From positions 1-46,359 of IMG/VR virus record IMGVR_UViG_3300025889_000199: a stretch of 46,359 nt of DNA. The stretch is one strand, 5' to 3'. Shown piece by piece: positions 1 to 46,359 of this stretch. The notes below the pieces were generated by a model that worked only from the letters and a program-made list of their open reading frames with translations, was not told the origin of the DNA and searched no databases. Positions within the stretch are counted from its first letter, which is position 1. Each line of letters begins with the position of its first letter. The position numbers and the translations under genes were made by a program. Origin of the DNA: a virus.

Positions 1-1482
1 CGTAAAGCACCAGTAAGAGGCTTCGGCATTCGACCTGCTTGGGATGCTGGTGATGCATATGAGTACGACCGTACTAATAGCAGAACTCCTTATGCTCGTC
101 TTTACAATGGAGGTAAGCCAATTGTCAACTTAAAGGGTATTGCTGACAGTAGCGGAGATGTCGTGACATCGCCTACTGCTGTGCCTCGCTTTGGTGGTCG
201 TGTCAATGATACGAACAACGGTAGTGCAACAATTCTTGTTGATGTATTCGCACCTACCAACGCTATGCGTGTAGGAGACATGGGTAGCGGTCGTGGTGTT
301 CGATACCCTACTCAATTTAACGAGGACATTCTTGCTGAAATAGACAGCGTGTACGAAGGCTCAGGTGTAGTTTTATCTCGCTTTACTGCTGAGCCGACTT
401 TCGGGCAAGGTTTGATTCGACCTCGTGACGATGTTTTACAAGCAGATGAAGTAAAAAGAGGTATTAGTGCTCGCCTTGAAATTGACGAAGATGGATTGTT
501 AAAACCGGAGGCTGCTGTTAGCGATAGAGTTGAAAGCGTCACGGGTACATCAGTCCACAAAGAGCCAATATCTCGCTCTTCTCCTCGTATCGGTATAGAC
601 GCTGACTCAATTGAATCATTTTCTACTGGTGTGAATAAAGACATGGTGGCAATAAACAGCGAAGCCCACAGTCTACACTCGGACACAGGTGTAGGTCAGC
701 GTATCGTATTACAAGGTGGAATGCAGTCAGGTTCACAGACATTAGGTGACTATGACCTTACTGCTATTACATTCGCTGCTCAACCGCAAGGTGGGGTTAT
801 GCAATTTAGTCATACAAGTAATATCAAAGCCACAGGTGGAACTTACATCCTTGAGGCTCGCTCTTTCGTCAACCCATTCGATGATACAGGATGGGGTAGA
901 AGTGGCTCAGGTACAACAAGTAATCCATATCAAACCACTACAAGCACTGCTTCGGCTCACAATCTTAAAGATACAACTGTTCGATTTATGGTCAGACCAG
1001 TGCGTTTGTTAGACAACAAACACATCGAAGTCTTTAGACCGATTCGTGCAGTAAATAGCGGAACCCCTCAGCACGGTAGCACATACTACACTGCTACTGC
1101 TGGTGGTAAGTATGGTCTATTTACATATGAGTCAACTAACGGCGGGGCAGGTTCTTACATGCGTGCTACTATTCCCGATGGTAATGCTCCTTATCAGCCG
1201 GTATATCTCATGGAGAGTAGTAGCGATACTGTTCCTGTCTCTAAGGGTCCTAAGTTGCCCGGAGCAGGGGTGACTGGTTTCGATGTTAACACACTCAAAA
1301 GTACCGTCACTCGACTACTTGTTAGTGAAAATACACTACAACATTACCGTAGCGATGCTCCTCGTCGTACTGGTAGCGGTAAGGATTATGGAATCAAACC
1401 TCGTTTTAGTCAGTCTTTACATAGTAAAGGGCATAAGGGCGATGTGACCTACAATACATCTGACCACAGTGGTGATGCCTGA
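1..1482 (+). CDS. Virion structural protein, 5' end outside window
   Basis: The reading frame is open from the first base, so the gene is truncated at its 5' end by the window and no start is visible. An ATG at 163 is only an internal Met. About 493 residues are seen, rich in Gly, Ser and Thr, with no transmembrane segment or recognisable enzymatic motif. It heads a plus-strand chain that ends in a tail fibre, so it is probably a virion or tail-associated protein; this is inferred from position only. The TGA stop shares one base with the ATG of the next gene (TGATG), indicating translational coupling. Codon use is similar to that of the next two genes. Confidence 0.6.
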   Translation, partial: RKAPVRGFGIRPAWDAGDAYEYDRTNSRTPYARLYNGGKPIVNLKGIADSSGDVVTSPTAVPRFGGRVNDTNNGSATILVDVFAPTNAMRVGDMGSGRGVRYPTQFNEDILAEIDSVYEGSGVVLSRFTAEPTFGQGLIRPRDDVLQADEVKRGISARLEIDEDGLLKPEAAVSDRVESVTGTSVHKEPISRSSPRIGIDADSIESFSTGVNKDMVAINSEAHSLHSDTGVGQRIVLQGGMQSGSQTLGDYDLTAITFAAQPQGGVMQFSHTSNIKATGGTYILEARSFVNPFDDTGWGRSGSGTTSNPYQTTTSTASAHNLKDTTVRFMVRPVRLLDNKHIEVFRPIRAVNSGTPQHGSTYYTATAGGKYGLFTYESTNGGAGSYMRATIPDGNAPYQPVYLMESSSDTVPVSKGPKLPGAGVTGFDVNTLKSTVTRLLVSENTLQHYRSDAPRRTGSGKDYGIKPRFSQSLHSKGHKGDVTYNTSDHSGDA

Positions 1483-2897
1483 TGCCTTATCTCGCACAGC
1501 AACGCACAACTGGTGACAGTAATGTAGTTATGAAGCAAGTGCGTAAGCCTGTATTCATAGACAACGCACTCCATCTTGGTGAGATTGCTATGCAAGGTAC
1601 AACTCAAGCCAAAGTCACTATCAACAAGCGTAAGACTACAACTTACGCAGTAGCATCTACTCATTCCTACACAATAGACGAAAGAGAGGACAACATAATT
1701 TTGACTCATACAGCCACTCCCGGTCACTCATCGACATCTTCTATCTTCTATATGGGAACAGATTTTCAAAACGATGTTGCTTTAAATAATTTGAAGATGC
1801 TTTATTCTATAGATACGCAAACTGAAAGGCTATCAATAGGTGCTCATTCCACTGGAAATAAAGGTTCTACATTCTCAATTCGTAATATGAAAGGTAGAAC
1901 ACTCAAAGAGTTAGGATTTGGCTCTACAGCAGGGTATGCAGCCCAACCTATTGATGTTGGATTTAGAACTACTGACATGGCTATGCGTCTCGGTCGAGAT
2001 GTTGCTGACTCCTTAACATCAGTCAACATAGCACTACCTCTTTCTCCATCTAATTCAGGTAGTGACCGTCGTCGCTACACTACAAGATTTGTTGCTACTG
2101 ATTTCTACGGTGTTAATCTTGTCACTGCCTTAAGATTCCTTGGTAGACATGACGGTCATATTGTCTACTTTGAGCGATTTGGGAACTTGTTATATGTTCC
2201 ATTCAACTTTAGTGAGGCAGGTCGATTCGTTAACGCAAACGAAAGAGGAGGACCTGCTGGCACAAACCCAATTGAAAACACAAGCAATGTCATAGTAGTA
2301 CAAGGTCAGCCACTTTCTGTTAACGATATAGCCTATGCTGAGGTTAAAGATGCTGAGCGTCAAAGCAAAAACGATGTTCAACAAGACCCGCAAGTTATCG
2401 AAGATTTTACTGTCCGTAATAATGAATCAGCGAGAAGAGTTGCACGAAGTATTTTGAAAGCAAACAATCTTTTGAGCGGGAACAAAACAAGTTCAGGTCA
2501 CCCAAATGCATGGGACTTACGCCCCGGTAAAATTATTGAGTATGAAGGTCAAAGACGCATTCTCACTGAGGTTAGACATAATCTAACGAATAACAGTGCT
2601 GACCTTGTATTCTTAACAGTAGACAGTGGTATAGAGGGAGTGCTTCAAGGTATTATTGAAGGTGCTCAAAACACTGGAAGTAGACCTGAAATTGTTGAGC
2701 AAATCAGTGAAGAAAATTTGTCTCTATTCGGTGAAATTAAAATCGTCACTGTGCCAATCATTACCATTCAAGGACACGGTACATCAGGCTTTATAATAGG
2801 AAGAGCAATGAATAGGGGTGTTATCGGTGGTAGTAGTGAAGAAGAAACAGTGGGTGGAAGTAAAACTACACCAATAGTACAACGAGGTGATACATGA
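1482..2897 (+). CDS. Putative tail/baseplate protein
   Basis: A 471-aa protein with no certain family match. The central part (about residues 205-260) mixes aromatic and hydrophobic stretches. The segment around residues 320-390 has a charged helix followed by a beta-rich 'PGKIIEYEG' block, reminiscent of phage baseplate-hub or late-control proteins, but this likeness is weak. The start is fixed by a TGATG overlap with the upstream gene, and the stop overlaps the next ATG (ATGATG). Its position between a structural gene and the tail fibre supports a tail or baseplate role. A different structural role cannot be excluded. Confidence 0.55.
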   Translation: MPYLAQQRTTGDSNVVMKQVRKPVFIDNALHLGEIAMQGTTQAKVTINKRKTTTYAVASTHSYTIDEREDNIILTHTATPGHSSTSSIFYMGTDFQNDVALNNLKMLYSIDTQTERLSIGAHSTGNKGSTFSIRNMKGRTLKELGFGSTAGYAAQPIDVGFRTTDMAMRLGRDVADSLTSVNIALPLSPSNSGSDRRRYTTRFVATDFYGVNLVTALRFLGRHDGHIVYFERFGNLLYVPFNFSEAGRFVNANERGGPAGTNPIENTSNVIVVQGQPLSVNDIAYAEVKDAERQSKNDVQQDPQVIEDFTVRNNESARRVARSILKANNLLSGNKTSSGHPNAWDLRPGKIIEYEGQRRILTEVRHNLTNNSADLVFLTVDSGIEGVLQGIIEGAQNTGSRPEIVEQISEENLSLFGEIKIVTVPIITIQGHGTSGFIIGRAMNRGVIGGSSEEETVGGSKTTPIVQRGDT

Positions 2898-3241
2898 TGC
2901 CAGTAAGCGACCACATAAAAAGAACATTGCTTGATACAATAGTGAGTAATATCAATGAAATGGTTATTGGATTCGATGGTACACCTTCAACAAGTTCAGA
3001 CGGTTCTGCTGGTCGACCGGCAATAACAATAAATCCAACAGTCCGTATTGTCGATGACAGTACAATTCTTGTTGAAGGATTTATACCAGCGACAGAATCT
3101 TTTAGCGACACTCTAAAAGAAGTTTATGTGCAATTTCGTGGTGCTGATTCGTTTATCCCAGTAGCACGACATACAATATTACCAGTCTTAAAAACAAGTC
3201 AAAACGAGTTGAGAATACAGATATTAATTGAGGTGAAATAA
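2894..3241 (+). CDS. Small virion-cluster protein, unknown function
   Basis: A 115-aa protein starting MMPVSDHIKR; either of two consecutive ATG codons could be used. The first overlaps the upstream stop by 4 nt (ATGA). It has a predicted helical N-terminus, a Ser/Gly-rich linker, then a beta-rich C-terminal half. No motif is recognised. The TAA stop overlaps the tail-fibre ATG (TAATG). Size and location just before the fibre would fit a tail adaptor or fibre-attachment protein, which is inference only. Confidence 0.55.
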   Translation: MMPVSDHIKRTLLDTIVSNINEMVIGFDGTPSTSSDGSAGRPAITINPTVRIVDDSTILVEGFIPATESFSDTLKEVYVQFRGADSFIPVARHTILPVLKTSQNELRIQILIEVK

Positions 3242-6225
3242 TGAGTACAAACAATCCTATTTCGGGGCATACAGATGGAACTAATGATGGACTAAAAGAC
3301 GGCGACCATATACTATCACCATCACTTACAAATCTTTACGAAGGGGTACATGGTAATGGTATATTACTTCCTCATGACACTGCCTATGGTGATTCTGACC
3401 GTAATGACCCTCCTGATTTACCCGGCTCAATTAGTGCTGGTGCTGCTGCTAATCAGTTCGTCGTCAAGGCGTGTGATGTCATTCTCGATGGTGTACTTTA
3501 CGCTATAGGTGGTGGTAGCGACATTACCGTCACTCTAAACTTGACTGGCACTGCTGAGATGTTAGGTAGTTTTACAGCACTAAGTAGTGGTCAAGAGTGT
3601 CTATTTGTCGTCATCGCTACACCTGATGGCTTGAAAGTATCTCAGACTACAAACATTACCACTGCCGTGGGTGCTTATCCATCTATCACAGGTAGTGCTA
3701 CTGCTTATCTAAAGACAGGTAGTGGTGCTGGTGACAATCGTCAATCGGTAGTGCTCGGTACTGTTCGTGCTACAAATGCTGGTGGTAGCACAGTAGGTAC
3801 TTTGAACATTGAATCGCTTAGTGAATTTAACGACAAAAGAGTGTTTGTCCGACCTACACCTCTTTACTTATCGCCTGTTCGTGATGGCACTATTTCATCG
3901 ACTACTGGAATAAATGGTCATACGGCGTTGTCTCAAGTTCACACAGGACAGACTGGTACCTTTGGTGACAACGGTATTATTTGGCAATCATTCAACAGTG
4001 ATGGTGAATCCATGTTGTACTACAGTGCTAAAGCAGGTGCAAACCGTCATACACACTTACTTGGACCTACTAACATTGATGTATCGAGTCCGGGGTCAAA
4101 TCAAACTTTTACTTTTGATGGTGACCGTGTATTTGTTTTAACGCCATCAACAACTATCAATCTAAACCCAAGCGGTACTTTCCCGCCCGGACATAGTGTA
4201 TTTGTTTCAGTACCGAGTGGTAGTACAGTGACATTTGACAGCACTGGTTTGAATCAGGCTATCACTGCTGGTGATGCTATTATGTTCGCATACGATGGTA
4301 CTAATTGGAAGCGGGTACTATTCAGTAGTACAGTTGCTACTACTTCAAGTGGAACCAGTGGGCTTGTGCAATTATCTGACGGTGCCGGTGGATTTACCAG
4401 TGACTCGACGCTATCATACGACACAGCAGCCAACGAACTTACCGTCGACGGTAAGTTGACAGTGACTGGTCTAATTGACCCTACTGGGCTTGAGTTGACC
4501 CCACAAACGAGCAATCCGGCTGCTGCTGATGCAGGTGTTGTTGATGCCAACACACTATGGCTTGACGATAATGACAGTGACCGGCTCAAGCATGGTGCAT
4601 TGAGTGTCATGCGTGAGAATGATGACATCAGTGAACTCAACAACGATGCAGGCTTCGTAGACGCTGCCGGGGCTGCTGCTGCTGCTCCTTCTACAGACCT
4701 TGCTTACGATGCGGGTACAAGAACAGTTAGTAGTAGCACAGGTACTAATGCCGTTATCACGGAAGTAGTTGCTGGTGGTGATTCAGGTTTAATGACAGGT
4801 GCTGATAAAACTAAGTTAGATGGTGTAGCACCCAGTGCTACTGCTTACGCTGATGCAGATGCCGTTGCCGCAGTTGAAACAGAAGCAGGGTTAGATTTTT
4901 CAACATCATCTAATGATGCTATTGTTGAAAATACAGCACAAGATAAAGATATTATTTTCAAAATTAACGATGGTGGAACTCCAACCGAAGTATTGCGTAT
5001 TGATGGTTCAACAGGAAATGTAGGTATTCGACTAAATCAAAATGTTACTGCTGATGAGAGATTAGATGTTGAAGATGGTAATATTTCTTTAACCACTACT
5101 GATAGAACAACTGAAAGAGTCCTTAAATTAAGAAATAGCGGTAGCACTACTTCATTAAGTGAAATTGCTATGGCGGGTGCAAATTCTAATAATTTTGAGG
5201 GATATATTGCTTTCAAAACAAAAGGTCCAAGCGATTTGTATAATGACCCATTAAATGAAGTAATGAGAATTGATGGGAATAAAAAAGTCGGTATTGGTGA
5301 AACTGCTCCTTCTGCTGATTTGCATATTAAATCAAGTGCAAATTTTGACCCTACAAGTGCAATCAATACCGCTACACTTATTCTTGAACAAGCAGGTGGA
5401 ACTCAAGCCGATGATAATGAATCTGTTGGTATGACTTTTACTAAAATCAATTCGGGAAGACCATTCGGTTCTATCGCAGGTGTTCAAACAGGTTCGGATG
5501 CAGATGTTGGAGGATTAGCATTTTTTACTCATGATGCTACCATTTCAACAGATATTATTAGCGAAAAGATGAGAATTGACGGAAATGGAAATGTGGGTAT
5601 TGGAACTACTTCTCCTTCTGCGGAATTACATATTGAAGGGGCTTCTAATCCTACAATAAGAGTGCAAGAAACAGGGCAAACAGGACATGCAGAATTAACT
5701 GCGGTTGTTGATTCTCAAGCAAGATTAAAAGCGATTAATAATACTGCATCTGAACCTGTAACATTCGATATAAGTCCTGTTTCCACCGCAACAGGAACCG
5801 AACAACTACTTAGAATCTTTAGAGATTCAGATACATCAGTTGATGGTAATTTTAGGATTCTTAGAGTCGGAACTACTGATTCTGTTCTTCATGTTTATTC
5901 TGATAAAGACGGCACAGACCACAAAATGACAATGGATGGTAATGTGGGTATTGGAACTACTTCTCCCGCTCAAGCCTTAGATGTGACAGGAACTATCCGT
6001 CAATCAGCCGTGACAAGTGCAGTATTGGTTGCTGACAGTAATGGAGATTTAACAGCAGCCTCGACTCTTGCTGATGTTGCTTATGTATTATCGGGTCAAG
6101 CAGGAGCAGATGTTTACAATCCTGCTAATCCTGCCAATTGGGTAGGTGCTCCACCTCTCACAATAGAACAAGCCATTCAAAGAATAGCAGCAGTTGTAGC
6201 AGGTCAACACGGTGCTATACCATGA
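3241..6225 (+). CDS. Tail fibre / receptor-binding protein with beta-helical repeats
   Basis: A 994-aa low-complexity Gly/Ser/Thr-rich protein. From about residue 590 it carries repeated modules of the type 'NVGIGTTSPSAELHI' (near residues 592, 683, 783 and 900), each often preceded by 'MRIDGNG'. This is the classic pattern of trimeric tail-fibre and spike stalks in phages. The C-terminus 'NWVGAPPLTIEQAIQRI' resembles short C-terminal helices of marine phage fibres. The likely role is host-surface recognition. The block encoding residues 550-916 is more AT-rich and uses AGA and AAA codons more than the flanks, suggesting module exchange. It is the last gene of the plus-strand chain and converges on a minus-strand gene with a 6-nt gap. 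Confidence 0.8.
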   Translation: MSTNNPISGHTDGTNDGLKDGDHILSPSLTNLYEGVHGNGILLPHDTAYGDSDRNDPPDLPGSISAGAAANQFVVKACDVILDGVLYAIGGGSDITVTLNLTGTAEMLGSFTALSSGQECLFVVIATPDGLKVSQTTNITTAVGAYPSITGSATAYLKTGSGAGDNRQSVVLGTVRATNAGGSTVGTLNIESLSEFNDKRVFVRPTPLYLSPVRDGTISSTTGINGHTALSQVHTGQTGTFGDNGIIWQSFNSDGESMLYYSAKAGANRHTHLLGPTNIDVSSPGSNQTFTFDGDRVFVLTPSTTINLNPSGTFPPGHSVFVSVPSGSTVTFDSTGLNQAITAGDAIMFAYDGTNWKRVLFSSTVATTSSGTSGLVQLSDGAGGFTSDSTLSYDTAANELTVDGKLTVTGLIDPTGLELTPQTSNPAAADAGVVDANTLWLDDNDSDRLKHGALSVMRENDDISELNNDAGFVDAAGAAAAAPSTDLAYDAGTRTVSSSTGTNAVITEVVAGGDSGLMTGADKTKLDGVAPSATAYADADAVAAVETEAGLDFSTSSNDAIVENTAQDKDIIFKINDGGTPTEVLRIDGSTGNVGIRLNQNVTADERLDVEDGNISLTTTDRTTERVLKLRNSGSTTSLSEIAMAGANSNNFEGYIAFKTKGPSDLYNDPLNEVMRIDGNKKVGIGETAPSADLHIKSSANFDPTSAINTATLILEQAGGTQADDNESVGMTFTKINSGRPFGSIAGVQTGSDADVGGLAFFTHDATISTDIISEKMRIDGNGNVGIGTTSPSAELHIEGASNPTIRVQETGQTGHAELTAVVDSQARLKAINNTASEPVTFDISPVSTATGTEQLLRIFRDSDTSVDGNFRILRVGTTDSVLHVYSDKDGTDHKMTMDGNVGIGTTSPAQALDVTGTIRQSAVTSAVLVADSNGDLTAASTLADVAYVLSGQAGADVYNPANPANWVGAPPLTIEQAIQRIAAVVAGQHGAIP
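5590..5966 (+). repeat. 26-bp direct repeat inside the tail fibre gene
   Basis: A 26-bp sequence beginning AATGTGGGTATTGG is identical at 5590-5615 and 5941-5966. The offset is 351 bp (117 codons), so recombination between the copies would delete or duplicate one fibre module in frame. Identity at the DNA level, rather than only protein level, suggests recent duplication or gene conversion. Confidence 0.85.
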
Positions 6226-6231
6226 TGATGC

Positions 6232-6408
6232 TCAGGATTTGAAAGCACTATCAATCCATAGATGGCTGCATTCTTTACAACACCAAAGGCTTACACGCTC
6301 TTTGTCACCGTCAAGAAAGCGAGCCTGCAAGCGACGAGGAATATGCTCGTGCTCACAACGGCGACACTTAACTTTCATTTTGTCCAGTAGCCGACCCATT
6401 ATCTTCAT
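6232..6408 (-). CDS. Small zinc-ribbon protein, 58 aa
   Basis: Starts MKIMGRLLDK. Two Cys pairs (C15xxC18 in 'CRRC' and C44xxC47 in 'CCKEC') with a His pair between them form a plausible zinc ribbon in a basic protein. An alternative in-frame ATG at 6399 is possible. The start lies inside the preceding 39-aa zinc-finger ORF (41-nt overlap in another frame). It is the last gene of the leftward replication block and ends 6 nt from the tail-fibre stop. Likely nucleic-acid binding; specific function unknown. Confidence 0.5.
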   Translation of the reverse strand: MKIMGRLLDKMKVKCRRCEHEHIPRRLQARFLDGDKERVSLWCCKECSHLWIDSAFKS

Positions 6409-6487
6409 CCCAACAATCTATGCACCAATCACCATCTACAAGATGCGACCGCATGAAAGAGCGTTTACAAATTATACATTCAGCCAT
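6368..6487 (-). CDS. Micro zinc-finger protein, 39 aa
   Basis: Starts [10 protein letters not shown]. Two CxxC pairs (C4/C7 and C22/C25, 14 residues apart) form a minimal zinc-binding fold, followed by a short acidic tail. The ATG overlaps the thermosome stop (TAATG), the same coupling seen throughout this strand, which argues for a real gene. Could be a transcription or recombination accessory protein; no function can be assigned. Confidence 0.5.
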   Translation of the reverse strand: MAECIICKRSFMRSHLVDGDWCIDCWDEDNGSATGQNES

Positions 6488-7965
6488 TATTCACCACGCC
6501 TACCTATGATGTCATCAATTCTTAGGATAGCAGTAGTGACTTCTGTTGCACTGGTAATAGCACTGCGAATAAGTGACATTGGTTCAAACACTTGGGATTC
6601 ACCCATGTCCATGATACCGCCTGACTCAACATCAGGACCAAAAGGTAGACCTGCGTGTCGCATAGCGAGAACTGTATCTAAAGCATCGTGACCTGCATTT
6701 TCAGCAATTGTACCGGGTATAGACTCAAGAGCATCAGCATAAGATTCTATAGCCATCTGAGCACGACCTCCTACTTCGGCTGCTCTACTTCTTAGCGATG
6801 AAGCAAGAGCAAGGTAGGTAGAACCACCACCATAACATATGTCATCACCATTAGCAACTAATGATACTACTCCGAGAGCATCATCAAACCCACGCTGAAC
6901 TTCATCGAGAGTGGATTGAGTAGCACCAAATAAAACAAGAGTAGCCTCACTTGACGCAAGACTGCTGCTCACAAAGAGATAGTCAACATCATTGTACTTT
7001 CGTCGCTCAATAACTGCCTTACTAACATCCATATCTTCTTCGGGGATGTGGTATGGCTTTACACCAAACTCATTGCTTAATCTTTTCATTGTGCTCGAAG
7101 GTACACGACGGCAAACAAAGATACCACGCTTATGCAGATATTGCACAATAGTATCATGCACTCCATCACGCACAAACACTGCTTTAGCACCACTTGCTAC
7201 AATGTGCTTTGCTGATTCAAGCATTTCTTCACGGCTTGCTTTCTTCAAACTGCTGTATGAAGATGCATCAACTTGAACTTGAACATTACCGTCTTGCTTT
7301 TCTTCCTCTAAACCACTGTTGATGAAAAGAACCTCAACCTCAGATTTACCGTCAAAGACCCCATCAGTAGAAACGAAATCTTTGTTGACTACTACTCCTT
7401 CAAACAGATAAGAGTCATTCAATGAGCCACCGGGAGCAGCGAGCACACGGACATCTGCTGCGTCACCAACGGCACGAATTGTATCTACACATAGTTGAGC
7501 CACTCTATCTTCTGATGCTTCTAATGATTTACCAGTAATAGCAGTGCGAGCAATAGCCTGTAATGAGCGGTCACCTTCAACTATGAGATTAGGAAGTTCC
7601 TCAAGCACCATTGCTTGAGCCTTAGTATATCCTTTGTTGACTACATTAGGGTGCAGACCTTTGTCAAATAATCCTTCGGCGTTGCTTAGAAGTTGTCCAG
7701 CAAGCACTACACTACTGGTAGTACCATCATAGCAGTTTGTCTCTTGGACTTTTGACACCTCTACTATCATCTTCGCAGCAGGGTGAGCACTATCTAATTC
7801 ACGAAGAATAGTAGCACCGTCGTTTGTGACGATGACATTACCGCCACCGTCGACCATCATCTTATCCATACCCATAGGACCAAGTGTAGTTCTCACTGTT
7901 CCTACGATACGCTTTACCGCCTCTATGTTCAATCGTTGTGCATTATGATTTTTGTTTTCAGTCAT
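6487..7965 (-). CDS. Group II chaperonin (thermosome subunit)
   Basis: A 492-aa protein with thermosome hallmarks: 'LGPMGMDKM' and 'NDGATIL' near residues 28-55, '[11 protein letters not shown]' near 80, a C-terminal '[21 protein letters not shown]' stretch (family AIExxADALExIPxxLAENAG) and a '[17 protein letters not shown]' block. The ATP-binding and hydrolysis motifs are essentially intact, but GDGTT reads YDGTT. It is some 50 residues shorter than cellular thermosomes (about 545 aa) and lacks the usual Gly/Met-rich tail. It should form a double-ring cytosolic chaperone that folds viral or host proteins. It overlaps the upstream exonuclease gene by 8 nt. Chaperonins of this kind are reported from some archaeal viruses. 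Confidence 0.93.
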
Positions 7966-8566
7966 TCCAATCTACCTCTATTTCTACAATTGACCCATCA
8001 TCGAGAGAGCGACTTTTTATCACTCCGTTTTCTTTACCGTATTGGTACAAATCATAAGTCAATTGAGCGTCTTTTAAGCAGTATTCCGCTACCTCAAGAT
8101 AACGACCTGCTCTCCATGATTCAGGAGCATCGGCACTTGTCATACTTTTACCGATGTTCAAAGTGTTGCGAGCGAGCATTTCAAGACTCGTCGCTATGTT
8201 AGTCCCACCAGCCTTAGCGATGAGGAGTTTAGTGTCAATAACACTCTCCGCCTTAGTCATCAAATCGCCAGCAGTCCAGCAGTCCAGTGCAGCGTTTAGC
8301 ACTGGTAAATCGAATTTCTTAATGTTATGTCCGAGTATAACACCACCGTTGTCTATGTGTTTTTGTAGGTGGTCACCCAGTGTACGAGGGTGTAGTTCAT
8401 GCACATCAGCGATAGCCATGTCAATGTTTTCTTTACTAAAGACATCGCCTTTTTCACCATCCCATGTTGCTACAACTGTAGGTTCAAACAGGCTGTGTTT
8501 ATCCCAACCTCCGATTTCATACGAATAATTCCCAGTTTCAATATCTAATGCCATTACTTTACTCAT
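7958..8566 (-). CDS. DEDD-type 3'-5' exonuclease (PolB-exo-like)
   Basis: A 202-aa ribonuclease-H-fold exonuclease: ExoI 'ALDIETG' (D and E), ExoII 'GHNIKKFDLPVL' (N and D), ExoIII 'YCLKDAQLTYDLY' (Y and D). This is the complete DEDDy set seen in PolB proofreading domains. The likely role is trimming 3' ends in replication or recombination. The start was chosen at MSKVMALDIE because of a GGGAGG ribosome site 8 nt upstream and an ATGA overlap with a preceding micro-ORF. It is separate from the polymerase, which carries its own, more divergent exonuclease motifs. Confidence 0.82.
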   Translation of the reverse strand: MSKVMALDIETGNYSYEIGGWDKHSLFEPTVVATWDGEKGDVFSKENIDMAIADVHELHPRTLGDHLQKHIDNGGVILGHNIKKFDLPVLNAALDCWTAGDLMTKAESVIDTKLLIAKAGGTNIATSLEMLARNTLNIGKSMTSADAPESWRAGRYLEVAEYCLKDAQLTYDLYQYGKENGVIKSRSLDDGSIVEIEVDWND

Positions 8567-8646
8567 CTTACTGCCTCCCAACATCTTGGGCAATATGAGT
8601 CTCCCCATACACCCTTGAAGTATTCTTCGCACCCTATACAAATCAG
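8563..8646 (-). CDS. 27-aa zinc-ribbon micro-ORF with CTG start
   Basis: The frame encodes 'ICIGCEEYFKG' followed by 'YCPRCWEAVR': two CxxC pairs (C3/C6, C19/C22), a compact zinc ribbon. No ATG is available. A CTG overlaps the helicase stop as CTGA, 7 nt after a GGAGG, which is the same geometry as the ATGA overlaps elsewhere. Its TGA overlaps the exonuclease ATG. Conserved spacing at both ends plus the zinc motif support translation, but a non-ATG start of this type is unusual. Chance remains possible. Confidence 0.4.
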   Translation of the reverse strand: MICIGCEEYFKGVWGDSYCPRCWEAVR

Positions 8647-10049
8647 GCTTCCGCCTCCTTCAAACGAATGTAAACTACTGCACCATCTTTCGCTGCGTTA
8701 AACATATGTGCAGCCCAGTCATTGAACTTCTTGAATGCTGTGGCTTTAGTGACATGTTGTTGCAGACAATATTGTTTGATAATTGCTGATTTCTTACGCC
8801 AGCCATCACCACGCTTGTCCAGTTCAACTGATGAAACGCTATTGAAAGCAGCCATCCAGTCCTTCTTGTGTTGCTCTTTCTCGACCTTCTTAGCACCAAC
8901 TTCAACTTCACCTTCAAGCCATTGGATGAGATTCTTGAAGAGGTCGTAAAGAATGTCCTTAGCCATATCAAGATGCTCACCTGTGATTACCCACGAGTCA
9001 TCCATCATCGCAATGTGAGTAGCAAGAATGACAGAATAATTTTCCATAGCGGGTATGAATGATGCAACGACATCAGCGATTGCGAAATTTAAATCATTAA
9101 GCAGACTGTAAAAATCATCAACCACATCGTAAGTAGCAACATGGAAGGACTCATCGACAGTGAACATATCATACATGCAAGACTGAACGAGTTCCTCTTG
9201 TTGCTCACGAGTCATGCTATCCCATTCAGTGAATGTTGTCTCAGTGAGAGCACGAACACGCTCAGCCAGTCGCTTCTCAAGAGTAGTAAAATAGTCGACA
9301 ATATCATCATAAGAAACTGTGGACTCTTCTCCTTTTCTAAAGGCTCTTTGCATACGAATTTGAGACACTTGTTTTCTACGGTCCATGTCCCAGTGTGACC
9401 AATAAAGTAGGACTCTTTGGAAAATACCTTTAGTCAAAACATACTCTTTAACTCCTTTAGGCGGGTAGGTTGTAATCCAAAGCGATACTAATGATTCTGT
9501 TTCAATACGCCTACCGCTCAAGTGCTTGACAAGAATGTTTGAGTTGCTACCTATCGGATTACAGGCTGATTGAAGATACAATACTGTCTCTTGTGAATGT
9601 TTACCGGGATTGAGAATAATACTCCCTTCATCAAAATTGAGTGCTTTCTGACCAGCGAGCATACCATCAGTCTGTACTGTTATCTGCTCTTTCTTCCCTT
9701 CATCATTCACTATTGTTTCAGTAGTGACACCTCCGATAAGACCTGCATCAGACCCACTCGTGTAAGCGTCGCTATCAAGACCGCAATCTTTCAATACATC
9801 ACCCACAAACTCCCATGCAATCGACTTACCAGTTCTCGATGGCTGAATAATGAAACAATGAACACGGGGGTCAAGATGGGTATTACCCCAAGGTATTCTC
9901 ACATAAGGTGCTGCTACCTGACCTTGAATAAAGAAGAACGATAACATCGCAGGGATGTCATTGTCAATACTCACTTGTCCAAACTGCTCTACATAACCTT
10001 TGAAGAAATCGAATTTCTTCACCGCTTGATAATCCGTCGCTACTCGCAT
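8643..10049 (-). CDS. AAA+/DUF3987-like ATPase, probable replicative helicase
   Basis: A 468-aa P-loop ATPase: Walker A 'QPSRTGKS' near residue 70, Walker B 'ALNFDEGSII' near 135, a sensor-like 'SLWITTYPP' and an arginine-finger-like 'GIFQRVLLYW'. A C-terminal winged-helix-like segment (about residues 410-465) follows. The architecture is like DUF3987 or MCM-related helicases carried by mobile elements. Its place next to the primase, nuclease and polymerase genes makes a replicative helicase the best guess. The start is supported by GAGGT 8 nt upstream and a TATA-like box at 10072-10080. A DNA-translocase role is the main alternative. Confidence 0.65.
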   Translation of the reverse strand: MRVATDYQAVKKFDFFKGYVEQFGQVSIDNDIPAMLSFFFIQGQVAAPYVRIPWGNTHLDPRVHCFIIQPSRTGKSIAWEFVGDVLKDCGLDSDAYTSGSDAGLIGGVTTETIVNDEGKKEQITVQTDGMLAGQKALNFDEGSIILNPGKHSQETVLYLQSACNPIGSNSNILVKHLSGRRIETESLVSLWITTYPPKGVKEYVLTKGIFQRVLLYWSHWDMDRRKQVSQIRMQRAFRKGEESTVSYDDIVDYFTTLEKRLAERVRALTETTFTEWDSMTREQQEELVQSCMYDMFTVDESFHVATYDVVDDFYSLLNDLNFAIADVVASFIPAMENYSVILATHIAMMDDSWVITGEHLDMAKDILYDLFKNLIQWLEGEVEVGAKKVEKEQHKKDWMAAFNSVSSVELDKRGDGWRKKSAIIKQYCLQQHVTKATAFKKFNDWAAHMFNAAKDGAVVYIRLKEAEA

Positions 10050-10071
10050 AATTCTACCTCATCAACTACCT

Positions 10072-10080
10072 GTATATAAA
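10072..10080 (-). promoter_or_regulatory. Canonical archaeal TATA box (TTTATATA)
   Basis: On the minus strand TTTATATAC lies about 24 nt before the ATG of the helicase-like ATPase, the expected TATA position for a nearly leaderless or short-leader archaeal transcript. The intergenic space also has TTTACAACC-like direct repeats at about 10092-10115. Confidence 0.5.
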
Positions 10081-10121
10081 CTAAACTAAATGCTTTACAA
10101 CCTTTACAACCTATACAGTTA

Positions 10122-10143
10122 TGATGCTGCTTTAAAAACTACC
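10122..10143 (-). promoter_or_regulatory. Divergent copy of the 22-bp promoter element
   Basis: Minus-strand GTTTTTAAAGCAGCATCA keeps the TTAAAGC and CATCA blocks of the repeated element but not its left half. It is about 80 nt from the downstream ATG, farther than the good copies, so it may be a decayed or weak version. Confidence 0.3.
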
Positions 10144-10837
10144 TGCGAACAGTGCGTTGTATGTGAACGGGACTTTCACTGGTCAAAACTTCGATAATCA
10201 TCCGGCGTTTCTGCTCACCTAATCCCTTAACTTGCTTGAGAGCCTCAGGAAACATCATCTCTTCGATATTACCGCATTTATCCAGTAATCGTTCTACAAG
10301 GTCAGGTCCGATACCGGGTATAGAGAGTAAGACATCCTTTCTAACATCATTTGTAGAAACTCGACGCACTGCTTTCGCTCCATGACTACTCGCTGGTTTG
10401 TGTAATTTGTCGTGCAACTTAGTCACGAAAAGAGCAGCCTCGCTGATGTTAGGGGTGTAGAATACCTGACAATCGAAATCAGCCATAATCCGAGCAATCG
10501 TACCAGTCAATTCATTCTGTACTCTACTGTGTGATAATTTCTTACCATTTCTTTGGGCTAACGCTACATGCTTTGCTACGCTCCCGTGTATGAGTAAAAA
10601 GAATCGCTCGTAGTTGGCATCCATGTTCTCTAACTGTCGCCACAGATGACCACTATGGCTGGACTGAAACAAATCACTTATGCTCTTAGCCTCAACACAG
10701 GCTGAACCAAGAAGGTAATCACCTACAACTAATGATTGTCTTGCTACTGCTAAGCCTGCTTTCTGTGCTTTACGAATGATAGAGTCACATAATGAACCTC
10801 TTTCATTGCTGTCGATAATGAGGTCAGGCTTCGGCAT
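10139..10837 (-). CDS. ERCC4/Hef-family structure-specific nuclease
   Basis: A 232-aa protein with an N-terminal ERCC4 nuclease domain: 'IIDSNERG' near residue 7, then 'GDYLLG' and 'VEAKSISD', matching the family GDY...ERKxxxD. The central Arg is Ala here. A C-terminal helix-hairpin-helix pair follows ('SIPGIGPDLVERLL' and 'QVKGLGEQKRRMI', about residues 171-215). XPF/Mus81/Hef enzymes cut branched DNA at forks and flaps. This short form lacks the Hef helicase domain, like other viral and crenarchaeal XPF proteins. It starts 2 nt after the upstream stop. The active-site substitution makes full activity uncertain. Confidence 0.83.
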   Translation of the reverse strand: MPKPDLIIDSNERGSLCDSIIRKAQKAGLAVARQSLVVGDYLLGSACVEAKSISDLFQSSHSGHLWRQLENMDANYERFFLLIHGSVAKHVALAQRNGKKLSHSRVQNELTGTIARIMADFDCQVFYTPNISEAALFVTKLHDKLHKPASSHGAKAVRRVSTNDVRKDVLLSIPGIGPDLVERLLDKCGNIEEMMFPEALKQVKGLGEQKRRMIIEVLTSESPVHIQRTVRR

Positions 10838-10839
10838 TG

Positions 10840-11163
10840 TCAGACATCACCACCGTAGTGAGTTGGGTTTTGAAAGACTCTTCTGTACTCAATATGCTTG
10901 TGTGCTATCTTTCTTTTCTCTATGAATCCCTCTTCAAGTAGATATTTCAAGAATGCTTTTATTTCAGACGACGATTTCTTTATTGACATATGCTTCATTA
11001 GTCGCCTTGGTGTCTTCCAAACTTCATCGAGGTGTAGTAGCAATTCAATAAATTCAGAATCTAACCAAGTCACTTCCCAGTTGTCTGTTCTAATATGTTC
11101 CTCAGTTGTTATTTTTATTCCTCTTAGAAATCCTTTAGTTGTTTTATATTCGTATTTTTTCAT
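10840..11163 (-). CDS. Winged-helix DNA-binding protein
   Basis: A 107-aa basic protein. Residues 35-95 read as a winged helix: an N-terminal helix, a recognition-like helix around 'SSSEIKAFLKYLLEEGFIEK' and a strand pair 'KIAHKHIEYRRVF'. The pattern suggests a MarR/ArsR-like regulator or a replication accessory factor. ATGA overlap with the primase stop, with GGAG 8 nt upstream. It could regulate its own operon; no target site is evident. Confidence 0.55.
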   Translation of the reverse strand: MKKYEYKTTKGFLRGIKITTEEHIRTDNWEVTWLDSEFIELLLHLDEVWKTPRRLMKHMSIKKSSSEIKAFLKYLLEEGFIEKRKIAHKHIEYRRVFQNPTHYGGDV

Positions 11164-12269
11164 GCTTCTATCTCCTGTATTGTACCGTCGTAGTATCTAC
11201 ATCGACCTACGCAAAACCCATCTCGCTCTATGGTAGAACATCGTGGAGCATCCAGTCCACATTTACCGTCACCACCGTAAATAATGCTTTCAACTTGTAT
11301 TCTCGTCATCTCTTCTTTGAAATCAACCCAACCTTGTTTGGCAATGATGTCGCATAATCTTTCTACATGCTCCGCTCTATCTTCATTACTAATTGCCTCA
11401 GGTCTAAAGAACCATCTGAAACGAGCAGCGAGATACGATGCGAGATGTAAACGATGACGATGAGTAGGGTTTCCTACTCCAAGTGCTGACGATAAACACG
11501 GCAAAACGACAATGTCATCAAGAGTGACATCGGGAAGATGGTCAACCTTTTCTACATCTCGCTTGAAGAAGTTCTTACGCTCAGGTAATTTAATATCAGC
11601 ACCTTTGCTACCATGTTCAATATATCCTTTACGAGCCTCTTGAGCCAGTTCCATTAAACCATCGTGATTTAGTTCAAGAACTTCTCTACTCATCAGTGGT
11701 ATGCTCCAGCACCCACGACGAGCGTTGTATGAATTAGGAATGCGAATCATACCGCTTGTATCGAATGCTACAGCAGGGTCATTACATCCCAGTTCCAACT
11801 TCTTATGCCATTGAGCCATAAGATTACGCCCACCTTCTTTGATGCGACGAACCTCTTGTGCTGATGTAGGCATGTAAGTTTCAGATAGGGCTACCCAAAT
11901 GTGAAAACCTCCACCACTGAACCATACAAAATGTCGAATATCTTCGCTCAATAAAAAACGATGCAGCCTTTTAACCTGTTCGTGCATGTATGAGAACTCT
12001 ACATCTGCACCTCGTTGTTTGAAATCCTTACAGTCAAAGTCCATAATGAAATGATGAATTACTGGTGTGTCATAATCTACACGGTGATTACGAGGAGGCT
12101 TAGTGGCACGATAACCGTAGGCTGTAAAGTATGCATTTCCGCTTCCGTTCTTTCCTTTCCAATATCGCTCTAATTCACTCCAAGACCGTACAATAAATCG
12201 ACCGCCCTGTGCTCCATTGCTACCGATTTCTAAGACTTCTCGTGGGAAGTCTAAGCGAATGAAGGACAT
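11160..12269 (-). CDS. Fused archaeo-eukaryotic primase (PriS catalytic + PriL-like Fe-S domain)
   Basis: A 369-aa protein. The N-terminal primase core has 'IMDFDCKDF' (metal-binding DxD), 'FSGGGFHIW' (the family SxGxGxH-like motif) and 'MIRIPNSYNARRG'. The C-terminal third matches the PriL iron-sulphur domain: 'LPCLSSALG' (first Cys), a helix with H and R, then 'PRCSTIERDGFCVGRC' supplying three more Cys. Both primase halves are therefore in one chain, as in some archaeal plasmid and virus primases. It would make primers for the PolB. The ATG at 12269 is preferred over an upstream GTG because AAGGAG lies 8 nt before it. Confidence 0.85.
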   Translation of the reverse strand: MSFIRLDFPREVLEIGSNGAQGGRFIVRSWSELERYWKGKNGSGNAYFTAYGYRATKPPRNHRVDYDTPVIHHFIMDFDCKDFKQRGADVEFSYMHEQVKRLHRFLLSEDIRHFVWFSGGGFHIWVALSETYMPTSAQEVRRIKEGGRNLMAQWHKKLELGCNDPAVAFDTSGMIRIPNSYNARRGCWSIPLMSREVLELNHDGLMELAQEARKGYIEHGSKGADIKLPERKNFFKRDVEKVDHLPDVTLDDIVVLPCLSSALGVGNPTHRHRLHLASYLAARFRWFFRPEAISNEDRAEHVERLCDIIAKQGWVDFKEEMTRIQVESIIYGGDGKCGLDAPRCSTIERDGFCVGRCRYYDGTIQEIEA

Positions 12270-12274
12270 GAAGT

Positions 12275-12595
12275 TCACTCCTTGTGTGACGGATAGTTTG
12301 TTCTAATAGTAGTGAGAATAGTGTCAATAGTTTTGTCAAGTTCACCGCTCGATAATTGAGATGGATGGATAGTAATATGGAAGTCATACACCTTATCAGG
12401 TAGTATAGTAAGTGGTTGCTCACTTAATTCCATAAACTCATCCAGCGTTGTTTGTCTCATCGGTCGAGAGGCTACAATAGTGAAAGGACCCGTTGGTAAA
12501 CCATAGGTGACAGTAAAGCCATCATGGGGTCTTTCTTCTCGTAGTCGCTCTTCAACTTCGTCTATTTTTCTTCTCAATTCTTTTCTTGATTTCAT
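12275..12595 (-). CDS. Small protein with PCNA-interacting (PIP-box-like) motif
   Basis: A 106-aa protein. A charged N-terminal helix (residues 1-22) is followed by a beta-rich stretch and 'RQTTLDEFM' near residues 47-55. This fits the archaeal PIP-box pattern QxTLxxF, which docks replication proteins on the sliding clamp. The C-terminal part ('DFHITIHPSQL' onward) is of unknown fold. Located between the nuclease and primase genes and joined to the nuclease gene by ATGA. A clamp-bound adaptor or primase cofactor is plausible. The fold itself is not recognised. Confidence 0.55.
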   Translation of the reverse strand: MKSRKELRRKIDEVEERLREERPHDGFTVTYGLPTGPFTIVASRPMRQTTLDEFMELSEQPLTILPDKVYDFHITIHPSQLSSGELDKTIDTILTTIRTNYPSHKE

Positions 12596-13566
12596 AATTC
12601 ATCATCTCCAATTTTGTAGTCTCCCATCCAAGCAGGACAGCGTTCCATAAAGTCGCAATAAGCACACTTACGCTCGTTCTTATCGGCTGGAAAATCTCGT
12701 TTCAAATGTGCGTCGACAAGAGCCTTTATCCGTTTTTCTACGGTTTTCGGTGCATATCGACCACCGGGTCCTTTGATTGGTTCATAGTCCCACATAGGAC
12801 CGTCACCACCGTTAATGCCTCCGCCGGGGAATTGCCACCCCCAACCTATCACTGGTAAGTATTCCATGTGAGGACTGTGCTCCAACATCATGCGATAGAA
12901 CTGCATTTCAGCACGCATTTGAGCAGGCTTGTACTTGCTCCACTTACCAGTCTTTAATTCCATGAGAATGATGCCCATTCGGTCATCATCAGTGAACATT
13001 CGGTCAATGTAGCCCTTCATGTGTATAGGTACTTCGGTACCATCAGAAGCAGTCACAGTTCTTGTAGCGTGTATCTCAGTCTCATTACCGACTGGAAACC
13101 AGTCTTTGATTTCATCACGAGTACAATTACACAGCCTTTCAAACTGCCACTTGACATAAAGGCGTAGTTGCTCCGGCTCACCGTAGATGTAAGGTTCAGG
13201 AGGAGTTGGCAAAGTGTCGATGCATAAGCCGAGTGCTGTGTCTTTATCACCAGCCTCAATCAAGTCGTAGACTTCTTCTACGACTTCTTCCATAGCCTTC
13301 CACCAGTATTCTACAGCATCGTGAACATTAGACCCACGAATGTGATAGTCTTGCTCTTCACCACGCAAGCCGAGGATGTTTTGAAAATAATATTGTTGAG
13401 GACACCAATCGAATGTGCCAACTGATGACTTAGTGACACGAAGAATCTTATCTTTCATATCAGGGTCCCAAGCGTATGTGCTCTTGTCATAAGACTTGAG
13501 TAAGTCCTTGTGTTGATAGCCGTCACGCTCGTTGTTGCCCCCTTCGGGATTAGGATTGAATCTCAT
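12592..13566 (-). CDS. RecB/Cas4-like PD-(D/E)XK nuclease with Fe-S cluster
   Basis: A 324-aa protein. 'SSVGTFDWCPQQYYF' near residue 50 carries the first cluster Cys. 'GYIDRMF' and 'ILMELKTGKW' (about residues 183-207) are the D and ExK of the nuclease core, followed by 'QMRAEMQFYRMML' (the QxxxY helix). The C-terminal 'KCAYCDFMERC' supplies the remaining three Cys. This is the Cas4/AddB/Dna2-type arrangement of a [4Fe-4S] exonuclease for end resection or flap processing. No CRISPR array or cas gene is nearby, so a recombination or replication role is likelier. ATGA overlaps at both ends. Confidence 0.85.
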   Translation of the reverse strand: MRFNPNPEGGNNERDGYQHKDLLKSYDKSTYAWDPDMKDKILRVTKSSVGTFDWCPQQYYFQNILGLRGEEQDYHIRGSNVHDAVEYWWKAMEEVVEEVYDLIEAGDKDTALGLCIDTLPTPPEPYIYGEPEQLRLYVKWQFERLCNCTRDEIKDWFPVGNETEIHATRTVTASDGTEVPIHMKGYIDRMFTDDDRMGIILMELKTGKWSKYKPAQMRAEMQFYRMMLEHSPHMEYLPVIGWGWQFPGGGINGGDGPMWDYEPIKGPGGRYAPKTVEKRIKALVDAHLKRDFPADKNERKCAYCDFMERCPAWMGDYKIGDDEL

Positions 13567-14063
13567 TGTTTTTCACCTTTAGATTTCAAATACTCCGTAT
13601 TGTGAGTGACACATTTATCGTAGCCTTTCATTCTATAATTTTTACAAGGATTACCTTTAGAGTTAGTTGCATTACATTGTTTTTTACTTCCAATAGCCCT
13701 TTTCGATTGTCCGTTTCCATTAGCCCTACGAGCCACATCACAAGCAAGATTGAAGTATTTACTTTGAGATAAAATTTCTATAAGATTATAATCGGGAAAA
13801 CCTTGATTCCATGTTGGGTATTCGGGAGGGTGTATTATTTCATTTACTACTACCTCTCCTTGAAACATAAGTGCGTAGGATATACAACCCGGTAAGGGTA
13901 CTATTATAATTTCATATCTTGTATCTTCAGTAGAAAACTTTGAAGTATATCCTTTCCTTCTCATACCTTCTAAGTATTCACTTTCCTGTTTTTCTTCTCT
14001 ATATGCTTCATAGGCTTCTCTCATCTCATCAGGTTTGTGTATTGTAGGGGAATCTTTACTCAT
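13563..14063 (-). CDS. Protein with C-terminal CCCH zinc motif
   Basis: A 166-aa protein. The N-terminus is charged and helical, the middle is beta-rich with Pro. The C-terminus (residues 129-155) is 'QCNATNSKGNPC' followed by 'YDKCVTH', the widespread short motif CxAxxxxGxxC...CxxH found in many phage and bacterial proteins. Likely zinc-binding and nucleic-acid associated; function unknown. ATGA coupling at both ends ties it to the nuclease gene. Confidence 0.55.
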   Translation of the reverse strand: MSKDSPTIHKPDEMREAYEAYREEKQESEYLEGMRRKGYTSKFSTEDTRYEIIIVPLPGCISYALMFQGEVVVNEIIHPPEYPTWNQGFPDYNLIEILSQSKYFNLACDVARRANGNGQSKRAIGSKKQCNATNSKGNPCKNYRMKGYDKCVTHNTEYLKSKGEKQ

Positions 14064-14242
14064 TCGACCAACTCCAATAATTTCTCAACATAGACTGCTG
14101 CATCCATCAGTTCCTGTTGGAGATGGTTCAACCATTCACGGATAGATAGGACTTCTTCTTCCATCGTCACTCCGTACTTGACCTTACCAACCTCAGCCCG
14201 TTGCTGAATCTTCTCACATACTTTGTCTTCTATCTTACTCAT
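14060..14242 (-). CDS. MazG-like / phage nucleotide-phosphohydrolase-type small helical protein
   Basis: A 60-aa all-helical protein reading 'IQQRAEVGKVKYGVTMEE' then 'EWLNHLQQELMDAAVYVEKL'. This pattern is common in short phage proteins related to all-alpha NTP pyrophosphohydrolases. The EExxD-like helix ('QQELMDAA') could hold metal ligands. If active it would cleanse (d)NTP pools, but the protein is shorter than a full MazG domain. ATGA overlap at both ends. Confidence 0.5.
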   Translation of the reverse strand: MSKIEDKVCEKIQQRAEVGKVKYGVTMEEEVLSIREWLNHLQQELMDAAVYVEKLLELVE

Positions 14243-14352
14243 TCTTCTTCAACTCCATACAATCGTTTTGCTTTATCATAGATACTTTCATTTGCACTTT
14301 CATTTTCTTTCTCTTCTTTTTTAAACCAGTTTTTCAAAAATCCCCATCTCAT
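14239..14352 (-). CDS. 37-aa acidic/basic micro-ORF
   Basis: Encodes MRWGFLKNWFKKEEKENESA and a further 17 residues ending YGVEEE. The ATG overlaps the upstream stop and its TGA overlaps the downstream ATG (ATGA at both ends), filling the gap between two recognised genes exactly. An aromatic, basic N-terminal helix could be membrane-associated or protein-binding. No function can be given. Confidence 0.5.
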   Translation of the reverse strand: MRWGFLKNWFKKEEKENESANESIYDKAKRLYGVEEE

Positions 14353-14816
14353 TCCTCTTCACCTTTCAACCATTTTTGTAATTTAAATTCATGGAGTTCT
14401 TTCCTAAGTTTATAATTCTCTTTAAAGACATCTTCTCTTACTAAATTATTCATGGTTATTTGAGTTTTCAGTCGTGCTTTTTCTGCTTTTTCAAAATTAG
14501 ATACTTGCTTCTCAAGAAAAGCAATACGACCTTCCGCTTCTTCAAATGTCTTAGGCTTCTCTTTACCTTTTATTCGAGCATTACGATGTCTCCATGCTCT
14601 ATAAAACATTAGACTTGTTAGTTCTTTACGAGCGTCTACTAAGAGTTTGACTAACCATTGTGATTTCGGATGAACATGCTCAAAATCGTTATGCCACTCT
14701 ATCCATATTTCATTCTTACTTCCATCTCTAAAAGCATATTTTGTAAAGTTTCTACTCTCTACAAAAAGCACCTCTCCTTTGTCAATCATTTTATTTATCC
14801 GTTTTTTGCTCATCAT
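14349..14816 (-). CDS. Coiled-coil protein, unknown function
   Basis: A 155-aa basic protein. A beta-rich N-terminus with 'WIEWHNDFEHVHPKSQW' precedes a long helical region (about residues 80-150) with heptad-like spacing. The start was set at the ATGATG just after the PolB stop, with GGTGAT as ribosome site. No enzyme motif is seen. Directly downstream of PolB, so a replication accessory role is possible. Confidence 0.5.
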   Translation of the reverse strand: MMSKKRINKMIDKGEVLFVESRNFTKYAFRDGSKNEIWIEWHNDFEHVHPKSQWLVKLLVDARKELTSLMFYRAWRHRNARIKGKEKPKTFEEAEGRIAFLEKQVSNFEKAEKARLKTQITMNNLVREDVFKENYKLRKELHEFKLQKWLKGEEE

Positions 14817-14820
14817 TTTA

Positions 14821-17190
14821 TCACCAATATGCTTTAGGTACAACATCTCCTGCTGCTGCTGATATGTCCCATCCTACACTTTCGTAAAGTCGCTTTAGTT
14901 TAGATTTAACAAGTACATCAAGCACTTTATCCCAGTCAACAATGTAATTAGCCAACTCTTCTACTTCCCTGAATGCTACGAAGCGAACAGGTACATCTTC
15001 ACCCTTGATAGTGACATAGTCAGGTACACCGTTTTTGACTCCTTTGACATAGGTCCAAGTGACGCTGTCTCCCTTTCTCCACCTCTCGCCTTCGCAATGC
15101 TGATTGTAATACATCGCAGCCTTGGCACCGGGTGTAGGTGAATCGTAAGAGTCAGGGTCCTTTGTTAATCGAGTGGAAGAAACGGCGTGCATCATAGGTA
15201 CATCGCCATTCTTTACTGAAAGTGATAAGGTTCTGAGAGTTTCAGTGACTTCATTTTCATCTGCACCGTGCCCTATTAAATCCATGGCTGTCTCCTGTAC
15301 TTGTTTTGTAATCGGTGCTGAACTCGATGCCTTCAATTCATAGCCTGAAACTTTCAATTGACCAGCATCGCTTTCAGGATATACTTTGTAGCCGAAATAA
15401 CGATTCTTAACTGGAGCAGTGGTCCAGTAATCGAAGTAGGCTTCCAGTTCTACATCCATGTGACTCATGTCTAACTTCTCTTGAGCCGTCTTTGTCAAAT
15501 GCTCAGCCAAAGCCTCAGCCTCATCAAACGGTACTTGGATGAATGCCGAGTCAGTGTGACCAAAGAGAGACTTGTAGCCCATCTCCTCACTCTCACTCAT
15601 CAGATGGCGAATAGCCTCACGCCCACGGAATGTAATTGACGATGCAATATCATTGTCAATCCACATACCGTCGACAGCCTTCATCCCACACATACCGTAA
15701 AGAGCATTGACTGCAACCTTTGCTGCTGTTTGGAGCATGTTGTAGCCCAACTTTTCTTCTTCTGTCTCAGCCTCACGCATTTTACGCTTGTACTCTCTTC
15801 TGAGGTCGAGCATTTCTTCTACGATAGAAGGTAGCAATCCTTTCTTAGTTTGGTCCCAGTGAGTACCGTTGCCAAGACTTTTGATGCCGGGTCCGGGTCC
15901 ATCACGCTTCGTCTCGTAAGAGAGATTGTCTGAGAGAATGATATTAGGATAGAGTGAAGCGAAGTCCACAAGAGCCACGCCTTCGTGCCTGCCGGGAATT
16001 GGGTCAGGTATGTGGGCTGCTTGCATATGTTCACGGTTTTGATTACGAGCACTCGGTGCCTTTTCATCAGTCCTTCGACCTACAAGCCCACGGAAGTATC
16101 GTGTCACTTTGTGGGTACTACCCCACGACACACCGCATAATTTCTGCATAGCAACGAAGAACTCGATAGCATGGAGTCTCTCAGCGATGCTGCTTAATAA
16201 GGTGGTGTCCCGTAAACAGTAATCTACGAAGTGCTCATAGTAGTCGTACCACCCATTGTGAACAGTCATACCTTCAATTTCGTCAGTCAACTTAGAACCC
16301 AGTTCCAATAAACCAGCGATAGTATTCAATTTACGGTTAGGTAATTGCCCACGCCCTGACTTTTGCCATAGTGTTTCAAATCCACTACCGCTCTTCCAGT
16401 GTGCTGCTGAGTCCCAACATAGACGACCCTTGATAGGTTGTTGAGTGTCCTTGTAGCCATTTTCTTTGAATGGCTTGCTCACACGACCAAGTGGTGATAA
16501 TCTGTTAGGGTCATCTAAACGACGCATAAGATGGGGTAAGTCAGCCCACATGATAGCGTGAGCCACGAGAATATCAGGGTCACAGGCTTCCATGTGTTGA
16601 ATAAATCCCTCATGCATCGCTGCCTCACTACCGTACTCGTGTAGTATGTACCCACCCTCACGCTCAATGAAATTGACTTGCATTGTGTCGATGTCAGGCT
16701 TCCAAGCGAATACCACGGGAACATCAGCATGAGTGTCGACAACAGCCATGACTGTAGTGAAATCTTCTTTAGGGTCCCACTCAAGGTCAAAGTACCACAC
16801 ACGAGGATGAAATTCAGGGACTTCATCAGGATAGAAGTGAAGTAAGATTTGGTCGAGATAATTTAAGTCTGCTTCGTAGGTAGGCATTAAGTCCTTGACT
16901 TCCCAAAGGTCATTGGGTTTGTCAACTTCTAACTTTATTAAGGGTCGACCGTCACGCCCAGTCGCTTTCTCTTCGTAATGGATAGTAGCATCAGGAATAC
17001 GATTCTGTAATCTGTTTATCCTCCATGTTGGTGTATTTGATGGAATCCAACAGAATGGTCGCATGTAATCATCATCCTCAGGATGAATTGTGCGAGTCGT
17101 AAGTTTCCCATCTTTGTCTCTTGTTCTCAAATACAACGAGGGAGAGCCGAAGGAATCAGACCACTCAGGATAATACCAGTCTACAATCAT
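14821..17190 (-). CDS. polB: Family B DNA polymerase
   Basis: A 789-aa polymerase with proofreading and polymerase domains. ExoI 'YFDLEWD', a weakened ExoII 'AHAIMWADLPHL' (usual Asn replaced), ExoIII 'YCLRD'. Polymerase motif A 'DFASLYPNII', motif B 'KVAVNALYG', motif C 'FGHTDSAF', then a 'VKNRYFGY' block. Motif C has HTD instead of the near-universal DTD; the second, catalytic Asp is retained. Size fits archaeal PolB. It replicates the viral genome together with the clamp and loader nearby. It starts 4 nt after the clamp gene stop. Confidence 0.95.
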   Translation of the reverse strand: MIVDWYYPEWSDSFGSPSLYLRTRDKDGKLTTRTIHPEDDDYMRPFCWIPSNTPTWRINRLQNRIPDATIHYEEKATGRDGRPLIKLEVDKPNDLWEVKDLMPTYEADLNYLDQILLHFYPDEVPEFHPRVWYFDLEWDPKEDFTTVMAVVDTHADVPVVFAWKPDIDTMQVNFIEREGGYILHEYGSEAAMHEGFIQHMEACDPDILVAHAIMWADLPHLMRRLDDPNRLSPLGRVSKPFKENGYKDTQQPIKGRLCWDSAAHWKSGSGFETLWQKSGRGQLPNRKLNTIAGLLELGSKLTDEIEGMTVHNGWYDYYEHFVDYCLRDTTLLSSIAERLHAIEFFVAMQKLCGVSWGSTHKVTRYFRGLVGRRTDEKAPSARNQNREHMQAAHIPDPIPGRHEGVALVDFASLYPNIILSDNLSYETKRDGPGPGIKSLGNGTHWDQTKKGLLPSIVEEMLDLRREYKRKMREAETEEEKLGYNMLQTAAKVAVNALYGMCGMKAVDGMWIDNDIASSITFRGREAIRHLMSESEEMGYKSLFGHTDSAFIQVPFDEAEALAEHLTKTAQEKLDMSHMDVELEAYFDYWTTAPVKNRYFGYKVYPESDAGQLKVSGYELKASSSAPITKQVQETAMDLIGHGADENEVTETLRTLSLSVKNGDVPMMHAVSSTRLTKDPDSYDSPTPGAKAAMYYNQHCEGERWRKGDSVTWTYVKGVKNGVPDYVTIKGEDVPVRFVAFREVEELANYIVDWDKVLDVLVKSKLKRLYESVGWDISAAAGDVVPKAYW

Positions 17191-17194
17191 AGAC

Positions 17195-17950
17195 TCACGC
17201 CCGTTGGTCCACTACAATGAGTAAATCATTATCTTGTTCAACAGCGAGAATAGTGTTGGAGCCGAAATGAACTTCCGCATTACCTTCACTTAGCAATCCT
17301 ATGTTCTCCATCAACCACGGTCCGTAAGTGGACTCAATAGAAGCGTTAGGTCCCACAGGGTCACTTAGAGTCACTGTGTTAAAGAGTCGAGCCTCATGAC
17401 GCTTACCGGCAGTAATACTCAATTCTCCTTCTTCTGCATTGGCTATGACCTTGAATATCGGACTGGCGTTAAGGATGCCACGCATCTTTGATACAGTCAA
17501 AAGGTCAGTAATGTTGACAACACCGCCAATCTCTAACTCAGCGTTGTGCCACTTAGTCCACTGTGAATCTTTACTATCATTGATGAGTCGCTCAATCAAT
17601 GGTACCTTGCTGTATGATACAATAGCAGTGCTACTTGGGAATTGAACTTTAGTTGTTCCTGCATTGATGTAAAGTGTCTTACCACTTCCTAACTGCTTGA
17701 GAGTCACATTGTCACTCTTCGCACTCTTGAGGAACTTACATGCCTTCTCCAATTCGCTAATGTCGATTGTACCTGCCGTTCTAACGATACCCTGTACCTG
17801 ACGCTCTTTATGAAAATAGTGCGACATGAAAGCAACTGTTGCTGTCATCTTACCATCTATAGCGAAGGTCACTTTTAGGTCACCGACATTCTTACCAAAA
17901 GATGACAAAAACTGCAATGCTTGCTTACGGTCTATAGAAACCTCAGTCAT
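17195..17950 (-). CDS. Sliding clamp (PCNA-like)
   Basis: A 251-aa protein of typical PCNA length made of alternating strands and short helices in two similar halves. It has 'TIDISELEKACKFLKSAKSD' near residue 60 and a hydrophobic C-terminal strand 'NDLLIVVDQRA'. Sequence is divergent. The call rests on length, secondary-structure pattern and position directly before PolB in a block with RFC. It would encircle DNA as a trimer and tether PolB and PIP-box proteins. The ATG at 17950 is used because it overlaps the upstream stop (TGATG). Confidence 0.65.
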   Translation of the reverse strand: MTEVSIDRKQALQFLSSFGKNVGDLKVTFAIDGKMTATVAFMSHYFHKERQVQGIVRTAGTIDISELEKACKFLKSAKSDNVTLKQLGSGKTLYINAGTTKVQFPSSTAIVSYSKVPLIERLINDSKDSQWTKWHNAELEIGGVVNITDLLTVSKMRGILNASPIFKVIANAEEGELSITAGKRHEARLFNTVTLSDPVGPNASIESTYGPWLMENIGLLSEGNAEVHFGSNTILAVEQDNDLLIVVDQRA

Positions 17951-18183
17951 CAAATCATCCCCCTGTACTTACGAGGTTTTGAATCAAATCCTATGCTTTC
18001 AGTCATTTGCTCATCAAAATCAATTGGTAGTTTACTTTGTAATAGTCCAGTCGTGTCTCCAAACTCAGATAGTTTACTTTGTCTGAGTACATGCTTACCG
18101 CAGTGAGCACACGCATTAACCACAGGTTTAGTGGATGGTTTGTCTTGCATGACTTTCTTCCAAAATTTCCACTTCTTAGTCAT
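17950..18183 (-). CDS. Small protein with single CxxC knuckle
   Basis: A 77-aa protein with a basic, aromatic N-terminus (MTKKWKFWKKV) and one 'CAHCGK' near residue 28; no second Cys pair is present, so a lone protein would need a partner to bind zinc. AGGTGAT lies 4 nt before the ATG at 18183. Coupled by TGATG to the clamp gene. Function unknown; a clamp-associated factor is conceivable. Confidence 0.45.
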   Translation of the reverse strand: MTKKWKFWKKVMQDKPSTKPVVNACAHCGKHVLRQSKLSEFGDTTGLLQSKLPIDFDEQMTESIGFDSKPRKYRGMI

Positions 18184-18198
18184 AATAATCACCTAATG

Positions 18199-18354
18199 AC
18201 ACACGGCGGGGGAACGACGGGTGAAGGAAATTGCCTGCAAACTCCACCTTGCCTTTGGATTCTCGACTGCCGAGGAATATAGCAGCCTTGGGATGTTAGA
18301 GAGAATACGAAGGAACACTTTGTCGTTTTTACTGTGCAAACCCCCATGGTGTGT
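18199..18354. ncRNA. Candidate structured RNA / regulatory leader (orientation undecided)
   Basis: A 178-bp gap between genes that is more GC-rich than its surroundings. Nested complementary segments: ACACAC (18199-18204) with GTGTGT (18349-18354); GGGGG (18208-18212) with CCCCC (18341-18345); AACGAC (18213-18218) with GTCGTT (18322-18327); ATTCTC (18259-18264) with GAGAAT (18301-18306); CTGC (18267-18270) with GCAG (18282-18285); and a side hairpin GGTG/CACC (18220-18223 with 18245-18248). The result is cloverleaf-like. A minus-strand 52-aa Cys-containing ORF crosses it but has no ribosome site. Two possible G-U pairs lean to the plus strand. Confidence 0.4.
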
Positions 18355-18361
18355 AAATTAA

Positions 18362-19348
18362 TCATAGTGAGCCATCGTACAGTTCGGGTAGTCCGAACCA
18401 TTGTGGCTCTTGTCCTGCCTCCGTAATCAGTGTAGTTCTTTTCTGTCCTTGAAGTTTAGCGTTAGTCTTACTCTTGTCGAAGGTGACTTGATACTCGCTT
18501 CGTATGACATCTCCAGTTTCATCATCAATAGTGTCTTTACGCTCACAGATTAGGATTTGATAGACGAAGTTATTACTTGCCTTCTCCCAATCAGGTCGCC
18601 ACTTAGGGTCGCTGTTTTCAGCATTACCCCATGTGTAGTTTGTCAGACGAAGGTGAGTCTCCCAAAAGACTCTAACGCCTGCTTTAACAAGAGCACGACA
18701 CAAACCAGTTAGTTGATGGAATCGAGTCTTACGAATAGCCCAGTCCCATTGATGACCGACCTTCTTATTCCAGTCGGCTGCTTCAATACCATCTTTAGCG
18801 ATGTTCAAGTCTACGATTCGCATACAGTTTACACAAACACTGTCCCATAGGTCAACACCAGTGACATGAACACCCCAAAGGCGAGTACCTGTGTATTCAG
18901 GGTCACGCTGTTTGTGTGCTATATCAACTGCAAACTGAAATATCGACATGACTCTATCGTGAGTAGCAGGGTAGTCATAAGCAGTTCTATCACCACGATG
19001 CATTACCCATGGTTCCCAACATTTGATTCGACCCTCGTGTGAGTGGAATGCTGATTTGTTAGCAGCCCCTCCACCTTCAAAGTCTATAATCCACAATTCT
19101 TCATTGCGTTCTTTCGCTGCATCATCCTTAACGAATGCGTCAGTGACTATCGCAGTTTTACCTGTGTTGTCATGACCTGCAATACCCATAAAGATGTGAG
19201 TCTGTGGGGTATTGTCCATCATCATTAGTTCTTTCTGTAGTGAAGCAAACGCATCATCATCAGTGCGTTTGTGAGCAGGAGTAGATTCGAGTTTTTCTTC
19301 TTCTACCTCTTTTTTCTCAGCCTCTTTTGTTTTACCGAAACCAGCCAT
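18362..19348 (-). CDS. RecA-fold ATPase, Sak4-like recombinase
   Basis: A 328-aa protein with Walker A 'GHDNTGKTAIV' near residue 58, an acidic 'LWIIDFEGGG' strand near 85, a Walker-B-like 'GVHVTGVDLWDS' and a conserved 'VFWETH' strand. It matches single-domain P-loop ATPases of phages (Sak4/AAA_24 type, distant RadA relatives) that promote strand annealing and recombination-dependent replication. The charged N-terminal 30 residues are likely disordered. GAGGTGAT 5 nt before the ATG. It sits between an OB-like protein and the structured gap that precedes the clamp genes. Confidence 0.7.
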   Translation of the reverse strand: MAGFGKTKEAEKKEVEEEKLESTPAHKRTDDDAFASLQKELMMMDNTPQTHIFMGIAGHDNTGKTAIVTDAFVKDDAAKERNEELWIIDFEGGGAANKSAFHSHEGRIKCWEPWVMHRGDRTAYDYPATHDRVMSIFQFAVDIAHKQRDPEYTGTRLWGVHVTGVDLWDSVCVNCMRIVDLNIAKDGIEAADWNKKVGHQWDWAIRKTRFHQLTGLCRALVKAGVRVFWETHLRLTNYTWGNAENSDPKWRPDWEKASNNFVYQILICERKDTIDDETGDVIRSEYQVTFDKSKTNAKLQGQKRTTLITEAGQEPQWFGLPELYDGSL

Positions 19349-19359
19349 TCTTTATCACC

Positions 19360-20700
19360 TCACTCGAATTGTCCTCGACCAGTGTCTCCACCAGTAGCCC
19401 TGCGTCGAATGCGACGAGGGTGAGCAAAGACACCCATTACTTTCAGATTAGGAATGTCGACTCCATCTTTTCTCTTGACTGCTATTCTACCGCAAACCAA
19501 TACAGTTGAGTTCTCAGCGTATGGAATTTCTTCACCATTTTCAAATGCTACGAAGGGGTTAGTCAAATCATTACAAGCACTACCTATCCAACACATGACT
19601 TCACGCAAGTCTTGTTGACTATGCATACTTTGTAGAGCACTGGATGATAGGGACAAAGAATAAGACCTGTTGCCTTCATCATATTCACTTTCACGAGCCT
19701 CAGAAGATAATCTGTTGACTGTTCCCTTGGTGAATATCACTGGACCTGACTTGCCTTGCTCACCGTTGATTGTAAACGACCTGCTACCTGATTCAAAGGC
19801 TTCTACTAAATCTTCTAATGAAGCGTAATAGCCATGTAATTCAGAATCTACCCACATCTTCATTGGATTGAGTAAAGGTCTAACTGACTCAGATACGAAC
19901 TCATCAGTGTATGTAATGTTGTCTTTAATACCAAGGTTAGTACTGAGTACATCTTTGAATCCCTCAGGTGCATTGTCGCTTGGGAGTTTTGCTTCTATCC
20001 TACAAGGTTCACCTATACGGACTACCATGTTAGCATCTTCACCTTGACAATCAAGTCTCCATAGTTGGATAGCATTGTCATTTGTAAATTCACTTTCAGG
20101 AGCACCGAGGAAGAAGTAATTTCTTCCAATCATGCTCATCGCTTTTGCTCGACCTTGTTTTGTTAGTAAACAAATACGCTCACCGTCTGCTAAGAAAGAG
20201 TGGTCAGGAATTTCATCTACTGAAAATTCTGTACGCTTTTCACCGTTAGATGTATTCAGCATCCAAACACCATCGCCCTTTGTGAAATGACCTACAAATC
20301 CACTGCCTACAGCAGCACCAGCATCGAGTGTGAAATCACGCTTTGCTCTCTTTACAAGTCCACCACGGCGGTCACGGGAGTTTGGTTCGACACCTACAAA
20401 CATACCAACGAATGGTACACCTGCATAAGCACCGCTACTTCCACCACTGCTCACATTACGGGTTTCTACAAGCATTTGTTCTGCCCAATCTTCAAGCAAA
20501 TCTTCATCTTCGTTTGAAGCATCTTCACACAAGTATTCTTTGGCTATGTAATCATAGAACTCTTGCTTAACACTGGCTAACTCTTTCTTAGTTCGCTCAG
20601 CGTATGCACTAAGTCTTTCCATGACACCGGCGGGAAGCCCTGTGTTTTGGCTTGTTTCTTCTGTTTCTTCTTCATAAACTTCTTCATATTCATCATTCAT
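19360..20700 (-). CDS. Possible ssDNA-binding (OB-fold) protein
   Basis: A 446-aa protein with a very acidic N-terminus (residues 1-17), a helical region to about 85, then a long beta-rich part including 'GMFVGVEPNSRDRRGG' and a C-terminal 'VLVCGRIAVKRKDG' that could be OB-fold strands, ending in a basic Arg cluster ('RRIRRRATGG'). Position between the clamp loader and a Sak4-like recombinase would suit an RPA-like protein. This is inferred; no signature motif is present. GGAGGTG is well placed and the ATG overlaps the clamp-loader gene by 8 nt. Confidence 0.45.
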   Translation of the reverse strand: MNDEYEEVYEEETEETSQNTGLPAGVMERLSAYAERTKKELASVKQEFYDYIAKEYLCEDASNEDEDLLEDWAEQMLVETRNVSSGGSSGAYAGVPFVGMFVGVEPNSRDRRGGLVKRAKRDFTLDAGAAVGSGFVGHFTKGDGVWMLNTSNGEKRTEFSVDEIPDHSFLADGERICLLTKQGRAKAMSMIGRNYFFLGAPESEFTNDNAIQLWRLDCQGEDANMVVRIGEPCRIEAKLPSDNAPEGFKDVLSTNLGIKDNITYTDEFVSESVRPLLNPMKMWVDSELHGYYASLEDLVEAFESGSRSFTINGEQGKSGPVIFTKGTVNRLSSEARESEYDEGNRSYSLSLSSSALQSMHSQQDLREVMCWIGSACNDLTNPFVAFENGEEIPYAENSTVLVCGRIAVKRKDGVDIPNLKVMGVFAHPRRIRRRATGGDTGRGQFE

Positions 20701-21622
20701 TTTTTTGCACCTCCTTCTTCAATCGTGCCACAAGGCAGTCAACGAAGGAATAGGAACCGAGCGACCACTCATACATGTGTGGTACCATCTCGCCAAGCAC
20801 AGCCATCACTGTGAATGTTGTATCAGCATCCATCTCAAAGAAGGATGTAAGGTTTTGATGGAATGAACGCATGACTTGATGAATCGTCATGCCATTGTCC
20901 AACATGGAATATAACGATGAACGCATGTTCATCCACTCACCGCCTACTGCTGCGAGGGCTGCCTTTGAGCCACTTGCCTCAGAAATACGAATGTCGAGTA
21001 TTTTTTGTGGGGTATCTGAATAAGCCCACTTCTGTATTGCTCTTCTCATATCACCACCACAGTGATGCATAAGGTAAAGAGCAGCGTCGTACCATTCATC
21101 AGTACGCTTTCTTTCTAATTCAGGGAGAATCTGCATTAAGCGTGAAGCACCATCTTCGGGTGTAATAGGTCCAAATTCATAGGTGGCACATCTGCTTTTG
21201 ATAGCAGGTCTAATCTTTGTAATGTCATTTGCTGTAAGAACAAACAGCGTATTGTCTGCATTCAACTCTATGACTTGACGCAGTGCATCTTGAGCAGCAG
21301 GTGTTAGACCGTCAGCCTCATCCAGTAATATGACTCGACGGTCAGCACCGATTGCTTTCATGGAAGCCCAGTTCTTTAGTTCATGACGAATGAAATCAAT
21401 ACCTCTATCGTCACTGGCATTAGTCATGGTGAAATTCATGGGGTCAAAGAAATCTTTCAACATTTCACGAGCGATTACTTTACCACCAGTAGTCTTACCA
21501 GTGCCCGGTGGTCCGTAGAGTAGTACAGCATTTGGGTATTTATCTTTTGAACTCCATTCTAAAGCATCTGATACAAATTCAGGTTGCCCTACAATCTCCA
21601 AGAATGTCAATGGTTCAAACAT
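20693..21622 (-). CDS. Clamp loader small subunit (RFC-like AAA+ ATPase)
   Basis: A 309-aa protein with 'LLYGPPGTGKTTGGKVIA' (Walker A, residue 35), 'ILLDEADGLTPAAQDALR' (Walker B plus RFC box), 'LFVLTAND' (sensor 1) and 'SRCATYEF' (the SRC arginine finger). These fully define an RFC small-subunit-type loader that opens PCNA on primed DNA. The C-terminal collar domain is short. No large subunit is visible in the window, so it may act as a homo-oligomer or recruit the host large subunit. A copy of the 22-bp promoter element ends 15 nt before its ATG; no ribosome site is seen, consistent with a leaderless transcript. Confidence 0.93.
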   Translation of the reverse strand: MFEPLTFLEIVGQPEFVSDALEWSSKDKYPNAVLLYGPPGTGKTTGGKVIAREMLKDFFDPMNFTMTNASDDRGIDFIRHELKNWASMKAIGADRRVILLDEADGLTPAAQDALRQVIELNADNTLFVLTANDITKIRPAIKSRCATYEFGPITPEDGASRLMQILPELERKRTDEWYDAALYLMHHCGGDMRRAIQKWAYSDTPQKILDIRISEASGSKAALAAVGGEWMNMRSSLYSMLDNGMTIHQVMRSFHQNLTSFFEMDADTTFTVMAVLGEMVPHMYEWSLGSYSFVDCLVARLKKEVQKNE

Positions 21623-21624
21623 GA

Positions 21625-22056
21625 TTAGACCCCTTTTGATGTTTCTTTAAGTAGTGAACTCTCCAGTCTTTCGATTTCATTGTCATATCTTTCAGCCCAT
21701 TGAATGAAATTCTCGTAGGTTTTAGGAGCAGGGTTATCATGTACCCACAGGAGAGCACCGAGTCCATCTTGGTCTGCAAATAATTTACGCACCTTGTAAG
21801 CGTCATCCATTCGTAGTATGAATGTAATCCATGCAAGAACTTCTTTCTTCGTATCATACACATCTTGAACTTCAAGCCCGACGACCGATAGTGCTTCATT
21901 AACAACCTGCTCGGCATATAGTGGTGGTGTCTTTTGCCACCTAACACAAGGTCTAACTCGATAACCTGAGGGTCTATCACTCGCTTTAGATATGTTTACA
22001 CTGAAACGAATGCCACCTAATATGTAGCCAAGACCGAGCATCATATCTTCATTCAA
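21625..22056 (-). CDS. Small protein with faint LAGLIDADG-like pattern
   Basis: A 143-aa protein. The segment 'LGYILGGIRFSVNISK' followed later by 'PCVRWQK', a hydrophobic helix and 'DDAYKVRKLF' recalls the layout of a single LAGLIDADG half, but the catalytic acidic residue of that motif would be Gly. So either it is a degenerate, inactive homologue used for DNA binding, or the likeness is accidental. The frame begins at a TTG overlapping the upstream stop (TTGA); an ATGATG 12 nt on is the alternative. Its last residues are encoded by the promoter element of the next gene. Confidence 0.4.
   Translation of the reverse strand: MNEDMMLGLGYILGGIRFSVNISKASDRPSGYRVRPCVRWQKTPPLYAEQVVNEALSVVGLEVQDVYDTKKEVLAWITFILRMDDAYKVRKLFADQDGLGALLWVHDNPAPKTYENFIQWAERYDNEIERLESSLLKETSKGV
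21637..21658 (-). promoter_or_regulatory. 22-bp promoter element, copy 1 (clamp loader)
   Basis: Minus-strand CACTACTTAAAGAAACATC, 22 nt from TTAAAG to the ATG of the clamp loader. It lies inside the 3' end of the upstream gene, where it encodes SLLKETSK. Confidence 0.65.
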
Positions 22057-23279
22057 CTTTCCAACCCCCTTTCGATTAAATCAGTTAACTGAGCGACATC
22101 ACCTATACCTAAATCCGGTCTTGTGTCGATAAAAAGACACTGGTTGATGTAGCCTTCACCGTCGACTGCTAACACAGCAACCTCAATTACCACGCATGAA
22201 TCTTCATCAACACTTCTAACGCCGACATTCGGGTCCAAGATGTTAGCCACTGGTTCAAAATCATCAAGACCATCAAGAGCCGACAATGTCCAGCGACTCT
22301 CATCAATTGAGTGTAGTCGTAAGAAAACACGAGAGCGATGGGGATAGATTGTGAAACCCATGATTTCATCCGGCTCGTAGTGGCTCGATGCTCGCACGAG
22401 CCTCACGCACTGAACATCTTCATCATTAAGTCGCAACATAATTTGTTCCCACGCTCCGTGCTCTTGTAGTCTGAAAGATTCAACTTCTTTCGGTAGCCTC
22501 GACTCCCATGTTTCAGTTGGATTAGATATAGCGATGCGGTCAATCATCGTCTCGCCTGACCACTCAATGAGATAATCATTTGAGAGAGTTGAACTTATAC
22601 GCTCACCTGAGCGAGTCCTTGCTTCTCCTTTCCAAGTAAAGTACAACTGACCATTCGGTATAACCACTGCAATGTAATCATCCTCAGGTGGTACAAGTTT
22701 CATCCAAGGTCGCCATCGAGCAGGTGATGGGAAAGCACTGTGCTTCCACCACTCTTCAAGTGATTGAATGCTGTTAGGGTCATCGAACATTTTAATCAAT
22801 GTATCACGAGTCATACTTTGCTTCACCAATCTCGCAGGGAGATTCATTATCATCGACATGATACCGAAGAAAGACCTCTTACTAATCTGAGGTTGAGCCT
22901 TCATCAAATATCGCCATACAAGACGAGCCTCGACTTCGTTGAACCTGTAAGCGATGTCTGTGAATGTCATCGACTCAAAGGGAAGGTCGAGTACCTGTTG
23001 ACATGAGAGAGCACGAGATGCTGACTTATTACTTTCAGACGCAAGAGCATACCATACCTCTTCATCAGGCAACATACTCTTTGCGACATCATAGAACAAT
23101 GAAAGTTCATGTGCCACTTTTCCAATAGCAGTGCTTGTTGACACTCTCGCTTTGTCAGGGAAGAAAAACTCATAGAAGTACAAGGCTTCTTCTTTTGTAA
23201 TCAGCCGTTGTAGTTGAGAGCGTTTCTGAGAACCCAACCTCAAGCGTTCATGAATGTCAGCAAGCACTGAGAACTTCAT
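22053..23279 (-). CDS. Divergent DNA-ligase-like protein lacking the KxDG motif
   Basis: A 408-aa protein. N-terminal helices (residues 20-170, 'AIGKVAHELSLFYDV') resemble the DNA-binding domain of archaeal ATP-dependent ligases. A beta-rich middle would correspond to the nucleotidyltransferase, yet no KxDG lysine motif is seen ('YIAVVIPNGQLYF' sits at that place). The C-terminal 'CVVIEVAVLAVDGEG' with 'DTRPDLGIGDVAQL' looks like the ligase OB domain end. It may be a non-catalytic ligase relative or an unrelated protein. ATGA overlap with the TFB-like gene; GAGG 8 nt upstream. Confidence 0.4.
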   Translation of the reverse strand: MKFSVLADIHERLRLGSQKRSQLQRLITKEEALYFYEFFFPDKARVSTSTAIGKVAHELSLFYDVAKSMLPDEEVWYALASESNKSASRALSCQQVLDLPFESMTFTDIAYRFNEVEARLVWRYLMKAQPQISKRSFFGIMSMIMNLPARLVKQSMTRDTLIKMFDDPNSIQSLEEWWKHSAFPSPARWRPWMKLVPPEDDYIAVVIPNGQLYFTWKGEARTRSGERISSTLSNDYLIEWSGETMIDRIAISNPTETWESRLPKEVESFRLQEHGAWEQIMLRLNDEDVQCVRLVRASSHYEPDEIMGFTIYPHRSRVFLRLHSIDESRWTLSALDGLDDFEPVANILDPNVGVRSVDEDSCVVIEVAVLAVDGEGYINQCLFIDTRPDLGIGDVAQLTDLIERGLES

Positions 23280-23611
23280 GTATATTCCTCGATGACATCT
23301 GTGAAATCATCTTGCCATACGCTCGCTCGTGGTTGAGTACCTACACCAAAAATCTTCATTGTATGGTTTCTCATCTTAACAGCACTTATCTTCATCCCAC
23401 TTTTCTTAGCGACGAGATAGATACAATCAACCATTAGTCCATGAGGACTTCTTGGTGCAAACCATTTAGGTGATTGTTCTATACGCATCTGCATCATCTT
23501 TGCCGAGGCAAACTGTTCAACCGTTAATCCAAGACTGCTTGCTAACTCAAGTGCTCTATCCTCAGAATGTGCCTGAACAGAACGCATCAAAGCATCAGCC
23601 TTCTCACTCAT
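23276..23611 (-). CDS. TFB/TFIIB-like single cyclin-repeat protein
   Basis: A 111-aa protein. 'LASSLGLTVEQF...' and 'PRSPHGLMVDCIYLVAKKSG' followed by 'KIFGVGTQPRASVWQDDF' match one cyclin fold of archaeal TFB (pattern LxxxLGL, RSPxGL, YLAxxxxG, VTxxTxR). The usual zinc ribbon, B-reader and second repeat are absent. It could bind promoter DNA or TBP and redirect host RNA polymerase, or block host TFB. Next to a SANT-like HTH gene and a zinc-ribbon gene, making a small transcription-factor cluster. The ATG at 23611 is preferred to an upstream TTG. Confidence 0.55.
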   Translation of the reverse strand: MSEKADALMRSVQAHSEDRALELASSLGLTVEQFASAKMMQMRIEQSPKWFAPRSPHGLMVDCIYLVAKKSGMKISAVKMRNHTMKIFGVGTQPRASVWQDDFTDVIEEYT

Positions 23612-23613
23612 AA

Positions 23614-24027
23614 TCAATCCTCATCTCTTTTACTGTAGACTTTGATAACAGCATTCGCTGCATTGAGTGCTTGAAGAAGTGCTTTGTTCTCACGCTCAAG
23701 TTGCTGAGTGTACTCTTTATACAATTTCAGACCTATATCTAATTTGGTTTTATCAACAACAGCCTTATCGTTTTTCTTAGTAGTCGGCTTAGGCTTTGCT
23801 TTGGGCTTAGGGCTTGCTTTAGGCTTAGGAGCCACAGGTGCTTTGATTCTTTCCCAAATGAAATGAGGACCATTACTCTTTCTCAGTTTACTTAACCTCA
23901 TGCTAACCGCAGCAGGTGTACGCTTCAACTCTTCAGAAATTTCTGATATTCTTGCCCCGTCATTCCATCTGTCTACCAGTTTTGTATCATCTGCTTCTGT
24001 CCATTTTCTTATTTTTCTTTTTGTCAT
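23614..24027 (-). CDS. SANT/Myb-like HTH protein with coiled-coil tail
   Basis: A 137-aa protein. Residues 7-50 ('RKWTEADDTKLVDRWNDG' then 'ISEISEELKRTPAAVSMRL') are a Myb/SANT-like three-helix domain with conserved Trp. Residues 65-90 form a basic Lys-Pro linker ('KPKASPKPKAKPKP'), and residues 95-130 a coiled coil for oligomerisation. Likely a DNA-binding transcription regulator. ATGA overlap with the upstream gene and close coupling to the TFB-like gene suggest joint action. Confidence 0.65.
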   Translation of the reverse strand: MTKRKIRKWTEADDTKLVDRWNDGARISEISEELKRTPAAVSMRLSKLRKSNGPHFIWERIKAPVAPKPKASPKPKAKPKPTTKKNDKAVVDKTKLDIGLKLYKEYTQQLERENKALLQALNAANAVIKVYSKRDED

Positions 24028-24605
24028 ATTTCTACCTCCAATTGTTTGTCCATCTCAGTTTTGATAGCATTCACATCCATGTATGCTGTACTAAGTGGAA
24101 TGGCTTGCATCTTGAGGAGTGTGTCTCCTGCTCGTGTGGTCATCGTGTGACCGAGTATTTTTTCAAGGGCTGAGTTAAGAGCAGCCTCGTGTTTATCATC
24201 ATCTTCAATGGACTCGTCTGCGATGAAAGCAGCGATGTCTTTGAGTGCCTTCTCGACTACTGGACCTATAGTATTGGGGTCTGCATCCTCAGGTACGAAG
24301 TTGCGGATAGCCATACTGAGTAATCGTCGCATGATTCTTTTCATAGGCAACTTCCTTGGTATGCGTTGCTCAACTTGTGAACAGTTTCGATAACCATGCC
24401 CGTGAGTCTTTCCACCAGTGTGCGGTTCAGTCACCAGCATAACAGTGGAGCCAGTCAGTAAGTCCGTCACCATCACCTGTGGGTCGGAATAGTAATCTTC
24501 TTCGGCAGTGTGCATAGACTTCTCTCGCTTCTCAATTTGAGACGCAGCAGCCTTGAGTGCCTTAGCCGTACCGTCAGTCCAGTTCATTTCAGATAGTTGT
24601 TTCAT
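24024..24605 (-). CDS. Hypothetical acidic helical protein
   Basis: A 193-aa protein of mostly helical character with a 'HTGGKTHGHGYRNC' segment near residue 62 (a resemblance to a P-loop is superficial). No family recognised. It is the first gene after promoter copy 2 and couples by ATGA to the SANT-like gene, so it opens the transcription-factor operon. Confidence 0.5.
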   Translation of the reverse strand: MKQLSEMNWTDGTAKALKAAASQIEKREKSMHTAEEDYYSDPQVMVTDLLTGSTVMLVTEPHTGGKTHGHGYRNCSQVEQRIPRKLPMKRIMRRLLSMAIRNFVPEDADPNTIGPVVEKALKDIAAFIADESIEDDDKHEAALNSALEKILGHTMTTRAGDTLLKMQAIPLSTAYMDVNAIKTEMDKQLEVEI

Positions 24606-24925
24606 TGCATCACCTTTTCTGATGTCGCTTTAAGTAGTGAATCTCGATAGTCATTCAAACATTTGAAGTCAGAATCAACAATAGCAATCGGTGAAGCATC
24701 TTCAACTGCATGTGGTGTAGAAGTCGCACCAGTCTTACCAGTCTTTTCTTCACCGACGACTCCTGTTAGACTACGCAAAGTCTTGGCACTCATCATACCG
24801 TGTCTGCATTTCTGACAGACTACAGTGACAAGTGCGTGACCGCTTGCTACTGGGTTAGGAAAACCCTTCTTACATAATCTACACACAGTGGTCTTAGGTG
24901 CATTAGGATATGAGTAGCCTCTCAT
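24602..24925 (-). CDS. Zinc-ribbon protein
   Basis: A 107-aa protein with 'VCRLCKKGF' and 'VCQKCRHG' (C15/C18 and C37/C40), a classic zinc ribbon, then a disordered Thr/Gly stretch and a short helix. The last residues (SLLKATSEK) are encoded by the promoter element of the next operon. The ribbon might supply in trans what the TFB-like protein lacks, but this is speculation. Confidence 0.6.
   Translation of the reverse strand: MRGYSYPNAPKTTVCRLCKKGFPNPVASGHALVTVVCQKCRHGMMSAKTLRSLTGVVGEEKTGKTGATSTPHAVEDASPIAIVDSDFKCLNDYRDSLLKATSEKVMQ
24620..24641 (-). promoter_or_regulatory. 22-bp promoter element, copy 2
   Basis: Minus-strand CACTACTTAAAGCGACATC, 22 nt from TTAAAG to the ATG at 24605, with GGTGAT in between. 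Embedded in the 3' end of the zinc-ribbon gene, encoding SLLKATSE. Confidence 0.65.
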
Positions 24926-24931
24926 TTGATT

Positions 24932-25156
24932 TCACTCCTTTGCTTTGTAATCACTATGTTCCTTCGGTAGTCTGTGGAGCCTACGCTCAATCATGTTGTC
25001 AATCAGATTGATGATGTTCGTCACCCCTGAGTCGAAACGCTTCTTACTGTGTTCATCTGTAGCCATCGCTCTTTCTAAGGGCGTGATGTCTACAGCCGAC
25101 AACAAGTGTTTCAACAATTCGTATTCTACTTCCGGTATGTTTCTTGCTCTATTCAT
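24932..25156 (-). CDS. Hypothetical small helical protein
   Basis: A 74-aa protein, predicted all helix, starting MNRARNIPEVEYELL. No motif recognised. Three nucleotides separate it from the membrane-protein stop upstream and 6 from the zinc-ribbon gene downstream, so it belongs to the same transcript. Confidence 0.5.
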   Translation of the reverse strand: MNRARNIPEVEYELLKHLLSAVDITPLERAMATDEHSKKRFDSGVTNIINLIDNMIERRLHRLPKEHSDYKAKE

Positions 25157-25159
25157 TTT

Positions 25160-25579
25160 TTATTCCTCCGTTACTACTCCGTCTTTTACTTGATAATTTT
25201 TAATTACAATTCCGTGATGTTGCGGTAAAGGTGGCGGTATTGGTAAAGGTTCTCTAAAGACTTCCTTTACTACCTCCACTTCTTTGATTACCTCTTTCGT
25301 GTTTCCTTCTTTCATTTCAGCATACCATACTTGAGGTGTATAGAACACATAATAAAACAAAGGAAAAGATACAGAATGAAGTATGGGTAGTAATATCAAA
25401 AACATAGCATTAGATTCTCTCATGTCAACATAACAGTAAGTATCTTGACTACTTAAGAAAGAATAACAATCTATTATCATACCATCAAATAACAGTATTA
25501 GGTATAGATAAAATATCCATATCTGACAGACAAAGAAACCTGCCAGTGAACGCATTCTTATTTTTCCATAATCAACCAT
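25160..25579 (-). CDS. Membrane protein with two transmembrane helices
   Basis: A 139-aa protein. Hydrophobic segments at about residues 11-34 ('FFVCQIWIFYLYLILLF') and 56-80 ('AMFLILLPILHSVSFPLFYY') are long enough to span the membrane, followed by a charged tail with 'VIKEVEVVKEV' and a Pro-rich stretch. Both ends probably face the same side. The second of two ATGs (25579) is best spaced from AAAGGAGG. Could be a holin-like or superinfection-exclusion protein; unknown. Confidence 0.6.
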   Translation of the reverse strand: MVDYGKIRMRSLAGFFVCQIWIFYLYLILLFDGMIIDCYSFLSSQDTYCYVDMRESNAMFLILLPILHSVSFPLFYYVFYTPQVWYAEMKEGNTKEVIKEVEVVKEVFREPLPIPPPLPQHHGIVIKNYQVKDGVVTEE

Positions 25580-25581
25580 TT

Positions 25582-25659
25582 TCATTCCTCCTTTCCTTTT
25601 TTTGATGTTGCTTTAAATAGTGAAAGAGCCATCGGCACTGTTCCCCATGTCGTATTCAT
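25582..25659 (-). CDS. 25-aa micro-ORF spanning promoter copy 3
   Basis: Encodes MNTTWGTVPMALSLFKATSK and a short KGKEE tail; AGGAG is 3 nt before its ATG and its stop overlaps an ATG of the membrane-protein gene. It contains the SLxKATS peptide shared with other micro-ORFs over this element. May be only a by-product of the promoter sequence. Confidence 0.3.
   Translation of the reverse strand: MNTTWGTVPMALSLFKATSKKGKEE
25603..25624 (-). promoter_or_regulatory. 22-bp promoter element, copy 3
   Basis: Minus-strand CACTATTTAAAGCAACATC (C to T change gives TTTAAAG), 31 nt from the used ATG of the membrane-protein gene, with AAAGGAGG between. Confidence 0.6.
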
Positions 25660-25666
25660 CTGCTCC

Positions 25667-25933
25667 TCAATCCTCCTTACGAGAGCGTGCCTCTTCTATC
25701 GCTTCACATTCTTCGATAGCCTCAATCAGACGAGGCAACATTTCTTTCGCTTGTTGAAGTGTTAGTCTCACACCATGTCTTGTGTGTTGATTCTTTCCAT
25801 CAGTGGTATTGATGACTCGCAAATCTATCCATGTTTTACCGTAGTAATCTATGTGGGCGAGTCGCACATCACCTTTACCGTCTTTCCATTTACCTTCCAT
25901 GCTGGCAGTTCGCCACATTGTAATCTCACTCAC
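25667..25933 (-). CDS. PC4-like (p15) ssDNA-binding / transcription coactivator protein
   Basis: An 88-aa protein. Strands 'KWKDGKGDVRLAHID' and 'KTWIDLRVIN' followed by 'GVRLTLQQAKEMLPRLIEAI' match the PC4 fold (strand-turn-strand with 'vDIRxyy', then 'kGixLtxxqwxxL' helix). PC4-like proteins bind ssDNA and help transcription or recombination, as dimers. Starts at GTG 8 nt after GGAGG, overlapping the preceding gene by 8 nt. Assignment is by pattern only. Confidence 0.5.
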   Translation of the reverse strand: MSEITMWRTASMEGKWKDGKGDVRLAHIDYYGKTWIDLRVINTTDGKNQHTRHGVRLTLQQAKEMLPRLIEAIEECEAIEEARSRKED

Positions 25934-26120
25934 TATATCTACCTCCTCTTGTTTTCACATTCATGTAGCAATCGTGACAAAGATTGAATGATGGATGTAG
26001 TGGTTCGTCTCTCACTAAACATGCTCCGCATACATCATCTGATGGAAACCGACGAGTCCTATTCACTGTCCTTACATTCTTTTCCTTGTTAGAAAAAAAT
26101 CGCTTCATGAACTTTAACAT
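25926..26120 (-). CDS. Small basic zinc-ribbon protein
   Basis: A 64-aa protein: basic N-terminus (MLKFMKRFFSNKEKN), then 'CGACLVRDEP' and 'LCHDCYMN', two CxxC pairs. The ATG at 26120 overlaps the upstream stop (TGATG) and follows GAGGAT, so this start is preferred over a longer frame. Probable nucleic-acid binding. Confidence 0.55.
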   Translation of the reverse strand: MLKFMKRFFSNKEKNVRTVNRTRRFPSDDVCGACLVRDEPLHPSFNLCHDCYMNVKTRGGRYSE

Positions 26121-26398
26121 CACGAATCCTCCAAACATTCTTCACACACCTGTTGTTTATCTTTATCGAAAGCAGTATCTATTATCTCATCAGATGTGTG
26201 CTCACTCCCACAACAGTCGCATACAAACAATGAACAGTTAGAGACAGAACAGTTGTCCTTCAAATGTTGTCTGTCGTGTAAATAATGTTCACACCAACAT
26301 TCACATCTGTCACTTGAATGGTGACCGCAGGTTAGTTCAGGGTCTTGATAATCATCATAAGCACCCCAATCCATACCATCAGGGTAGTTGCTGACCAT
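26120..26398 (-). CDS. Cysteine-rich multi-zinc protein
   Basis: A 92-aa acidic protein with about 12 Cys and several His: 'CGHHSSDRCECWC', 'HYLHDRQHLKDNC', 'FVCDCCGSEH' and a terminal 'VCEECLEDS'. It probably binds two or three zinc ions in a RING- or treble-clef-like array. Start by TGATG overlap, with GGAGAGGAGG before it. Could be a protein-protein adaptor; unknown. Confidence 0.55.
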   Translation of the reverse strand: MVSNYPDGMDWGAYDDYQDPELTCGHHSSDRCECWCEHYLHDRQHLKDNCSVSNCSLFVCDCCGSEHTSDEIIDTAFDKDKQQVCEECLEDS

Positions 26399-27105
26399 CA
26401 CTCCTCCTCTCCTAATGTGTAATCACGAGAGCAGTATGTTCCCCACATCCACGGTGGTACCTTCACACCAGTGTCAGGACATTCGCTACCGACCAGTACA
26501 CCCAGTTCATCTGTCGATGCCATCTCGTACATTTGTTGCCGTGTCATTGCTTTCAGATAACCGAGGTCATTCTTGTATCGCATGAATAAATCATCACCTG
26601 CTAATATGTTGTAGTCATCAGGATTCATGGCGATAACAGTATCACACTCTTGACATGTGACATTAACAGCCCAGTCCTCGATTGTATCTGTTTCACCGTT
26701 GTCAAGAAGAATCTCTCGCTCTCCCATAAAAGAAGGCGTACCTTCTTCAAGGTTCATGTCAGCGAGCCTCGTGCCACATTCACATTGCCATGCTGATGCC
26801 ACTGCTTGTCTTTCTTGTATCTCTTGCATGTATGCTTCTTCAACAGAAAGGGCAGCCTGCGTCACCATTACATCATCATCTTCTACACGAAGGTTGACAG
26901 TTTCCATCAGTCGCTTGATGCGTTCATGGTGGTGTATAGAATCGGGATGGTCTACCCTATGGTCAAGCGTTAGTGCATCGTCATCTGTTTTACGATACCT
27001 TAGACCAGTTCCTTCGGGTCGCCATATTCCATTGGGTGCCATTTGTCCAAAGTGCTCAAGCATCCATACTTGTAGTTCAGGGGGAAATTCTTCATTCATA
27101 TCCAT
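26398..27105 (-). CDS. Zinc-ribbon-containing protein, unknown function
   Basis: A 235-aa protein. The centre holds 'CECGTRLAD' and 'VTCQECDTV' (about residues 107-152), a zinc ribbon with a long insert. The rest is acidic and helical. Starts at ATG 27105; an ATG at 27099 forming an ATGA overlap with the upstream stop is an equally good choice. No homologue recognised. Confidence 0.5.
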   Translation of the reverse strand: MDMNEEFPPELQVWMLEHFGQMAPNGIWRPEGTGLRYRKTDDDALTLDHRVDHPDSIHHHERIKRLMETVNLRVEDDDVMVTQAALSVEEAYMQEIQERQAVASAWQCECGTRLADMNLEEGTPSFMGEREILLDNGETDTIEDWAVNVTCQECDTVIAMNPDDYNILAGDDLFMRYKNDLGYLKAMTRQQMYEMASTDELGVLVGSECPDTGVKVPPWMWGTYCSRDYTLGEEE

Positions 27106-27431
27106 TCGTTCATCACATCCTTGTTTGTTGTTTCTATATCGTACAGCATCATGGTGTCACAGCATTTACCTACAAGATAGAAGTGTTTCTCCATGATGAT
27201 GAAAAGTGAGTCGCTATCAGCAAGTGATTTGTGGCACATAGGACAATTCTCAATGTAATTGTAAGTACCACAGATTACTGCACTAACCCCCTCACGACCG
27301 TAGTCACTTGGGAGTTGTAATTGAACATTTCGTAGGTCTATAGTCATACCATTTGATAGAGTCCATAGCCCTTGACTACTGATACTGCTCGCCTTCAACT
27401 GCTCGGTGATACACTCGTCATTGTCCGGCAA
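27096..27431 (-). CDS. Small zinc-binding protein
   Basis: A 111-aa protein with 'CPMCHKSL' near residue 63 and 'GKCCDTMM' near residue 88, a probable zinc ribbon in a beta-rich context. No ATG precedes the conserved part. A TTG at 27431, 5 nt after GAGGAGGAAG and inside the upstream gene, is the likely start. Confidence 0.5.
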   Translation of the reverse strand: MPDNDECITEQLKASSISSQGLWTLSNGMTIDLRNVQLQLPSDYGREGVSAVICGTYNYIENCPMCHKSLADSDSLFIIMEKHFYLVGKCCDTMMLYDIETTNKDVMNEWI

Positions 27432-28938
27432 CTACTTCCTCCTCCTGAGTTTCAATGTTGTAATGAGGGAGACGCTCGAAATTCTTTCGGTGCTCATCAA
27501 TGACGATAGGAGCAGCGTTTCTCATGAGTGTAATCAAATCATTAGGTGATAGATAGTCCTCAGGGTCAACAGTGCCATGCATAACCATTCGGTCACTTTG
27601 ATTGATTTTTCGCACACCCCACTTAACACTGGTGCTCTCATTCTTTTCAAAGCCGACATGCACTCTATTAGCAAGGAAGCCACCGTTCTCAACATGGGCG
27701 TTCATGATGCTTTCAGCAAACGCTTGAGCCTGTGCTTGAGAAGGGAAGCGTAGATTAGTGAGCACAGATTTTACACTCCACTCATCCTCTTCTTTACGAC
27801 TTAGAATGTAATCGTTGATTTCTTCCTGAGGTACCCAAACGAAGTCAGCAATCTCGTGACCGTAGGATTTACGAGAGCGGGTCTTAGTGTAAACCCATCC
27901 ATTAGCAACCTCACCTTCTTTACGCTTCTTGCTGTTTGTCTTTTGAACATAGGATGTCATCTCAGCCAACCAACTCCAGTCAGACCATGAGTGAAGAGCA
28001 GTCTTACCACGACCTTCCTTAGAGACGATGTTATCTTCACGCTTCAACATACGAAGTAGACTCTTCTTGATGTAGCCAATGACCTCAGACTCAGGTACAT
28101 TTGCAGCCATACTGCGTCGAACCTCATCCCAACTCACTGTGTCTTTTGGATTGATGTTTCGCTCACTCCATTGGTTAGAGTTCCATCCACCGTATGTGGA
28201 TTCTCTTGAGTAAGCAGTCATGAAATCATCTCCGTCTCGGACCAATGCCCACATTTTTATCATCGGTGTATCGTGATGTAAACACTGTTTGTCAGCATCT
28301 TCTTTCTTTTCTTTCCAAGCACACTCACCTTTGTAAGACTTGATTGTGTAAATCAAACTTGCATCAGTTGATACAGATGCATCGGGGTACTTTTCTTGAA
28401 GTAAATCGAGCAGTGGTTTAAGAGCAGGAGAGTGAAGCAAATGCCTTACATCCATAGTGATGTGCTCAGTCGTTCTAAATGAGCACAAAGCACGAGCGGG
28501 GTGGTCGAGAGGAATTTCTTCATCGTTCATCCACTGTGTCATAGTACCGTGTGATAGAAAAGAAACCGTGTTTAATGACTCATTGAATACAGGTCTACGA
28601 AGTGTGACTTTGAAACCAGTAAATTCATCATGCCCACATGAAGGAGTATTAGGTTTAGGTACTTTACCGAATGCTACCTTTCGTGTCATGATGACTGCTG
28701 CTGCTCTTGTGTATGGGTTGACAAGGTCACTCCATGTTAACTGAGCATTAGGTCCAGCCTTCATTAGACTGTAAGCCACGGCTGCATCCATAGCCCAACA
28801 CATACCGATAGCATTCTTTGTACGACCAACAGCGTGGTCAACGATAATTGGCTCTTCACTGAAATCAAGCGAGTTCTCAACTACACCTGCGTTCAAATAA
28901 GCATCCCAATTTTTCCATCCTTTCCATTCTCCACTCAT
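27418..28938 (-). CDS. Large protein of unknown function (506 aa)
   Basis: Mixed alpha/beta protein with several Trp-rich stretches ('WKGWKNWDAYL', 'HSWSDWSWL'), a basic 'KTNSKKRKEG' patch near residue 335 and a helical C-terminus. No recognised motif. 'CGHDEFTG' and 'CAWKEKKED' hold isolated Cys that may bind zinc. ATGA coupling to the upstream gene places it second in the operon from promoter copy 4. Confidence 0.5.
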   Translation of the reverse strand: MSGEWKGWKNWDAYLNAGVVENSLDFSEEPIIVDHAVGRTKNAIGMCWAMDAAVAYSLMKAGPNAQLTWSDLVNPYTRAAAVIMTRKVAFGKVPKPNTPSCGHDEFTGFKVTLRRPVFNESLNTVSFLSHGTMTQWMNDEEIPLDHPARALCSFRTTEHITMDVRHLLHSPALKPLLDLLQEKYPDASVSTDASLIYTIKSYKGECAWKEKKEDADKQCLHHDTPMIKMWALVRDGDDFMTAYSRESTYGGWNSNQWSERNINPKDTVSWDEVRRSMAANVPESEVIGYIKKSLLRMLKREDNIVSKEGRGKTALHSWSDWSWLAEMTSYVQKTNSKKRKEGEVANGWVYTKTRSRKSYGHEIADFVWVPQEEINDYILSRKEEDEWSVKSVLTNLRFPSQAQAQAFAESIMNAHVENGGFLANRVHVGFEKNESTSVKWGVRKINQSDRMVMHGTVDPEDYLSPNDLITLMRNAAPIVIDEHRKNFERLPHYNIETQEEEVVAGQ

Positions 28939-29441
28939 ACTATCACCTCACTTATGTCAAAAAGTTCATTGTCAATTGTTTCAGCCTCTCGCTCAACAAA
29001 AACATCAACTCCTTCATATTGACTCCAATTCATGATGCAATCATTTACAATTTCTATGATGTCAGACTCAAGTGCTCTTGCCACTGGTCTGTACCAGTCA
29101 GTAAGATAAAGGTCCTCCACCCATGGTCTGAGTTGACAAAGAATCAAAGTCGCCTTCTCTTCTTTAGGGATGAGATTTTGGTAGTATGTTAATACATCAG
29201 TACGGGGTTGCATTGCTTTCATCTTTTCTTTTCCTGTCAAAGAGATGTATCTTCCCTGTACCATATTACTGGCATTGTGTTGCATGTTGAGTCCGTAGAC
29301 TGAGCCATCTTCCCTGCGTACAGCAAGGAAAGGACTCTCCGTTGGTACATAATCATCAGTTCCACTACCGCACACTGTAGGTTGATTATAACGGTACATA
29401 TCTTTCAATTCATTCATTCTTTCTTCATTTGGTTGTTCCAT
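28935..29441 (-). CDS. Hypothetical protein (168 aa)
   Basis: An acidic protein with a helical N-terminus, a beta-hairpin-like middle ('FLAVRREDGSVYGLN') and a helical, acidic C-terminus. No motif recognised. First gene after promoter copy 4, with a strong AGGAGG 7 nt before its ATG. Confidence 0.5.
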   Translation of the reverse strand: MEQPNEERMNELKDMYRYNQPTVCGSGTDDYVPTESPFLAVRREDGSVYGLNMQHNASNMVQGRYISLTGKEKMKAMQPRTDVLTYYQNLIPKEEKATLILCQLRPWVEDLYLTDWYRPVARALESDIIEIVNDCIMNWSQYEGVDVFVEREAETIDNELFDISEVIV

Positions 29442-29464
29442 ATTTTTTCCTCCTTCTTTTCATT

Positions 29465-29486
29465 TAATGTTGCTTTAAGTAGTGAA
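29465..29486 (-). promoter_or_regulatory. 22-bp promoter element, copy 4
   Basis: Minus-strand CACTACTTAAAGCAACATT, 31 nt from TTAAAG to the ATG at 29441. A 25-aa ORF beginning MTSLLKATLN overlaps it, starting in an ATGA with the upstream stop. Confidence 0.65.
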
Positions 29487-29487
29487 G

Positions 29488-29916
29488 TCATTCCTCCTCA
29501 CTTTCTACAGTATGAGCATTACCTGTTGTCAGCACCAACAATCCACTTTCTTTTGTAAACTGTATGAGTGTCTGCACTGCTAAGTTGTCATCATTCATGT
29601 CCATTTCTAACGCTGCTCCCTGTGGATGATTGAGTGACTCACCTAAGATAACTAACTGAGTCTTATCTCCATCCTCAAAGTAGTGACGCATTTCCGCTTC
29701 GATGTAAAGTAAGTTGCCACTCGCAGGACTTACAGTTGTAGGTTCCTGTTCTTGTAGCCAAGAAGTAAGTGCTGGCGGTGCTTGTAGTTCAAGTGCCAGT
29801 CCATACTTACGATTGACTTGAGTAGGTCCTACACCCTGTAGGTGTATTCTGTTCATGTCAAATTCACATCTAACTTGTAGTCTGTTCTTTCCGTATTGTC
29901 CATTTGCTTCATTCAT
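29488..29916 (-). CDS. Hypothetical protein (142 aa)
   Basis: Beta-rich in the middle ('LLYIEAEMRHYF', 'KTQLVILGES') with an acidic C-terminus. It has no recognised motif. The only gene between promoter copies 5 and 4, hence probably monocistronic. AGAGG lies upstream of the ATG with a rather long spacing. Confidence 0.5.
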   Translation of the reverse strand: MNEANGQYGKNRLQVRCEFDMNRIHLQGVGPTQVNRKYGLALELQAPPALTSWLQEQEPTTVSPASGNLLYIEAEMRHYFEDGDKTQLVILGESLNHPQGAALEMDMNDDNLAVQTLIQFTKESGLLVLTTGNAHTVESEEE

Positions 29917-29947
29917 TTTTCATTCCTCTTTGGTTGCCTCTTTTCAT

Positions 29948-29969
29948 TGATGTTGCTTTAAGTAGTGAA
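29948..29969 (-). promoter_or_regulatory. 22-bp promoter element, copy 5
   Basis: Perfect consensus CACTACTTAAAGCAACATC on the minus strand, 39 nt from TTAAAG to the ATG at 29916. Starts 1 nt after the stop of the phosphatase-like gene. Confidence 0.65.
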
Positions 29970-29970
29970 G

Positions 29971-31095
29971 TCAACAGTTGTCCTCCTTAAAATCATCAAT
30001 GAAGTCTAATAGGTTCTTACCCTTGAGTCCACCTTTAGGCACAGGTGGATTCTTTCTTTTCTTTCCATTCTTTTTCTTCTTGGGTTTCTGTGTCGCTTTG
30101 TATTCACAAGCAACACACTTGAAAGTCTTACCGTTGATAGTCTCAGGTATGTAGTATCTCTTACAGCCCTTACACTGTATGTCTCCTTTACGAGTCTTGA
30201 TGTCATTGTTATGAGCATGACACTCCATACACATGCCGTCATCTTGTATGGTCATTGCATTAACCATGTTGTCACAACCGTAGCACACTGACTGACACTC
30301 GTAAAGTGAGTCCTCAGCATTGATACGCTCAGGATTACCGCACCGGCATGGAGAATCTCTATTGTCCTCATGTGTCCACTCAGTTGCACCACACTCAAAG
30401 CACCCTAAGAGATTGAACTTCTTGGGTATGCTCAAGGAATCTTCTTCTTCAAGAGGGTCATCATCCCAGTAAATCGACTTAGGCTTGGGGATGTAGTCAC
30501 CTTCATCTGCAAAGTCAATTGAGACTGACGACTTTTTACTTAGTGGAAAAAGTGAATCACCCACAGGGATGTCACAACACTCAGCAACATACTCTTGCTG
30601 TGCAAATGTTTCTACAGCATGAGAGCAGTATGCTTGACGGACCCACTTGATTAGAGAGTAGGCATCAGGTTGTGAAGTAGCACCCATGATGTGAGCAAGG
30701 ATGGACAGTTGTACGCCAGTACGACCGTGACCACCGACACACTGAGTTGATACAGTCTTGATGCCGAGGCGTTGAATATCGTCAACCAAAGCCAACCACC
30801 ACTCACGACCTACATCTTGAGGTATGTCGAAGTCAGGGAAGTCCATGCTGATGATGTGAGTAGAGCCACCGACAAGATTAGCACAGTTGAATACACTGGG
30901 TACCTCGGTACCTTGTACTCTATCCATGACTTGAGACGGACCCATAGCAAGGTTAGGTGCAGGTGACATTCTGTGCCAACCACCGTTTCTGCTGTGACCA
31001 CCGCCGTGAACTGATACACCCATTGCCTCAAAGACAACAGGATTGCCAGTGTGACAGCCACCCTTAGTTCCAATTTCTTTCATCCAATTACTCAT
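29971..31095 (-). CDS. Protein-tyrosine-phosphatase-like domain fused to zinc ribbons
   Basis: A 374-aa protein. Residues 1-180 form a phosphatase-like domain: 'STQCVGGHGRTGV' is the CX5R(T) P-loop of Cys-based phosphatases and 'MDFPDFDIP' upstream could be the general-acid loop. After an acidic linker come at least three zinc modules: 'CFECGA...CRCG', 'CYGC...CMEC' and 'CKGC...CVAC'. The tail is Lys-rich ('KPKKKKNGKKRKN'). It may dephosphorylate proteins or RNA 5' ends while binding nucleic acid. The second ATG (31095) is best spaced from AAGGAGG. It is coupled by ATGA to the swivel-domain gene. Confidence 0.7.
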   Translation of the reverse strand: MSNWMKEIGTKGGCHTGNPVVFEAMGVSVHGGGHSRNGGWHRMSPAPNLAMGPSQVMDRVQGTEVPSVFNCANLVGGSTHIISMDFPDFDIPQDVGREWWLALVDDIQRLGIKTVSTQCVGGHGRTGVQLSILAHIMGATSQPDAYSLIKWVRQAYCSHAVETFAQQEYVAECCDIPVGDSLFPLSKKSSVSIDFADEGDYIPKPKSIYWDDDPLEEEDSLSIPKKFNLLGCFECGATEWTHEDNRDSPCRCGNPERINAEDSLYECQSVCYGCDNMVNAMTIQDDGMCMECHAHNNDIKTRKGDIQCKGCKRYYIPETINGKTFKCVACEYKATQKPKKKKNGKKRKNPPVPKGGLKGKNLLDFIDDFKEDNC

Positions 31096-31097
31096 TC

Positions 31098-33389
31098 TCA
31101 TTCCTCCTTTTTGTTTCCAATTAAAGCATTGACAAACTCTTCTTTGTCCTCTTGCTTGGAAAGGTATTTGTTCATGACATGTACCATCTCAGGATAGTCT
31201 AAGTCATCTGTATTCAGTGAAGCGTATATCTTCTTGAACTCCTCAGGAGTAGGGAAGAACTCTTTCGCTTTGATGAGTGCCACTTGTTGCTTGACCGAGG
31301 CACGAGTTTGAACAACTGAGCCGACGAGCCACACATCCAACTTGGTTGGTGTAAGCATGATGTCGATAGCACCGTCTTTGAACAAGTGATGAATCTCTTG
31401 TAGTTCAGGTACCTCAGACTCATTGTTAGCAGCCCATGTCATGAATGTAGCACAGGTACTACAAGTCTCAACACCACACATGATGAAGTCTTTACCGTAA
31501 GGTGAGTTGTGGCTACCTTTGTCTCCATGTCTGAAACCAACAGGCATTGTCTTTGCTGTTTCCTTCAACACAGATGGTATCTTTTCACCAATGGCGATAG
31601 GATTCTTTCGCCAGTATGCATTTGTTTTCTTGAATACGAAGTCGAGTATTTCATCCCAATCATTCTGAGGAGGCTCGGCTTTGAGCATAGCGTCTGTGTC
31701 GTTGATTAGTTCAGATGCCATGTAGTATGTCGCTGACATATTCTTGATGTCTTCACGGAGATTGAACCCATGAGTACCAGCATCGAGAGCACGCTTACTC
31801 AACCATTTGTTGAAGAGCATACCGTTGTTGTGTACTGTATTCTCAGACTTGTTAGCGATAACAATGAGAGCCTCAAGATTTTCATCAGTTGGTGCGTCGA
31901 TGAAGTTCTGTATTTGAGATGCAAGTAATGCACCAGTCTGCATCGAAGTAGCCCAAGCGGGACCACCATAGGAGTTGGACCAACCTTTCTCATAGTGCTT
32001 GGCAAGGAATGTCATCATCTTCGACATCTGATTGAAGGTCGGAAGTAAGTGACCCACCGCAGCGTAATAGTGGCTACGGTTGGAATCTAAGTGTGGAGTG
32101 TCATTGACTTTCTGCCATACATCTGAGCCGATGCAAGCCGTCATTGTAGCAAACAATGAGCCAGTGGCATTAGTCTTGAGTGATTGAGCGTGTCTCATCT
32201 CACCAAGACCGAGTGCCATAATTGACTTAGCCAACCATGTAGTAAATACACCAGCAAGATATGCTACTTGCTTAGGCTCACTCAAAGGTAGGCTGACCCA
32301 CTGATGAAAGAAGGTAGCAAACCAACCTTGTTGTTTAGCCCAGTAATGATTACCTGCATGAATACCAGCGATGAAATCTTCTTTGAATGCCATTGGGTTG
32401 TAAGGCTTAGGCTCAAACTGATTGTCATTGTCAAGCACGACCCAACCACTTGATGCTTCAACCCATCGGTCACCAATATTGACTGACTCAGCGATAACAT
32501 AAGGTACACCAACACCACGACAGTGAGCATAGATGTGAGAAAGACGAGAGCCGTTTGGTTCAACAACCATGTAGCCATCAGGACACTTCTCTTTGGTAAT
32601 GTTCTCCTCAAGCCAAGCAACTTCTTCAAGACCACTCATCATGATGAAGTCACTAATGACAACTTCACCTTGAGGGACCATACCGATTGTGTCAACGCCT
32701 TCGGGTGGCGGTGCAACTGGTGTGTGCTCAGGAGCACCACGAATCTGTGTAAGCCATTCGGAGTCGGCTTTAGACCAATCGAATACACCACGGTTTCTTC
32801 TACCATCTTTACCAGTGTCAATATTGAATACAAATTCTAACTCGTGTTCAGCAGGACTGTAGCCGAGTGCTTTCATTGAGATGTTGTCGCTGTGTTTTTC
32901 TTCTCGTAGTGGGAAGCCCAGTTGTAAACCATGACCAGCAGTGACACCATCATGGTCAGGACCAAAGACAGCATAGCCTTGAAAATCTCCATGACTGAGA
33001 GCAATCACTGCACTGTTCACTGCTTCAATGTAAGGCATGAGCATGAGACAACCTTCGGGGTCTTCTTTCTGCATGATACCTTTCAGTCTTGTAAACTCAA
33101 GATGGAGTTGCTTCATGTCATTACACTTGACTGATTCAAGTACGCCGTGTCTTGGATTCAGTGGACATGTTCTCAAGAAGGCAGGGAACTTGGTAATCGT
33201 TCCTGCTGATTCAACTTGTAGCATTGTGTCCGTCAATAGCAATGGTATTGCATCCGGTACTTTCCAGTCATGTGGTATGCTGAAAGTCTTGAAGGCTTTT
33301 GCATAATTGAATATAGCAAGAGCCTTTTGAGACTTAACCTCATCCAGTCTTTCTTTACTTAGTAATTCATTCATCGTTATTAGTTCCAT
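31098..33389 (-). CDS. Large protein with phosphohistidine (PEP-utiliser) swivel-like segment
   Basis: A 763-aa protein. Near residues 235-340, 'GMVPQGEVVIS', a helical turn, 'NGSRLSHIYAHCRGVGVPYVI' and 'GDRWVEASSGWVV' follow the layout of the mobile phosphohistidine domain of PEP-utilising enzymes (family GGxxSHxAixARxxGiPxvv, then GDxxxvdgxxGxv), with the key Ser-His present. No ATP-grasp or TIM-barrel partner is recognised in the rest, which is largely helical. A Cys cluster 'CGVETCSTC' lies near residue 640. GAGG 8 nt before the ATG; promoter copy 6 upstream. Function unknown; a phosphotransfer role is inferred. Confidence 0.5.
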   Translation of the reverse strand: MELITMNELLSKERLDEVKSQKALAIFNYAKAFKTFSIPHDWKVPDAIPLLLTDTMLQVESAGTITKFPAFLRTCPLNPRHGVLESVKCNDMKQLHLEFTRLKGIMQKEDPEGCLMLMPYIEAVNSAVIALSHGDFQGYAVFGPDHDGVTAGHGLQLGFPLREEKHSDNISMKALGYSPAEHELEFVFNIDTGKDGRRNRGVFDWSKADSEWLTQIRGAPEHTPVAPPPEGVDTIGMVPQGEVVISDFIMMSGLEEVAWLEENITKEKCPDGYMVVEPNGSRLSHIYAHCRGVGVPYVIAESVNIGDRWVEASSGWVVLDNDNQFEPKPYNPMAFKEDFIAGIHAGNHYWAKQQGWFATFFHQWVSLPLSEPKQVAYLAGVFTTWLAKSIMALGLGEMRHAQSLKTNATGSLFATMTACIGSDVWQKVNDTPHLDSNRSHYYAAVGHLLPTFNQMSKMMTFLAKHYEKGWSNSYGGPAWATSMQTGALLASQIQNFIDAPTDENLEALIVIANKSENTVHNNGMLFNKWLSKRALDAGTHGFNLREDIKNMSATYYMASELINDTDAMLKAEPPQNDWDEILDFVFKKTNAYWRKNPIAIGEKIPSVLKETAKTMPVGFRHGDKGSHNSPYGKDFIMCGVETCSTCATFMTWAANNESEVPELQEIHHLFKDGAIDIMLTPTKLDVWLVGSVVQTRASVKQQVALIKAKEFFPTPEEFKKIYASLNTDDLDYPEMVHVMNKYLSKQEDKEEFVNALIGNKKEE

Positions 33390-33466
33390 TTCAATTCCTC
33401 AGTTTTGTTGCTTCTTTTATTTGATGTTGCTTTAAGTAGTGAAAGGTTCAGTCTATCGTTTTTCAT
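33380..33466 (-). CDS. 28-aa micro-ORF MKNDRLNLSLLKATS
   Basis: The ATG overlaps the stop of the 36-aa Cys-rich ORF (ATGA). The peptide aligns with that at 39722-39799 (MKTDRLNLSLLKATS). It runs across promoter copy 6 into the next gene. Translated peptide or promoter by-product cannot be decided from sequence. Confidence 0.3.
   Translation of the reverse strand: MKNDRLNLSLLKATSNKRSNKTEELKWN
33422..33443 (-). promoter_or_regulatory. 22-bp promoter element, copy 6
   Basis: Perfect consensus, 40 nt from TTAAAG to the ATG of the swivel-domain gene. Extended left similarity (GATAGACTGAACCTT) is shared with copies 9 and 10. Confidence 0.65.
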
Positions 33467-33573
33467 TCTTCTTCCACTTCCCAGTAAATGTATTCATCAG
33501 TAGCGATTACTACTTTCAGTGTTGGATTATTGCATGTGCAATATCTATCTGTGCAATCTATACCACACTTCAT
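33463..33573 (-). CDS. 36-aa Cys-rich micro-ORF
   Basis: Starts MKCGIDCTDRYCTCNN: four Cys (3, 7, 12, 14) able to bind one zinc. GGAGGTG precedes it and the ATG overlaps the upstream stop (ATGA). The coupling sequence is identical to that one gene upstream. Function unknown. Confidence 0.5.
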   Translation of the reverse strand: MKCGIDCTDRYCTCNNPTLKVVIATDEYIYWEVEEE

Positions 33574-33860
33574 GCCGTCACCTCCACGCTTTCATCTCCT
33601 AACTCAGACCAATCAAACTCACCATCGGCTTTCCATCGAATGACCCAACTCTTTGGGACATACTTGATGTGCTCTTTGTGTAGTTTGACTCTTTGGCGAA
33701 GTCGGTTTGAATCACCATGAGCGGGGCATTCTCCCCACTCCATGTCTCCTTCGTGGTCATCCCACTTTGGAGTTCGCTCGATGAAGTATGGCTCTTGTTC
33801 ATCACCACACTCCATACAATACCAACTCATCTTAAGTGAATGGTACTGCCTTTTACTCAC
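33570..33860 (-). CDS. Small zinc-binding protein with GTG start
   Basis: A 96-aa protein with 'YCMECGDEQ' and 'GECPAHGD' as likely zinc ligands and a basic helix after them. Starts at a GTG that overlaps the upstream stop (GTGA) after GGAGGTGACGGC. Ends in VEVTA, as does the protein upstream, because the coupling cassette is duplicated. Confidence 0.5.
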   Translation of the reverse strand: MSKRQYHSLKMSWYCMECGDEQEPYFIERTPKWDDHEGDMEWGECPAHGDSNRLRQRVKLHKEHIKYVPKSWVIRWKADGEFDWSELGDESVEVTA

Positions 33861-34435
33861 GCCGTCACCTCCACGCCTTGCCACCAGTCAGGCGGATTGG
33901 TGTGTCTGTAATGCACACCGCCTTTACTGTCAACTTTGGACATGTAGTAAGCCCTGTAAGATTGTACTGCGTCTTTACCACTGGCGTGTGTGACTTTGTA
34001 TCTGTCAACATCACATGGCAGTGTGACGGTTGAATGTTTAGGTCTGAACTCATCAGGCATAGCCAATGCAAATGGTGTGAGTTCACCATCAGGTATCATG
34101 TCACTCATCGCTGACATGTGATAGATAGGATTGTGACAAGAATGCACTGTACCGAATCTTGAATACTGTTCATCAAGTAATCCCATCGCATGATGACACA
34201 ACCAAGTAAAGTTAGAGCGATTCATAGACACCCATTTTGTTGACGGGTGATGCTTGTAGCCACCTTTGTAAGCAGTTCCTGACTTAGTAAGTGGCATCTG
34301 CTCATCAGTAGCACCGTGGTTGCGTAATGCTTGAGCCATCATTTGTGCTGACTCAGTAATCATCTTTGGTAATCTAACGCAATCTATCATTGTCGCTGAG
34401 ACAAACGGGTTCTCATCTAATACGAATATGTTCAT
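33857..34435 (-). CDS. Conserved phage-type protein (MNIFVLD family)
   Basis: A 192-aa protein opening 'MNIFVLDENPFVSATMIDC' with 'VRLPKMITESAQMMAQAL'. This resembles a widespread family of phage proteins with the pattern xIFxLDxxPxxxAxxhxDxHVxKMxxExxQxL. Some members have been likened to pyrimidine-dimer glycosylases (T4 endonuclease V type), which I cannot verify here. If so, it would repair UV damage. The ATG at 34435 is 7 nt from GGAGG. Confidence 0.55.
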   Translation of the reverse strand: MNIFVLDENPFVSATMIDCVRLPKMITESAQMMAQALRNHGATDEQMPLTKSGTAYKGGYKHHPSTKWVSMNRSNFTWLCHHAMGLLDEQYSRFGTVHSCHNPIYHMSAMSDMIPDGELTPFALAMPDEFRPKHSTVTLPCDVDRYKVTHASGKDAVQSYRAYYMSKVDSKGGVHYRHTNPPDWWQGVEVTA

Positions 34436-34437
34436 CT

Positions 34438-34602
34438 TCATTCCTCCAGTTCTATCTCCACTTCTTCTGCTTCAAACAAATACTCGTCGTATGGTTCACC
34501 GAATAACTTGTGAACTACCCACAACTTCTCTTCTAATTCTTCTTCGCTTTCTGCATCTATCTCACCTACATAGGTGACTCTTACTGTATATCTTTTCTTC
34601 AT
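34438..34602 (-). CDS. 54-aa acidic protein
   Basis: Starts MKKRYTVRVTYVGEIDAESE, then an acidic helical tail. A strand-helix pattern ('YTVRVTYVGEIDA...EEELEEKL') could be a small ferredoxin-like half or a DNA-mimic. ATGA overlap at both ends supports reality. Function unknown. Confidence 0.55.
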   Translation of the reverse strand: MKKRYTVRVTYVGEIDAESEEELEEKLWVVHKLFGEPYDEYLFEAEEVEIELEE

Positions 34603-34880
34603 TCTTCTTCACTCTCCGGTCGTAGTTGTTTGTACGGGTCATTGAAAGTATCATGACTCCATTTGAATGTCCGTGCTCTTTCAAGTCCACAGATGATACA
34701 TGATTGTTGGACAACTACTGTATCACTAACTGGGGCTTCGGTTTCCCCAAGAACCCAATCGTGAACTATACACAAGTTAGTATGTTCACCGTGACGATTT
34801 GTGAATTGTTTGAGCAGTGCCATCTCTCTTTGAACTTCCATCGCTTTGATGCGAATTGATTCTTCTGTAATCCTACTCAT
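34599..34880 (-). CDS. Small protein with possible zinc site
   Basis: A 93-aa protein: helical N-terminal half, then 'LCIVHDW' and 'SCIICGLERA' offering Cys and His ligands. The ATG at 34880 overlaps the upstream stop by 8 nt, with GGAGTGA before it. No family recognised. Confidence 0.5.
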   Translation of the reverse strand: MSRITEESIRIKAMEVQREMALLKQFTNRHGEHTNLCIVHDWVLGETEAPVSDTVVVQQSCIICGLERARTFKWSHDTFNDPYKQLRPESEEE

Positions 34881-35037
34881 ACAACTCACTCCATCTTGGG
34901 TCAGTGTCACCATCTCTTAGCAGTGCATCGTCATACTTCTCAACTATCTCTCGATACTTTGAGAGTACCTCAATTTCTGCTTGTAGTCTCTTGATTTCTT
35001 TCTGTGCTTTTCTTAATGCAATTATAGTTCCAGTCAT
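34873..35037 (-). CDS. 54-aa coiled-coil protein
   Basis: Starts MTGTIIALRKAQKEIKRLQA and continues as a heptad-like helix, then an acidic tail. First gene downstream of promoter copy 7, with GAGG 7 nt before the ATG and ATGA overlap with the upstream ORF. Probably oligomerises; function unknown. Confidence 0.5.
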   Translation of the reverse strand: MTGTIIALRKAQKEIKRLQAEIEVLSKYREIVEKYDDALLRDGDTDPRWSELYE

Positions 35038-35204
35038 TCCTCTTCCTCTTTTGATGTTGCTTTAAGTAGTGAAGGTTGCCAATAGTTTGCCTTCTTACTT
35101 TTCAGTCTCTCAATCTCAGCCTTCAATCGCTTGTTCTCAGCGATGAATTTTTGTAAGTATTCAAGCCTCAGTTGTGCTAATTCCTCAATTGTGAAGGCAC
35201 TCAT
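35034..35204 (-). CDS. 56-aa coiled-coil protein with SLLKATS tail
   Basis: Starts MSAFTIEELAQLRLEYLQKF and is almost entirely helix with heptads. Its last residues (PSLLKATSKEEEE) are encoded by promoter copy 7. ATGA overlap on both sides. Resembles the next gene's coiled coil in general character. Confidence 0.5.
   Translation of the reverse strand: MSAFTIEELAQLRLEYLQKFIAENKRLKAEIERLKSKKANYWQPSLLKATSKEEEE
35052..35073 (-). promoter_or_regulatory. 22-bp promoter element, copy 7
   Basis: Perfect consensus, only 22 nt from TTAAAG to the ATG at 35037, so the transcript would be nearly leaderless. Lies within the coding sequence of the upstream 56-aa ORF. Confidence 0.65.
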
Positions 35205-35485
35205 TCTTCTTCACCTTCCTCAAAACCGGCTTCAATGAGAGCATTAACATAACAATCCCAATATATTCTTCGTGGGATATTATTTTCTGCGATGTATAAC
35301 ATTTCACGCAACCGCTTGTACGCTTCAAGGATAAGTGGTGCGTCTGCTACGAGTTGTGCAACAGCCTTATCGTGAAGTTGATTCAAAATGTAGTAGTCTC
35401 CATTGTTACCTCTTTGGTAGAGTTCCCCGTCAATCACTACCATTCTGCATTTGCTGTCCCATTCGTATTTGTCTGTGTCAATCAT
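35201..35485 (-). CDS. Hypothetical protein (94 aa)
   Basis: Starts MIDTDKYEWD; a beta-hairpin-like 'RMVVIDGELYQRGNNGDYYIL' then helices, with an acidic end. No motif recognised. The next gene upstream also begins MIDT, but the proteins do not otherwise look alike. ATGA overlaps at both ends. Confidence 0.5.
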   Translation of the reverse strand: MIDTDKYEWDSKCRMVVIDGELYQRGNNGDYYILNQLHDKAVAQLVADAPLILEAYKRLREMLYIAENNIPRRIYWDCYVNALIEAGFEEGEEE

Positions 35486-35706
35486 TCTTTCCCCTCCAAA
35501 ACATCAATGGCATGGCATGTCATTTGGCTTGAGAAGGCCAACAATTCAAGGTGATAATCGGGGCCGTCTTCCAAGTCGTTAGGTTGTGTACGGAGAGTTG
35601 AGATGGCCCGTTCAATGCGGGCACGCAACCGCTTGACTTCTGCGAGCAGGTCATGGTACGCATTCACGACATCTTGCCAGTCATCGTGTGGTTCTGTGTC
35701 AATCAT
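35482..35706 (-). CDS. Hypothetical helical protein (74 aa)
   Basis: Starts MIDTEPHDDWQDVVNAY, with a charged helix 'LLAEVKRLRARIERAI' suited to a coiled coil. Somewhat higher GC and more CGG/CGC-type codons than neighbours, possibly recently acquired. ATGA overlap with the ArdC-like gene. Confidence 0.5.
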   Translation of the reverse strand: MIDTEPHDDWQDVVNAYHDLLAEVKRLRARIERAISTLRTQPNDLEDGPDYHLELLAFSSQMTCHAIDVLEGKE

Positions 35707-36647
35707 TCAACCGCCTCCCCTAAAGCGTGACTTACGATGAAGTCGGATGATTCTTGAGCGAGTGCAAATGCTTTTGTCAAAGCCGAGTCTTGATTCTTAC
35801 AAGCGTTGAGCCAGTGTTGAAGGTACGCTATACTGTTTGAATTTTCTTCCATAACCGCATCGGGTCTAAATTCACCACCGAGTCTCACGACGGTAAGCAT
35901 GGAGCCAAGTTCAGCGATGAGTTCCTCAAAGGCATACTCAGGTGAGCCGAACTTACTGCTCAATGGTCTTTCAACTCTCTTCGGGTGTCCAGTGGAATGA
36001 ACTGCTTCGTGGAAAGCAGTCATTACTTCGCCCAATGAATCAGTGAAATCTTCGTGCTTAGGTAGTTTGATTGTGTCACCATTGAATCTATAGAACGCTT
36101 GATTGCCACCACGCTCAAGTGTCAAGGTCGGTTGACTTTCGACATAGGTATTGAAATTCTTCATCATCTCATGCTCCGGTACAACTTGATGAGAGTCGCT
36201 CACGGGAGCCTCGTAGTCTTTACATTGTTCGACGCACCACACTTCATAGAAGCGAGCGACATATCCGTTGCGTACCTCAATCTCTCCTTCGTCATTTGTA
36301 ATCTCATACTTGTTAGGTTTGAAGAATCGTATGGGAAATCCAGTACCGTTCTTCAAGCCCTCGATAGATAGTCCAGCATCTTTCAGTTGATTGCGTGTAG
36401 CGAATCGTAAGTCTGAGAATCCGTGAGCGATACCACTGAACCAAAGTCCTACAAGGTTGCCACCACGGTATGTCTTTTTACTTTTCAAATTAGCAGGCAT
36501 ACTTCCAGTGCCACCTTTCCACGGCTTACGCCACGGTATCTCACCGGACTGAATACCATCAGCGATGGCATTGAACCATCGGTCTTTCATATCCTGCGTT
36601 TTGTTTTGCATATATTCCTTCTTCTTTTGTTTGCTCATTTGTGCCAA
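35703..36647 (-). CDS. ardC: ArdC-like antirestriction protein
   Basis: A 314-aa protein. The N-terminal ssDNA-binding domain shows 'IPWRKPWKGG', 'YRGGNLVGLW' and 'NGTGFPIRFFK' (family W-x-P-W, N-x-x-L, G). The C-terminal metallopeptidase-like domain has 'AFHEAVHSTGH' (HExxH plus third ligand) and 'AFEELIAELGS'. ArdC proteins shield incoming DNA from host restriction. It is driven by promoter copy 8. A TTG 8 nt after GGAGG is the best start; ATG 9 nt further in is the alternative. Confidence 0.85.
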   Translation of the reverse strand: MAQMSKQKKKEYMQNKTQDMKDRWFNAIADGIQSGEIPWRKPWKGGTGSMPANLKSKKTYRGGNLVGLWFSGIAHGFSDLRFATRNQLKDAGLSIEGLKNGTGFPIRFFKPNKYEITNDEGEIEVRNGYVARFYEVWCVEQCKDYEAPVSDSHQVVPEHEMMKNFNTYVESQPTLTLERGGNQAFYRFNGDTIKLPKHEDFTDSLGEVMTAFHEAVHSTGHPKRVERPLSSKFGSPEYAFEELIAELGSMLTVVRLGGEFRPDAVMEENSNSIAYLQHWLNACKNQDSALTKAFALAQESSDFIVSHALGEAVE

Positions 36648-36677
36648 GTTTTATTCCTCCTTGTTGTTTCTAATAAT

Positions 36678-36699
36678 TGATGTTGCTTTAAGTAGTGAA
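36678..36699 (-). promoter_or_regulatory. 22-bp promoter element, copy 8 (ArdC)
   Basis: Perfect consensus, 38 nt from TTAAAG to the TTG start of the ArdC-like gene, with AAGGAGG between. Suggests that antirestriction belongs to the same expression class as the other leftward genes. Confidence 0.65.
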
Positions 36700-36703
36700 T
36701 GGT

Positions 36704-37312
36704 TCAGTAGTCCATTCTCCAACCTTTCATATTGTACTTCTCAGTCAGTGTGAGTAAGACTCTCTCAGCACTGAATGAATCATAGTGGTCCCAGTAATCT
36801 TCCCATCCACTTGATTGATAACCACACAGGACAAAGATAGAATTTGTATGCTCACCGTAAGAGTACAGTTTAATCTCAAACAATACCTGATGGGCAAAGC
36901 CACCTATACCATCATCGTCTCCTCTTGTGTCATATGCTGTGAAGCGAATGTCTGTGTCGTGCCTCTTCTTGTTTATTTCCCAACCACATACTTCATCATA
37001 ACGATTGAACCTCGCAGTTAACATGTGAGGCTTGATGTAATCTAAGAGTGTAAAGAAGTCACTGCTGAACAAAGAGCCAAGTCCTAACTGGTAAGTGTAC
37101 TGCTCTCCTTTGATAGTGAGACTCCATCTATCTCTATCGTACTTCTCTTCTTCCAAGTCGAAGAATGAGAACTCATCTCTTGCGTCGAAATTTTTCTCAA
37201 GCATTTCATTTATCTTTGCTTCAAGTTCTTCTTCCGTACCGTTCTTCGCTTGCATCACTTCGGTAGTACCGCAGTACGCTCGCCTTGTCATTATGCCATG
37301 TACCATGTTCAC
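36704..37312 (-). CDS. Hypothetical protein (202 aa)
   Basis: Beta-rich protein with an acidic N-terminal helix and several aromatic stretches ('SSGWEDYWDHYDSF'). No motif recognised. Starts at a GTG overlapping the upstream stop (GTGA), or at ATG two codons later, both after GGAGGTG. Confidence 0.5.
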   Translation of the reverse strand: MNMVHGIMTRRAYCGTTEVMQAKNGTEEELEAKINEMLEKNFDARDEFSFFDLEEEKYDRDRWSLTIKGEQYTYQLGLGSLFSSDFFTLLDYIKPHMLTARFNRYDEVCGWEINKKRHDTDIRFTAYDTRGDDDGIGGFAHQVLFEIKLYSYGEHTNSIFVLCGYQSSGWEDYWDHYDSFSAERVLLTLTEKYNMKGWRMDY

Positions 37313-37656
37313 TGCACCTCCACTTCTCTAATCGAAACACACTGGTTGAAATCATCCCATCCAACCGAAGCACACCTATGTTCTTGCATTGATTTCTTCA
37401 AAGCACCGAGTTTAATTTGTAGCACTCCGTCAACTACATCGTGTCCGTAGCCCAAGAACCATTCGTGGTCTTCATCTTTGTGGTCAAGAATGTCTTTTGT
37501 CATATCATAATCAGCAATCGCCAAATGATATTCAATTAGTTTTAAGAACGCAGTAGCACCCGCATTGATGCTACCATAAACGCCATTCAATGTTGTTCGG
37601 TAATCAGTCTCGTGATGTTCCGGTAGTGTTTCTTCAAGTACCCATACTGTTTTCAT
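37309..37656 (-). CDS. Hypothetical protein (115 aa)
   Basis: Starts MKTVWVLEETLPEHHETDYR. Mixed helix and strand, acidic, with 'FLGYGHDVVDGVLQIKLG' in the middle; no known motif. GTGA coupling with the downstream gene. Confidence 0.5.
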   Translation of the reverse strand: MKTVWVLEETLPEHHETDYRTTLNGVYGSINAGATAFLKLIEYHLAIADYDMTKDILDHKDEDHEWFLGYGHDVVDGVLQIKLGALKKSMQEHRCASVGWDDFNQCVSIREVEVQ

Positions 37657-37659
37657 TAT

Positions 37660-37932
37660 TCATTCCTCCTCATGTAGTGCTTCATGCAACTCTTCTTCCA
37701 ACCTTGTCAGTTCCATCAAGTCTCGCTTACCATATGAGGTCACTTCCATCTGTTCCTTCATCTGTTTAATCTCGGCTTGTAGTTGCTGAACTCTTGTGCT
37801 CTTGAGTGTGGGTTCCACTTCCTCAAACAACCACTCATCAATATCCCTTGCTAATCGGTTAGGCATATCTGCTACGCTGTGGTTCATTCCATCTTCTGTC
37901 GTTACTTCTATTCTCCATGCAATAATTCTCAT
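37660..37932 (-). CDS. Coiled-coil protein (90 aa)
   Basis: A short N-terminal beta segment ('MRIIAWRIEVTTEDG') followed by a long helix with heptads (residues 40-90, 'VQQLQAEIKQMKEQM'). First gene after promoter copy 9. Function unknown. Confidence 0.5.
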   Translation of the reverse strand: MRIIAWRIEVTTEDGMNHSVADMPNRLARDIDEWLFEEVEPTLKSTRVQQLQAEIKQMKEQMEVTSYGKRDLMELTRLEEELHEALHEEE

Positions 37933-37955
37933 TGGTTTTCACCATCCTTTTAATT

Positions 37956-37977
37956 TGATGTTGCTTTAAGTAGTGAA
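37956..37977 (-). promoter_or_regulatory. 22-bp promoter element, copy 9
   Basis: Perfect consensus, 31 nt from TTAAAG to the ATG at 37932. The left flank GACTGAACCTT is shared with copies 6 and 10. Confidence 0.65.
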
Positions 37978-37985
37978 AGGTTCAG

Positions 37986-38294
37986 TCAATCATTCAGAAC
38001 TTTTCTCATGTGGCTAACATCTATCCCTTGAACTTGAAGCCAGTCTAACACGAAGTCCGTGAGGGTATAGGTGCCATCGTAGTCCACGAGTTCATTGTCC
38101 TCACTTACCCACAGTCCACCTGCACAGTACCATTCTTCTGTACCTGTTTCGTAAAACTCAAACGAGCCACGCCTTGTCTCAGGGTCGTACTCCATGTTCA
38201 CTTCAAGTGTGACATCATCTTCATCGTCAAGAGTGCCAAAAGAATTTGATAGTGCGACGCTCCGCATCACCTCAAAGGTTTCTTTGATTCTCAT
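37986..38294 (-). CDS. Acidic hypothetical protein (102 aa)
   Basis: Very acidic, beta-rich ('DVTLEVNMEYDPETRRGSF'), with a C-terminal helix. Charge distribution could mimic DNA, but no family is recognised. ATGA coupling with the upstream 59-aa gene. Confidence 0.5.
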   Translation of the reverse strand: MRIKETFEVMRSVALSNSFGTLDDEDDVTLEVNMEYDPETRRGSFEFYETGTEEWYCAGGLWVSEDNELVDYDGTYTLTDFVLDWLQVQGIDVSHMRKVLND

Positions 38295-38470
38295 TCTTCC
38301 TCACGCTCCTTAAACTCAGGTAGTTGAATCTCTAATCTCGTACCGAAGTCATGCACTATAAGTTTGAACGAGTCAACTATGTCTAAGTGATTCTCGATAC
38401 AGAAATCCACCCATGCAATTTCTATTCTTTCTTTCAAAAATTCTTTCGCCTTTATCTCTATGTCTTTCAT
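38291..38470 (-). CDS. Small helical protein (59 aa)
   Basis: Starts MKDIEIKAKEFLKERIEIAW; amphipathic helix then a short beta stretch and charged tail. ATGA overlap with the downstream gene and a 3-nt gap to the upstream stop. GGAGG lies upstream. Function unknown. Confidence 0.5.
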   Translation of the reverse strand: MKDIEIKAKEFLKERIEIAWVDFCIENHLDIVDSFKLIVHDFGTRLEIQLPEFKEREEE

Positions 38471-38473
38471 TCT

Positions 38474-38683
38474 TCATTCCTCCTCGCTGTATCGCTCGAT
38501 TGCTCTTTTCAATTTCTCGATGTCCACGCAACTGCTCCCCCACCTGTTGTTGCATTGGTCTGCCAACTCAAGTAGTAATTCGTGGTCACAAGAGTGAACT
38601 GCATCAATGAAATTTCTATCCAAAGCCCCGTAGCCTATCATGTGCATCATTACTTCATACATTTCTTCGCTTATCATATTCAT
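38474..38683 (-). CDS. Small helical protein (69 aa)
   Basis: Starts MNMISEEMYEVMMHMIGYG. All helix, with two Cys in 'ADQCNNRWGSSCVD'. The ATG at 38683 overlaps the upstream stop (ATGA) after AAAGGTGG. Function unknown. Confidence 0.5.
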   Translation of the reverse strand: MNMISEEMYEVMMHMIGYGALDRNFIDAVHSCDHELLLELADQCNNRWGSSCVDIEKLKRAIERYSEEE

Positions 38684-38985
38684 AACCACCTTTGATTGAT
38701 TGCGTAGCCGTCACCATAGAGAACATAGGATAAGTTATAGATGAGGTCGAAGCCCATGTCCATTCCACACCCTTCTCTTTTGATGCCATCATATCTATCG
38801 CTAACTTTAGAACCCAATGCCTTCGCTACAATGTAAGTGTAGTTGAGAGGGTAGTTGTCTTTGATATGACGCACCCCTATGTGTCTTGTCATACCCGACT
38901 TCGACACATGCTGTAGTTGTGTCCATAGTGTATCGCCTTCTTTGATTTCTTCTCTTAGTTGTTCTATTGCTTGTTCTTTGTTCAT
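38680..38985 (-). CDS. Conserved phage-type protein ('GCGMDMGF' family)
   Basis: A 101-aa protein. 'TLWTQLQHVSKSGMTRHIGV' and 'REGCGMDMGFDLIYNLSY' match a family found in many tailed phages of bacteria (pattern TLxxVSxSGMxRxI...GCGMDMGFxxVYxLS). Function has not been established as far as I know. Its presence shows gene flow between bacterial and archaeal tailed viruses or shared ancestry. Confidence 0.6.
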   Translation of the reverse strand: MNKEQAIEQLREEIKEGDTLWTQLQHVSKSGMTRHIGVRHIKDNYPLNYTYIVAKALGSKVSDRYDGIKREGCGMDMGFDLIYNLSYVLYGDGYAINQRWL

Positions 38986-39003
38986 TGTTCTTCGCCTCCA
39001 AAA

Positions 39004-39450
39004 TCAATCTGTTTGACAGCGTGGGCAAACTACTTCCGCATCTTCTTCTCTCATCGTGAACTTCCAATTGGCACACGCCTCACAATAAATGTCTTTACAT
39101 ACATAACAAACTGATTCATCCACGCTATGTGAAATTGTGGTATCACAATATACACAATCTTCGCCTCTAATTTCCCATTGAATAATTCGCATCGGGCTGT
39201 CAATGTCGTCTTTATCAGCCCAATCAAGTGTCCAAATTCTGTCATCCTCTTTGAGAATACATTCAAAGATTTCATATTCACCGCACTCATCAACAAGTTC
39301 TTCCAAAAATTCTTCCTCATCAACGCCTTCTTCATTCGGGAACACTCTTTCATAAGCCTCTCGCCATTCGGGAATAGCAAGAAACTCATTCAATTGTAGT
39401 TCCCATTCTTGTACTTGTTCTATTTTATCTATATCTCTTTTCATTACCAT
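39004..39450 (-). CDS. Zinc-finger (RING/treble-clef-like) protein, paralogue of next gene
   Basis: A 148-aa protein. The N-terminal half (residues 10-95) parallels the gene just upstream, ending in the shared 'IIQWEIRGED'. The C-terminal half has 'CVYCDTTI', 'SVCYVCKDIYCEAC' and 'VCPRCQTD', eight Cys in a RING- or FYVE-like order. Start after GGAGG. Could be an adaptor; a ubiquitin-ligase role should not be assumed in archaea. Confidence 0.6.
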   Translation of the reverse strand: MVMKRDIDKIEQVQEWELQLNEFLAIPEWREAYERVFPNEEGVDEEEFLEELVDECGEYEIFECILKEDDRIWTLDWADKDDIDSPMRIIQWEIRGEDCVYCDTTISHSVDESVCYVCKDIYCEACANWKFTMREEDAEVVCPRCQTD

Positions 39451-39452
39451 AT

Positions 39453-39731
39453 TTATTCCTCCTCGCCTCTAATTTCCCATTGTCGAATGTAGAAGAATAG
39501 ACCTTCGATATAATCAACAGACCAAAGTCGACTATCTGCTTTTAGAATTGCTTCTATTTCATCCATGTCACTATCTATGTGGTCGAGTATATCGTCGTCG
39601 TCGTCGCCCATGTATTCAGGATGACGCTTTTGAAAAGCCTCATACCCTCCTTCAAATTCGACAAGGAACTCGTATATACTCGCTACTTGTATTTCATTTG
39701 TTATTTCATATTTTTCTGTTATCAGTGCCAT
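39453..39731 (-). CDS. Acidic protein, paralogue of preceding zinc-finger gene
   Basis: A 92-aa protein with 'ADSRLWSVDYIEG' and 'YIRQWEIRGEEE', matching 'EDDRIWTLDWADK' and 'IIQWEIRGED' of its neighbour; it lacks the zinc part. A 20-bp stretch of DNA is identical between the two at the coding region for QWEIRGE. Tandem duplication followed by loss or gain of the zinc module. First gene after promoter copy 10. Confidence 0.55.
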   Translation of the reverse strand: MALITEKYEITNEIQVASIYEFLVEFEGGYEAFQKRHPEYMGDDDDDILDHIDSDMDEIEAILKADSRLWSVDYIEGLFFYIRQWEIRGEEE

Positions 39732-39799
39732 TCTGTTTCACCATTCCTTTTCATTGATGTCGCTTTAAGTAGTGAAAGATTCAGTCTATCGGTTTTCAT
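39722..39799 (-). CDS. 25-aa micro-ORF MKTDRLNLSLLKATS
   Basis: Near-identical at its N-terminus to the micro-ORF at 33380-33466; the codon for Asn differs synonymously (AAT versus AAC) and so does one Ala. It runs across promoter copy 10 and 10 nt into the next gene. Confidence 0.3.
   Translation of the reverse strand: MKTDRLNLSLLKATSMKRNGETEWH
39755..39776 (-). promoter_or_regulatory. 22-bp promoter element, copy 10
   Basis: Minus-strand CACTACTTAAAGCGACATC, 31 nt from TTAAAG to the ATG at 39731, with a GGTGA ribosome site between. Confidence 0.65.
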
Positions 39800-39800
39800 T

Positions 39801-40061
39801 TTACTCACACCATCCGTTGTACTGCGAGCCATCTATGTCACATAGTTCACAGATTCTAATGTCCTGATGTGCCTCGTGGTCACACCCCGATAAGCCTACG
39901 CTCTCATCATACTCACCGCACATGTCACATCTTTTATTTGAAAATTCAAATCGTATTGTGATGTACTTGTCAGTCACATATTCATCTATCATCCAAACAC
40001 TGTGTCCAAATAACTTCATGCACACTCTTGTCATTTCTTTATTCAATTCTATCTCATTCAT
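39801..40061 (-). CDS. Small zinc-binding protein (86 aa)
   Basis: Starts MNEIELNKEMTRVCMKLFG. The C-terminal half has 'RCDMCGEYDE', 'GCDHEAHQD' and 'ICELCDID', a probable binuclear or single treble-clef zinc site. A longer frame extends upstream, but the ATG just after the preceding stop with GGAGATGAT is the likely start. Confidence 0.55.
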   Translation of the reverse strand: MNEIELNKEMTRVCMKLFGHSVWMIDEYVTDKYITIRFEFSNKRCDMCGEYDESVGLSGCDHEAHQDIRICELCDIDGSQYNGWCE

Positions 40062-40065
40062 TCTA

Positions 40066-40830
40066 TCATCTCCATAGTGAGTATGTTCCGTCTCCGTTGT
40101 CAGCGTAAGAAGTGAAGCCCCCTTCACCCATCGCAGTTTGAAGTTCAGCCCTGCGTTCTGCTTCTTTCTGTCTGTCCTTTTTGTATTGCTCGGAAGCATA
40201 GTATTCTTCTTCTTCCTTCGCCCACTTTTCTTTTTCGTAAGTGTCGGCTGTTTTGTTGACAGCCTTGAAGTTGTCAAGGTTGAACGCATCTTCTGTGTAG
40301 CCAGTGAGAATGTGAACCTCATGTATGTAGCCACCTTCATACCCACAGTCATTCCATTTGAAATGTAAGTCACGCCATCGTGGTGACGATTGCTTGAACA
40401 GTGTAGGTAAGTCGTCAATCATCGCTTTCCATCGAGGGAGTTGTTGCTGTGCTTCTTTCTGCTTCCTTCCACCAAACTCAGTGGAAGTGATTGGCACTTT
40501 TTGGTTGGTTTCCCAGTCGTAATGCATGGAAGCCCACTGATAATAAAACTCACCTTCACGAAACATGTCAATCAATTCCCTTACCTCTTTGCTTTCAAGT
40601 ACACTTTGCCACATGCAACCTTCGGCATACGATGGCTCGACAAGATACTCATCGCCTGCATGATTCCAACTGTAAGCATCCTCACTGTGTAGCATGTTGG
40701 TAATCAACTCAGCCAGTTGTTCACACATAACATTCTTATCGGTGAACAAGAAACGGTTGTGCGTTGTCATTTGGCTACCATCCTCAACAAAGTTTTTTAT
40801 CTTCTTCTTGTTATATATCATTACAGTCAT
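40066..40830 (-). CDS. Hypothetical protein (254 aa) with charged helical C-terminus
   Basis: Begins MTVMIYNKKKIKNF; the ATG has GGAGAG upstream and overlaps the preceding micro-ORF stop (ATGA). Residues 190-235 are a long Lys/Glu-rich helix ('EKEKWAKEEEEYYASEQY'). N-terminal two thirds mixed with many Trp. No family recognised. Confidence 0.5.
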   Translation of the reverse strand: MTVMIYNKKKIKNFVEDGSQMTTHNRFLFTDKNVMCEQLAELITNMLHSEDAYSWNHAGDEYLVEPSYAEGCMWQSVLESKEVRELIDMFREGEFYYQWASMHYDWETNQKVPITSTEFGGRKQKEAQQQLPRWKAMIDDLPTLFKQSSPRWRDLHFKWNDCGYEGGYIHEVHILTGYTEDAFNLDNFKAVNKTADTYEKEKWAKEEEEYYASEQYKKDRQKEAERRAELQTAMGEGGFTSYADNGDGTYSLWR

Positions 40831-40949
40831 TCTTCTTCTCTCCTTTTGTTTGGTGTGTTTCCTTTCATACATTCTATACATCTTCTAAAGCCTGCTCGTG
40901 TTAAATTCTCACAGCCTCTTTGATGACAGGTGAGTGTTGAGAATCTCAA
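40827..40949 (-). CDS. 40-aa zinc-ribbon micro-ORF with TTG start
   Basis: The frame reads LTCHQRGC then RRCIECMKG: Cys 8, 13, 24 and 27 plus a His make a compact zinc site. A TTG overlaps the helicase stop (TTGA) and its TGA overlaps the next ATG. It fills exactly the gap between two genes, like the other micro-ORFs. Confidence 0.45.
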   Translation of the reverse strand: MRFSTLTCHQRGCENLTRAGFRRCIECMKGNTPNKRREEE

Positions 40950-43564
40950 GCACTCACCCCCATACTCTTGAGCATGTCGGCTGGCATTTCACCAGCGTCA
41001 ACCATTGCTTTGAGTAATGCTTTGGCAATGCCATCACGCTTGCCTACTTCTCCACCGTCGAGGATAGCGGAGACAGTGGCTCGCTTCTCTTCGACAACAG
41101 CATTGAACTTCTCATCAATGGTACCGGCAACGGACAAGTACACAGCGTGAACAGTCTCAGCATCTTGTCCGATACGGTTGACTCTATCTTCTGCTTGCTC
41201 TTCCCAACCGGACACCCACTCACGCTCAACAAACAGTACAGTGTCAGCCTCAGTCAAGGTCAGTCCTTCTTTGGCTGAGACAGTTGAACATATGAGGAAC
41301 TTGATTTCTCCTGCTTGGAAACGCTCGACAATTGCCTGTCTCTTTTCAGCAGGTACTTCACCATTGATGAAGTCCATCGTCAGTGTACCGAAGGTGGCTC
41401 GCTCATCCTTTGTTAGTTTGGAATGAACTTGAATCAAAGCATTACTCACCATCTCTTGAACATCCCTGTGATGTGTAAAGATGATGAGTGGCTTGCCAGT
41501 GGTGGTGTGGTAATCAATACCCCATCGTGCAGTGGCTCCAGTTTTCATTCGACCAGCGTGGTGACGCAGTTCAGTCAGCATGTTGAGAACGAAACCAGCA
41601 GGGAGTGAGCCACTTGCTTTGTGCATTTCATATTGAGTGTGCCACATTCTTGCCATGTCACGATACTCTTTCATCTCTTTGCTCGTAGGGTGGACATCAA
41701 CAATCTGTCGAATCTTGTCCGGCAGTTCAGCCATGACTTCTTTCTTGAGTCTACGAATACCAATGGTACGAGTACGCTCATGCAACTCAGCCTCATTGGA
41801 TGAGCCAGTGAAATCCCAACCCCAACCATTGTGGTAGGCATCACAGTATCTTTGTGCATAGTTGAAGAAAGATGGGAACTCAGCAGGTCGAAGTAGGTTC
41901 AGTGTAGTGAAGAACTCATTGGGTCTGTTTGTAATGGCAGTGCCGGATAAAGCAAGGACACTCTTTGAGTTCTTAGCAACATCAAGACTGGCTTGTGTAC
42001 GCTGAGCCTTGTAGTTCTTGAGGTAGTGTGACTCATCGAAGATGACTGTATTGAAACCTCGGTCAAGTAAAGCAGGTGCTTGTTTGCTCATGAGGTCATA
42101 GTTGATGATGACAATATCAGTGTCAGGTATCTCATCTTTACCAGTTCTGATGACATCACTGGTGAGGTTAGTGAGCCATGTCTGTGCTTCTTTGAGCCAG
42201 TTGAACTTGACATTGGCAGGACAAACAATCAGTGTAGGGTGATGTTCAGGGTGTAAAGATGTGTAAGCAAGTGCTTGGATAGTTTTACCCACACCCATGT
42301 CATCGCCAATCAATGCTTTACCGTTAGCCAGTTCACAGAAACGGACACCGACATACTGAAACGGATAGAGTTCACGACCTTCGGGGAATACCTCAGCCAA
42401 TCTCTCACGCATGTCGTCAATGGTTGAGTCGTCGTTGAGTTCTGACGCACTGCTGATAGCAATTCTTTCAGCCGTGTTCTCAATGATGTTGTTGAGTTGA
42501 GGCAGGGATGCAATGGCATCAGCCAGTGGTTGATACACACCGTCAAGTCTACCCTTGAGGAAAGATGCTTGGGCTACTGGTACAGTCCAAACCTTACGCT
42601 GACCGTTCCATTTACGACCCATGATTCCTTTGACGATTGCCATTACTCTCGCACGCAAGTCGTCGTCTTGAAGCCAACCCCACTTGAGTACAAGGGAGTC
42701 ACCTTCAATGGATGCCTCGACTGATGAAGAAGTATTGTTGGTTGTAGGTGCTGAACATTGAGCCTTCAATGGTAGCAGTTGGTCTGTGTAGTAGCCTTGA
42801 CTTTCAAACATCTGACACGCTGTATCAATGAGGGCACTGTCCATCTTGAGTGACCACGCTTTGTATTCCGGTTTCCAAATACACCTACCTTGTCCGACAA
42901 GAGTTGACTTGATAGCACTGATGAGTTGTTCATCGTAGGAGAACCTCATGAGAATACGATTGGATTTCTTCGGGTAGCGTTTGTGAACATCGTTCCGACC
43001 ATACCAAACATCCTCATAGACTTCACACTTGATGGTGCGAGCCAACCTTCTTGATTGCTCGACTCTCTCTTTGGCATCTTTCATGTCCGTGACAAATGAG
43101 TTGTAAAGTTCTTGCACATCAGGAACAGCATCCAGTCTGCCGTGTGCAGTGTGACCGAACAGTTGCTGAACCAGTGCATCGAAGTCAGACATGTCAACCT
43201 CAACCTCTTCTTCCACGAACCTCTTTGCCGACCATTGAACTTGCTTCTTGAGTTCATTGACCAGTGCATAGTATGATGCTGACTCCTTACCTTGCTTGGC
43301 AAGAGTGTCAAGGAAAGCATCACCATCGGATGCCTTCAAGCCAATCTGTTCCAAGAGGAATGGCAGTTGAGTGTTCCTGTATGTTCTCAGGCGACGGGAT
43401 GCTTCTTCGTATTCCATCTCGGTGAGTTCAGCACTCAAGCGTTGGAAGAATGGACCGTCGCTCGCATTAGGTCCGATGTCATCTCTAATTCCTGCCACAT
43501 GGACATCCAAGAAGTTGTCCAGCAGTGTTCTCATTTGTTGCTTGCTAATTATATCTTCAATCAT
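40946..43564 (-). CDS. SNF2-family helicase with HARP-like repeats (SMARCAL1-like)
   Basis: An 872-aa protein. N-terminal helices, then two HARP-like repeats ('RFSYDEQLISAIK...WKPEYKAWSL' near residue 210 and 'KGIMGRKWNGQRKVWTVP' near 310). The SF2 core has 'GDDMGVGKT' (Walker A), 'VIFDESHYLKN' (DESH), 'LALSGTAITN' and 'DRVNRIGQ' (motif VI). SMARCAL1-type enzymes anneal ssDNA at stalled forks. An ATG at 43612 (MSSLLKETSK) gives a 16-residue extension with a good ribosome site; transcripts from promoter copy 11 would use the ATG at 43564. Confidence 0.88.
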   Translation of the reverse strand: MIEDIISKQQMRTLLDNFLDVHVAGIRDDIGPNASDGPFFQRLSAELTEMEYEEASRRLRTYRNTQLPFLLEQIGLKASDGDAFLDTLAKQGKESASYYALVNELKKQVQWSAKRFVEEEVEVDMSDFDALVQQLFGHTAHGRLDAVPDVQELYNSFVTDMKDAKERVEQSRRLARTIKCEVYEDVWYGRNDVHKRYPKKSNRILMRFSYDEQLISAIKSTLVGQGRCIWKPEYKAWSLKMDSALIDTACQMFESQGYYTDQLLPLKAQCSAPTTNNTSSSVEASIEGDSLVLKWGWLQDDDLRARVMAIVKGIMGRKWNGQRKVWTVPVAQASFLKGRLDGVYQPLADAIASLPQLNNIIENTAERIAISSASELNDDSTIDDMRERLAEVFPEGRELYPFQYVGVRFCELANGKALIGDDMGVGKTIQALAYTSLHPEHHPTLIVCPANVKFNWLKEAQTWLTNLTSDVIRTGKDEIPDTDIVIINYDLMSKQAPALLDRGFNTVIFDESHYLKNYKAQRTQASLDVAKNSKSVLALSGTAITNRPNEFFTTLNLLRPAEFPSFFNYAQRYCDAYHNGWGWDFTGSSNEAELHERTRTIGIRRLKKEVMAELPDKIRQIVDVHPTSKEMKEYRDMARMWHTQYEMHKASGSLPAGFVLNMLTELRHHAGRMKTGATARWGIDYHTTTGKPLIIFTHHRDVQEMVSNALIQVHSKLTKDERATFGTLTMDFINGEVPAEKRQAIVERFQAGEIKFLICSTVSAKEGLTLTEADTVLFVEREWVSGWEEQAEDRVNRIGQDAETVHAVYLSVAGTIDEKFNAVVEEKRATVSAILDGGEVGKRDGIAKALLKAMVDAGEMPADMLKSMGVSA

Positions 43565-43585
43565 AGTATTCCCTTCATTTGTTTT

Positions 43586-43607
43586 AGATGTCTCTTTAAG
43601 TAGTGAA
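43586..43607 (-). promoter_or_regulatory. 22-bp promoter element, copy 11 (helicase)
   Basis: Minus-strand CACTACTTAAAGAGACATC, 29 nt from TTAAAG to the ATG at 43564. Lies inside the possible N-terminal extension of the helicase, encoding SLLKETS. Confidence 0.6.
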
Positions 43608-43617
43608 CTCATCCCTC

Positions 43618-43788
43618 TCACCTTTGCCATAGTATTCCCTCGTGAACATGACCACATTCTAAACAGGTTGTCCTGCCGAACAGTACCGAGCCAGTGGAAT
43701 CGTGCCACTGCTCTTTAGTAAGTTCCCCCTTACATACATTCCAAGGCACACCTGAGCCAAGGACTCCAGTCTTTCTCCCGCATATCAT
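43618..43788 (-). CDS. 56-aa zinc-binding protein
   Basis: Starts MICGRKTGVLGSG. Cys 3, 19, 42 and 45 ('WNVCKG', 'TTCLECGHVH') form a probable zinc ribbon. The ATG overlaps the upstream stop (ATGA). Another frame of the same DNA gives an N-terminal extension of the helicase ORF, which is therefore probably not translated that far upstream. Confidence 0.5.
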   Translation of the reverse strand: MICGRKTGVLGSGVPWNVCKGELTKEQWHDSTGSVLFGRTTCLECGHVHEGILWQR

Positions 43789-44060
43789 TGAGCATCACCT
43801 TGCCTTCGCTTGTCATTTCGTACTGAAACAAGTGCCAAGATATGATTCATGTCACGAGAACATGTTTCCATGACGCTTAGTTGGTGCTTAGTCAAGAGCA
43901 AGTGTCCGAGGTCTTGTCTGAGTAGCATGTAGTTGGTAAGTTCCACAAGGTCAGCCGTGTAAGTTCCTGTTCTTCTCATGGTGTCACGGTTGTATGAGAT
44001 GAGCGTGTACTGTTTGTTCTTTATCTCGTTGTACTGTTTGCCTGTGATTAAGTTCGCCAT
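43785..44060 (-). CDS. Hypothetical helical protein (91 aa)
   Basis: Starts MANLITGKQYNEIKNKQYTL. Mostly helical, basic, with no Cys pairs or enzyme motif ('DLVELTNYMLLRQDLGHLLL' in the centre). One nucleotide after the upstream stop. Could be a small DNA-binding regulator; not recognised. Confidence 0.5.
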   Translation of the reverse strand: MANLITGKQYNEIKNKQYTLISYNRDTMRRTGTYTADLVELTNYMLLRQDLGHLLLTKHQLSVMETCSRDMNHILALVSVRNDKRRQGDAQ

Positions 44061-44061
44061 C

Positions 44062-44271
44062 TTAGTTCACCACCGGACATCTGCTCATGTGCCACGCCAC
44101 TACTGGCTGGAACTGGGAAACAAAACCACACTCACATTCTGTGTGAACAATTCCGGTAGGGTTCTCAATGCTCAAGGGCTTGGGCACGGAGAAAGCCCAA
44201 CATGGAATTGGGGTTCCGTCGTCTGTATAGTCTTGGGTACATTCTGATTGGTTGCAGTTCTCACAAATCAT
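44062..44271 (-). CDS. Small zinc-finger protein (69 aa)
   Basis: Starts MICENCNQSECTQ. Cys pairs 'CENC', 'CECG' and a terminal 'HMSRC' suggest one or two zinc sites. First gene of the long leftward accessory block after the intergenic region, 21 nt from TTAAAG of promoter copy 12 and without a ribosome site, hence probably leaderless. Confidence 0.55.
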   Translation of the reverse strand: MICENCNQSECTQDYTDDGTPIPCWAFSVPKPLSIENPTGIVHTECECGFVSQFQPVVAWHMSRCPVVN

Positions 44272-44284
44272 CGAGGTAGAACTG

Positions 44285-44306
44285 TGATGTTGCTTTAAGT
44301 AGTGAA
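44285..44306 (-). promoter_or_regulatory. 22-bp promoter element, copy 12
   Basis: Perfect consensus at the left edge of the non-coding block, 21 nt from TTAAAG to the ATG at 44271. No start codon precedes the SLLKATS frame here, so this copy supports a promoter and not a peptide function. Confidence 0.7.
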
Positions 44307-44348
44307 GCCTAAAAAACGGTGGACTGAAAGGTAGTAAAGGTAGTCTCG

Positions 44349-44458
44349 GTTGTAGTATATACTATTACAACAGTTGTATAGATTTAGCACCCCCCCTTAC
44401 TTTTTATTGTAATAGATATATGTAATAAATAATAATAACTATACAACCTATACAACAG
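44349..44458. other. AT-rich palindromic region, candidate replication origin
   Basis: In about 110 bp: GTTGTAGTATATACTATTAC (an imperfect palindrome), CTATTACAAC-A-GTTGTATAG (44363-44381), a 7-C run, an AT-rich stretch (44401-44440) and two tandem CTATACAAC repeats (44439-44456). GTTGTA(TAG) units thus occur in both orientations around an AT-rich core, as in origins with initiator-binding repeats. No initiator gene is recognised beside it. A regulatory site for ncRNA is the alternative. Confidence 0.4.
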
Positions 44459-44547
44459 GTTCCCTACTACGCTCGATGCCTATATGTATATACGCATAGG
44501 ATATGTAAGATACGCCAGTGTTATTGAGAAGGGCATGGCGAAACGCC

Positions 44548-44620
44548 GTACTGCGTGGCGTTAGTTTAAGTTGGGTGGTACAGGGTGGTCGCATCGCTTC
44601 CTCGCAGTACACTTTTTTTT
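44548..44620 (+). terminator. Inverted repeat followed by T8 (possible plus-strand terminator)
   Basis: GTACTGCG (44548-44555) and CGCAGTAC (44603-44610) are perfect inverted repeats 47 nt apart, followed by AC and eight T (44613-44620). On the plus strand this resembles the end of a short RNA. A nearby GGCGAAACGCC hairpin precedes it. No plus-strand gene ends here. Confidence 0.35.
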
Positions 44621-44674
44621 CTAAAGTGTAGGTAAAATAGTTGACCCCATCCATATGGTTGGAGAGACAACGCA

Positions 44675-44765
44675 GGGGAATCGTGTCCCCCGCCGAGCGA
44701 AGCGAAGGCGGGTAAAGGCGACGACTGTCGCCTCTCCGAGCGAAGCGAGGTCGGTGCTCCGCACC
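44675..44765. other. Array of four perfect hairpins
   Basis: Successive stems: GGGGA/TCCCC (44675-44690), CCCGCC/GGCGGG (44689-44712), AGGCGAC/GTCGCCT with a GACT loop (44716-44733) and GGTGC/GCACC (44753-44765). The loop and flank share GAGCGAAGCGA twice. Non-coding by all frames I can support. Possible structured RNA, packaging site or part of the origin. Confidence 0.5.
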
Positions 44766-44789
44766 TGCGTAGCAACCCAAAATCGCAAT

Positions 44790-44856
44790 AAAAAAAGGGG
44801 CACCCCGCCTAAGCAGGATGCCCCAAAGGGTCGGGGGGGTGCCTCGTCACCCCCCC
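44790..44856 (-). terminator. Double-hairpin intrinsic-type terminator
   Basis: Read on the minus strand, downstream of the 259-aa gene: a 9-bp GGGGGGGTG/CACCCCCCC hairpin (44833-44856), then GGGGCA/TGCCCC (44797-44824) followed at once by seven T. This is the textbook layout of a rho-independent terminator. Archaeal RNA polymerase stops mainly at T-runs, so the hairpins may instead protect the RNA end. Confidence 0.65.
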
Positions 44857-44914
44857 TTATGTTCGTTCATTCGTTCCTAAGAATATATGGCTTGCAGTAT
44901 TGCGTTTACCCGAC

Positions 44915-45694
44915 TCAAGCGAGGTTCCTCATGCCTTTGCTATGTAGGTATTCGATTGATGTTGCTTTGGTCTTGCATTGTGATGCACTGGCACCCATGG
45001 TTTTCGCCATGGACTTGGCTTCGCTTGCTGTAAGCGTGATTGTAGGTGCTTGAGTGGACTTAGGCGACTTGACCTTTTGCTCGACTGGTTGACCGTTCTT
45101 GAACAGCACAACTTGAGCCTTGAGTTTCGCTCGCTCCTCGCTTGCGACATCTTGGTCCTCGATTGAGTTTGCATCTTTCCAGTCCTCAGCGAATACTTCA
45201 CGGACACCGAAAGCGATTGCGTCGGACTTGCTCGCAAAGGTGCGACCTTTCAAGCCCTCGACTGTCCACACATCAGCACCGTCTTGAGATGCTTTGAACT
45301 CAGCCATTGCTTGACGCTTAGGTGTGTCGTGTCGTGGTCCTGCTGTAGCAAGTGCGGTAATCAAGTTCTTACCGTTGCGGTTGGTCTGTATCAATGCCAG
45401 TACGCCAGCACCTGCTCCGTTGATTGCTGGTTTGTCGTTGGTGAAGAACTGGGAAAGTTGTCCGTGTGGCTTTCCAGTGCTTGCATTTCGGCAGTAGTCC
45501 AGTGCGTCGTTTATCCAGTCGATGACCTGTGCTCTTGTGTATGTTCGTGCTTCGGTGACATATGGCTTGTCAAACAAAGGTGCTCCGTGGTCTAAGTTCG
45601 CCTCAACTGTGATTGTCTTACGCTTGGAGCGTAGGAAACTCACGATTTCCGGTACCAGTTCATTCATGTTTTCGGGGTATGTGTTCTTACTCAT
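44915..45694 (-). CDS. Protein of unknown function (259 aa), isolated transcription unit
   Basis: Starts MSKNTYPENMNELVPEI; AGGAGAGA lies 6 nt before this ATG, which is preferred over a longer frame. Ala/Thr/Lys-rich with higher GC than most neighbours. Helical, with a C-terminal 'TLTASEAKSMAKTMG' and Lys-rich linkers ('EQKVKSPKSTQ'), suggesting a DNA- or nucleoid-associated protein. It has its own promoter (copy 13) and terminator and stands alone between two repeat-rich blocks, as an abundantly expressed or replication-linked gene might. Confidence 0.6.
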   Translation of the reverse strand: MSKNTYPENMNELVPEIVSFLRSKRKTITVEANLDHGAPLFDKPYVTEARTYTRAQVIDWINDALDYCRNASTGKPHGQLSQFFTNDKPAINGAGAGVLALIQTNRNGKNLITALATAGPRHDTPKRQAMAEFKASQDGADVWTVEGLKGRTFASKSDAIAFGVREVFAEDWKDANSIEDQDVASEERAKLKAQVVLFKNGQPVEQKVKSPKSTQAPTITLTASEAKSMAKTMGASASQCKTKATSIEYLHSKGMRNLA

Positions 45695-45731
45695 GTATAT
45701 CTCTCCTGTGGCTTTTCGCCAAGTCACACTA

Positions 45732-45753
45732 TGATGTTGCTTTAAGTAGTGAA
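45732..45753 (-). promoter_or_regulatory. 22-bp promoter element, copy 13
   Basis: Perfect consensus, 45 nt from TTAAAG to the ATG at 45694. The SLLKATS frame here has a stop immediately after and no start codon before it. Confidence 0.65.
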
Positions 45754-46001
45754 TGTCCTCAGTACAACGGTTTCAAGTCCGATTGCTACGCCGGTGTGCT
45801 ACGGGGCTAAGGAGGGTGGCATAAGCCACCCATATGGGTGGGGGTCAAACGGGCAGAAGGGGTTTGGGCTTCATGCTCCATTGGGAGCCTCACGCTCCCC
45901 TATCTCAGCGTAGCAGGGCGTGGCGTAGCAAAACGCTCCACTGATGTTGGCTTATATACGGGGGAGCATAATGCTGTGAAGCACCACGCTCCACCGCCCC
46001 G

Positions 46002-46015
46002 TACTTAAAGCAACA
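46002..46015 (+). promoter_or_regulatory. Plus-strand copy of the promoter core
   Basis: TACTTAAAGCAACA matches 14 bp of the minus-strand element exactly but in the opposite orientation. It would drive rightward transcription across the hairpin-rich block and out of the window, possibly toward the rightward structural genes or a short RNA. Confidence 0.5.
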
Positions 46016-46049
46016 CTGCTCAGCATTACGCTCCGGTGAAATGCACCAA

Positions 46050-46084
46050 GGAGCGAGACGCTCCCTTCGGGAGCGTTCCGCTCC
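46050..46084. other. Alternating GGAGCG/CGCTCC hairpin cluster
   Basis: GGAGCG-AGA-CGCTCC-C-TTC-GGGAGCG-TTC-CGCTCC: four inverted hexamers with 3-nt spacers, able to form three overlapping, mutually exclusive perfect hairpins. Directly downstream of the plus-strand promoter core. Could be an RNA switch, a protein-binding array or a cruciform site. Confidence 0.5.
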
Positions 46085-46222
46085 GCTTTGCTACGGCACT
46101 CCCTCGTACCAAGCCCGCAGTTGCTTGCTACGACCAACAGGGTGTAGTCTATAGAACGCTGTACTGAAGTCTTGCTACGCAGGAACCTTAGCCGGAGCCT
46201 TATGCTACGCTCCCTTGCTACG

Positions 46223-46359
46223 CTCCTTATAGTCACGCACACCGCTCCAAAAAATTTTGAAAAAAATGGCAATTCTACCTATTTCGCTACCTAACTTCTG
46301 CGAAGCCTTCAAGATGAGGAGCCTTTTACAGCCTTTCATGGCAGGTGCGTTTAACATTG
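46223..46359. other. Right-edge stretch without assigned gene
   Basis: An A/T run (about 46249-46266) and mixed sequence. A minus-strand frame from about 46338 (MKGCKRLLILKASQK) is open for some 40 codons but lacks a ribosome site and ends in repeat sequence. I see nothing that can be supported. Confidence 0.3.

Follow-up and report, generated by a model that had tools for sequence, protein, structure and literature searches.

PPDK and PEP synthase combine an ATP-grasp domain, a swivel domain that bears a phosphohistidine and a PEP/pyruvate barrel. RPH likewise has an ATP-grasp domain and a His swivel without the PEP barrel, and its rifampin-binding domain lies between the two. In plants, glucan water dikinase, which works through a phosphohistidine, is paired with the DSP glucan phosphatase SEX4, and both act on one polymer. 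Bacterial phages also encode a protein annotated as PPDK, for which a glycolytic role has been published: PEP was docked into residues 524-691 of the vibriophage PPDK (PMC12038007), and the same reading was given in other reports (PMC9229204, PMC10141217). In the literature searched, which did not include one key 2017 paper, no description was found of the magrovirus gene pair presented here.

The window, i.e. the whole stretch of DNA that was analysed (46,359 bp), is an IMG/VR virus record in its full length. It carries thermosome, PolB, clamp, clamp loader and primase-like genes, as do Poseidoniales magroviruses (PMC10768690). The virus is a magrovirus, i.e. a marine Poseidoniales virus with an archaeal host. 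The original prediction had placed a swivel-domain gene and a phosphatase gene, coupled by an ATGA overlap, under one viral promoter. Both ORFs and the overlap are present on the minus strand, and the locus is organised as follows:

33423-33443, minus strand: copy 6 of a promoter-like motif (TTCACTACTTAAAGCAACATC), probably a TATA box with its flanks, upstream of the pair
31098-33389, minus strand: predicted dikinase gene (763 aa), with ATP-grasp domain, phosphohistidine-type swivel and helical phrog_20946-like domain
32724-33365, minus strand: ATP-grasp domain, residues ~9-222 (structural matches at Z 16.5 and 15.0), with K22, R73, E183, E185, Q215 and R217 invariant in 21/21 sequences
32424-32687, minus strand: swivel domain, residues ~235-322, with GSRLSHIYAHCRGVGVPY and the predicted phosphohistidine H285 (32535-32537)
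31401-32372, minus strand: C-terminal helical domain, residues ~340-663, homologous to phrog_20946 by hhalign
31800-32243, minus strand: best aligned core of the phrog_20946-like domain, residues 383-530
31452-31478, minus strand: Cys cluster C638-x4-C643-xx-C646, invariant in 21/21 sequences, which probably binds zinc
31098-31101, minus strand: ATGA stop/start overlap coupling the two genes
29971-31101, minus strand: gene for a Cys-based phosphatase of PTP/DSP fold (376 aa)
30721-30741, minus strand: PTP signature C121-VGGHG-R127 (21/21), with the general acid D90 in the upstream WPDF loop
30016-30399, minus strand: Cys-rich (CxxC) region and Lys-rich tail at the C-terminus of the phosphatase, seen in the alignment
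29949-29969, minus strand: copy 5 of the promoter-like motif, at the start of the next transcription unit
29488-29916, minus strand: 142-aa protein of unassigned function, downstream of the pair in 10/10 relatives examined

The term swivel-domain gene was correct but incomplete: the swivel is present, but it is preceded by an N-terminal ATP-grasp domain and followed by a helical C-terminal domain of ~400 aa. In single-sequence searches the 763-aa protein gave no Pfam, PHROG or PDB match of note, and none in viral contigs. It was placed through an alignment of its relatives, a structure model and the phage cassettes described below. The alignment contained the window protein and 20 relatives (21 sequences, 27-77% identity), and the AlphaFold2 model obtained with it had a pLDDT of 83 and a pTM of 0.79. 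Residues 9-330 of the model, ATP-grasp and swivel together, matched RPH best (5hv3, Z 16.5), followed by PPDK (1dik, Z 15.0), which has the same ATP-grasp-then-swivel order; single ATP-grasp proteins scored lower (Z 10-13), and the Foldseek E-values were modest on their own (best 1.6e-3). Unlike in RPH, the swivel of the model follows the ATP-grasp domain directly; the additional domain lies at the C-terminus and is not related in sequence to the rifampin-binding domain.

When mapped by eye, K22, R73, E185, Q215, R217 and H285 correspond to PPDK K22, R92, E323, Q335, R337 and H455, and they include the catalytic Lys, Arg, Glu and Gln-x-Arg of the PPDK and PEP synthase ATP-grasp domain. These residues, together with E183 and S284, are invariant in all 21 sequences, down to 27% identity. 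The swivel matches that of PPDK and PEP synthase by sequence and fold, with phosphorylation predicted, and could be aligned with the phage PPDK swivel; PF00391 (PEP-utilizers) was weakly matched in 4/21 members (best E 0.0068). Over ATP-grasp and swivel, hhalign comparison with the phage family phrog_18609 gave E-values of 0.056 and 0.02, weak by sequence alone, and the ATP-grasp kinship to phage PPDK rests on the modelled structure. Together with the residue conservation, it suggests that the 763-aa protein would act as a dikinase, converting ATP to AMP via a phosphohistidine. The phosphohistidine-like carrier of the original prediction is thus supported by an invariant predicted H285 lying inside both structural matches, and its description as self-contained gains weight, since the ATP-grasp domain that would charge the carrier is part of the same protein.

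The magrovirus protein does not contain the PEP/pyruvate barrel; where PPDK has it, the C-terminal region aligns with phrog_20946. This family first surfaced as a PHROG match of the 763-aa protein alone at E 0.18. The hhalign comparison of the C-terminal domain with eight phage phrog_20946 proteins then gave a probability of 97.1 and an E-value of 6.5e-11. With 48 phrog_20946 sequences the E-value was 6.6e-12, against 0.065 for the reversed control, and the PTP and dikinase alignments gave 0.1 or worse. The magrovirus domain also has the phrog_20946 motifs ExRH, GGYGG-W and HNNG-FNK. A known fold for this domain was not found. In BFVD, the first and third matches of the magrovirus model are 685 and 326 aa long, which are the lengths of the dikinase and phrog_20946 proteins of Vibrio phage PG28; as these matches are unnamed, we infer their identity from the lengths.

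The product of the second gene has all the features of a Cys-based PTP/DSP, i.e. the C-x5-R signature, the WPD acid and the PTP fold, and C121, R127, P89, D90, Q168 and Q169 are invariant in 21/21 sequences, in line with the Cys phosphatase originally proposed. The Cys-x5-Arg fold is common to VHZ/DUSP23 and Tk-PTP (Foldseek E 8e-5 and 2e-4), but the magrovirus protein additionally ends in a Cys-rich region and a Lys-rich tail, which may bind nucleic acid. Phage PTPs are homologues of the magrovirus enzyme (E 2.9e-19), and in tblastn searches against phages only the PTP was matched. A thymidylate synthase identity for this phosphatase, suggested by the phrog_17568 label (DLP5, SIO-2), was rejected on the PTP fold and the absence of PF00303 from 18/18 genomes. 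The label, found in the DLP5, SIO-2 and CAU_VPP01 records, seems to be an annotation error that spread between records.

The same three components are found on one strand in bacterial phages, including Vibrio PG28, Stenotrophomonas DLP3, Rhodobacter RcZahn and Rhizobium RHph_TM16. The cassette has the order phrog_18609 ('PPDK'), small genes, PTP (phrog_17568), phrog_20946 and then a second PTP or another gene, and it is located near the terminase, DNA polymerase and portal genes. Its PTP and phrog_20946 domain are homologous to their magrovirus counterparts. It differs in having separate genes, one or two PTPs and often a CsrA-like gene in between, and its dikinase is clearly PPDK-derived with insertions, whereas the magrovirus version is without them. 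At L112-L119, from several bacterial phages, the small CsrA-like gene (PF02599, E 2.6e-6 in PG28) lies between the dikinase and the first PTP. Dikinase and phrog_20946 counts were identical in phage records (Vibrio 33, Stenotrophomonas 4, Rhizobium 2 and Rhodobacter 1). At 58 IMG/VR phrog_20946 loci, a PTP was present in 54 and a dikinase in 42 within the stretch examined, several of the rest being cut. On one phage contig (L167), dikinase and phrog_20946 form one ORF followed by the PTP, which is the magrovirus layout. A search of ~85,000 cellular genomes yielded only 8 loci; a phage-like cassette is present at six of them (one of the six cut).

Other arrangements were also observed. L168-L176 carry phrog_20946 and PTP pairs with no dikinase detected within the stretch examined, and at L168-L172 both proteins are rich in Cys-x-x-Cys motifs. 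At L178-L180 and L188, the phrog_20946-like domain lies inside proteins of 838 to 1,328 aa, with no dikinase or PTP detected beside it. Given the arrangements at L168-L176 and L178-L180, the phrog_20946 domain can therefore work in other settings.

Both genes are present in 23 of 46 magrovirus records, in each case next to one another on the same strand. Absence of the pair from half of the magroviruses was considered and rejected: the 22 records without it extend only 1.3-13.1 kb upstream of PolB and stop short of the site, while all 24 records with at least 13.8 kb upstream of PolB hold the site, with the pair complete in 23 and only a PTP cut by the contig end in one. Scans with the two alignments, not seeded by PolB, yielded 96 loci from ~58 contigs, of which 91 had the genes adjacent within 200 nt; three had the PTP 0.8-1.8 kb downstream and two were cut by contig ends. 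A closely adjacent pair was thereby found in ~53 of the 58 contigs (some scanned records are near-duplicates, and these counts are therefore not independent). The original prediction asked whether the pair is conserved and adjacent in related viruses, and in every record with the 763-aa gene (23/23) this was the case; separation of the two genes in most relatives was not seen. The ATGA overlap is also retained in most relatives. At L238, L240 and L243, a magrovirus-type dikinase lies in far longer ORFs (880-1,423 aa), with a PTP 0.8-1.8 kb downstream. The 142-aa protein is a possible third partner of the pair in magroviruses; in one of the 10 relatives a helicase gene sits between the pair and the 142-aa gene. 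Proteins of 506 aa (27418-28938) and 235 aa (26398-27105), encoded near the pair on the minus strand, are kept in 7/10 and 8/10 relatives.

The motif TTCACTACTTAAAGCAACATC occurs in 13 copies in the window, numbered from the low-coordinate end and all on the minus strand, versus 0.01 expected by chance. Copy 6 is located 33 nt before the first ATG of the dikinase gene and copy 5 directly past the PTP stop, ahead of the next gene, as originally described. Close relatives retain TTCACTACTTAAAGCAACATC upstream of the pair. The next clade has GTTGATATATAAAGCARCA at the position of copy 6, for which TATATAAAG is also given, and more distant relatives have TATTTAAAG at the promoter position; in several of the most distant ones (L073-L078) no box was seen and the upstream gene abuts the pair. 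Since GTTGATATATAAAGCARCA and TATTTAAAG occupy the same position in relatives, what was called a viral promoter resembles a TATA-box promoter of the archaeal type. The 13 sites, spread over 21638-45753 of the minus strand, have a TATA-like core with a fixed upstream part, and a TFB encoded by the virus may recognise them.

On balance, the pair is probably a viral dikinase-phosphatase module. ATP would bind to the PPDK/RPH-type ATP-grasp domain of the first protein, and His285 of the mobile swivel would take over a phosphoryl group from it. The swivel would then hand this group on not to pyruvate but to an acceptor bound at the C-terminal phrog_20946-type domain. This acceptor would be a macromolecule rather than a glycolytic metabolite. 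The PTP, made from the same mRNA, would then remove or trim the phosphate, and the outcome would be a reversible mark or a two-step phosphorylation and dephosphorylation. In bacterial phages the same system would be spread over separate genes (dikinase, one or two PTPs and phrog_20946), with dikinase and phrog_20946 fused in magroviruses and in one phage. The role against the host or in virion assembly that the original prediction gave to the switch finds no support so far. Glucan water dikinase and SEX4 may offer a works-like analogy, but no glucan-binding domain was found in the magrovirus pair. Adjacency of the two genes may also reflect co-regulation and not a shared substrate.

The published alternative, in which an auxiliary metabolic gene encodes an enzyme that interconverts pyruvate and PEP and boosts host carbon metabolism, as described for the vibriophage relatives, appears highly improbable. 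Over residues 1-590, phage proteins are matched to PPDK at an E-value of ~1e-180, and they carry that annotation, but PEP-utilizers_C (PF02896), the PEP/pyruvate barrel, was missing from 18/18 viral genomes and present in 14/14 control genomes. The phage 'PPDK' is therefore probably mis-annotated as glycolytic, and a glycolytic role is unlikely. The phage dikinases are limited to the PPDK_N and PEP-utilizers domains, the barrel's place in the magrovirus protein is taken by an unrelated helical domain, and the PTP partner has no role in the pyruvate/PEP pathway. That dikinase and PTP genes are neighbours through co-regulation only, with different targets, is quite unlikely as well. Viral operons often mix functions, and in phages small genes, CsrA-like ones among them, stand between the dikinase and PTP genes; however, the same partners recur, with differing spacing, in magroviruses and several unrelated bacterial phage groups, and two independent-looking fusions exist.

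A swivel-to-His relay exists in PTS enzyme I, and the helical domain adjoining the His swivel has several invariant or near-invariant His residues. H400 or H520 could serve there as a second phosphohistidine, which H285 would charge and the PTP would discharge, in a phosphorelay used for signalling and not for chemical modification; we regard this as unlikely, as no HPt or PTS similarity was found and the H400 column is substituted in 2/21 sequences. Doubtful, too, is a modification of DNA or nucleotides, in which the dikinase would phosphorylate viral DNA bases or their precursors, the PTP would trim the product and the genome would be protected. The module phages DLP3 and DLP5 provide a hint, as their DNA resists most restriction enzymes (15/15 resistant; only 4/36 cut) (PMC7326821, PMC5834331); the module also lies near the terminase, DNA polymerase and portal genes, and the magrovirus PTP has its Cys-rich region and Lys-rich tail. 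Such resistance is nevertheless widespread among Stenotrophomonas phages: it is also seen in AXL3 and DLP4, neither of which appears among the module-bearing records recovered here. For other module phages, no restriction data were found in the literature searched. No PF00303 gene (thymidylate synthase/dUMP hydroxymethylase-type) was found in the 18 genomes, and hmdU-type DNA hypermodification is accordingly not supported.

The enzyme classes of the dikinase-phosphatase module are known; as far as the searches show, the combination and the presumed acceptor domain are new. More tentatively, it is possible that a virus-specific phosphotransfer system operates in archaeal and bacterial tailed viruses, where a dikinase without the PEP domain would mark viral DNA, RNA or protein via phrog_20946 and the PTP would be the eraser. 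If true, viral material would carry a reversible phosphate mark of a new type. The module joins three separately annotated orphans, the 'PPDK' auxiliary metabolic gene, the 'tyrosine phosphatase' and phrog_20946, across archaeal and bacterial tailed viruses. It argues against the published glycolytic auxiliary-gene reading of phage PPDK, because the PEP/pyruvate domain is absent, and the question of what phage PPDK does becomes that of which target the swivel histidine phosphorylates.
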